The notes below the pieces were generated by a model. That model made no database searches. It was not told where the DNA came from and saw nothing but the letters and a program-made list of their open reading frames with translations. A DNA stretch of 39,091 nucleotides from an uncultured Clostridia bacterium (GTDB lineage Bacteria; Bacillota; Clostridia; Christensenellales; CALMFG01), in NCBI GenBank assembly GCA_937863465.1, contig CALMFG010000003.1, positions 1-39,091 of the forward strand, in the 5' to 3' direction. A program made the position numbers and the translations under genes. Shown here piece by piece: positions 1 through 39,091 of the stretch (positions are counted from its first letter, which is position 1; every line of letters starts with the position of its first letter).

Positions 1-1
1 C

Positions 2-751
2 ATCATCTCCACGCCCAATATCGTCTGCCGTGCCAACTACAGCCACGCGCTGGAGATGCACCGCAAATCTGGCGCGGATATCACGCTTGTCGCCACCAAA
101 GACGCACCCGATGATTTCGATCATTCGTGCCTCTTTATGGACGTCAGCGAGGACAACGACGTGCTGGATATGACCGACGGCAACCCCCGGCGGTATGAAT
201 ATCAGTACGCGGGCACGCTGATTATCTCGCGCGAAACACTGCTCCAGCTTCTGCTTCTGGCGCCGGACATCGGCATCTATGAGCTGCTGGATCTCGTGAA
301 GGCCCACTTTGATGATTTTCGCGTCAAGTGCTATCCCTTCGCCGGATACTTGCGCCGCATCTCCTCCATCCACGACTACTTCGACTGTAGTATGGAGCTT
401 TTGGACCCCAGCGTTTCCACCCAGCTTTTTTCGGGCAGCGATATCATCTATACCAAGGTGAAAGACAACCACCCGACGCTGTATAAATCCACGTCGGACG
501 TCAAGGATTCCTGCATCGCCAGCGGAAGCACCATCGAAGGCACCATCCGAAACACGGTGCTGTTCCGTCAGGTACACCAGATGAAGAACTCGAAAATCAC
601 CAACAGCATCCTCATGGAGGGCTGCCGTGTGGGCGAAAACACCGTGCTGGATTACGTCATCGCCGACCGAAACGTCATCATCGGCGACAATGTGGTCCTA
701 AAAGGCACCCATTCCAACCCCGTCGTCTTAAAGAAGGAGATGGTGATATGA
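2..751 (+). CDS. glgD: GlgD, ADP-glucose pyrophosphorylase-like subunit (5' partial)
   Basis: The reading frame is open from base 2, so the gene enters from outside the window; the Met at 56 is internal. What remains is the end of the nucleotidyltransferase domain followed by a left-handed beta-helix of hexapeptide-type turns (IEGTIRNTVLF, ITNSILMEGCRVGENTVLDYVI, NVIIGDNVVL), which is typical of the GlgC/GlgD family. In Bacillota GlgD is the non-catalytic or regulatory partner of GlgC, which makes ADP-glucose for glycogen. The stop codon overlaps the ATG of glgA (ATGA), so the two are translationally coupled. glgC is expected just upstream, outside the window. GlgD rather than GlgC is chosen from the divergent sequence and the position directly before glgA; I am fairly sure of the family and less sure of the paralogue. 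Confidence 0.85.
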   Translation: MISTPNIVCRANYSHALEMHRKSGADITLVATKDAPDDFDHSCLFMDVSEDNDVLDMTDGNPRRYEYQYAGTLIISRETLLQLLLLAPDIGIYELLDLVKAHFDDFRVKCYPFAGYLRRISSIHDYFDCSMELLDPSVSTQLFSGSDIIYTKVKDNHPTLYKSTSDVKDSCIASGSTIEGTIRNTVLFRQVHQMKNSKITNSILMEGCRVGENTVLDYVIADRNVIIGDNVVLKGTHSNPVVLKKEMVI

Positions 752-2232
752 CCGAAAAACCGCTTTCGCTTCTGTTTGCCGCGTCCGAATGCGCTCCGCT
801 GGTCAAAACCGGCGGTCTGGCCGATGTGGTCGGCGCGCTTCCCGACGCTTTGCGAAAGCTCGGCGTTTCTGTCAGCATCATTCTGCCCTTCTACAAAACC
901 CTGCCAAAGGAAGTTCGCGAAAAGTCGGAGGATGTGAAAATCTCCGAAGTGAAAATGGGCTGGCGGCGGCAGTATATGGGTCTAAAGAAATTTGAAAGGC
1001 CCAACTGCACCTATTATTTTATCGATAACGAAACCTACTTCCTGCGCGACAACCTCTACGGCTATTATGACGACGCCGAGCGGTTCATCTACTTTTCGCT
1101 GGCTGTGGTGGAGGCCGTCAAAATCCTCGGCGGTTTTGATATCATCCATTGCCACGACTGGCAGACCGCGCTGGTCCCCACGGTTCTGAAAAAATTCTAC
1201 TACAACAAAAAAGGTTTAAAGGATGTTAAACAGGTTTTCACCATCCACAACCTGCGCTTTCAGGGCAACCTGAACCTCTCCGATTTCGTGAGCTTTTTAG
1301 GTCTTTCGGGCACCGAGCCCTGGCTGGGCGAAGCCGTCTTGGGCGACCAGGCCAATCTCTTAAAATCCGCGCTGTACAGCGCCGACGCCGTCACCACGGT
1401 CAGCCCCAACTACGCCAACGAAATCAAGATGCCCTATTACGGCGAGGGCCTCAACACATGCATTTCGGATATCGGCGGCAAATTGTCGGGCATCCTGAAC
1501 GGCATTGATACCGCCGCTTTCGACCCGGCGAACGACCCCCAGATTTTCTGGAGCTACAACGGCCTTTCGGGCAAGCATAAAAATAAAGAACGCTTTTTAT
1601 ATGAGTATACTCTGCCCAACGACGGCAGTATGATGATCGGCATGGTCACGCGGCTGGATCCCCAAAAGGGACTGGATTTGGTGTTATACGCCATCGACAA
1701 GATCATGCAGATGCCGGTGCACTTTGTCCTGCTCGGAACAGGAAACCCAGAGTATGAGCGGCTGTTTGGCTACATCGAACGGCGATACCCCGACCGCGCG
1801 CGCTGTTTTATCACCTACAGCGACGATCTGGCGCACAAAATCTACGCGGCGTCCGATGTGTTTTTAATGCCCTCCAACTTTGAGCCCTGCGGCCTCGGCC
1901 AGCTCATCGCCATGCGGTACGGCGCACTGCCCATCGTGCGGGAAACCGGCGGTTTGGCCGACACCGTGACGCCCTACAACCGCATCACGGGCGAAGGCAC
2001 TGGCTTTTCCTTCGCCAACTACAACGGCGACGAACTGCTGGCCACCGTCAAATCCGCCGTCGAGGTCTACACGTACAATAAAAGCCACTTCAACGAAATG
2101 GCCTTACGCGCTATGGCCAAGGAGTTCTCATGGGATGCCTCAGCCAAAGCGTATTTAGATATTTACTTGAGTTTAGTTAAAGACATCCACCCTGCGGCGG
2201 CCAAGGCCTCATCGCAGGACAGCGGCGCCTAA
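748..2232 (+). CDS. glgA: Glycogen synthase (ADP-glucose), GT5
   Basis: Transfers glucose from ADP-glucose to the non-reducing end of alpha-1,4-glucan in the cytoplasm. The 494 residues match the family length. The N-terminal ADP-glucose-binding motif KTGGLADVVGALP is near residue 20. HCHDWQTALVP and FTIHNLRFQG follow in the first Rossmann domain. In the second domain the motif FEPCGLGQLIAMRYGALPI, followed by RETGGLADTV, sits near residues 377-405. The ATG overlaps the glgD stop by the ATGA arrangement, and AAGGAGATGG lies just upstream inside glgD. The 3' end overlaps the end of the convergent GH13 gene by 24 bases, so there is no room for a conventional intergenic terminator. GlgA is a confident call. 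Confidence 0.96.
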   Translation: MTEKPLSLLFAASECAPLVKTGGLADVVGALPDALRKLGVSVSIILPFYKTLPKEVREKSEDVKISEVKMGWRRQYMGLKKFERPNCTYYFIDNETYFLRDNLYGYYDDAERFIYFSLAVVEAVKILGGFDIIHCHDWQTALVPTVLKKFYYNKKGLKDVKQVFTIHNLRFQGNLNLSDFVSFLGLSGTEPWLGEAVLGDQANLLKSALYSADAVTTVSPNYANEIKMPYYGEGLNTCISDIGGKLSGILNGIDTAAFDPANDPQIFWSYNGLSGKHKNKERFLYEYTLPNDGSMMIGMVTRLDPQKGLDLVLYAIDKIMQMPVHFVLLGTGNPEYERLFGYIERRYPDRARCFITYSDDLAHKIYAASDVFLMPSNFEPCGLGQLIAMRYGALPIVRETGGLADTVTPYNRITGEGTGFSFANYNGDELLATVKSAVEVYTYNKSHFNEMALRAMAKEFSWDASAKAYLDIYLSLVKDIHPAAAKASSQDSGA

Positions 2233-4008
2233 GGCGTCGATATGCACCCAGTCTTCATCCGCCGTTGCCAGATACGTCAGCACGGCTTCTTTTTTTGCCC
2301 GGGGGATGTCCGCAGTTAAGTTCATCGGGTTGATATATACCATCACGTTTTGAGATTCAGTCGTGATTTCATACTTCAGCACACCGTCGGAGGCGAAAAA
2401 CTGCACCGACCCTTGTGCAATGCCCAGCTGTTTTCGCAAAATCCCTAACTGCTTCACCCAGTCGGCCATTTGGGTGTCTCTGGTTTCCCAGCTAAACGTA
2501 CCGCGATTATACGGATCCTTATACCCCTGCATGCCAATCTCATCCCCGTAATAGATACACGGGTTTCCCGGCAAAGTGAACAGCGCCAGATAGTACAGCA
2601 TCATCCTTTTTTCGGCCAGCTCGGCCTGCGCTTTCGGCAATCGATAGTCCCGTGCCTGCCACGTGGTGAGCGCTTCGAATGCGGGCGCGTCGCCCAGCAG
2701 GGTAAAGAGACGGCTGGTGTCATGCGTGCCGGTCATGTTCATCAGCGCGCGGAAGATATCCGGCGGATAGTTTTCCTGCAGCGTCATCACGACGTTCGCA
2801 AAATCATTTACGCTTCCGCTTCCGGTCAGAAGGTCAATCAGCGCTTCCCGAAGCGGATAGTTGGAAACCGAATCCAGCGCACTGCCCAGAATATATTCCC
2901 GCGGTGTCTCATAGGAAACCTTGTTGCTCGCGTCCTCCCACACTTCGCCCAACAGCACGGCTTCGGGGTTGGCTGTTAAAACACAGGTTTTCAGCGCCCG
3001 GATAAACGCATCCGGCAGTTCATCGGCCACGTCCAGCCGCCATCCGGCTACACCCGCTTTCATCCACTGGGTCACCACACCCGTTTTTTCGTCCAGCAGG
3101 TATTTCATATAGGTGGGGTTCAGTTCGTTCACGGCGGGCAGCGCCTTCACGCCCCACCAACAGTCATAATCGTCGGGGAATTTTTTAAAGTGGTACCAGT
3201 CAAAGTAGGGGCTTTTTTTATCTTGGTATGCCCCGCCGTCGCCGTAGTGCTTGTATTTATTAAAGTAGATACTGTCCTCGCCCGTGTGCGAAAAAACGCC
3301 GTCCAGCATGATTTTGATGCCGAGTTTTCCCGCGGCTTTCACCAGTTTTTTCAGCGTATCGTTTGTGCCGTACATGCGGTCCACACGGCTGTAATCGGCG
3401 GTGTCATACTTGTGGTTGGAGACCGCCTCGAAGATGGGGTTTAAGTAGATGATATCCACGCCAAGATTCTTGATGTACGGAAGTTTCTCGATGACGCCCG
3501 CTAGGTTGCCGCCGAAGAAGTCCCACAGTACAATCTCACCGCGATCGTTTTTGATATAGACCGGTGCTTCATCCCACGACGTATGCATCAGCACATGGTC
3601 GCGGGGCATCGTGTCCTTGGCGTCCCCCTTGAAGAATCGGTCCACATAGATCTGGTACATGGTTTTGCCCTTGAACCAATCCGGAACGCTCCCGTTGCTG
3701 TGCACGGTCAGCTGATAGTCCCGCCCGTTTTCGCAAGACTTCCCGCTGTCCACGCACTTCCCAAACCGTTTCTTCTGTCCCTTGAAGACCGCTTCAAAGT
3801 GATAAAAGTATAGGCCCTTCTCTTTTTTCGGGACAAAGCGCAAGCGAAACCCGCCATCGGTTTTCTCCATCGCCGCGGGCGCTTCCAGCCCCACGACGGT
3901 AACAGCATCCGCGTTGGTTTTTACGGCAATCTCAATTGCCTCTCCCTGCTTCACTGCCCCGAACGGCGTCTTATATTCCCTGTCCCAAGCGTCATATATA
4001 AACTGCAT
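2209..4008 (-). CDS. GH13 alpha-glucan hydrolase (neopullulanase/cyclomaltodextrinase-like)
   Basis: A 599-residue glycoside hydrolase family 13 enzyme. An N-terminal beta-sandwich-like stretch (about residues 1-110) precedes the catalytic barrel, which starts at YQIYVDRFF. The four conserved regions are visible: DGVFSHTG (near 236), GWRLDVADE (nucleophile Asp, near 322), LLGEVWED (acid/base Glu, near 354) and GTHDTSR (near 431). The phrase HKYDTADYSRVD is characteristic of cyclomaltodextrinase/neopullulanase-type members. No signal peptide is seen, so it probably acts on imported or stored alpha-glucans in the cytoplasm. The start has a clear site (TAGGAG, 6 bases before ATG). It lies 20 bases after the large membrane-protein gene and is probably co-transcribed with it. 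The exact substrate (pullulan, cyclodextrin or maltodextrin) cannot be fixed from sequence. Confidence 0.92.
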   Translation of the reverse strand: MQFIYDAWDREYKTPFGAVKQGEAIEIAVKTNADAVTVVGLEAPAAMEKTDGGFRLRFVPKKEKGLYFYHFEAVFKGQKKRFGKCVDSGKSCENGRDYQLTVHSNGSVPDWFKGKTMYQIYVDRFFKGDAKDTMPRDHVLMHTSWDEAPVYIKNDRGEIVLWDFFGGNLAGVIEKLPYIKNLGVDIIYLNPIFEAVSNHKYDTADYSRVDRMYGTNDTLKKLVKAAGKLGIKIMLDGVFSHTGEDSIYFNKYKHYGDGGAYQDKKSPYFDWYHFKKFPDDYDCWWGVKALPAVNELNPTYMKYLLDEKTGVVTQWMKAGVAGWRLDVADELPDAFIRALKTCVLTANPEAVLLGEVWEDASNKVSYETPREYILGSALDSVSNYPLREALIDLLTGSGSVNDFANVVMTLQENYPPDIFRALMNMTGTHDTSRLFTLLGDAPAFEALTTWQARDYRLPKAQAELAEKRMMLYYLALFTLPGNPCIYYGDEIGMQGYKDPYNRGTFSWETRDTQMADWVKQLGILRKQLGIAQGSVQFFASDGVLKYEITTESQNVMVYINPMNLTADIPRAKKEAVLTYLATADEDWVHIDALGAAVLR

Positions 4009-4028
4009 CGAATGCTCCTAATACCCCT

Positions 4029-6929
4029 TTATTTCCCCTGCGCCGTATCGCCGTCGTTCAGAATGGCGTACCCGGTCAGCGTGATTTCGCTGTCTGAAGA
4101 CAGCGTCCATGTCCGAGCGCCGTCGGCCCAATAATTGTTGTCGGCCGAAAGGCGAATCGCATAGCGCTGAGTACCCGCTCTGACCAAAAAGCCGAAGTTG
4201 CCGGTATCCTGCGCGTCTACTTGCAGTGTCACCAACGCATAACCGTCAGCGTCAGCAGAAATCTCCAGCACCAGATTGGCCGGTGCCCCGGTTTTGTTGA
4301 CATCTGCGGAAAACATGGTTTCTTTGTCCACATGGGCGCTGACCGCCGAAAGGCTGCCGATCGCGTCGCCCGCATCCGCCGCCCAAAGCAGCGGCACATA
4401 GGCCAGCGTCCGTTCTTGCGCCTTGTCGTACCCGGTCATAATCGTATAGTCACTCCACAGCGCCTCGGCGTAATCCGACCATATATCCTTCCTGGCATAG
4501 ATATCGAATCCATCCATACGAATCAGCGGCATGTAATTATCATAGATATATTCAAACAGCAGATAATACTTGTAGTCAGTGGCCACCCCGTCGATATCGG
4601 TGCCGAACCCAAAATCCTCGCTTTCGGCGTTGGGCAGAATAGCCAGCGGCGCGTCGGCCGCCTGAATCTCGCGGATGGCCATCTCCTGCATGGTGTCGCC
4701 GTTCAGCATAGCCGGAACCTGATTGACATAGTTCGGGTTCTTCCGGCCGGTCAGCGCGTACATGTAGTTGACCGAAGCAAGATCGACATAGGTTTGATCG
4801 TCCTCCAGCACGGTGTCCAGAATATCGGTGAACTTCGCAATCTCGGGGTCGGCTTCAACATTAACCCGTGTGCCGTTAAATGCGTAGCCTTCTTCGTACT
4901 GTTCCTGATAGTTACTCGCGCTCATGGCGTTGGCCGCGAGGTTGTAGCGTCCCAGCGTCATCTGCGGAATATTCACCGCACTGTTCAGCGAGGGATAAGC
5001 AACGCCCATCACCATGAGGAACCCCATTATCCCAAAGCAGAAGCCGACGATGCGGATGACACCTTCTTTTTTGACGGCGCTTAAAGCCAGCATGGCCGGA
5101 AAATACGTTCCCGCAATATACCAGATCATCTCCTCAATCAGCGAATGGCGGATGATGCCGCGCGGCAGATTGACAAAGTAAAAGATGGCGAAGAACAGGA
5201 AGACGGCGATGGCCGGTTTGGAGTACTCCTGCTTGTCCTTGCAGGAGAAATATTGAAAAGCGAAGAACAGCACGGCCGCAATCATGGACAGCGGCATGAC
5301 GAAATAGACCAGATTATAGACGAAGCTGTTGCGGTCACCCGGCGCAAAGTACGCCCAGTTCTGGCTGGAACCCGCCGCCATCAGAATCTCGCGCAGGCGC
5401 GCCAGCGGCGGAACGTTCTTGATAAAGCATAGACCCAAATACAGCCCGCCGAAGGCCAAAACCGTAAAGAACCCCGCGATAAGCAGCGAGAATATCCGGC
5501 GGCCTTCTCCGCGCTTTAAGTACACCAGCACATAGGCCGAAACACCGCCGACGATGGAGGCCACGCCGATATCCAGACTGTAGAGACAGAGTATGGCGCA
5601 AACCAGCGCAAACCAGAAACGGTTCTTGCCCGAATCCTCCTGCACCAACCTGACCAACACGATCACCATGACCACCGACATGACCAGCATGGGCGGCAGA
5701 AGCATCCGAAGGAACGGGAACCCCAGCACAAAGACAAATGCGGTAGTGTCGTCCAAAATCCGCCGGAACAGCGCATAGGCCAGCACATAGTAAATCGCGA
5801 AATAGTAATTGACATACAATCCGGCCGTCCATGGCTCATAGCCGTTAAGCAGCTCGGTCAGGTAGGCAAACACCTGCGAGGACAGCATATGCGCATCAAA
5901 CGTTTCGATAATCGGGATACTGCCGTATCGGAACAGGTGATCCACCGATATCCCGTAATTGGCGTACTCAAAAATGCTGCCCGTACTTTCAATCTGCCTA
6001 ATCGGCTGAGAAAGAATCAGCCCCATGATGAGCACCGCCACCGGTAAAAACAGGCGGTATATCTTCATGGCCTGCTTGGTCTTCTTGGTCTTTATCCACA
6101 GAAATGCGCCCAAAACGACCGCCGCCAGCATGATGACCAGATACATCTCATACTGGATATTCAAAACAACGTTGAAGCGTTTATTGATGATGTTCAGCGC
6201 TTCCAACCCCGCCATCTGCAGAACCGCGGTGAACATCAGGGGGATGGTCGCAATGATGATTTTATTCTTCTGTTTGCTCAGCCTGGTCTGGAACAACAAA
6301 AACAGCACCAGTGCGATGCCGCCGCCCAAGCCCAGCAATGCAAACGGCATCACCGTATCGCTTAAGGATAGCTTCATTAAAAATGTGCCCGCAAAGGCCG
6401 TCAGGGGCACCGTCAGCGCCAGACTTAAAAAAAGCAGATCATAGTCCCGGTACTGGTCTTTCTCCAGCGCGATATACAGATAGGCCAAAAACATGGGCAC
6501 AGCAAAGACCACGGCCAGCACCAGCATTTCGGCGGCTGTGTACGCCGCCAGCAATCCCGCAATCAGCGATACGATGCCCAGCATGGCTGTGTGCTTGATA
6601 AAAAAGATGGTTCGTTTGTTTTCTTCGGTGCGTTTTAGGGTTTTAAAAATGCGAAACAAAATCAGCGCGCCCACAGCCGTAATCACAAAGACCGCGAGAA
6701 TTAAAAGATAGTACCGCTGAATCCGAACAGAAATGTCCGAATTGTTCAGGGTGCTCTGCGAGATAACGTGCTCGGAAAAATCCGTGATGGGATAGGCCTT
6801 GGTGAGGGTGTTCTTAAAAAACGGCAGTATGCCTGCCAGCCCCAAAAATCCCGCGCTGAAAACACAGGCGAAAAATATATTGGTATGTGCGGATACGCTT
6901 TCTTTCAGGCGCTTCATCCATGGAATCAT
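4029..6929 (-). CDS. Large polytopic membrane protein with C-terminal extracytoplasmic domain, unknown function
   Basis: A 966-residue protein. About the first 680 residues contain many hydrophobic segments, beginning at FFACVFSAGFLGLAG and continuing to IMGFLMVMGVAYP. The last 280 or so residues are polar and probably outside the cell, ending in a beta-rich part (LVLEISADADGYALVTLQV). The loop IPIIETFDAHML and the overall plan resemble GT-C type glycosyltransferases or other surface-glycan membrane enzymes, but I could not identify a diagnostic catalytic motif, so this is only a suggestion. The start ATG is preceded by AGAGG at 8 bases. It is 97 bases downstream of pgmB and 20 bases upstream of the GH13 gene, and all three run in the same direction. 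Confidence 0.8.
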   Translation of the reverse strand: MIPWMKRLKESVSAHTNIFFACVFSAGFLGLAGILPFFKNTLTKAYPITDFSEHVISQSTLNNSDISVRIQRYYLLILAVFVITAVGALILFRIFKTLKRTEENKRTIFFIKHTAMLGIVSLIAGLLAAYTAAEMLVLAVVFAVPMFLAYLYIALEKDQYRDYDLLFLSLALTVPLTAFAGTFLMKLSLSDTVMPFALLGLGGGIALVLFLLFQTRLSKQKNKIIIATIPLMFTAVLQMAGLEALNIINKRFNVVLNIQYEMYLVIMLAAVVLGAFLWIKTKKTKQAMKIYRLFLPVAVLIMGLILSQPIRQIESTGSIFEYANYGISVDHLFRYGSIPIIETFDAHMLSSQVFAYLTELLNGYEPWTAGLYVNYYFAIYYVLAYALFRRILDDTTAFVFVLGFPFLRMLLPPMLVMSVVMVIVLVRLVQEDSGKNRFWFALVCAILCLYSLDIGVASIVGGVSAYVLVYLKRGEGRRIFSLLIAGFFTVLAFGGLYLGLCFIKNVPPLARLREILMAAGSSQNWAYFAPGDRNSFVYNLVYFVMPLSMIAAVLFFAFQYFSCKDKQEYSKPAIAVFLFFAIFYFVNLPRGIIRHSLIEEMIWYIAGTYFPAMLALSAVKKEGVIRIVGFCFGIMGFLMVMGVAYPSLNSAVNIPQMTLGRYNLAANAMSASNYQEQYEEGYAFNGTRVNVEADPEIAKFTDILDTVLEDDQTYVDLASVNYMYALTGRKNPNYVNQVPAMLNGDTMQEMAIREIQAADAPLAILPNAESEDFGFGTDIDGVATDYKYYLLFEYIYDNYMPLIRMDGFDIYARKDIWSDYAEALWSDYTIMTGYDKAQERTLAYVPLLWAADAGDAIGSLSAVSAHVDKETMFSADVNKTGAPANLVLEISADADGYALVTLQVDAQDTGNFGFLVRAGTQRYAIRLSADNNYWADGARTWTLSSDSEITLTGYAILNDGDTAQGK

Positions 6930-7026
6930 CGGTTTGCCTCTTGTCTGTGTATGTCGTTTTTAGTTTCTGATTAAACAAAATCCCTTGCAGGTTTCATCAT
7001 ACGCTATTTTCGCGCGTAAGAAAACC

Positions 7027-7698
7027 CTAACCTTTTGCTGTACGTTTCGCCGCATCATGGATAGCGGCCAGCTTCGCCGCGTTTTCCCCCAAAAGCGATG
7101 CCAGCATCCTGTCCGCGCTCGATAGCGGCGTTTTGCCCACGCCCAACGCCGTCATGCCTGCCGCTTTAGCCGCCGCAATGCCCGCTTCGGCGTCTTCGAT
7201 GACCAGACAGCTTTCGGGAGCCTCGCCAAGCGCCACGGCGCAGGCCAGAAATATCGCGGGGTCGGGCTTGGACTTTAGCCCAGCATTCCCGTCCACCACC
7301 GCATCGAAGGCTTTTGTCAGCTTCAGTCGTTTTAAAATTTTGGGCGTGTTTCGGCTGGAAGACCCCACAGCCGTCTTGATTCCGCTTTGCCGCAAGTCGG
7401 CAATCAGGTCTTTCACGCCCGGCAGCATATCTTCGGGCTTAAGTTTACCCAGCAGCCGTCGATATCGTCGATTTTTGGCCCCAGCGATGCGGTTAAATTC
7501 CCTTTGGCCGATTGTTTTCTGGTTGACATCCAATATGATCTGCAGGCTTTCGGCGCGGCTGATACCGCGTAACCGGTCATTGATTTCAAAATTAAATTCC
7601 AAACCCTTCCGATCGGTCAGCGCTTTCCAGGCCTCATAATGGTAGATGTCGGTGGACACAATCACACCGTCCAGGTCGAATATCACTGCTTTCAGCAT
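7027..7698 (-). CDS. pgmB: Beta-phosphoglucomutase (HAD superfamily)
   Basis: Interconverts beta-glucose 1-phosphate and glucose 6-phosphate in the cytoplasm, usually after phosphorolysis of maltose or related disaccharides. Motif 1 FDLDGVI carries the nucleophile Asp and the general acid/base Asp (residues 8 and 10). YHYEAW and RLRGISRAESLQIIL form the cap region and match beta-phosphoglucomutase better than other HAD phosphatases. Motif 2 is GSSSRNT, motif 3 Lys is in LKSKPDP, and motif 4 is VIEDAEAGI. The track's GTG start at 7713 is rejected because the Shine-Dalgarno GAGGAG lies between it and the ATG at 7698; starting there gives 223 residues, close to the family length. No maltose or trehalose phosphorylase is in the window. 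Confidence 0.9.
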   Translation of the reverse strand: MLKAVIFDLDGVIVSTDIYHYEAWKALTDRKGLEFNFEINDRLRGISRAESLQIILDVNQKTIGQREFNRIAGAKNRRYRRLLGKLKPEDMLPGVKDLIADLRQSGIKTAVGSSSRNTPKILKRLKLTKAFDAVVDGNAGLKSKPDPAIFLACAVALGEAPESCLVIEDAEAGIAAAKAAGMTALGVGKTPLSSADRMLASLLGENAAKLAAIHDAAKRTAKG

Positions 7699-7730
7699 CG
7701 CGTTGCTCCTCACTTACCTGCATGAATTTT

Positions 7731-7759
7731 ATTCTACCACAATTGTATCAATCAATAAA
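7731..7759 (-). promoter_or_regulatory. Possible promoter for pgmB
   Basis: On the minus strand TTTATT and TAGAAT are separated by 17 bases, with the -10 box about 33 bases before the pgmB ATG. The -10 differs from consensus at one position and the -35 is poor. The -35 overlaps the U-tract of the preceding terminator, which makes this a compact operon boundary. Weak evidence. Confidence 0.35.
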
Positions 7760-7804
7760 AAAAATCTGGGTTGACGGCACTTGATTTGTGCCCGTTACGC
7801 CAGA
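7757..7804 (-). terminator. Intrinsic terminator after the NusG-II/Gx-transporter operon
   Basis: On the minus strand an outer stem TCTGG/CCAGA encloses an inner stem GGCAC/GTGCC, followed directly by eight T residues. It lies 23 bases after the Gx-transporter stop codon and upstream of pgmB, so it separates the two transcription units. Confidence 0.8.
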
Positions 7805-7826
7805 AATTTTCCATAAAGCCATCCGC

Positions 7827-8357
7827 TTAACGCGCCCCGGATTTTAATACCCGCTGAAACGGCCGATAGACAAAATAGACGACCAGCCCGACAAACAACC
7901 CGGTGATGACCGAAATGACCACCAACCAGGGCAGATAATACAGAAGCGACGCGGTAGACATGACAAACATGGCCACCAGCACCTGTCCTGTGCTGTGCGC
8001 CACCGCACCCATCACACTGACAAACAGCACCGAAAAGCCAATCTGCTCTTTTTTGTACATACGCGTCAAAAGAAACATCACGACCAGCGACAAAATCCCG
8101 CCGGCCAGCGAATAAGCCAGCGACATGACCGAGGTGAACAGCAATGACGAGACAACGGCGCGGACAAACAAAATCACCAGCGCGTCGGCAAAGCCCAGTG
8201 TCAACAGCGCCAGAAGTGCCACAATATTAGGCAAGCCGATCTTGGCTCCCGGAATAGGCAGCGCGGGAATCAGCGTTTCCACGTACGCCAGAATCAGTGC
8301 CACCGCAATCAGCATGGCCATGGTCGATATGTACCGCGGACTCTTTCGATTCATCAT
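7827..8357 (-). CDS. Gx transporter family / heptaprenyl diphosphate synthase component I-like membrane protein
   Basis: A 176-residue membrane protein with about five hydrophobic segments. LPIPGAKIGLPNIVALLALL and the following FADALVILFVRA are typical of the family annotated as Gx transporter or heptaprenyl-diphosphate-synthase component I, which resembles the S-components of ECF transporters. The track start at 8387 lies inside the upstream gene. The ATG at 8357, 4 bases after the upstream TAG and preceded by GGGGAA, is preferred. The pairing with a NusG-II protein and a divergent ApbE is recurrent in Bacillota and points to extracytoplasmic flavin attachment or to transport of flavin or a quinone-like precursor; the exact role is unproven. 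Confidence 0.85.
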   Translation of the reverse strand: MMNRKSPRYISTMAMLIAVALILAYVETLIPALPIPGAKIGLPNIVALLALLTLGFADALVILFVRAVVSSLLFTSVMSLAYSLAGGILSLVVMFLLTRMYKKEQIGFSVLFVSVMGAVAHSTGQVLVAMFVMSTASLLYYLPWLVVISVITGLFVGLVVYFVYRPFQRVLKSGAR

Positions 8358-8361
8358 ATCT

Positions 8362-8709
8362 CTATTCCCCGTCCACAATCTCAACAATCAGCTTATGCGG
8401 CAGACAGACGATAGTATCATGCAGATACTCGGCGCTTTTGGTGTTGACACACACCTGGTTGGCGCAGTCCGCCCAATCCACATCCACCGTGCCGTTTTTA
8501 ATCACCACATGGTTTTCGCCGAGGTCGGTCGATATGGTGAATTCGGTATCCAAATCATCGGTCAGCGGGATGGTGTCATACAGTTCTCCGTCCACCGTAA
8601 TTTTAACATACAGCTGGTTCTGCGAAGCACTCGAAAGCCGCATAAACACCAACGCGCCCACAGCCGCCAGCAGTATGATGCCGATGATGATGATTTCTCT
8701 TTTTTTCAT
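8362..8709 (-). CDS. NusG domain II-containing membrane-anchored protein
   Basis: A 115-residue protein with one N-terminal membrane anchor (IIIIGIILLAAVGALVF) and a small beta-domain outside. The C-terminal half has the family hallmark: DWADCANQVCVNTK followed by IVCLPHKLIVEI. Three Cys are visible, one in CLPHKL and two in the CANQVC pair. The track start at 8751 is rejected in favour of ATG at 8709, which is preceded by TTGGAGA. The gene is 4 bases before the Gx-transporter gene and is transcribed from a consensus promoter. Such proteins are commonly found beside ApbE-type flavin transferases; the biochemical role is not established. Confidence 0.85.
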   Translation of the reverse strand: MKKREIIIIGIILLAAVGALVFMRLSSASQNQLYVKITVDGELYDTIPLTDDLDTEFTISTDLGENHVVIKNGTVDVDWADCANQVCVNTKSAEYLHDTIVCLPHKLIVEIVDGE

Positions 8710-8760
8710 ATGTTCTCCAATGTGTGCGGGTTTTTGCATGGCACGCTTCAACCCGCCGAA

Positions 8761-8777
8761 ACGGTGTGATATACCGT
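8761..8777. promoter_or_regulatory. Inverted repeat at the transcription start of the NusG-II operon
   Basis: ACGGT and ACCGT arms flank 7 bases, placing the element at about +1 to +15 of the minus-strand promoter. It overlaps a CCGAAACGG motif (8756-8764) that shares CCGAAA with the palindrome at 8826. A possible operator; short arms keep confidence low. Confidence 0.35.
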
Positions 8778-8806
8778 ATTATATGCATCATCAGACGCTT
8801 TGTCAA
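8778..8806 (-). promoter_or_regulatory. Consensus sigma-A promoter for NusG-II/Gx-transporter operon
   Basis: On the minus strand TTGACA and TATAAT are separated by exactly 17 bases, a perfect match to the housekeeping consensus at both boxes. The leader to the ATG at 8709 is about 60 bases. A 19-base palindrome is centred on the -35 box, so this strong promoter is probably repressed by a dimeric protein under some condition. Confidence 0.9.
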
Positions 8807-8812
8807 AGCGTC
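8794..8812. promoter_or_regulatory. Palindromic operator over the -35 box
   Basis: GACGCTTTG and CAAAGCGTC are perfect 9-base arms around one central base. The -35 TTGACA of the minus-strand promoter lies inside it. The size and position fit a repressor site. I do not recognise the regulator. Confidence 0.65.
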
Positions 8813-8825
8813 GGTATCCATGTTT

Positions 8826-8839
8826 ACCGAAATTTCGGT
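8826..8839. promoter_or_regulatory. 14-base palindrome between divergent promoters
   Basis: ACCGAAATTTCGGT is a perfect palindrome. It lies just upstream of the apbE -35 box (8845) and behind the NusG-II -35 box, where a single regulator could act on both directions. Confidence 0.55.
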
Positions 8840-8844
8840 TTTGT

Positions 8845-8873
8845 TTGCGCATTGCTTTCGATTCTTATATAAT
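8845..8873 (+). promoter_or_regulatory. Promoter for apbE
   Basis: TTGCGC and TATAAT are separated by 17 bases on the plus strand, about 55 bases before the apbE ATG. The -10 is perfect; the -35 keeps only TTG. Confidence 0.65.
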
Positions 8874-8927
8874 TAATATTATTTTTCGCGTCAACTGAAT
8901 TTAAAAAAGAAAGTGTCAGGAATCCGA

Positions 8928-10010
8928 ATGAGAATCCAACAATCCACTCTTAAGATAATCTGCTTATTCATCCTCTTTGCTTTGCTGCCGCTGGCCGCCT
9001 GCACACCTGCCGAGCCGACTGTCACCTATGACGAACAGCAGGCCTTCGCGCTGGATACTGTCGTCGATATCAAGGTCTACCACTACTCCAATGAGACGCT
9101 GGACGACAGCGTACTGTCCGACTCGGTATCGCTGATTTCCGACCTGGAAAGCACGCTATCCTCGCATATTGAAGGCACCGAAGTGGACCAGATCAATCAG
9201 GCCGCCGGACAGGGGAGCGTGGCTGTCAGTGTCATCACCTACAGCACCATCAAAAACAGTCTGGAATACAGCCGCTTAACCGACGGACTTTTCGACGTCA
9301 CGGCCGGGCCCTTGATTTCCCTTTGGGCCATCGACCCGCCCAACGGCCATGTACCCACCGCTGAAGAACTGGCTGCCGTACTGCCCAAAATCGACTACAG
9401 CAAGATTGACCTGTCCGAAGAAAACAAGGTCGGTCTGCCTGAAGCAGGCATGTCCATCAACCTCGGTGCCATCGCCAAAGGCACCATCTCCGATCAGGTG
9501 AAGGCCCAGTTGCTGGACGCCGGCGTTGAATCGGCCATCATCAATCTCGGCGGAAACGTTCTGACGCTTGGCACCAAACCCGACGGAAGCAATTTTGCCA
9601 TCGGCGTTCAGGACCCCGCGGACGACCGCGGCGCATACCTCTTAAGCATCAGCCTTTCGGATAGAGCCGTGGTTTCTTCGGGCGACTACGAACGATACTT
9701 CGAGGTGGACGGCGTGCGGTATCACCATATCCTAAGCCCAAAGACCGGCTATCCCGCCGATACCAATATCGCGCAGATTACCATTGTGGCCGATACGGGC
9801 GAGCAGGCCGACGGACTTTCCACGTCCGTCCTGCTTTTGGGCGTTAAAGACGGCCTTGCGCTCATCGATTCCCTCGACAACGTGGAGGCCGTGCTGGTCA
9901 CCAAGGACAACAAAATCTACATCACGCCGGGACTGAAAGACCTCGTCACCATCGACGAAAACCAGTCCGCGGGATATACCTATGTGAATGATATCAGCGA
10001 ACTATATTAG
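8928..10010 (+). CDS. apbE: ApbE-type FAD:protein FMN transferase, lipoprotein
   Basis: Attaches FMN covalently to Ser/Thr of target proteins outside the membrane, using FAD as donor. The N-terminus is a lipoprotein signal with lipobox LAAC near residue 25. Family motifs follow in order: FALDTVVDIKVY, LTDGLFDVTAGPL, INLGAIAKG, AIINLGGNV, the HHILSPKTGYPAD segment near the active site, and the metal-binding ADGLSTSVLLLG. I prefer ATG 8928, with AGGA upstream, to the GTG at 8913. It diverges from the NusG-II/Gx-transporter operon and ends at a strong terminator. No obvious FMN-binding-domain substrate is in the window, so the target is unknown. Confidence 0.93.
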   Translation: MRIQQSTLKIICLFILFALLPLAACTPAEPTVTYDEQQAFALDTVVDIKVYHYSNETLDDSVLSDSVSLISDLESTLSSHIEGTEVDQINQAAGQGSVAVSVITYSTIKNSLEYSRLTDGLFDVTAGPLISLWAIDPPNGHVPTAEELAAVLPKIDYSKIDLSEENKVGLPEAGMSINLGAIAKGTISDQVKAQLLDAGVESAIINLGGNVLTLGTKPDGSNFAIGVQDPADDRGAYLLSISLSDRAVVSSGDYERYFEVDGVRYHHILSPKTGYPADTNIAQITIVADTGEQADGLSTSVLLLGVKDGLALIDSLDNVEAVLVTKDNKIYITPGLKDLVTIDENQSAGYTYVNDISELY

Positions 10011-10015
10011 CCCGC

Positions 10016-10048
10016 AAAAAAAACAGCCTTTCAAAAAGGCTGTTTTTG
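10016..10048. terminator. Bidirectional intrinsic terminator between apbE and sugar-binding lipoprotein gene
   Basis: ACAGCCTTT and AAAGGCTGT form a 9-base stem with a 3-base loop, extended by flanking A and T runs on both sides. It can stop transcription from apbE (plus) and from the converging sensing operon (minus), whose last stop codon is only a few bases away. Confidence 0.9.
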
Positions 10049-10051
10049 TTT

Positions 10052-11098
10052 CTATTTCTTTTCGGTCGGCCACTGGTCTTTCGGCACGTTGGCGTACACC
10101 TGCTCAATCGTATAGAACCCGTCCTTGATAATCGTGTCCAGCATGTTATCCGCGTTGACACTGATCGGTTCGTAGGCGATATAATCGACCATATACTTAC
10201 CGTCCGATATTTTCGAACATGGGCCGATATCTTCGCCCAGCGCCAGTTTCACGGCGCATTCCGCCGCACCTTCGGCTAAAACGTCGATGGGCTTGTATAC
10301 GGTCATGCCCTGTGTGCCCTCCACAATGCGCTGGCACGCGGCGATTTCGGCATCCTGCCCGGTGACAAAGATATCACCGGACATACGGTTCTCACTCAGC
10401 GCGTTGATGGCACCCTCGGCAACACGATCGTTCCCTGCGATAATCACATCAAAATCAAATTCCCCGATTTTATCGGACATATATTCGTAGGATACTTCAT
10501 CGCGCCACGCGCTGATATATGTCTCCCCCATCACCACAATATCTCCGCTATCAATCGCCGGCTGAATGATACTCAAATATCCGTCGCGAATCATATATAC
10601 GTTATTATCGGTCTCGGGACCGTTTAAAAACAGATACTTGCCTTGGGGCACGGCCGCGTAAGCCGCTTGTCCCATCAGCTCTCCCACACGGTAGTTATCA
10701 AAAGAAATGTATAAATCCACATTCGCGTTTCGAATCAGCCGGTCGTAGGCGATGACTTTGACGTTGTTCTGGTGCGCATATTCCACAATGTCGGTCAGCG
10801 CGTCCTTATCGTACGCGATGATCACCAGCACATCCACACCAGCATCGACCATATCCTTTGCAATCTCTTTTTGCAGCTCGGTGTCTTCATAGGCGTTTTT
10901 CACCAAAACTTCTTCCGCCCCCAGCTCCTTTGCTTTGGCAACGAAGATTTCACGGTCCCGCTGCCAGCGCTCCACAGTCATGGTTTCGGGGATAAACCCA
11001 ATTTTGATTACACCGTCATCGTTAAGGAATTTCTGCTCGGTCTTGCAACTGGTCAAAAGCATAGAGATTATGGCAACAGCCACAATGACTCTTTTCAT
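10052..11098 (-). CDS. Sugar-binding lipoprotein of xylose/ribose type (second SBP of sensing operon)
   Basis: A 348-residue periplasmic-binding-protein-like lipoprotein with lipobox LLTSC near residue 17. The fold-specific segments GFIPETMTVERWQRDREIF, VDVLVIIAYDKDAL and KVIAYDRLIRNANVDLYISFDN match the XylF/ChvE group of pentose/hexose-binding proteins, and VTGQDAEIAACQRIVEGTQGMTVYKP matches the C-terminal lobe. GGAGG lies 6 bases before the ATG. It follows the response-regulator gene by 18 bases and has no permease or ATPase of its own next to it. It may deliver sugar to the ChvE-type importer or act as a ligand carrier for the sensor kinase. The sugar is not known; xylose-like ligands are suggested by similarity only. 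Confidence 0.88.
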   Translation of the reverse strand: MKRVIVAVAIISMLLTSCKTEQKFLNDDGVIKIGFIPETMTVERWQRDREIFVAKAKELGAEEVLVKNAYEDTELQKEIAKDMVDAGVDVLVIIAYDKDALTDIVEYAHQNNVKVIAYDRLIRNANVDLYISFDNYRVGELMGQAAYAAVPQGKYLFLNGPETDNNVYMIRDGYLSIIQPAIDSGDIVVMGETYISAWRDEVSYEYMSDKIGEFDFDVIIAGNDRVAEGAINALSENRMSGDIFVTGQDAEIAACQRIVEGTQGMTVYKPIDVLAEGAAECAVKLALGEDIGPCSKISDGKYMVDYIAYEPISVNADNMLDTIIKDGFYTIEQVYANVPKDQWPTEKK

Positions 11099-11116
11099 TC
11101 AACACCTCCAAAAAAA

Positions 11117-12703
11117 CTAAGATTTCTGAAAATACGTCGAAGGCGAGATGCCCTCTTTTTTCTTGAACAATCGGCTGAAATAATTCGGATCGCTGTAGCC
11201 CGAGGCATAGCTGATCTCTTTAATCGAAAGTTCCCCTTTTTCTATCAGTTTCTTTGCATGTTCAATGCGCACGTCGGTTAAATGATCGATGAAGTTTTTG
11301 CCCATCTCCGCCTTAAAGAGGCGGCTGAAATACTGCGGACTGACGCCGAGTTCCCGCGAAATTTCATCCAAAGTCAGCTCGGTGTCGAACCGCTCCTGGA
11401 TGATTTCATTGGCTTTATCCACAATTACACTGATGCCATGTTTCTTAATCTGGTTGATCTTGGACGCAATGTAGCTGATTTTCTCCACGCACATCCGCTC
11501 AAAATCCACTTTGTTGGTGCAATTCAAAATCTGCTTGGTATACTCACAATACTCAATATACTGGTCGCTGTCAATTCCATTTTCCATCGCAATTCGATGC
11601 GCCACCACCATCACTTCGATCAAACGGTTGCGAATATGCTCTTTTTCGAAGAAATCCGGATATCGATTGAAGATATCCGTCAGTATACCGATGCACCGCG
11701 CGGTGTCGCCCCGCTCAATCGCCTGAATCAGTTTCTGCTCTTCAGCGAAAATCTCATATCCCATTTTCGGATTGTGCTGAATCACGTCGGCGATATGGGT
11801 GATTTTCTCGCCGTCGTCATAGTTCAGCGCGCGTGCCGCTTCCTGATAGGAGACGGCGATATCCTCGTCCGCTTTCGCGCCGCCAATGCCCACTTTGAGG
11901 CTGATATGAAATTTGTTTTCCAGTTTCTCGACCAGCCGTTCCAGAAAGTCGATGGCCTCGACGCGCCGTTTATACTCGTCGTCGTTTTTTTCGGACATAT
12001 AGACTACCACTCGGTCGATGACCAGCGGGCCTACCACACATTTGTTTCGATATTTCAGTTCATCGCGCAGCATCGGATAAAATGACTGGTTCTTAAAGCT
12101 TTCCTCCAGCCGCACTTCGCCGAACGATTCTTTCCGGCTTTTTACCTGGATGATGAAGATATATCCAACTTCACTGGTAATCTCAAACAGTTCCTTGTAA
12201 TGCTTAAAATCCACGCGTCCGGCCTGCCCGAGCATAAAGGTATAGATAAAGCTGTGCTCCACCACCGCCTGCATCTTCTCAATTTTCTCTTTGGTTTCCA
12301 GCTCCTGATCCAGCTTGCGGCGCTCTTCGTCCAGCTCCTTTGTCACCTGCTCCAGCGTATCGACCAGCTGCTGTTTGGTCACGGGTTTGGTGATGTAGTC
12401 GCTCACACCCAGTTCCACCGCCTGCTTGGCGAAATCAAAATACTCGTAGGCCGAGACAATGACAAAGCGCACATTTTTATGGATTTTCTTAATCTCTTTA
12501 ATCGCTTCCAGACCATTGATGCCGGGCATGCGGATATCCATCAGAACAATGTCCGGGCGTTGCTGACGCGCTTTCTCTATCGCCTCGCGTCCCGATTTGG
12601 CAATCTCGGTTACCTCAATATTGCTGATTTCTTTTTCGACGATATATTTGACCGATTCAATCGCAAGATTCTCATCATCGACGACCATCAATTTATATCT
12701 CAT
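11117..12703 (-). CDS. YesN-like response regulator, receiver plus AraC-type DNA-binding domain
   Basis: A 528-residue two-component response regulator. The receiver is at residues 1-120, with acidic residues in VVDDEN, phospho-acceptor Asp in VLMDIRMPG and Lys in ITKPVTK. A coiled linker and a middle domain of YesN type (about 140-400) follow. Two AraC helix-turn-helix motifs lie at the C-terminus (LTLDEISRELGVSPQYFSRLF and IKEISYASGYSDPNYFSRLF). It overlaps the kinase gene by 11 bases, so both are made together. YesM/YesN systems usually activate carbohydrate-uptake genes; the adjacent ChvE/MmsA/MmsB importer is the obvious target. Confidence 0.95.
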   Translation of the reverse strand: MRYKLMVVDDENLAIESVKYIVEKEISNIEVTEIAKSGREAIEKARQQRPDIVLMDIRMPGINGLEAIKEIKKIHKNVRFVIVSAYEYFDFAKQAVELGVSDYITKPVTKQQLVDTLEQVTKELDEERRKLDQELETKEKIEKMQAVVEHSFIYTFMLGQAGRVDFKHYKELFEITSEVGYIFIIQVKSRKESFGEVRLEESFKNQSFYPMLRDELKYRNKCVVGPLVIDRVVVYMSEKNDDEYKRRVEAIDFLERLVEKLENKFHISLKVGIGGAKADEDIAVSYQEAARALNYDDGEKITHIADVIQHNPKMGYEIFAEEQKLIQAIERGDTARCIGILTDIFNRYPDFFEKEHIRNRLIEVMVVAHRIAMENGIDSDQYIEYCEYTKQILNCTNKVDFERMCVEKISYIASKINQIKKHGISVIVDKANEIIQERFDTELTLDEISRELGVSPQYFSRLFKAEMGKNFIDHLTDVRIEHAKKLIEKGELSIKEISYASGYSDPNYFSRLFKKKEGISPSTYFQKS

Positions 12704-14246
12704 GCTTTTTCGCCCCCTCTTTGGCCGCTCTTCGTTTGGGTTCTGTCGTAATTGGAATCTTCAGGGTAAAGGATGCGCCCTGATTTGGCGCGCTGACCAC
12801 TTCCAAAACATCCTCGACACCAAAAAACAGTCTCAAGCGATGCACCACATTATAGATACCGATGCCGGTGGTGTGCCCCGATTTTTTTTGTTTAAACTCG
12901 ATGCCGTCGGTCAGCATTTTCATCGTCTTTTTGTCCATTCCTACGCCGTTATCGCTGATGATGATTTTAGCGATGTTGCCATCCCGTTTCAACGTAATAT
13001 TGATGACGCCGCCCTGTTCGTAGTTGCCAATGCCGTGGATTGTTGCGTTTTCCACAAACGGCTGAATCACCAGCGGCGGCACTTCAATATCAAACAAACT
13101 TAAATCAATATCATAGTTAAAGTGTATCGCGTCGCCGAACCGCACATGGAACATGTTGCAGTAGGCGCGCACCATGTCGATTTCATCTTTAATCTTAACC
13201 ACCCGGTCCAGACTGTTCACGTTGTATCGGAAAATCTTCGCGATATCATCCAAAAAGTTCGACGTGCGGTCGGCTCCTTCAATCATGGCCAGCTGCACCC
13301 CAGCATTCAGCGTGTTAAACAGAAAGTGCGGGTTAATCTGCATCTGAAGCGCTTTCAGTTCAGCGCTCTCCAGAAGCGACTGCATCTTTAGGTTTTCAAT
13401 CTGCTGCTCCAAAAGCTGAGATTCGGTATCCGCCTTGTCGTGCAGTTCGCCGATATACTGCTTAATACTGTGCTTCATCGCATTAAACGCATTGGCCATG
13501 ACTTTCAATTCATCGTCCGACGCCACCACCAGATCGTCTGCGTCAAAATTACCCTTGGTCATCTCCTCGGCGGTGTCAGCCAATTTCACAATCGGCTTGG
13601 TCAGGTTGTATGTCAGGTAGAAGACCGCAAACAGGCTTAACACGATGACCGTCGATATCAAAACCATGTTTAGTACAAACAGCCGATTTAAATCGCTCGA
13701 CATGCTCAAATACTGGTTGGTGTTGACGTCCAGGGTCTGAAGGTTGACCTTATCCGCATAGGTTCGGATATACTGGCTGATCTGATCCGCTTCGGCATAT
13801 CGGGCAATATAACCGTCCGCATCATTAATCTTCTTGGCGGTTACCGCGGCATCCAGTTCGGCCAGATAGGAGTTCACCATATAGAGAATATCTTTATTGA
13901 TGAGGTCATTTTCGCTGTATATGCCGGCTGTCGGATCAAACATCTCGGTCGCTTTTTCAAGAAAGATATCCTTGTTTTTGTAGTAATTCAGCATGCTGTC
14001 CGAATCATCGCTGACCAGATAGTCGGTGATATTCTTATCGACGTTATCCATCAGCGTCAAAAAGCTTTCAATCTCCACGTTTGCGGTGAACATCTCTTCC
14101 ATACGGTTAATCAGGTTTTTTGAGATGCTCGAAATAAACATACTTGTAAAACTCGTCAGCAGGGAGGTGATGAGGAATACCAAAATCATGCGTGTACGAA
14201 TAGAGCTGACTCTGATTTTCAGTCGGTCTAAAAGCTTATGTTTCAT
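12693..14246 (-). CDS. YesM-like sensor histidine kinase
   Basis: A 517-residue membrane kinase. The first transmembrane segment is MILVFLITSLLTSFTSMFI, then an extracellular sensor region of about 150 residues, a second segment near FVLNMVLISTVIVLSLFAVFYL, a HAMP domain, a coiled coil, and the LytS/YesM-type phosphoacceptor block LQMQINPHFLFNTLN. The ATPase region ends with N, G1 and G2 boxes (VENATIHGI, ISDNGVGMD, GIGIYNVVHRL). The ATG at 14246 is chosen over the GTG at 14255 because AAAGGTG sits at the right distance and the upstream gene stops 5 bases before. Preceded by a membrane-tethered sugar-binding protein, which probably feeds it the signal. Confidence 0.94.
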   Translation of the reverse strand: MKHKLLDRLKIRVSSIRTRMILVFLITSLLTSFTSMFISSISKNLINRMEEMFTANVEIESFLTLMDNVDKNITDYLVSDDSDSMLNYYKNKDIFLEKATEMFDPTAGIYSENDLINKDILYMVNSYLAELDAAVTAKKINDADGYIARYAEADQISQYIRTYADKVNLQTLDVNTNQYLSMSSDLNRLFVLNMVLISTVIVLSLFAVFYLTYNLTKPIVKLADTAEEMTKGNFDADDLVVASDDELKVMANAFNAMKHSIKQYIGELHDKADTESQLLEQQIENLKMQSLLESAELKALQMQINPHFLFNTLNAGVQLAMIEGADRTSNFLDDIAKIFRYNVNSLDRVVKIKDEIDMVRAYCNMFHVRFGDAIHFNYDIDLSLFDIEVPPLVIQPFVENATIHGIGNYEQGGVINITLKRDGNIAKIIISDNGVGMDKKTMKMLTDGIEFKQKKSGHTTGIGIYNVVHRLRLFFGVEDVLEVVSAPNQGASFTLKIPITTEPKRRAAKEGAKKHEI

Positions 14247-14251
14247 CCAAA

Positions 14252-15274
14252 TCACCTTTCATCATGATAGGCGGCAATGTTGATAAGGGTATAGACATCA
14301 ATGTCAATATCAAGATAGCCGGGCTGAAAGTTCCCTTCCAGGCTGTTGTGCAAAATCTCCACACTCTTATATCCGGCCAGATATCCGTTTCGGTCCAAAA
14401 CGCCCGCAACAATGCCTTTTCGAACGTAATTGGCAATCTCATCCGTCATATCTGTACCCACAATAAAGACTTTGCCCACCAGGTTGCGCTCAACGATAAT
14501 TCGGGACGCGGCAACCGTGTCCTTGGCGTTTGTGCAGAAGATGATGTCGATGTCCTCATACTGAGTGAAAATCTCACGCGTCAGATTTTCGGCACCGAGC
14601 AGGTCGGATTCCCGATACAGTGTATCCACAATCTCGACATTGTCAATGTCGTCAATCACCGATTTGAACCCGCTCATCATCAGCGCGTTCTGCGACGTAA
14701 CGCCGTCCAGATTGCCGTCTTCGTGGTTGCTTGAAAGGATGATGGCCACCTGAATATCCGGGTCGTCGGTCTGCACCTGCGAGACGAGTTTGGCCGCCTG
14801 AACACCATACTCGTAGAAATTCGTGCCGACATAGGAAAGCCGCTCGGTCGTCGCAAACTCCACACCGCCCAGCACCACTTCCACCCCGTCCCGCCGTGCG
14901 GCATTAATCGCCTCGCCGTACAGGCTGGAATTCTCGCCATTGACAATCACACCGTCAAGCTGGGATTTGGACGCGATGTTGATATACTCCACAATCTGGC
15001 TTTCCTGATCCACTGTTGAAACCGAATGAAACTCCACGACATCGTTGTAGGCTTTTGCGCCCTCATATACACCTTCCTTGAAATCCTGCCAATACTCATC
15101 GCTGTCCGATTTTAAAATCAAAGAAAAATGGTATTTGGGGTTATCGCTGAATATATAGGATATATCGTCGTGGTAAACATTATTGATTCGATTATACAGG
15201 AATAAAATCCCGCTTGCAGTCAGAATCAAAACCAGCGACAGCAACGCCAGTACCAGCTTATATGACCACTTCAT
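14252..15274 (-). CDS. Membrane-tethered sugar-binding protein (RbsB/XylF type), likely sensor subunit
   Basis: A 340-residue type I periplasmic-binding-protein fold. It is anchored by an uncleaved-looking N-terminal helix (LVLALLSLVLILTASGILFLY) and has no Cys for a lipobox. Binding-lobe landmarks are FSLILKSDSDEYWQDFKEG, LDGVIVNGENSS, GTNFYEYGVQAAKL and IFCTNAKDTVAASRII. It is the first gene of an operon with the YesM-like kinase and YesN-like regulator. Known three-component sugar sensors of clostridia (XylFII with LytS/YesN) use just such a tethered binding protein to gate the kinase; that parallel is inference. AGGAGAG is 12 bases before the ATG, slightly far. Confidence 0.87.
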   Translation of the reverse strand: MKWSYKLVLALLSLVLILTASGILFLYNRINNVYHDDISYIFSDNPKYHFSLILKSDSDEYWQDFKEGVYEGAKAYNDVVEFHSVSTVDQESQIVEYINIASKSQLDGVIVNGENSSLYGEAINAARRDGVEVVLGGVEFATTERLSYVGTNFYEYGVQAAKLVSQVQTDDPDIQVAIILSSNHEDGNLDGVTSQNALMMSGFKSVIDDIDNVEIVDTLYRESDLLGAENLTREIFTQYEDIDIIFCTNAKDTVAASRIIVERNLVGKVFIVGTDMTDEIANYVRKGIVAGVLDRNGYLAGYKSVEILHNSLEGNFQPGYLDIDIDVYTLINIAAYHDER

Positions 15275-15313
15275 TGAAAATGATTACTCTCCTGCTTCCG
15301 CTATTGTTTAATG

Positions 15314-15352
15314 AAAAAAATAGCGTGCCATAAGACAATTATAACACGCTAT
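15314..15352 (-). terminator. Intrinsic terminator after the sugar ABC importer
   Basis: ATAGCGTG and CACGCTAT form an 8-base stem with a 17-base loop, followed on the minus strand by a T run. It lies 24 bases after the permease stop and about 40 bases before the tethered-binding-protein gene, so the sensing operon must have its own start very close by or rely on read-through. Confidence 0.75.
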
Positions 15353-15375
15353 CGTACTATTCTTGTGATTCAATT

Positions 15376-16587
15376 TTATTTTGCAGACGATTTGGACTTG
15401 GATGCAACGTCGAAGTACACCGCAAACAACAGAACCAAACCCTTGATGATGTCCTGCCAGAAAACGTCAACCGACATGATGGACATACCGTTGTTCAGGA
15501 TACCCATGATGAAGCCGCCGATGATGGCGCCCATAACCGTTCCCACGCCGCCGGTTGCCGAAGCGCCGCCGATGAAGCAGGCCGCAATCGCGTCCAGCTC
15601 AAATCCCTGTCCAGCCAGCGGAGACGCAGCGTTCAAACGACCCGCAAAGACGATACCCGAGATAGCCGCGAGGAAGCCCATGTTGGCATAGGCCAGGAAC
15701 AGAATCCGCTGCGTTTTGATACCCGACAGAGCCGCTGCTTTGGCATTGCCGCCCAACGCGTACAAGTGTCTGCCCATAACGGTTCTCTGTGTAATGAATA
15801 CATAGAAGCCAACCAGTACACCCAGGATAACCAGAATAATCGGCAGTCCGTCATCGCTGCCCAGCCAGAAGGAAGCAAACAAGATGACCACAGATATAAT
15901 TACCAGCTTTGTGATTAATCCGCCTACAGAAGACACTTCATAACCTTTTCTTCTGCGGTTTAAGCGATTGAATATGGTCGCGATGACGAAGATAGCTGCA
16001 AAAGTAATACCGGCGGCAATACATGTGCCGTTCAGTACGAGCGATTTCCCATACAGTTCATAATTACTGAATTTTGTAATTTCGCCGACAAAGTCAGGAA
16101 CCGGTTTCGAGGCGATAATCTTATATGTCTCAGGCAGGCCAATGGTCTTACCATTCAAGATCAGGTTGTTGATGCCTCTGAAAACAAACATACCGCCCAA
16201 GGTAACGATAAACGCCGGAATCTTCTGGTACGCAATCCAGTAGCCCTGCCATACACCGGCCAAAACACCCGCCAGCAGTGCCACTATGATAGCGATCCAA
16301 ACCGGCCATCCCAGTGTGACGCTCAAAAGACCGCTCATGGCGCTGACCAGAGCCAGGATAGAACCGACTGAAAGGTCGATGTTACCGCCGGTCAGGATAC
16401 ACATCAGCATACCAGTTGCGGAAATCAGGATGTAGCTGTTCTGATAAATCAGAATGGTAACGTTTCTCGGCTTAAACAGTGTTCCTTTGGTGAGAATTTC
16501 AAACACCAGCATGATCACAATCAGTGCAAAAAATATGGCATACTTTTTGAAATTATGTTTCAGCCAATTTAAAGAATTACTAATCAT
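15376..16587 (-). CDS. mmsB: Monosaccharide ABC transporter permease (MmsB/XylH-like)
   Basis: A 403-residue integral membrane permease of the ribose/xylose class. About ten hydrophobic segments are visible. NIDLSVGSILALVSAMSGLL near residues 70-90 and the C-terminal GQGFELDAIAACFIGGASATGG are family hallmarks. AAGGAG, 6 bases before ATG, overlaps the stop of the ATPase gene. Length and the insert between helices fit the multiple-monosaccharide (GguB/MmsB) or XylH type rather than RbsC. It forms the channel of the importer encoded with the next two genes. Confidence 0.92.
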   Translation of the reverse strand: MISNSLNWLKHNFKKYAIFFALIVIMLVFEILTKGTLFKPRNVTILIYQNSYILISATGMLMCILTGGNIDLSVGSILALVSAMSGLLSVTLGWPVWIAIIVALLAGVLAGVWQGYWIAYQKIPAFIVTLGGMFVFRGINNLILNGKTIGLPETYKIIASKPVPDFVGEITKFSNYELYGKSLVLNGTCIAAGITFAAIFVIATIFNRLNRRRKGYEVSSVGGLITKLVIISVVILFASFWLGSDDGLPIILVILGVLVGFYVFITQRTVMGRHLYALGGNAKAAALSGIKTQRILFLAYANMGFLAAISGIVFAGRLNAASPLAGQGFELDAIAACFIGGASATGGVGTVMGAIIGGFIMGILNNGMSIMSVDVFWQDIIKGLVLLFAVYFDVASKSKSSAK

Positions 16588-16590
16588 TGT

Positions 16591-18132
16591 CTACTCCTTT
16601 TCATTAGCACTTTGAATAATCCGTGCCATAATTTTCTCTGGGGTTGCATCTTCTCTCGTGGTTTCACCAATCAGTTTTCCCTCGTTCATGATGTAAATTC
16701 GATCAGCGACACCCAAAATTTCGGGTAGTTCGGACGAAATAACCAGCACGCATTTTCCTTCACTGGCTATCGCGTTAATGATGTTATAGATTTCGTACTT
16801 CGCGCCAACGTCAATTCCTCTGGTGGGTTCATCCAGCAGCAGTACGTCCGGCTCGGTGCACAGCCATTTGCTTAAGACGACTTTCTGCTGATTGCCGCCC
16901 GAAAGGTTGCCCGCCAGCTGGAATATGCTGGAGCACTTGGTGCTCAGCTTTTCGCGATATTCCTCAGCGACATTGATTTCCTTCTGGTCATCGACAATGC
17001 CGTTGGTGCTCAAAGCTTTAAGATTCGCCATCGTCGTGTTGCTCTTGATGTCCTGAATCAAAACCAGACCGGCATTCTTTCTGTCTTCCGTCAGATAGGC
17101 GATACCGTTGTCAATCGCTTGCGTTACATTATGTAATGTCAGTTCCTGACCATCTTTGATAATCTTACCGCTGATTTTTTTGCCGTACGATTTTCCAAAC
17201 AGGCTCATCGCCAATTCGGTTCTTCCGGCACCCATCAGGCCCGCAAGGCCAACCACTTCGCCTTTTCTCAAATTGAAGCTGACATTGTCAATGACTTTAC
17301 GATCTTCATTCAGCGGATCATAGACGTTCCAGTTTTCCACTTCAAACCCAATCTCGCCGATGTTCGGTGTGCGTTTGGGGAAACGGTCAACCATGTCGCG
17401 TCCGACCATGCCCTTAATGATTCTGGCCTCGCTGACGCCGCCTTTGACATTGTCCAGTGTTTCAATCATCTGTCCGTCCCGGATGATGGTAATTCGGTCC
17501 GAGACCTTGGCAATTTCATTCAATTTATGCGAGATAATGATACATGACAGTCCCTGTTCTTTGTTCAGCCGCTCCAGCAGTGTCAGCAGGTGGTCCGAGT
17601 CCTCGTCATTCAGCGCCGCTGTCGGTTCATCCAGAATCAACAGCTCGCAATCCTTTGCCAAAGCTTTGGCAATTTCCACAAGCTGCTGCTTGCCAACACC
17701 TATATCTCGAATCAAAGAAGAATAGCTCTCGTTAAGTCCAACGCGGGCCATAACCTCCTTTGCCTTATTATTTGTTTCATCCCAATCAATTACGCCGTTT
17801 TTTTGTCTTTCATTTCCAAGAAAGATATTTTCGGCAATTGTCATAAATGGGCTCAGCGCCAATTCCTGATGGATGATAGCAATTCCCATTTTCTCGCTGT
17901 CACTGATGCTTTTGAAGCTGCACACTTCACCTTTGTAAAGAATATCACCTTCATATGTTCCATGCGGATATATACCGCTTAAGACATTCATCAGTGTGGA
18001 TTTTCCCGCACCATTTTCACCTACCAGCGCATGAATCTCGCCTTTTGTCACATCAAGATTAACCCTGTCAAGCGCGATAACACCCGGAAAAGTTTTTGTG
18101 ATGTTCTTCATTTCCAATATACATTCCGACAT
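16591..18132 (-). CDS. mmsA: Monosaccharide ABC transporter ATPase with two nucleotide-binding domains (MmsA/XylG-like)
   Basis: A 513-residue tandem ATPase. The first domain has Walker [10 protein letters not shown], a degenerate signature ([15 protein letters not shown]) and Walker [12 protein letters not shown]. The second has the altered P-loop [10 protein letters not shown], signature [15 protein letters not shown] and Walker [13 protein letters not shown]. This two-domain plan with one weak site is normal for carbohydrate importers of the RbsA/XylG/MglA group. It powers uptake through MmsB. AAGGAG precedes the ATG. A hairpin separates it from the binding-protein gene and may lower its expression relative to that gene. 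Confidence 0.95.
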
Positions 18133-18153
18133 CTCTCTTTTTCTCCTTAAAAA

Positions 18154-18185
18154 TATGGCGACAACAATTGCTCGTTGTCGCCATA
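18154..18185 (-). terminator. Hairpin between chvE and mmsA, likely attenuator or mRNA-stabilising stem
   Basis: A perfect 12-base stem (arm core ATGGCGACAAC and its complement) with an 8-base loop, followed on the minus strand by ATTTTTAAGG. The T-tract is short, so leaky termination or 3' protection of the binding-protein mRNA is more likely than full stop. Such hairpins often give more binding protein than ATPase and permease. Confidence 0.65.
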
Positions 18186-18235
18186 ATCAGTCGTTACACT
18201 TCTTGATCTTACTACAACAATAGTTGTTTATTCAA

Positions 18236-19375
18236 CTATTGCAGCTGATCTTCGGTATAGTAACCGGAGTCAATCAGCAGCTCTTTGTAGTTGTTGATGT
18301 CAGCGAATACGGGGGTACACAGGTAAGACGGAACTTCAAATACGTTGTTGTTGTAGGTCGCATTGGTTTCAACAGTCTGTCCAGCAAGATACTGGTCAAC
18401 CATCGTAACGGTACGTGCAGCCAAGTCTCTGGTGTCTTTGAAGATAGACATGGACTGTGTTCCAGCAAGAATGTTCTTCATGCTGTTAACGTCGCAGTCT
18501 TGTCCTGTCAGAACCGGGAACGGTTTGGTTTCGCTGCCGGGTTCATAACCAGCAGCAATCAACGCAGCGGTGATACCCTGTGCCAAGCTGTCATTCGGAG
18601 AAAGAACAACATCGATGTTCTCGTCAGAATAGTAGGTGGTCAGCAGGTTTTCCATTCTAGCCTGTGCATCTTCCGATTTCCAGCCCAGAATACCGATCTT
18701 TGTCCATTCTTCATTGGTTTTGCCTTCGCCGGATTTAACATCCAGAACGCCGTTTTCAATGTAGGGAGCTAAAACGTCTAATGCGCCCTTATTGAACAAT
18801 TTAGCGTTGTTGTCGTCAGGAGAACCAACAAAGATTTCCATTGTGAACGGTCCAACATTGCCGTCAGCCAGTCCCAGAGTGTCAACAATATACTGACCCT
18901 GGATTGTACCAACCATTTCGTTGTCGAATGTAGCATAGTAGTCGATGTTCGCAGTATCCATGATTAAACGGTCATAAGCGATAACCAGGATGTCCGCAGC
19001 TTTGGCTTCTTCCAGAACGTTTGCCAGAGCAGAACCGTCGATAGAAGCGATAACAAGAACATTAACGCCTTTGGTGATCATGTTTTCAATCTGTTCAACC
19101 TGAGTTGCAACATCGTTGTTTGCATACTGCAAATCAACAGTGTAGCCTTTGGCTTCCAGCTGAGATTTCATGTTGTCACCGTCTTGGTTCCATCTCTGCA
19201 GGTCTTTGGTCGGCATTAAAACGCCAACAAGTCCGCCAGCAGCAGGAGCTTCTTCAACAGTCGCTTCGGTCGTGGCAGCGGGTTCCGCTGTCTCAACTTC
19301 TTTTGCCTGGCAGGCAACCATGAACGAGAGAGCCATTGCGAGTACTAATACTACTACAACAATTTTCTTGTACAT
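18236..19375 (-). CDS. chvE: Monosaccharide-binding lipoprotein of ABC importer (ChvE-like)
   Basis: A 379-residue solute-binding lipoprotein; lipobox FMVAC near residue 22 is followed by a low-complexity Glu/Ala/Thr linker. The body reads as ChvE/multiple-monosaccharide family: VGVLMPTKDLQRWNQDGDNM, ILVIAYDRLIMDTANIDYYATFDN, LSPNDSLAQGITAAL and VLTGQDCDVNSMKNILAGTQSMSIFKDTR. The ATG at 19375 is chosen over the TTG at 19378 because AGGAGG is 8 bases upstream. First gene of the importer operon (chvE-mmsA-mmsB). Regulation by the adjacent YesM/YesN-like system is inferred. The bound sugar is not known from sequence. Confidence 0.93.
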   Translation of the reverse strand: MYKKIVVVVLVLAMALSFMVACQAKEVETAEPAATTEATVEEAPAAGGLVGVLMPTKDLQRWNQDGDNMKSQLEAKGYTVDLQYANNDVATQVEQIENMITKGVNVLVIASIDGSALANVLEEAKAADILVIAYDRLIMDTANIDYYATFDNEMVGTIQGQYIVDTLGLADGNVGPFTMEIFVGSPDDNNAKLFNKGALDVLAPYIENGVLDVKSGEGKTNEEWTKIGILGWKSEDAQARMENLLTTYYSDENIDVVLSPNDSLAQGITAALIAAGYEPGSETKPFPVLTGQDCDVNSMKNILAGTQSMSIFKDTRDLAARTVTMVDQYLAGQTVETNATYNNNVFEVPSYLCTPVFADINNYKELLIDSGYYTEDQLQ

Positions 19376-19378
19376 CAA

Positions 19379-19656
19379 TATTTCCTCCTAATAGTTTTAT
19401 GCTATAATAATACTTTTTTTTGGTGCTTTTCGTGAATAGATTTATTTAGCTAAAATACTGCTTTTTTTAAACCCCTGTTTTTTCTGCCCGTATCATAACA
19501 GCATTATATTGACAATAAATTTGTGCTATAAAAAGGCTTCATTTTTACATATACACCCATCCGGCAGTATGCTTTCGGGCTCTGTTTTAGTTGAAATATA
19601 CCATACGTTGTATTTTTATGCTTTCCTGATGTCCTCTCCGCGTGCAGGCACAGCGC
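19379..19656. other. Control region upstream of the sugar importer
   Basis: About 280 A+T-rich bases without a credible gene. On the minus strand a TATTAT box lies near 19407, with a poor TTCACG 18 bases upstream, and another TATAAT lies near 19508-19513 without a good -35. Poor -35 boxes fit activator dependence, as expected for an AraC-type regulator, but I could not define direct-repeat binding sites or a catabolite-response element. Confidence 0.4.
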
Positions 19657-19683
19657 AAAAAAAGACAAGCCCGGCTTGTCTTT
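19657..19683 (-). terminator. Intrinsic terminator after the DUF2202 gene
   Basis: AAAGACAAGC and GCTTGTCTTT form a 10-base stem with a 3-base loop, and on the minus strand the stem runs into seven T residues. It closes the DUF2202 unit before the sugar-importer control region. Confidence 0.85.
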
Positions 19684-19738
19684 GATTTGCCTGATACGAT
19701 TCGGTTGTGTCCGGTTATTGATGTGCAGGATATACCTT

Positions 19739-20302
19739 TTAGTGATTTTCCCGATACTGACCGCCGCCGTTCCCTCGGCCGCCCTGAAATGCCGTCAAAT
19801 GATTTTCGGACGCCGCTTTCAGTTCTTCAAACACAGCCGACACGTCATCCGGCAAATCAACCGCCAAAAACATCTCATACATCGCGATGTTGTCCTCCTC
19901 AATCACCGCGCCGGTCTGCAGCGCTTCCTCAAAGCTTCTGGGGAGACTCTCATGCGCGGCTGACTGATCCTTCGGCATTGTATAGCCGTACGATTCGAAC
20001 AGCCCTGTTAAAAGCTCAATATGATATTCTTCGGCCAGAATGATATTGCTGAAAGGGGTCACTTCGCCATAATCGGCCATGATATCCGCATAGGTCTGTC
20101 TGGCCAGATACTCATCCTCGATCGCATAGTTCAGCATATCCTCCACGCTCAGCTTCTGTCCATACAGTATGGCTCCCGCCGCGCCGTAATCATCCGCCGC
20201 AGTTTGTCCGGCCGCTTCGGTATTTGCGTCTTGCGCAGTACATCCCGCTGCCAGAGTCGCGGTTAAAACCAGAATGCTCATCATCGCCCAAATTTTCTTC
20301 AT
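19739..20302 (-). CDS. DUF2202 ferritin-like domain lipoprotein
   Basis: A 187-residue lipoprotein (lipobox LAAGC near residue 21) with a four-helix, ferritin-like domain of the DUF2202 type. Possible metal ligands repeat at helical spacing: AIEDEYLARQTY, ILAEEYHIELL, VIEEDNIAMYEMF and ASENHLTAF, supplying Glu/His pairs in each helix. The family has no firm function; a di-iron or metal-related role outside the membrane is inference. AGGAG is 7 bases before ATG. It appears to be a single-gene unit, with a terminator on both sides. Confidence 0.88.
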   Translation of the reverse strand: MKKIWAMMSILVLTATLAAGCTAQDANTEAAGQTAADDYGAAGAILYGQKLSVEDMLNYAIEDEYLARQTYADIMADYGEVTPFSNIILAEEYHIELLTGLFESYGYTMPKDQSAAHESLPRSFEEALQTGAVIEEDNIAMYEMFLAVDLPDDVSAVFEELKAASENHLTAFQGGRGNGGGQYRENH

Positions 20303-20352
20303 CTTGATTCTCCTGTCTTCATTTTCATCTCAGGATGATATTTTACCTGATG

Positions 20353-20386
20353 TAAAAACAGTCCGCTCACAAACCCATGAACGGAC
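20353..20386 (-). terminator. Intrinsic terminator after the sortase gene
   Basis: On the minus strand GTCCGTTCAT and GTGAGCGGAC pair over 10 positions, including two G-U pairs, with a 6-base loop, then TGTTTTTAC. It closes the surface-protein/sortase operon and separates it from the DUF2202 gene. Confidence 0.7.
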
Positions 20387-20419
20387 CGTAAATTTCCTGT
20401 TTCGGTTTTAAGTCAATGC

Positions 20420-21088
20420 TTACGGTTTGTCCACCATCTTGCATCGCACCAGCAGACGCCGGTTGCCGTTATAGATGCAGGTGAGCAGCGACAGCGCAGA
20501 ATCGCCACGATAGATGGTGAGTGCCTCGGTGTCGCTCGGCGTGATGATGACCGATTCATATACTTCATATGTATATACCGTGCCGTCATCCATGGTCAGC
20601 GTCACGCGATCGCCGCTGCGCAGTTCATCCAGTCGCCCGAAATGCGCCCCCGAAGCGAAGTTATGTCCGGTAATCACTGTATTCCCGATTTCCCCGGGCA
20701 AAGCCCCGCCGTAGTAGCACACCGAAACGCGAAGCGCCTCATCGCTCAGTCGCTCGATGACGGCGATGGAAAGATCAATCGCCGCAATATCTAAACGTCC
20801 CATCACCGGATAGCCTTCGATGGCTTCCGTGTCCGTGTTGATTTCGGCAGAGGAATACGTCTCGTTGGACGAGGACGCCGCAATCTCCTTTTCATAGCTG
20901 GTCAGCAGGCTGTCGGCGCGCTTCTGGGCGAAGTACCCTTTGCCCCAGATGACGGCCACTGTGATGATGGAGGCAATCAGCAGGACTCCCAGCGCAATGA
21001 GAAGCCAGGTCATCAATCGGTTTTTATCCAGCATGCGCCATTTCTCGGCCAGATCCAGCCTTTTTCTTGTCGTATATCGTTTTGCCAT
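20420..21088 (-). CDS. Class D-like sortase
   Basis: A 222-residue transpeptidase that joins LPXTG proteins to the cell wall. A cytoplasmic basic N-terminus and one membrane anchor (TWLLIALGVLLIASIITVAVIW) precede the beta-barrel. The catalytic His is in NTVITGHNF (near 142), the Cys in LLTCIYNG (near 203) and the Arg in NRRLLVRC a few residues on. The short size and TLLTC-type context fit class D better than class A or B. It starts 4 bases after the stop of the LPXTG-protein gene, so it is probably the dedicated anchor for that protein. The ribosome site is weak (GGTG), consistent with translational coupling. Confidence 0.9.
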   Translation of the reverse strand: MAKRYTTRKRLDLAEKWRMLDKNRLMTWLLIALGVLLIASIITVAVIWGKGYFAQKRADSLLTSYEKEIAASSSNETYSSAEINTDTEAIEGYPVMGRLDIAAIDLSIAVIERLSDEALRVSVCYYGGALPGEIGNTVITGHNFASGAHFGRLDELRSGDRVTLTMDDGTVYTYEVYESVIITPSDTEALTIYRGDSALSLLTCIYNGNRRLLVRCKMVDKP

Positions 21089-21092
21089 CGCG

Positions 21093-24000
21093 TTACACCC
21101 GCTGTTCTTTTTTCGTACGGTTCTGTGCGATGGTCAGCCAGATCAGCGCAGCCGCAACCGCCGCAGTGAGTCCGGCAAGAATCATCAGCCATGTATAGCT
21201 CTGTCCCGTGGACGGCAGTTCCGCATCCGATATGGTGATGGTGAACTGGATCGTCTGCCCGTCGGCCGTGTAGCTCACCGTGGTGTCACCCGCCCGAAGT
21301 CCCGTAAACACCGCGCGCGCTGTTGTAATGCTGGCGGAAAGATAGGTGTCATCATAGTACCATGTGCCGCCGGTAATATTGGGAATAATCTCAATACGCC
21401 CATCCTCATAAATGTCGCCGCTGGACGGAGAAATGCTTAACGACAGTGCGGCAGACCAGGCCGCATATAAAACCGTGTCGGCCGTCACTGTATCGGTGGC
21501 GAAGTTCCAGGCCGTTGTTCCCGAGGTATCGGTGTACCAGCCTTCAAAAACATATCCCGAGCGTGTCGGATTGCTTGGAACCACACTGATGAGCGATCCG
21601 TGGGCCACGGAATAGGTATCCACCGTCGCCGTTGAAGTCCCGCCGTTGGGGTTGAATGTCACGGTATGCATCACGTCGGTCCATCCGGCGTACAGCGTCA
21701 TAGCGCCCGTGACCGTATCGACAGTCGGGCTCCAAAGCGTCGTTAACGCCGCGTCGGTATACCAGCCGACAAAGACATAATTGGTGCGCGTCGGCGGTGT
21801 GGGCATGGTGTCAATGGTCAGCCCTACGCCGACCGAGACAGAGGACGGCACCGCTTCGGTATCGCCGCCGTTGCTGTTGAACGTAACGGTCACCAGGGGC
21901 ACATAACCCGCGTACAGCGTCACATCTCCGGTCACCACACCGGTGGCAAAATTCCAGGGTGTGGTTGCCGCCGCGTTGGTAAACCATCCCGAAAAAGCGT
22001 ATCCTGTCAATGTCGGTTCGCCCGGCAGGGGCGAAATCAGATCGCCGTAATGGACGGTCATGGTCTGCGGGTAAGCGGTCGTGTCGCCCCCGTTTTCGTC
22101 AAACGTGACGGTATAGGAATTGGCCGACCAGCCGGCATACAGAATCAAGTCGCTGGTCACCGCATTGGTGGAAAGATCAAACGAGATGGTCGCGGTCGAA
22201 TTGATGTACCATCCGGTAAAGGTATAACCCACGCGCGTCGGCGCGGTGGGCGCGGGAGAAATCAGTTCTCCCGTCATTACGGTCATGCTGGACGGGATGG
22301 CCGCGGTATCACCGCCGTTGCTACTGAAAACCACCGTGTGGCTTTGAATCCATCCGGCATACAGCGTCATCGCGCCGGTGACCGTATCGGTCGAAAAATC
22401 CCACCCGGTGGTGGTCGCTGCGGTGGTGTACCATCCGCTGAAGACATAGCCCGCGCGGGCAGGCGCCGTCGGCTGAGGCGAAATCAGCTGGCCATAGGCC
22501 ACCTGCATCGTGCTCGGAACCGCCAGACTGTCCCCGCCGTTTTCATTAAATGTCACCGTATAGGTCACGGCGGTCCATCCGGCATACAGCGTCATGCTGC
22601 TGTTCACCGGGCTTGAAAAGTTCCAGAGGGTTGCGGCCGCAGACGTGGTGTACCAGCCGCTGAAGGTATAACCTGCGCGTGTCGGGCTGACCGAAGGCGC
22701 GGTGACGGTTCCGCCGACCAGTGTTTGTTTATTGTTGGGTATTGCGGCGGTGTCCCCGCCGTTCTGGTCAAACGTGACGGTGCAGATGGAGGTCCATCCG
22801 GCGTACAGCGTCATGTCCGATGAAACGATATCCGTATCCATATCCCAAGCGTTTGTCGCCGCGGCATCGGTGTACCATCCGTTAAACTGATACCCCGGCC
22901 AGATCGGCGAAGTCGGCGTGGTGCCGATGGTCTGGTTTTCGACCACATCCACCGTGGTCGGCGAAGCGGGAACCGTACCGCCGTTTTCATCAAACGTGAC
23001 GGTATAGTACTCGGCGTATCCGGCGTACAGCGTCGTGTTTCGTGTCACCACATCGGTGCTGAAATTCCACAGCGTCGTCGTGGCCGAATCTTTATACCAT
23101 GCTTCAAACAGATATCCCGCGCGCGTCGGCGGCGTGGGCTGGGAAGGAATCAGCGTATTATACGGCACCGACATGGTGGCCGGAACAGCCGCCGTGTCTC
23201 CGCCGTTATTATTAAAGGTCACGGTGTAATTGTTTACGGTCCATCCCGCGTACAGCGTGGTGTTCGCATTGACCACATTGGTCGCAAAGTTCCATGCCGT
23301 GGTTGCGGCCGCGGTGGTATACCAGCCGCTGAACGTATAACCGGTGCGGGTCGGCGCTATGGGCTCCGGACTGATGACATGGCCCGCCACCACCACCATG
23401 GTCTGGGGGTTCGCCTGCGTGGTTCCGCCGTTATTGTTGAACGTCACCGTATAGGTCTGGGCCCACCTTGCGTACAGCGTGGTGTTGCCCAAAACGCGGT
23501 CGGTCGCAAAGTTCCAGGCCGTGACGCCCGCGGAATCGCGGCACCATGCGTCAAACACATAGCCGGTCCGGGTCGGCGCCGTGGGCTGGGAAGGAATCAG
23601 CGTATTATACGCCACAGTCATCGTGGTCGGTACGGGGTCGGTATCACCGCCATTGCGGTTAAACGTCACCGTGTAATTGTTCGGCGTCCATCCCGCATAA
23701 AATGTCACATCATCGGTCACCTGGAAGGTGGAAAAATTCACTTCGTTGATCAGGCCCGCTTCCATATACCATGCATCAAACGTGTACCCCGAACGCGTCG
23801 GTGCTGTGGGCAGCGGCGTCACATAATCGCCGTACGAAAAATTCATGGTCGCCGGATTAGCCGGTGTGGTTGCGCCCGGGCTGCTGAATGTGACCGTGTA
23901 GTCTCCAGCTATCCAGTGAACATACAGCGTCATATTTCCTGCAACCGTATCGGTCGCAAAGTCCCATTTGTTGGTATAAGTAAGGTCGGTATACCAGCCT

Positions 24001-26291
24001 TCAATCACATAGCCGGCCAGTTCGGGCTCGGTGGTGACATATGGCACCAGCGCGCCGTAGTAGACCACGCGCGAGGTTGGATTGGGCAGAGAGGTCCCGC
24101 CGTTTTCATTAAAGTACACGTTGAACGCCTGCGGGTTCCAGTCAGCGTACAGCGTCATATTGTGCAGTACCACATCCGTGGCAAAGTCCCAGTGGATGGT
24201 ACCTGCTGCGTCCGAACACCATCCGCCAAAATCATAGCCGGTTCGCGTCGGTACGGTCACGGGTTCAGTCAATGTGGTTTTATACGCCACCGTCACATCC
24301 GAGGGCACAGGCGATCCGCCGCTGCCGTTAAATGTCACGGTGAAGTTGCCGGCCCATCCGGCGTATAGGGTGAGCAGTCCCGATGCCGGAACAACATCCG
24401 TCGCAAAATTCCACAGCGTGATGCAGTCGGATTCGGTGTACCATCCCGTAAACGTCAAGCCGGTGTAGACGGGATCAACAGCCGGTTCGGTGACCAGCTC
24501 GCCCGGGCCTGCCATGCTGTAAGCCGGGTTGGAAGGCGTATCGCCCCCGTTCTCATCAAAGATGACGCCAGCCGTAAAATTGGCGTATATCGTTGCCGCT
24601 GTCGACGGGACAATGGTATAGGTCAGATTCGTGGACAGCACCGTGCCGCCCGAGTTGGTCCAGTTCTCAAAATCGTAAGTCGCGTTCGGCAGCGCAACCG
24701 CATAGAACGTGCTGGCCGCAATATTGTATAGAACGCCGAAGGTGCCAAGGCCTCTGGCCGTAACCGAAACCGGCGTTCCCGATGCCGTAATCTCGAAGGA
24801 ACGCAAGGTGTTGCCCAGCGCCTGCACCACATCCAAAGCCGTGTTCAGCGACACATCCAGACTGGTCAGGTCATTGTTTTGCAGGTAGGCGTAATCCAGG
24901 AGCAGGCAGTTGGAAAGGTCAATCGCGGTCAAGTTGTTATCGTTGGCACGCAGGGTTCTCAGTGCGGTATTGCTGGTGACGTCGATGGAGGTCAGAAGAT
25001 TGTTGTTGATGGTCAGGGTGGAAATCGCCGAACTACTGCCGACATTGATGGATGCCAGCTGATTGTAGGAAGCGATGACCGTGCTGAGGCTGCTGGATGC
25101 AGGCGTGCTTAATGAAGTCAGATTATTATTCTGTAAATCCAGATATTCCAGGCTGGTATTATTGGTCAGCGAAATGCTGGTCAGCGCGTTATCCGATATA
25201 CGCAGCTGAGTCAGTGCCGAATTGCCGGTTACGTCGACGGCGCTCAATGAATTATCGCTGGCATACAGATGCAGAAGATTCGCGTTGGTTGTTGTGTCCA
25301 GACTGCTGAGATTACAGCTGTTGGCGTACAGATACTGCAGTGCCGTGTTCGCCGTCAGACTAAGTGAGCCAAACGGGTTATAGCTGCACAGAAGATAGGT
25401 CAGCGCCGTATTATTGGTCAAATCAATACTGCTCAAATTATTGCCGCTGCAGCTGAGTGAATCCAGCGCGGAATTGGCCGAGACGTCCAATGTGGACAGG
25501 GAATTGGAGTTGCATTCCAGCGTTGTCAGTCCGCTTAAGCCTGAAACGTCCAGTGTGGAAATCGCGTTGCTGGTGACAATCACCGTTGTCAGACTGACAT
25601 TGGTAGACAAATCCAAAGCCGTCAGATCATTGTATGAGCAGGTGAGGCTGGTCAGCACATTCAAGCCGGTAAGATCCAGCGACGCAATACTGTTGCTTCT
25701 GCAGTCCAGTGCGGTGAGCGCGGTGTTGCTGGCTACATTCAGCGCTGTCAATCTATTGACAGAACAATTAAGGTTGGTCAACAACACGTTGTTGCTGACA
25801 TCAAGACTGGTTATACTATTGCTTCGGACATTCAAGGAAGTCAGCGACGAAAGGGTTGTCACGTTCAGGGAAAAAAGGTTGTTGCTGGACGCGTCCAGAC
25901 TGGTCAGCGCGGTATCGCCGGAAACCGAAAGACTGTCGATGCTGTTGGCACCGATCTGTAAACTGGTCAGCGCATCAAAGCCGCTCGCATCCAGATTGCC
26001 GTTCAAGCTGTAGTTTTCATACCAGTCAATGGCCGTCACGCGTTTGGAAGCGTCGCTGTTCCATGTGACGCCTGCCCAGGTTGTTGGGTCCGCGCTGTTA
26101 TAGGCCGCGTTCAAGAATGCGCCGTTGGAGGTGGTCCCGTTCGTCGACGTCTGATTTAAGAATGCCTGGATTTTATTGAAGTCGTTATCGTCGTAACCGT
26201 CTAAATTGCTATCCGCCGCATACACGCTGACGCCAGAAAACAGAATACAGAGTATCACAGCAGCCAAGAATATCGCGGATTTAACTTTCAT
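21093..26291 (-). CDS. Giant LPXTG surface protein with leucine-rich and InlB-type B repeats
   Basis: A 1732-residue cell-wall protein. Domain order: signal peptide (about 1-27); a short region with a calcium-loop-like DSNLDGYDDNDF; 19 leucine-rich repeats of exactly 21 residues (about 104-503; pattern LTSLDVSNNTALTxLxC); a divergent repeat-like linker; 14 B repeats of about 70-75 residues (about 574-1614), each with GY-F-GWYT and ending TLYAGW; an Ig-like domain; and LPSTG (near 1690), a hydrophobic helix and a basic tail. The ATG at 26291 is preferred to the GTG at 26294. Promoter 26338-26366. Internalin-type architecture suggests adhesion to a host or another cell, but no partner can be named. 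Confidence 0.93.
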   Translation of the reverse strand: MKVKSAIFLAAVILCILFSGVSVYAADSNLDGYDDNDFNKIQAFLNQTSTNGTTSNGAFLNAAYNSADPTTWAGVTWNSDASKRVTAIDWYENYSLNGNLDASGFDALTSLQIGANSIDSLSVSGDTALTSLDASSNNLFSLNVTTLSSLTSLNVRSNSITSLDVSNNVLLTNLNCSVNRLTALNVASNTALTALDCRSNSIASLDLTGLNVLTSLTCSYNDLTALDLSTNVSLTTVIVTSNAISTLDVSGLSGLTTLECNSNSLSTLDVSANSALDSLSCSGNNLSSIDLTNNTALTYLLCSYNPFGSLSLTANTALQYLYANSCNLSSLDTTTNANLLHLYASDNSLSAVDVTGNSALTQLRISDNALTSISLTNNTSLEYLDLQNNNLTSLSTPASSSLSTVIASYNQLASINVGSSSAISTLTINNNLLTSIDVTSNTALRTLRANDNNLTAIDLSNCLLLDYAYLQNNDLTSLDVSLNTALDVVQALGNTLRSFEITASGTPVSVTARGLGTFGVLYNIAASTFYAVALPNATYDFENWTNSGGTVLSTNLTYTIVPSTAATIYANFTAGVIFDENGGDTPSNPAYSMAGPGELVTEPAVDPVYTGLTFTGWYTESDCITLWNFATDVVPASGLLTLYAGWAGNFTVTFNGSGGSPVPSDVTVAYKTTLTEPVTVPTRTGYDFGGWCSDAAGTIHWDFATDVVLHNMTLYADWNPQAFNVYFNENGGTSLPNPTSRVVYYGALVPYVTTEPELAGYVIEGWYTDLTYTNKWDFATDTVAGNMTLYVHWIAGDYTVTFSSPGATTPANPATMNFSYGDYVTPLPTAPTRSGYTFDAWYMEAGLINEVNFSTFQVTDDVTFYAGWTPNNYTVTFNRNGGDTDPVPTTMTVAYNTLIPSQPTAPTRTGYVFDAWCRDSAGVTAWNFATDRVLGNTTLYARWAQTYTVTFNNNGGTTQANPQTMVVVAGHVISPEPIAPTRTGYTFSGWYTTAAATTAWNFATNVVNANTTLYAGWTVNNYTVTFNNNGGDTAAVPATMSVPYNTLIPSQPTPPTRAGYLFEAWYKDSATTTLWNFSTDVVTRNTTLYAGYAEYYTVTFDENGGTVPASPTTVDVVENQTIGTTPTSPIWPGYQFNGWYTDAAATNAWDMDTDIVSSDMTLYAGWTSICTVTFDQNGGDTAAIPNNKQTLVGGTVTAPSVSPTRAGYTFSGWYTTSAAATLWNFSSPVNSSMTLYAGWTAVTYTVTFNENGGDSLAVPSTMQVAYGQLISPQPTAPARAGYVFSGWYTTAATTTGWDFSTDTVTGAMTLYAGWIQSHTVVFSSNGGDTAAIPSSMTVMTGELISPAPTAPTRVGYTFTGWYINSTATISFDLSTNAVTSDLILYAGWSANSYTVTFDENGGDTTAYPQTMTVHYGDLISPLPGEPTLTGYAFSGWFTNAAATTPWNFATGVVTGDVTLYAGYVPLVTVTFNSNGGDTEAVPSSVSVGVGLTIDTMPTPPTRTNYVFVGWYTDAALTTLWSPTVDTVTGAMTLYAGWTDVMHTVTFNPNGGTSTATVDTYSVAHGSLISVVPSNPTRSGYVFEGWYTDTSGTTAWNFATDTVTADTVLYAAWSAALSLSISPSSGDIYEDGRIEIIPNITGGTWYYDDTYLSASITTARAVFTGLRAGDTTVSYTADGQTIQFTITISDAELPSTGQSYTWLMILAGLTAAVAAALIWLTIAQNRTKKEQRV
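21450..24570 (-). repeat. 14 tandem InlB B-repeat coding units
   Basis: Fourteen units of about 210-225 bases encode Listeria-Bacteroides (InlB B) repeats. Each has VTFNxNGG near its start, GYxFxGWYT in the middle and TLYAGW at its end. The units differ considerably in DNA and protein sequence, so the array looks old rather than recently amplified; units 5, 6 and 7 are among the closest to one another. Confidence 0.9.
24781..25980 (-). repeat. 19 leucine-rich repeats of 63 bases
   Basis: Nineteen consecutive 21-residue leucine-rich repeats occupy about 1197 bases without any insertion or deletion. Each unit has the form (T/S)ALTxLxxSxNxLTSLDVSxN. The strict 63-base period and Ser/Asn/Asp richness fit a long, shallow solenoid. 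Confidence 0.9.
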
Positions 26292-26337
26292 CACTTCTTT
26301 TTCCCCAATTCGCGCGTTGTAAAGTTATACACAGGAT

Positions 26338-26366
26338 ATTGTATCTTTTTTTGAAATAAAAATCAA
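26338..26366 (-). promoter_or_regulatory. Promoter for the surface-protein/sortase operon
   Basis: TTGATT and TACAAT are separated by 17 bases on the minus strand, about 47 bases before the ATG. Each box is close to consensus. It separates this operon from the pirin gene upstream, for which I see no strong terminator. Confidence 0.7.
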
Positions 26367-26402
26367 TTGATAGTGGCTAAACACAGCTGTTCTCCCGTGT
26401 TT

Positions 26403-27224
26403 TTACTTGATAAACGTTCCTTCGCGCAGCTCCCGAAACGCCTGCACCAGCTCGGCGTCGCTGTTCATCACAATCGGCCCCTGCCAGGCGATGGGTTCCT
26501 TCAGAGGAACCCCCTCGGCAAAGATGAAAGAAAGCGGCGTGTCTCCGGCCACAATCTCGCCCTGTCCCGCACCTAATGCATATCCGGTTTCGGGGGTCAG
26601 CGCGCTTCCGTTCAGTGCGCCTTCGCCTTCAAAAACAAAGATGAAACCCTGCTTTCCGGGCGCCCGCGTCAGATTGAAACGGCCGTCCGCGTTTACGGTG
26701 ATGTGCAGCATCACCACGCCGAGACTATCCTTATCAATCGGGCCTTTCACACCCGCGTAAACGCCGCTGATGACCCTGACCGTCGCGTCTCCTGCCGTCA
26801 CCGACGGCATCCCGCCCTGCCGGATATAGAGATACCCCGGCGGGTTCATCTTATCTTTGGCGGGCAGGTTCAGCCAGAACTGAAAGCCCTGCACCCCTTC
26901 GTCGCATTCGCCCAGCATTTCCTGATGGTAGATGCCGCCGCCCGCGCTCATCCACTGCAGCTCGCCGGCCGCGATGGCGCCTTTGTTCCCGATGCTGTCC
27001 TCATGCCGCGCATCGCCTTTTAATATGTAGGTGATGGTTTCAATGCCGCGATGCGGATGCCACGGGAATCCGGGCGTTTTGGTTTTTGGCGGCACAACCA
27101 GATAATCCAGAAGCAGAAACGGATCGAACTCCCGCGTTTCACCGTGGCTGAACACGCGCCGCACTAAAACCCCGGCGCCCTCCATCGTGGGTATGGCTCT
27201 ATACTCATTTAATATTTTAATCAT
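26403..27224 (-). CDS. Pirin family protein
   Basis: A 273-residue bicupin. The N-terminal cupin has the pirin signature FPWHPHRGIETITYILKG with metal-ligand His residues, then GGGIYHQEM supplying a further His and Glu. The C-terminal cupin is degenerate, as is usual. Pirins are cytoplasmic iron proteins; some have quercetinase activity and others are proposed regulators, and the sequence does not distinguish these. AAAGGAG sits 6-7 bases before the ATG. It follows mtnA by 76 bases in the same direction and may share its transcript. Confidence 0.93.
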   Translation of the reverse strand: MIKILNEYRAIPTMEGAGVLVRRVFSHGETREFDPFLLLDYLVVPPKTKTPGFPWHPHRGIETITYILKGDARHEDSIGNKGAIAAGELQWMSAGGGIYHQEMLGECDEGVQGFQFWLNLPAKDKMNPPGYLYIRQGGMPSVTAGDATVRVISGVYAGVKGPIDKDSLGVVMLHITVNADGRFNLTRAPGKQGFIFVFEGEGALNGSALTPETGYALGAGQGEIVAGDTPLSFIFAEGVPLKEPIAWQGPIVMNSDAELVQAFRELREGTFIK

Positions 27225-27300
27225 CTTCGTGCTCCTTTCGGCAACTCGTCCATCATTGACGTCCTTTCTTTACCCTATTCATAAACCCATCCGCCTCCAG

Positions 27301-28350
27301 CTAATCGACGCGCGCAGATTTCAGCCCCGCGCTGAATGGCGGATAAATAATTCCCTTTTCGGTCACAATCGCGGTGATGTTTTCGGCGGGCGTCACGTCA
27401 AACGCGGGATTATATACCTTCACGCCCTTTGGCGCCGTCCGTACGCCGAACCGTTCGGTGATTTCTTCGCCGTTCCGCTCCTCAATCGGAATCGCATTTC
27501 CGTCGGGACACTTAAGATCGATGGTGGGTGTGGGTGCCGCAATATACAGGGGGATGTTGAAGTGTTTAGCGAGGATGGAAACATTGTACGTGCCAATCTT
27601 GTTCGCTGTGTCGCCGTTGGCCGCCACCCGGTCGCACCCCACGATGACCGCGTCAATCTTTCCCTGCCGCATGACCACCGCCGCCATATTGTCGCAGATC
27701 AGCGTTACATCCACGCCCGCTTCCATCAGCTCAAAAGCCGTCAGCGTGGCGCCCTGCAGACGCGGTCGCGTTTCGTCGGCGTAGACGCGGATATGTATGC
27801 CCTTCTCTTTGGCCAGATAAAACGGTGAAAGCGCGGTGCCATATTTGGACGTGGCCAGCGCGCCCGCGTTGCAGTGGGTCAAAACCCCGTCGCCGTCCTT
27901 CAAGAGCGAAAGCAGGTTCTCGCCGATCTTTCGGTTTATCTTCTCATCTTCATGATGAATGTCGATTGCTTCCTGTTCCAGTGCCGCCACAATTTCGGGC
28001 AAAGGCAGGGCTTTCAGGCTTTTCGCCTTTTTCAGCATACGGTTAACCGCCCAGGGCAGATTCACCGCCGTCGGCCGCGACGAAACCAGATAGTCGCCCG
28101 ACCGGGTCAGGTCATCAAAGAACGCATCCAACGCGATCCCCGATGCCGCCCGGGCCGCAATGGCCATGCCGTACGCCGCCGCCACGCCGATGGCCGGCGC
28201 GCCGCGCACAATCATGGTCTGAATTGCATCATAAACGCCTTTGACCGTATCGATACGCACATATTCCACTGCCGTCGGCAGCTTGGTCTGGTCGATGAGA
28301 ACCAACGCCCCGCTGTCCCATTTCAGGGTAAAAATCCCGTTTTCTTTCAT
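27301..28350 (-). CDS. mtnA: S-methyl-5-thioribose-1-phosphate isomerase
   Basis: Converts 5-methylthioribose 1-phosphate to the ribulose 1-phosphate in methionine salvage, or acts on 5-deoxyribose 1-phosphate. Family motifs are [27 protein letters not shown] (catalytic Cys near 160), [19 protein letters not shown] and [18 protein letters not shown] (catalytic Asp near 240). At 349 residues the length is normal. The TTG at 28356 in the track is less likely than the ATG at 28350; neither has a strong ribosome site. It starts about 27 bases after the end of the frameshifted zinc-ribbon gene. No other salvage gene is in the window. Confidence 0.94.
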
Positions 28351-28376
28351 ATTCAATATTTCGCTTTCATCATCGC

Positions 28377-29257
28377 TTAGCTGCGATGCAGCTTTTTGGC
28401 CACCAGACTCTTAAGCTCGGTACTGCGTTTAATCGCGGACAGCATCAGCACACTGGGGATCATCACCGCGCAGACGATGAGTGCCAGCCCAATTCAAATT
28501 CGCTCAGCAGAAAGTACCGCGTCACCAAATCGGCGACCACACTCATAATCGCCAGGTCGCTTAAAAGAACGGTCATTAAGCCCCAAACCCCGTTCTTGGA
28601 AGAGCGGATGGCAAAATAGGAGACCAGAGAGAGCGTCAGCACCGGAAAGCCGATCCAGGACGCGATTTTGATGGTGAGCGGCTGGGTGCCGATAAGCACC
28701 ACCACGCCCACCGCGATAATCAGCGCGGCAAAGATATAGTAGATGGTAATCGGCAGGAACTTGCGGATGCGGTCGGTCAGGAATATGCCGGATATAATTA
28801 CCCACAGCACCAGCAACGAAAAACTGGTGTACTGCGACCAGGATATCCGGCCGTCGATGATGATATTCAGCAGAATAAGATAGGCCAATACCGCCAGACA
28901 ATCGTAGCTGAACAGCCGGAAAAAGGTATTGCGTTTCCGAAAGAACGGATAGGCCACCCCGAACCAGACCAGCGTCAGCGAAGCCATGACGATCAGAGAC
29001 CAGCCGAACCCTTGCGGTGTTAAAAGGTCGATAAATATGGAGATAATCCCGTAGACCACGCATTGGATGGAAAGGATACTGCCGGTGATGATGCGGCGGA
29101 TTCTCTTCTTTTCGCTGACCGTATTGACGCGGTAATCCGGATAATCGGTGTTCTCGATGTCTTCCGATGCGATGGATGGCATCACTTCCGTTTTGCACAG
29201 CGGACATTTCTTATGATAAGCCGAAAGCTCAACTCCGCAGTTGACACAGTATGGCAT
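28377..29257 (-). pseudogene. Zinc-ribbon membrane protein (DUF6320-like) with a one-base frameshift near its 3' end
   Basis: The open frame 28463-29257 starts with a zinc-ribbon (YCVNCGVELSAYHKKCPLCKTEV) followed by about seven hydrophobic segments, then ends in an out-of-place polar tail (GWHSSSAR). Adding one G to the GG at 28484-28485 (minus-strand TGG to TGGG) restores frame and gives a last membrane helix and basic tail: GWALIVCAVMIPSVLMLSAIK, ending KKLHRS at 28377. The gene is therefore best read as a DUF6320-type protein carrying a deletion or a sequencing error. It is directly after the acyltransferase gene, whose stop overlaps its ribosome site (AAAGGAG). Function unknown; if the frameshift is real, only the final helix is lost. 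Confidence 0.75.
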
Positions 29258-29271
29258 AGCTTTTCTCTCCT

Positions 29272-30564
29272 TTATTCATTGCTTCGAATTTTGACATGAA
29301 CGCCCATCTTGACCAGCCGACGGAACACATGGCGCTCAATGTCGGTTTCTTTGGTGTTCCGCGAAAAGGTGATGTATACCTTCCCGTCGTATCCCGCCAT
29401 GCTGCAGGGGCATTTTTCGCTGTGGGACGGCGCCAAAATGAAATTGACATCGGTCACATGCGGCCTCAGCGCATCCTCCAGCTTCACCACGCCCAGGTTG
29501 GAGACCGTGCCCGAGTACTGCGTTTCGCCCTGCGTGTTGGCCACATACCGAATCACGAGATTCTTTAAGACCAGCGGCACATGCGTCAGCACGGGGTTGG
29601 CCGCCAGCTCACAGTTTTCAAAAATCATCGCCAGCAGGTATTCTTCGGACATCTGGTTTTTCATCCCGTCCTGTATGGCCGAGACAATATCCGCAAAGGA
29701 AGATACCTTTCGCGGGTCCACGGGCGCCACCATAAACAGCGAAAAGTTCCGAAGGGATTTGATGGGGTACATGTTCCGCATGTTGACCGGAATCTGCACC
29801 GAAACCGGCCGATGGTCATTTTTACTGCGGATGGTCTTGGCCTGCAGATGCATCATGGCTTCCATGTAAAGCGCCGCAATCAGCTGGGTGATGGTGGCGT
29901 CGTATTCCTTCGCCGCTTGTTTTAAGTCCTCGGTGCTGGCCACGCCGGTAATCACCTTGTTTTCGGCTGTTGAAAGCATCCGTGTTGGAATTTTAAAGGA
30001 TTTCAGCGCGTTAAACAGACTCCTGTCTTTATCGAGTCTGGGCTTTTCCTTTTGCGCCGCCACTTTAACAAAAGCGTCCTCGGTTTCCTCGGGGGCGGGC
30101 GCATCCAGATAGCAATATTCTGTTTTTTCGGTCTCAGGGATGATGCCGCGAATCTGCAGATAGCGGTGAGCCAGGGTTTTTAAAAAAGTCATCGCGCCGA
30201 ACCCGTCGGTCAGCACATGGAAGGTATCCATCGATATGGTTTTTTTAAAAAACTTGACCTTGTAGAGATATCCGTTGTTGAATTCGGGGTATATCCGCTC
30301 GCAGGGCGACGCGGTCTCGGGCCAGACCAGAAGTGGCTGCTTGTTGTGCTCCAGGTAGTGCCAGAAAAGCCCGCGTTTCATATGGACGTTGATGCTGGGA
30401 AAACGCGGCTTTAAATCGTTCAGCGCCCTTAGAAGATCCGCTTCATCCACTTCCTCATCCAACGTAATCGCCATCCGGTAGAGCGCCGGATTGGTGCGCG
30501 ATTCGATTGCCGGATATATCTTCGCTGATGTATCCAGGCTGTACCAGTCTGATTTTGTTTTCAA
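29272..30564 (-). CDS. Condensation-domain-like acyltransferase (alcohol acetyltransferase-type)
   Basis: A protein of about 430 residues of the chloramphenicol-acetyltransferase/condensation superfamily. The catalytic HxxxDG motif is present as FHVLTDGFGAMTFL (near 120), and the second-half landmark VQIPVNMRNMYP is typical of the alcohol acetyltransferase subgroup. No ATG exists near the 5' end. AGAGG is 7 bases before a TTG at 30564, so this TTG is chosen over the TTG at 30570. It is followed at once by the zinc-ribbon membrane protein, suggesting a two-protein acylation system at the membrane. The acyl donor and acceptor are unknown. Confidence 0.82.
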   Translation of the reverse strand: MKTKSDWYSLDTSAKIYPAIESRTNPALYRMAITLDEEVDEADLLRALNDLKPRFPSINVHMKRGLFWHYLEHNKQPLLVWPETASPCERIYPEFNNGYLYKVKFFKKTISMDTFHVLTDGFGAMTFLKTLAHRYLQIRGIIPETEKTEYCYLDAPAPEETEDAFVKVAAQKEKPRLDKDRSLFNALKSFKIPTRMLSTAENKVITGVASTEDLKQAAKEYDATITQLIAALYMEAMMHLQAKTIRSKNDHRPVSVQIPVNMRNMYPIKSLRNFSLFMVAPVDPRKVSSFADIVSAIQDGMKNQMSEEYLLAMIFENCELAANPVLTHVPLVLKNLVIRYVANTQGETQYSGTVSNLGVVKLEDALRPHVTDVNFILAPSHSEKCPCSMAGYDGKVYITFSRNTKETDIERHVFRRLVKMGVHVKIRSNE

Positions 30565-30600
30565 GTTCAAACCTCTATCATTGATGCGTGTCAGGTATTA

Positions 30601-31185
30601 CTACCTATTATATATGCCATAGTAAAACAGGCCTTTGCCGGCACGCCCTTTTTGGGCCGCCGAAAACCCCGCTTCTTCCAGCGCAGGGTCAAACGTCTTG
30701 TCAATCCGGCAGGATTGGGTGAGTGCGAACCAAACCGGTGCCAGCGCAGTCACCGCGCGTTTCAGTCCCTTTGCCTCGGGCAGGCCGTGATCGATATGGA
30801 TGAACCGGCCGCCGGGCTTTAACACCCGCCGAATCTCCTTCAGCGCCGCCGCCACATCCTCCACCGAGCAAAGCAGCAGGGTCTCCACCACCGTGTCAAA
30901 GCTTCCGTCCGCAAACGGAAGTTGGGTCACATCGGCTTCAATCAGTGTAAACTCCCCTTCTCCCGCCAGTGTTCTTAATATTCTGCCCGCAAATTTATCG
31001 GCCACCGTGATGGAGCGGCATACCCCGCGGTCGTAGTATTTCAGATTGACACCCGTTCCCGCGCCAATCTCCAGCACATCGCCCGTCGCGGCCGGAATCA
31101 GCCGCGCGCGCAGTCGGCGCAGTACCAGCTTTTCCAGCGGGAACATCAAACCATCATAGAAACTAAAATTCCGACGTTTTTTCAT
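30601..31185 (-). CDS. SAM-dependent methyltransferase, class I (UbiE-like)
   Basis: A 194-residue methyltransferase. Motif I is DVLEIGAGTGVNLKYY; the acidic end of beta-2 is in VADKF; motif II/post-I is FADGSFDTVVETLLLCSV; and motif III is LKPGGRFIHIDHG. The C-terminus (IDKTFDPALEEAGF) is typical of small UbiE/phospholipid-type methyltransferases. No ribosome site precedes the ATG; instead an extended -10 TATAAT ends 6 bases upstream, so transcription probably begins at the A of the ATG and the mRNA is leaderless. It is 36 bases before the acyltransferase gene and probably co-transcribed. The substrate is unknown. Confidence 0.9.
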   Translation of the reverse strand: MKKRRNFSFYDGLMFPLEKLVLRRLRARLIPAATGDVLEIGAGTGVNLKYYDRGVCRSITVADKFAGRILRTLAGEGEFTLIEADVTQLPFADGSFDTVVETLLLCSVEDVAAALKEIRRVLKPGGRFIHIDHGLPEAKGLKRAVTALAPVWFALTQSCRIDKTFDPALEEAGFSAAQKGRAGKGLFYYGIYNR

Positions 31186-31191
31186 CGGTAT

Positions 31192-31219
31192 ATTATATCA
31201 TTGTCTGGCGCGTAGCCAA
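31192..31219 (-). promoter_or_regulatory. Extended -10 promoter abutting the methyltransferase start
   Basis: TTGGCT, 16 bases, then TATAAT with a TG one base upstream (TGATATAAT) on the minus strand. A start seven bases after the -10 falls on the A of the methyltransferase ATG at 31185. Confidence 0.65.
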
Positions 31220-31252
31220 TCGGTTTTTTAAAGAGATTCTCATTTTGTTAAT

Positions 31253-31277
31253 AAAAAAGAGCACATCCACTGTGCCC
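31253..31277 (-). terminator. Intrinsic terminator after the PAS/GGDEF/winged-helix gene
   Basis: On the minus strand GGGCACA and TGTGCTC pair over 7 positions with a 5-base loop, followed by TTTTTT. It lies 15 bases after the stop codon of the regulator gene. Confidence 0.75.
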
Positions 31278-31291
31278 TATGTGTTCGTTTT

Positions 31292-33883
31292 TTAAGATTT
31301 TCCGTTCATCTCTTCCAATATCGACAGCGTGTTCTCCCCCCAGCTGTAGTTGGTGAGATAAGCGCCCGGGAAATGCCCGCGGTTCTTGGCGCTGGCTGAG
31401 ACGTAGTCGTAGTAATCGCAGTCAAACTTCTCGGGTATTACCCGCCGGAGGCCGTTGATGCTCTCCAGGATGTCCTCGATGCCGAACTCAGCCAGAATGG
31501 TTTTCAGCCGCATCGCCACCTTGCGGTAACGGGACATGGTCAGCTCGTTGGCCGGTTCGTCCTCCCAAAGAAAGCTGATGGCGTCGCTGGCCGAAAGGAA
31601 TCCGCCGCGGCGATCCACCATGAGAGCCAGCAGTTCCTTGGCTTTTACCACCTTAAAAGGAATGGCCTGCCCATCCACAAACACATCAAAGTAACCGAAC
31701 GTGCGGATATAAATCCGCTTCTGCCCGTCCGCCTTGGGTTTAATCACCGGCGTCGTGTTCTTCACAGGTTCTGCCGCGTCCATATCCGAAGCGAAGAAGG
31801 CAAACTGCTGGTTGCCCATCTTTTTGGCCACGCACAGCGCCTGATCCGCTTTTTCATACAGCTCGTCATAGTCGCTAGCGTCCGTCGGAAAGATGGAGAT
31901 GCCGATGGTGGCCGACAGCGTCACGTTTTCGCTGACCTTCTGGGTCAGCGCGCTGCAAAGGATGCGCATCTGTTCGCGGAGCACCGCTTCAGCGGGTATC
32001 TCGTAGATGCAGAGGGCAAACTTATCGCCGTCCAGACGCGCCGCACTTTCACTGCGGATAGCCTGCAGGGTAATCGCCACGCTTTTCAGCATCTTGTCCC
32101 CAAACGCATAGCCGTAGGCGTCGTTAATCTCTTTTAGACTGTTCATGTCGATCATCACAAACGCGCCGAGGCCTTTTTCGCCGCCGTCCAACGCCTTGCT
32201 GCGCAAAAGGTCGGTAAAATACTCGCGGAATGCCGCGCGGTTGAGTAGGCCGGTCAGCGGGTCGCGCTTGGCCTGATCCATCAGAATCAGCTGGGAGTTT
32301 TTCTTTTCATTGATGTCGATGATATAGATGAGCACATGCTGATACCCCAGCGTGCTCGGTACTGCATACATATAGGTGATGCCCATCCACCGATAACCTT
32401 CGTAGCCGCCAAACAGCGCGCGCGAACGATAATCGAAGCTGATTTTGCGCTTGGACGACGACAAATCCTGCATGATTTTTTTGACGTCGTCATATTCCTG
32501 CATCATCGCCTTGTCTTCGGGATGCGCCTGCCGAACCAGCTCTTCGATGAGCTGGTCCAATGTAATCTGTTCGTCAATCACCGCGGGCAGAATATCGCTG
32601 CCCGAAGCCACCCGCTTGCCGGTGTCCATGTCGAACTCCAGCGCCAGCATCGCACCGGCCGTAATCGACCGCCGGAAGGACGCTTCCTTATCCACCGAGG
32701 CCAGCAGCTTGGCTTCGTTTTCTTTTTCCTGCGAGATATCGTCCGCCCGACCGACCACATGGCAGACCCGGCTCTTTTCGTCCGTTACGCTGGTGTACCG
32801 TAAGCGCCACCACCGATACCCTTGCCCATGGAAATCGGCCATGATGTCCAGCGCGTTGCTGCTGTGCGAACTTCTGGCTTTGCTTAGCGCTTCGCCGACA
32901 ATCGCCGTGCTGTCCGGATGGATGCGTTTGTCCTCCGACAGGTTCTCCAAAAACCGCGCAATACGGATATTCTTCAGCACACCTTCATCGGTAAAGATAT
33001 TATAATCCAAGATGTCGGTATCCATGTTGTATTCAAAGGTCACCACCTGTTCGCTTTCGCTCAAAATGCGGTAGCGTTCTTCCTGCCAGCTGCGTTTTGT
33101 GTCTGCCTCGGCCAGCGTCGAGATGTCCTGCATGGTGATGTAACACTGCGGCGCTTGTTCTTTGCGGCTGGTCAGCGTTCCCTGCACATGCAGCCAAATC
33201 CACACGCCGTCTTTTCGTTTTACGCTGATCCGGGCTTCCATAGTTTCCCCCGCCATCAGCGAACCAAAAAAGTGCGACGGAATCTGACCCAGCGGGTCGT
33301 CATCCGCCTTGGTTTTAAAAAATATCGGCTTCTTCTGCTCAATGCGCGCGTCCATCTCCTCACTGGTGTAGCCGAAGATGGCGCAGGCGCGGTCGCTTAA
33401 ATATGTGGGTACAATCTGCTCGCCAATCTCGAAGATGCCGATGCCCAGCGAAATATTTTCGATGATGCCCTGAAGCATCTGGTTTTCCTGTTCCAACTGC
33501 TGGTTATAGCGAATCTCTTCGTCGAAGTCCAAAAGCGAAAGGATGGCTCTTTCTGTCTCTCCCGTTTCATCCAGAAAATATCGCGACGAAATACACGTCC
33601 AGCTGTATCCGCCGTCCGCTGTTTTCAGCCGCAGGGTGATTCCTTCGTTGGTCTGCCCTGCCGATGCTCTGACTAAAAAATCGTGAAGCATGGAAAAATC
33701 GTCGGGATGAACGCCGCTGAGCGCATCGAAGTTAAGAAAAAGTTCTGTGGCGTCTTCACGGCTCATCGCATAATGTGTAAAGGATTCCGAAGCGGTGAAT
33801 GCTCCGGTTCGAATGTCCCATTCCAGTACCGTTGCGCCGAATCTCTGATTGTTGTTTTCTAATGCCGCGCTGTCTTTTGACAT
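31292..33883 (-). CDS. Multi-PAS, degenerate GGDEF, C-terminal winged-helix regulator
   Basis: A protein of 863 residues with no membrane segment. About four PAS-like sensor units fill residues 1-530 (for example MLQGIIENISLGIGIFEIG and YGYTSEEM-type loops, seen as FGYTSEEMD). A GGDEF-type domain starts at DPLTGLLNRAAF (near 540), but its signature is RLDGDKF instead of GGDEF and the usual His of NDxxGH is Tyr, so cyclase activity is doubtful. The last 140 residues (from RIYIRTFGYFDVFV near 724) read as an OmpR/SARP-type winged helix. The ATG at 33883, behind GGGGGAAAG, is preferred to 33913. It appears to be a single-gene unit. It may sense a small molecule and bind DNA, perhaps through GTP or c-di-GMP. 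Confidence 0.85.
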   Translation of the reverse strand: MSKDSAALENNNQRFGATVLEWDIRTGAFTASESFTHYAMSREDATELFLNFDALSGVHPDDFSMLHDFLVRASAGQTNEGITLRLKTADGGYSWTCISSRYFLDETGETERAILSLLDFDEEIRYNQQLEQENQMLQGIIENISLGIGIFEIGEQIVPTYLSDRACAIFGYTSEEMDARIEQKKPIFFKTKADDDPLGQIPSHFFGSLMAGETMEARISVKRKDGVWIWLHVQGTLTSRKEQAPQCYITMQDISTLAEADTKRSWQEERYRILSESEQVVTFEYNMDTDILDYNIFTDEGVLKNIRIARFLENLSEDKRIHPDSTAIVGEALSKARSSHSSNALDIMADFHGQGYRWWRLRYTSVTDEKSRVCHVVGRADDISQEKENEAKLLASVDKEASFRRSITAGAMLALEFDMDTGKRVASGSDILPAVIDEQITLDQLIEELVRQAHPEDKAMMQEYDDVKKIMQDLSSSKRKISFDYRSRALFGGYEGYRWMGITYMYAVPSTLGYQHVLIYIIDINEKKNSQLILMDQAKRDPLTGLLNRAAFREYFTDLLRSKALDGGEKGLGAFVMIDMNSLKEINDAYGYAFGDKMLKSVAITLQAIRSESAARLDGDKFALCIYEIPAEAVLREQMRILCSALTQKVSENVTLSATIGISIFPTDASDYDELYEKADQALCVAKKMGNQQFAFFASDMDAAEPVKNTTPVIKPKADGQKRIYIRTFGYFDVFVDGQAIPFKVVKAKELLALMVDRRGGFLSASDAISFLWEDEPANELTMSRYRKVAMRLKTILAEFGIEDILESINGLRRVIPEKFDCDYYDYVSASAKNRGHFPGAYLTNYSWGENTLSILEEMNGKS

Positions 33884-34083
33884 CTTTCCCCCAGAAAGCC
33901 TGACGGTTCTCATCCGCCATATTCAAACGCTGACGCGCCCAAAAATCCAAACGGGTCATGACCAAAAAATCACTGTACTGCACATCACATAGTAATCTAA
34001 ACTTCTTATCAGTATATCATAATTCTTTTATTCAATCCACAATCCCGTCACGCGTCAGACAGATGCCCGAGGAAAGCCGCCCA

Positions 34084-34127
34084 AAAGAAAAACAGGAACC
34101 CTTTCGTCACACCTCAAGAGCCCCTGT
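34084..34127 (-). terminator. Probable intrinsic terminator after the sulfotransferase gene
   Basis: On the minus strand ACAGGGGCTC and GGGTTCCTGT pair over 10 positions with several G-U pairs and a 16-base loop, followed by TTTTCTTT. It starts 12 bases after the sulfotransferase stop codon. The loop is long, so confidence is moderate. Confidence 0.6.
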
Positions 34128-34138
34128 CATTGTCGTCT

Positions 34139-35536
34139 TTAGAAGAATTTATACCACAGTCTGCCAACCGCTTTTCTTAACCGATCCTTCGGCTTGGGCG
34201 CCTGGCTGGGCTGCGGCTGGTTGCCTGCGGCTTTGCCGATGCGCAGGTAATGCACCAGCGGGCACATATCATATTCGGTGGATTTTGGATAATCCAGCTT
34301 GTATTGCGCGGTATTAAATTTCTGGCTGGGATCCAGATTCATTTTATGCCCCATAACGAGGTAATGCAGTATGGTATCCGTCTCCTTGGGAAGCTGCGGA
34401 TTCGTCCGTAAGTAGAAGGCTTCGTCAAACAGTCCGCTTTTCTCGACCAGCTTCCAGTCGTCCATGAACAAGTCGGCGTATCGGTCGAATTCATCAAAGG
34501 CATCCAGCGCGCCGGCCACGCTGGCGATGAGATAGTCTTTGCTGACGCCGCCCATCTTGTCCATCATCGTCTTAAAGGCGAATGCGGCCACTTCTTTGAT
34601 GGTCTCGGCGTCCAGGTCATCATAGCTGATGATTTTTTCGGACGGCATGGGTTCGAGGTACAGCGGTTTACCGCCGTAAAACTTCTGCTCAATCTCCCTG
34701 TTGCCGTTTTTTACGTCTTTCAGCGCATCCATCTTTTCCTGATAGCTCATCACCTGAAAGTTCTCATCCCCTTTTCCAAGAGGGCGCTGACCCAGCGCTT
34801 TATTGATGTGCGTGCCCCGCCAGGTTCCAAAGGTTCCTTTTTCGTTTTTCAGCCGATAATCGCGCAGCGGGAGATAGCGGTTCAGCATCTCTTTGAAAAC
34901 GAGCGCCTGTCCATTTAGGCTGATATTGACCTCCTCCTCACTGTTGACAAATTCGGCGAACGCGGCTTCAGGAACTCCCAGCACGCGCAGAAAATCATAA
35001 TTGATATTTCCGCCGGAAAATTGTTTGCGTTCAAACGGGCGAATAATGATCGATTCTGCATGGATATGCTTCGAGATCATATTTAAAGTGCGATGGTAAT
35101 CCGACATATAATAGGGTTCTTCGTCTCGGTTATGGGTCAGCGGAAACCCTGCCGCAATCTGCCAGCGTTTATAGGATTCCAGCCACTTGTCCTGCCGGCG
35201 CAGATATACGATGAGTGTAACCTCGTCAAAATAATCTGCCAAAAATGCAAAAAAACCATCATCCAGACTGAACAGGTTTTCGTTGGAATACAGGATGGTG
35301 TCTCCGCCGCACCGCTCCACATCCGCGTCGAATATCCGGGCAAGGGCGGTCGGATCAAACCCTGGAAGTCCGGCCAGATAGATATCGCTGGCGTTCCCCA
35401 CCTGGTTCGAAAACGAACGCTCGGCATAGTAATAGCCATATTTTTTCAGCAGTGCGTCATTCTCCGCAAAGAAGCCCTGCAGTGCCGAAGTGCCGGTTTT
35501 TGGATATCCTATATGGAAAACAGCTTTTTTACTCAT
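34139..35536 (-). CDS. Sulfotransferase-like protein with capsule-type C-terminal repeats
   Basis: A 465-residue protein. The N-terminus has the PAPS-binding P-loop of sulfotransferases (HIGYPKTGTSALQGFF, near 8-23), and the 3'-phosphate motif is seen as LIVYLRRQDKWLESY (near 110). The C-terminal 110 residues carry two copies of a motif found at the ends of polysaccharide enzymes (FDEAFYLRTNPQL, HYLVMGHKMNLDPS, FNTAQYKLDYP, VHYLRIGKAAG). The ATG at 35536 is chosen because GGGAGAG is 8 bases upstream. It sits 81 bases after a flippase gene in the same direction. Likely adds sulfate to a surface polysaccharide; the acceptor is unknown. Confidence 0.82.
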   Translation of the reverse strand: MSKKAVFHIGYPKTGTSALQGFFAENDALLKKYGYYYAERSFSNQVGNASDIYLAGLPGFDPTALARIFDADVERCGGDTILYSNENLFSLDDGFFAFLADYFDEVTLIVYLRRQDKWLESYKRWQIAAGFPLTHNRDEEPYYMSDYHRTLNMISKHIHAESIIIRPFERKQFSGGNINYDFLRVLGVPEAAFAEFVNSEEEVNISLNGQALVFKEMLNRYLPLRDYRLKNEKGTFGTWRGTHINKALGQRPLGKGDENFQVMSYQEKMDALKDVKNGNREIEQKFYGGKPLYLEPMPSEKIISYDDLDAETIKEVAAFAFKTMMDKMGGVSKDYLIASVAGALDAFDEFDRYADLFMDDWKLVEKSGLFDEAFYLRTNPQLPKETDTILHYLVMGHKMNLDPSQKFNTAQYKLDYPKSTEYDMCPLVHYLRIGKAAGNQPQPSQAPKPKDRLRKAVGRLWYKFF

Positions 35537-35617
35537 GGTCACTCTCTCCCGTACGGCTTTTGTGCCGTTAAGCTTTTTTTATATTGTCCGAGACAACGGT
35601 ATCATCATTTGATTTCT

Positions 35618-37153
35618 TTAATTTGCTTTCGCGTGAAGACGATCCCGCAAACCCGTCCACAGATGATGCCTTTTTTCTTTATTTGTCAAAATAAACAGAT
35701 TGACGACAAATCCGAGCACCGCCACGGCAAGGCCGCCAGCTATCAGTTTGCCCCAGGAATCCACCATCCAGACCTGTCTAAGCGCAAAGCCCAGCGCGGT
35801 AACCACCGCCAGACAGGCATAGCCCTTTGGCACAGGAGGGATAAACACCGTCCACTTCTCGCCCATCACTTTCGCCGCCAGCGGATAGACAAAGACCAGA
35901 TTCAATATATTGGTCAAAACCGAAGTGACTCCGGCAATCGCCATGAGCCCTATCTGCGTATCCTGAGTCAGGCGCAGAATGGTGATGACAATTACGACGC
36001 TCAGCGCGGCCACGCTGAATGTCGTCACCGAAAAAACCTTGAGTTGTTTCTTGACCTGAAATACTCCCGGCAGTGTGCGGACCGAATAGAAGCTGAATTC
36101 CACCATGATAATCAGCACGGTCAAAAGCTGTAAGAATTCCGCGTCCTGCGAAGGCAGCCACAGGCGATAGAATGCGTCGCCGAAGCCTAAGACCCCGCCG
36201 ATGATGATTGAGCCAATCATGGTAATCGGCACGAAGGAAGCCAAAAAGTTCTTCAGCAATCCGGAAGCGTTGAGCGCGTAATCTTTGGTGATGGAGGGCA
36301 TATAGGATTTCCAGAATATCGTAAACATCTGAACGATATAATTTGGGATGTTGCGGGCAATCGCCAGAATACCTGCCGCAACCGGACCCAGAAAAATGTT
36401 CGCCAAAACCAAATCCAAGCCCAGCGTCAGAATATCATTGAGGCTGTTCAGCACGTTCCATTTGCCCGACTGAACCAGCTCTTTCAGCAGTGCTCCGTTA
36501 TACAGACGAATATCCACGCGTATTTCGGGCAGCAATCGGCGTTTGGCCGCCGCGTAAGCCCACCCTTCGGCCGCCATCATCGCAAAGCTGGTGAGACCAA
36601 TGATGATCAGACTGGGCCGCAGCCAGGCAAAAAGGACCAAGAGCAGCGCGCCGCGGAGCATCACCTTGAAGATATTGATATACGCCTCAATATCCACGCG
36701 GTTGGTTACAAACATGGCATTCTTCTGTGCGCTCATCATCACAACAAACAGCGACGCGATGAAGATAAGCAGAAACATCAGTTTGACATCGCGCACCATG
36801 TCAGCCGGAATATGAATCAGCCGATCCAGAAACACGACCAGAAAGATGCTGGCGATAAAAAGCACACCGGCCATGACGATGTTGGCCAGATATACGGTAT
36901 TGAAGTACTGTTCGGCTTTGGGGATGTCACCGCGGTGGTAGGCAACCGAAATGAACCGGCCGGCCATTGAATTGACCGCGATGGTCAAAATTACCGCATA
37001 TGAGAAAAACGTATTCGCCGTCTGAAAAAAGCCGTAAGCGTCAACCCCCAGATTCTCAATGATGAACGGGGACAGGAAAAACGAGATGGCCAAACCGATG
37101 GCAAAGCTTAAACCGTTGACGACGATATTGATTACAATCTGCTTTTTATTCAT
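35618..37153 (-). CDS. Polysaccharide flippase (Wzx/MATE-like)
   Basis: A 511-residue integral membrane protein with about 12-14 hydrophobic segments (first NIVVNGLSFAIGLAISFFLSPF). LGVDAYGFFQTANTFFSYAVIL and the central NDILTLGLDLVLANIFLGPVAAGILAIARNI are characteristic of the oligosaccharide flippases of the MOP superfamily. It would move lipid-linked oligosaccharide across the membrane for surface polysaccharide. No Shine-Dalgarno sequence is seen before the ATG; a -10 TAAAAT ends 6 bases upstream, so the mRNA may be leaderless. Followed by the sulfotransferase-like gene. Confidence 0.93.
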   Translation of the reverse strand: MNKKQIVINIVVNGLSFAIGLAISFFLSPFIIENLGVDAYGFFQTANTFFSYAVILTIAVNSMAGRFISVAYHRGDIPKAEQYFNTVYLANIVMAGVLFIASIFLVVFLDRLIHIPADMVRDVKLMFLLIFIASLFVVMMSAQKNAMFVTNRVDIEAYINIFKVMLRGALLLVLFAWLRPSLIIIGLTSFAMMAAEGWAYAAAKRRLLPEIRVDIRLYNGALLKELVQSGKWNVLNSLNDILTLGLDLVLANIFLGPVAAGILAIARNIPNYIVQMFTIFWKSYMPSITKDYALNASGLLKNFLASFVPITMIGSIIIGGVLGFGDAFYRLWLPSQDAEFLQLLTVLIIMVEFSFYSVRTLPGVFQVKKQLKVFSVTTFSVAALSVVIVITILRLTQDTQIGLMAIAGVTSVLTNILNLVFVYPLAAKVMGEKWTVFIPPVPKGYACLAVVTALGFALRQVWMVDSWGKLIAGGLAVAVLGFVVNLFILTNKEKRHHLWTGLRDRLHAKAN

Positions 37154-37159
37154 CGCATC

Positions 37160-37188
37160 ATTTTACACCAATCACCCATCGAATTCAA
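37160..37188 (-). promoter_or_regulatory. Promoter abutting the flippase start codon
   Basis: TTGAAT and TAAAAT are separated by 17 bases on the minus strand. A start seven bases downstream of the -10 falls on the A of the flippase ATG. Confidence 0.55.
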
Positions 37189-37275
37189 ATCAAAAATCCG
37201 CTATGTGTGGGATTGAAGCGGCATATTCATAAGTCATGTTCCGATTTTCCGAAAAACAGCCAAACCCATATTTTC

Positions 37276-37287
37276 AACCATATGGTT
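37276..37287. promoter_or_regulatory. 12-base palindrome in divergent region
   Basis: AACCATATGGTT is perfectly palindromic, and lies about 85 bases upstream of the TadG-like -35 and 90 upstream of the flippase promoter. A possible regulator site; the factor is unknown. Confidence 0.4.
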
Positions 37288-37371
37288 AGTTGTGCTAATT
37301 TAATTTGGCGTATTTATGCCGTATTTTGACGCTGTTTTTTCACATTTTCCCATAATTTTTGTCACGATGTA

Positions 37372-37400
37372 TTTACATTGAAATAACGTAGCGTTATAAT
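37372..37400 (+). promoter_or_regulatory. Near-consensus promoter for the TadG-like gene
   Basis: TTTACA and TATAAT are separated by 17 bases. Transcription would start near 37407, leaving an untranslated leader of about 240 bases before the ATG at 37649. Confidence 0.85.
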
Positions 37401-37406
37401 AATGTT

Positions 37407-37648
37407 GGAATTTGAAATCGGCGATGATGACTGGAATTCGGTAAAGCTTTATTTTGTTTTTTCACTCATACCCCCTTAGGCTAAAACGTCTCAATTGAAA
37501 CATTAAAACTTCTTAACCGCGTTTTTATTATCCCGTTACTTAACGGCCTCAATCCAGAACCGCTTTAATCAGGAAATATGTTTGATGACCAGCGGAGAAA
37601 TCGCTCTTAAACCTAGTATGTGTTATCAGAATCCTTGAGGAAAATATC
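37407..37648 (+). other. Long untranslated leader of the TadG-like gene
   Basis: About 240 bases between the predicted start of transcription and the ATG. It includes CCGTTACTTAACGG (37533-37546), which can form a 6-base hairpin with a minimal loop, and a good ribosome site (TGAGGA) 8 bases before the ATG. I could not match it to a c-di-GMP or other known riboswitch core. Function open. Confidence 0.4.
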
Positions 37649-38788
37649 ATGAAGAAACATTTAGTAAAAATTAAAGAAGAGGGCGGACAGTCTCTGGTTT
37701 TGGCTGCTGTTCTCTTAGTTGTCCTGCTTGGCTTTGCGGCGCTGGCTCTGGATATCGGCATGATGAAGATGGCTGAATCCGAAATGCAAGCCGCGGCCGA
37801 CGCAGCCGTTTATGCGGCCGTCGAACAGCTTCCGAACGTATCCAACGCCACCAATACGGCGCTGATTTATGGCCAATTGAACGGCGTTGAAGCGGCGAAC
37901 ATCACCGTGACCACACCCTATAATGGCGACGCTGGTCAAATCGAGGTGGTCTGCACCAAACCCGTGCAATATACTTTTGCTAAAGTGCTGGGTTTCGATA
38001 GCGGCGTGGCCACGGCCCGCGCGGTGGCCGAAAAAGGCGGTTCTCCCGGCGGCGCGTTTGACTATGCTATTTTCTGTGGTTCCCCAACTATCGAATCGGT
38101 ACTATATGCTGTATCATATGTTGTGGGAGATATTCACAGTAATAACGATTTTACATTACGCGGCTCGCAAAGTGAAATTATCGGTGACGTCGAGGCGGTG
38201 TATGATGTAACTATCAGCGCCGCAAAAGTAACCGTCGACGGCAATGTTCAGGGAACACATCTTGACATCAATCAGAACAGCACTGTATCCGGTTCGCGAA
38301 TCACATCATCTGCATCCTACATTGCAATGCCTGATTTAACATCAGTGATGGCTGCAGCGATTGCTAATGCAGACCACAAATATTCTGGATATGGTAATTT
38401 CGGGGGAACTAATCTTACTTTCGATGGTTCTATATATGTGAATGGCGGTTTTGGTTGCTGGGGTGCGAACACCACATTCAAAGGTGCAATCTTGGCCACG
38501 GGTGATATTAACATATCCGCTACAAAACTCTATCTTCCTGGCACAGATGGCATTGCGCTTTATTCAGCCAACGGCAATATTGGGCTGGATGGCGAGGGTG
38601 CGGAAATTCATGGCATTGTTTATGCCCCTAACGGTAATGTCAGAGTAGGTGCAAAAACAAAAATATATGGTATGGTCATCGCCGACAGTATATCATTTAA
38701 TGGCGCAAAAATCGAAATCTATTACGATGACTCTTACTTGGATGCAGCTGGCATCGGCAACGGCGGTGAATCCAAGCTGATCGAATAA
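37649..38788 (+). CDS. TadG/TadE-like pilin-type N-terminus fused to a repetitive beta-rich passenger
   Basis: A 379-residue exported protein. Residues 1-60 match the TadE/TadG N-terminal domain: EEGGQSLVLAAVLLVVLLGF, then ALALDIGMMKMAESEMQAAADAAVYAA, a hydrophobic helix preceded by Gly-Gly and a Glu four residues on from it. The middle (60-125) is the usual TadG beta part ending ATARAVAEK. Residues 140-360 form short beta-repeats (GDIHSNNDFTLRGS, GDVEAVYDVTIS, GNVQGTHLDINQN, GAILATGDINISATK, GIVYAPNGNVRVGAK), resembling a polymer-forming or beta-helix domain. The usual Tad secretion genes are not in the window. Possibly a surface or spore/filament component; function unknown. Confidence 0.83.
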   Translation: MKKHLVKIKEEGGQSLVLAAVLLVVLLGFAALALDIGMMKMAESEMQAAADAAVYAAVEQLPNVSNATNTALIYGQLNGVEAANITVTTPYNGDAGQIEVVCTKPVQYTFAKVLGFDSGVATARAVAEKGGSPGGAFDYAIFCGSPTIESVLYAVSYVVGDIHSNNDFTLRGSQSEIIGDVEAVYDVTISAAKVTVDGNVQGTHLDINQNSTVSGSRITSSASYIAMPDLTSVMAAAIANADHKYSGYGNFGGTNLTFDGSIYVNGGFGCWGANTTFKGAILATGDINISATKLYLPGTDGIALYSANGNIGLDGEGAEIHGIVYAPNGNVRVGAKTKIYGMVIADSISFNGAKIEIYYDDSYLDAAGIGNGGESKLIE

Positions 38789-38830
38789 CCCTATGCGTTA
38801 AAACAATCTCCCCTATACAGTAGCGTAATC

Positions 38831-38878
38831 CACCCTGCGTCTCTTGCCTTCAAAGCGGAGCGCAGGGTGCTTTATTTT
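38831..38878 (+). terminator. Intrinsic terminator after the TadG-like gene
   Basis: CACCCTGCG and CGCAGGGTG form a 9-base stem with a 21-base loop that may itself fold (CTC...GAG), followed by CTTTATTTT. It lies 43 bases after the stop codon on the plus strand. Confidence 0.8.
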
Positions 38879-38888
38879 AACGGCAATT

Positions 38889-38928
38889 AAAAAACACTGC
38901 CGCATCAAATTTCTGATGCCGCAGTGTT
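38889..38928 (-). terminator. Intrinsic terminator after the nucleoside/sugar permease gene
   Basis: A 15-base stem (AACACTGCCGCATCA against TGATGCCGCAGTGTT) with one mismatch and a 6-base loop; on the minus strand it runs into six T residues. It is 40 bases after the stop codon of the partial permease gene. Confidence 0.88.
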
Positions 38929-38968
38929 GGTTTATTTCTTTAAGTACTTTGTTCTGCTGAGTTTATGG

Positions 38969-39091
38969 CTAGCGCTCTTCCCTGAAGTACGGCAGACCAA
39001 GATGTCCCGGCGGCTCGTTTTCCCTGCTCTTGCGCAAGGAGACCACGACCAGGACGATGATGGTAACCACATACGGCAGCATCTTAAAGAT
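38969..39091 (-). CDS. Nucleoside/simple-sugar ABC transporter permease, C-terminus (3' partial in window)
   Basis: Not in the ORF track. The last 40 residues of a minus-strand gene are open to the window edge: IFKMLPYVVTIIVLVVVSLRK, then SRENEPPGHLGLPYFREER and stop. The final membrane helix plus PPxxLGLPYFREER tail is typical of the second permease (YufQ/NupQ type) of BMP-family nucleoside transporters in Bacillota. The rest of the importer is expected beyond the right edge. A strong terminator follows the stop codon. Confidence 0.85.
   Translation of the reverse strand: MFKMLPYVVTIIVLVVVSLRKSRENEPPGHLGLPYFREER

Follow-up and report, generated by a model that had tools for sequence, protein, structure and literature searches.

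The 39,091-nt window (the whole stretch analyzed, positions 1 to 39,091 of contig CALMFG010000003.1 from the uncultured Clostridia bacterium GCA_937863465.1) encodes an 863-amino-acid protein that joins an N-terminal PAS array, a GGDEF domain with a broken signature, and a C-terminal winged helix of the SARP/OmpR type (31292..33883, minus strand). It has the makeup of a one-component PAS-type regulator, with a PAS input and a DNA-binding-type output in a single soluble chain. Such a soluble one-component regulator is the best explanation of the protein and probably the correct one: the PAS array would sense a cytoplasmic signal, a conformational change would pass through a catalytically dead GGDEF fold serving as a structural or dimerization spacer, and the SARP-type winged helix would bind DNA. 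The spacer role is suggested by the loss of the signature in every GGDEF-bearing member of the family and by the absence of the domain from commoner relatives. This GGDEF-winged-helix family is real and apparently undescribed, a variant of known one-component regulators; no mention of a catalytically dead GGDEF combined with such a winged helix turned up in the literature searched. As an example of a second-messenger enzyme domain made part of a transcription factor, the family is concrete and open to testing.

Domain architecture of the window protein

The open reading frame is intact and complete, running from an ATG at 33883, with a GGGGG-type ribosome site just 5′ of it, to a stop codon at 31292-31294; an alternative start at ATG 33913 would give 873 codons. 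The anatomy described in the initial annotation was confirmed. No receiver or kinase domain was found in the Pfam scan (there was no Response_reg match), as had been claimed, and no stretch reaches the hydrophobicity of a membrane helix, so that the protein is predicted to be soluble. Given this domain anatomy, the broken signature, and the type of winged helix, the proposal that signal and DNA binding are linked within one chain is still the best reading.

The PAS array is partly secure. Unit 1 (residues ∼15 to 130; 33494..33840, minus strand) matched PAS_3 in Pfam with an E value of 2.9e-5 when scanned alone, and unit 2 (residues ∼132 to 262; 33098..33490, minus strand) did so with an E value of 6.7e-8, being placed at residues 160 to 249 in the scan of the whole protein. 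Unit 3 (residues ∼268 to 395; 32699..33080, minus strand) is weak, with a PAS_4 match at E 0.017 when scanned alone and a PAS match at residues 320 to 383 in the whole-protein scan; it is conserved with the related proteins L039, L208, L209, and L210. A fourth PAS-sized unit (residues ∼395 to 524; 32312..32700, minus strand) aligns in the same four proteins and is PAS by position only, having no PAS match in Pfam when scanned singly. This means that the "several PAS units" first reported amount to two solid units, a weak one, and a fourth assigned by position.

The C-terminal winged helix (residues 717 to 863; 31295..31735, minus strand) was recognized by phmmer, by the alignment of relatives, and by structure prediction. 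These 147 residues gave no Pfam or NCBIfam match above the cutoff, yet phmmer against the PDB found EmbR (E 0.004) and AfsR (E 0.1). In the AlphaFold model, the core has a pLDDT of >90 and the order strand-strand-helix-helix-long helix-hairpin, as in OmpR/SARP winged helices. Foldseek ranked AfsR first (1.5e-5; PDB 8hvr, a DNA-bound activator complex) and EmbR second (6.7e-5; PDB 2ff4), followed by OmpR/PhoB-type domains. The basic stretch of the recognition helix, R-Y-R-K-x-A-x-R-L-K, is nearly invariant in 40 relatives. The initial claim of a C-terminal OmpR/SARP-type winged helix was thus borne out. Only about 40 residues, modeled as low-confidence helices, lie between the wing and the end of the protein, and no BTAD (helical repeat) domain stands behind the winged helix.

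The winged helix itself is a common, ordinary response-regulator output domain. A second copy in the same genome (L004, contig 59; 35% identity) serves as output domain in a receiver response regulator encoded beside a histidine kinase. The domain is present in 85 of 396 genomes of the order, mostly in open reading frames of ∼260 to 300 amino acids, and those inspected were receiver-winged-helix proteins. The long exceptions among these genomes are PAS-only proteins (G096, G283, and G381), NTPase-TPR proteins (G069 and G108), and one PAS-GGDEF protein (G390, L039). In the NTPase-TPR-like regulators (L048 and L047, respectively), which are ∼950 to 1,050 amino acids long, the winged helix of this type lies near the C terminus. 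This background bears on whether the domain might be a protein-binding module instead of a DNA binder. The domain has nearly equal numbers of basic and acidic residues (20 and 21), and it resembles solved SARPs weakly in sequence, as a protein-binding module would allow. However, the top structural match is bound to DNA, the basic residues of the recognition helix hardly vary, and ordinary receiver response regulators use the same domain as their output, all of which make a protein-binding role extremely unlikely. DNA binding by the SARP-type winged helix, as the modeled fold suggests, is the function that we infer.

The gene appears to stand alone. An intrinsic-terminator-like hairpin with a T run (31258..31278, minus strand) lies just past the stop codon, suggesting that the transcript ends there, and the next gene, encoding a methyltransferase, has a promoter-like site of its own that matches the consensus (TTGGCT-16-TATAAT with a TG before the −10; 31192..31219, minus strand). 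An operon with the downstream neighbors was therefore rejected, and the genomic place of the gene does not give its targets. Direct repeats upstream of the gene were short, two-copy, chance-like pairs and were also set aside. Further downstream on the same strand, and not adjacent, are a sortase gene and a gene for a 1,733-amino-acid LRR/Flg_new-repeat protein with an LPXTG-type anchor (20420-26294, minus strand). At 37649-38788 (plus strand) is a TadE/G-like protein that also matches DUF7305 and, weakly, bactofilin.

Decay of the GGDEF domain

GGDEF domains normally make the messenger c-di-GMP. The domain in the window protein (residues 538 to 692; 31808..32272, minus strand) is a clear member of PF00990 (E 2.7e-29), and its best solved relatives are diguanylate cyclases. 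Its signature reads DGDKF, as initially noted, and fails the pattern [AGS]G[DE]EF. It retains the metal-site Asp, the guanine-site Asn and Asp, the third-position Asp of the signature, and the AK lysine. The losses are the first Gly of the signature, its fourth-position Glu (now Lys), the Arg after AKxxG (the C-terminal GRN arginine), and the RxxD I-site, the position of which is occupied by RSES and is one residue shorter. These positions are assigned the roles that they have in the PleD-type active site.

Loss of the signature is general in the family. The eight fusions read DGDKF, ERDEF, GA-EF (shortened), EGDNF (twice), NDTKY, GFARF, and GLAEF. A canonical signature ([AG]GDE[FY]) was found in none of the eight compared to 27 of 36 unfused GGDEF domains from the genomes examined (Fisher P = 1.4e-4 by rows and 9.5e-4 counting six lineages), the unfused set being nonrandom, since it came partly from a degenerate-profile search, which should bias against canonical domains. 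It comprised 34 domains in the alignment and two read directly (L223 and L225). Of the nine noncanonical unfused domains, six are the second GGDEF of a protein whose other GGDEF is canonical, two read GGDDF, and one has diverged. L225, encoded on contig 86 of the window's own genome, has 337 amino acids, carries a degenerate GGDEF (RYDENVM), and lacks a winged helix. Losses at the metal, guanine-binding, and I-site residues differ among the eight fusions, and an RxxD I-site is present only in G554 and G665 (L161 and L162). Decay has gone least far in the window GGDEF, the only one to combine the metal Asp with both guanine residues (Asn and Asp) and the AK lysine. Since the fusions share no conserved set of binding residues, the domain is most likely a noncatalytic structural or dimerization piece. 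When the GGDEF-winged-helix part was modeled with AlphaFold, confidence in the GGDEF domain was low.

Two other roles for the domain can be weighed on these residues. One is that it is an active diguanylate cyclase despite DGDKF, the winged helix being a DNA tether or a second output. Most of the other catalytic residues are present, and in VCA0965 a noncanonical first residue can be tolerated (AGDEF, and the HGDEF or MGDEF mutants) (PMC3974145). In the same protein, however, most first-position substitutions abolish activity, as does E to A at the fourth position, which is K in the window protein (PMC3974145). DGDKF combines both changes, G to D and E to K, and the GRN arginine is gone as well, so that catalysis by the window GGDEF is unlikely, and an active cyclase is a very improbable reading of the protein as a whole. 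The other role, put forward in the initial annotation, is that of a nucleotide-gated transcription factor: the degenerate GGDEF would bind GTP (or c-di-GMP) without converting it, and its occupancy would control the winged helix. Because the metal and guanine residues and the AK lysine are kept, GTP binding by the window copy is possible. The two fusions with an RxxD I-site also carry EGDNF and resemble PopA, PelD, and CdgA, named as c-di-GMP receptors (PMC3974145), and c-di-GMP is probably present in the window's own genome, which encodes canonical GGDEFs and two EAL proteins. Against gating, the window protein has lost its I-site, and the other fusions have lost the metal Asp, the Asn, and the Asp in differing ways, which means that the family has no conserved ligand site; moreover, the commoner relatives have no GGDEF at all. 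Nucleotide gating is therefore not favored, and we regard it as unlikely. A catalytically dead GGDEF that serves as a structural or dimerization spacer fits the variable losses better.

Relatives, phylogeny, and gene neighborhoods

A scan of one genome per species (84,980 species) found 310 stretches that encode relatives of the PAS-linked winged helix. The best 80 of the 310 were mostly proteins of ∼650 to 700 amino acids, and among these 80 only L109, from Pseudoflavonifractor phocaeensis, has a GGDEF domain; a GGEEF string in L086 was rejected as such a domain. The closest and much commoner relatives are thus PAS-winged-helix proteins without GGDEF. Searches of the class, the phylum, and two families added the fusions G554, G665, G1152, G1337, and G1305. 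The survey of other Clostridia suggested at the outset thus brought the GGDEF-winged-helix fusions to eight, from about six lineages. The protein of G1152 (L208) aligns with the window protein over 858 residues (29% identity; E 3e-111). Its extra N-terminal PAS unit matches the PAS-only family (E 5e-9), and it therefore looks intermediate.

The winged-helix domain that forms the output of receiver-type response regulators appears to be a relative of this clostridial family. In a tree with receiver-type winged helices as the outgroup, the GGDEF-bearing proteins formed a basal grade outside a large GGDEF-less group, with moderate support from an alignment of only 140 columns. They mostly did so again in a smaller tree, and a single GGDEF clade is also compatible with the data (p-AU 0.20). 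If the grade is correct, the GGDEF domain would have decayed and then been lost, which we treat as a lead.

Gene order differs between the two groups. The GGDEF-less members lie mostly at the end of a fatty acid synthesis operon: acc, fab, or acyl-CoA-ligase neighbors, identified by Pfam, were found in 64 of 77 loci, with the gene at the 3′ end of the acc/fab operon (the 77 include L109, which has no acc, fab, or ligase neighbor). An acyl-CoA/AMP ligase occurs in 53 of these loci, in 40 of them at position −1, and accA occurs in 40, in 35 of them at −2; a thioesterase is downstream in 11. The GGDEF-bearing members appear mostly beside pilus, signal peptidase, or large surface-protein genes (loci L227, L228, L229, L109, L230, and L231). 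For instance, signal peptidase I and SpaA/LPXTG pilin-like genes adjoin the fusion in G554 and G1152, as identified by Pfam, and in G665, as judged by homologous genes. The L109 fusion adjoins a signal peptidase and a camelysin-like gene, and those of G1337 and G1305 adjoin a gene for a giant surface-type protein of 2,350 to 2,433 amino acids with SH3/SdrD_B domains. The G390 fusion has no pilus, signal peptidase, or surface-protein neighbor. Between regulator and signal peptidase, G554, G665, and G1152 share a gene for a coiled-coil-like protein of ∼160 to 200 amino acids (e.g., L227:7888-8484, minus strand, and L229:11622-12107, plus strand), which in L229 matches CheZ weakly.

From this gene order we infer the target genes, and because it proposes regulators of pili and of fatty acid synthesis in gut Clostridia, both cultured and uncultured, the family is of more interest than the single window gene. 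The PAS-winged-helix loci (L051 to L130, L232, and L233) are candidates for an undescribed regulator of fatty acid synthesis in gut Clostridia, a subject on which a targeted literature search returned nothing relevant. This role was not transferred to the window gene, as the acc/fab operon of its genome is elsewhere (contig 51, beside a MarR-like gene; genes named from their sequences by eye) and has no winged-helix relative. One history, which we offer only tentatively, starts from a PAS-GGDEF-winged-helix ancestor. Cyclase activity would have been lost in all lineages, the GGDEF domain would have been kept as a nucleotide-gated or structural relay in the regulators of pili and surface proteins, and a crown group would have discarded it to become a dedicated regulator of fatty acid synthesis in many gut Clostridia. 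If true, this would add a new class of fatty acid synthesis regulator beside FapR and FabT.

Position among known regulators

The window protein shares features with several known systems and differs from each. AfsR and EmbR, its best Foldseek and phmmer matches, have the OmpR-like winged helix in the SARP arrangement. In the window protein, however, the winged helix is C-terminal, the short tail past the wing takes the place of the BTAD/TPR domain, and the input is formed by PAS and GGDEF domains. The receiver-SARP-like response regulators of Clostridia, which we take to be of the COG3947/SAPR kind and which include L004, have a homologous C-terminal winged helix, whereas the window protein has the PAS array and GGDEF in place of the receiver and no partner kinase. 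The PAS-only relatives (L051 to L130) have the same winged helix (50 to 63% identity over the aligned stretch) and a PAS input but lack the GGDEF, and most are encoded at the 3′ end of acc/fab operons. In PopA, PelD, and CdgA, an inactive GGDEF serves regulation, as here. These receptors recognize c-di-GMP, typically with an RxxD motif that is absent from the window protein, and they lack a winged helix in such an arrangement. Finally, the PucR/CdaR regulators (MabR, Rv2242) and YesN-type proteins with GGDEF_2 (PF17853) likewise place, between sensor and DNA-binding domain, a GGDEF fold that lacks the A-site and I-site motifs. Pfam assigns their GGDEF-like domain to a family of its own, and the helix-turn-helix (HTH) is of the PucR or AraC type, compared to a recognizable PF00990 domain and a winged helix in the window protein. 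A dead GGDEF coupled to an HTH has a precedent in MabR/PucR, which is also the nearest structural one (PMC11617747). A second dead-GGDEF-plus-HTH regulator is encoded in the window itself (11117-12703, minus strand): a YesN-type response regulator composed of a receiver, GGDEF_2, and an AraC HTH, which adjoins a histidine kinase gene and the genes of a sugar-type ABC transporter.
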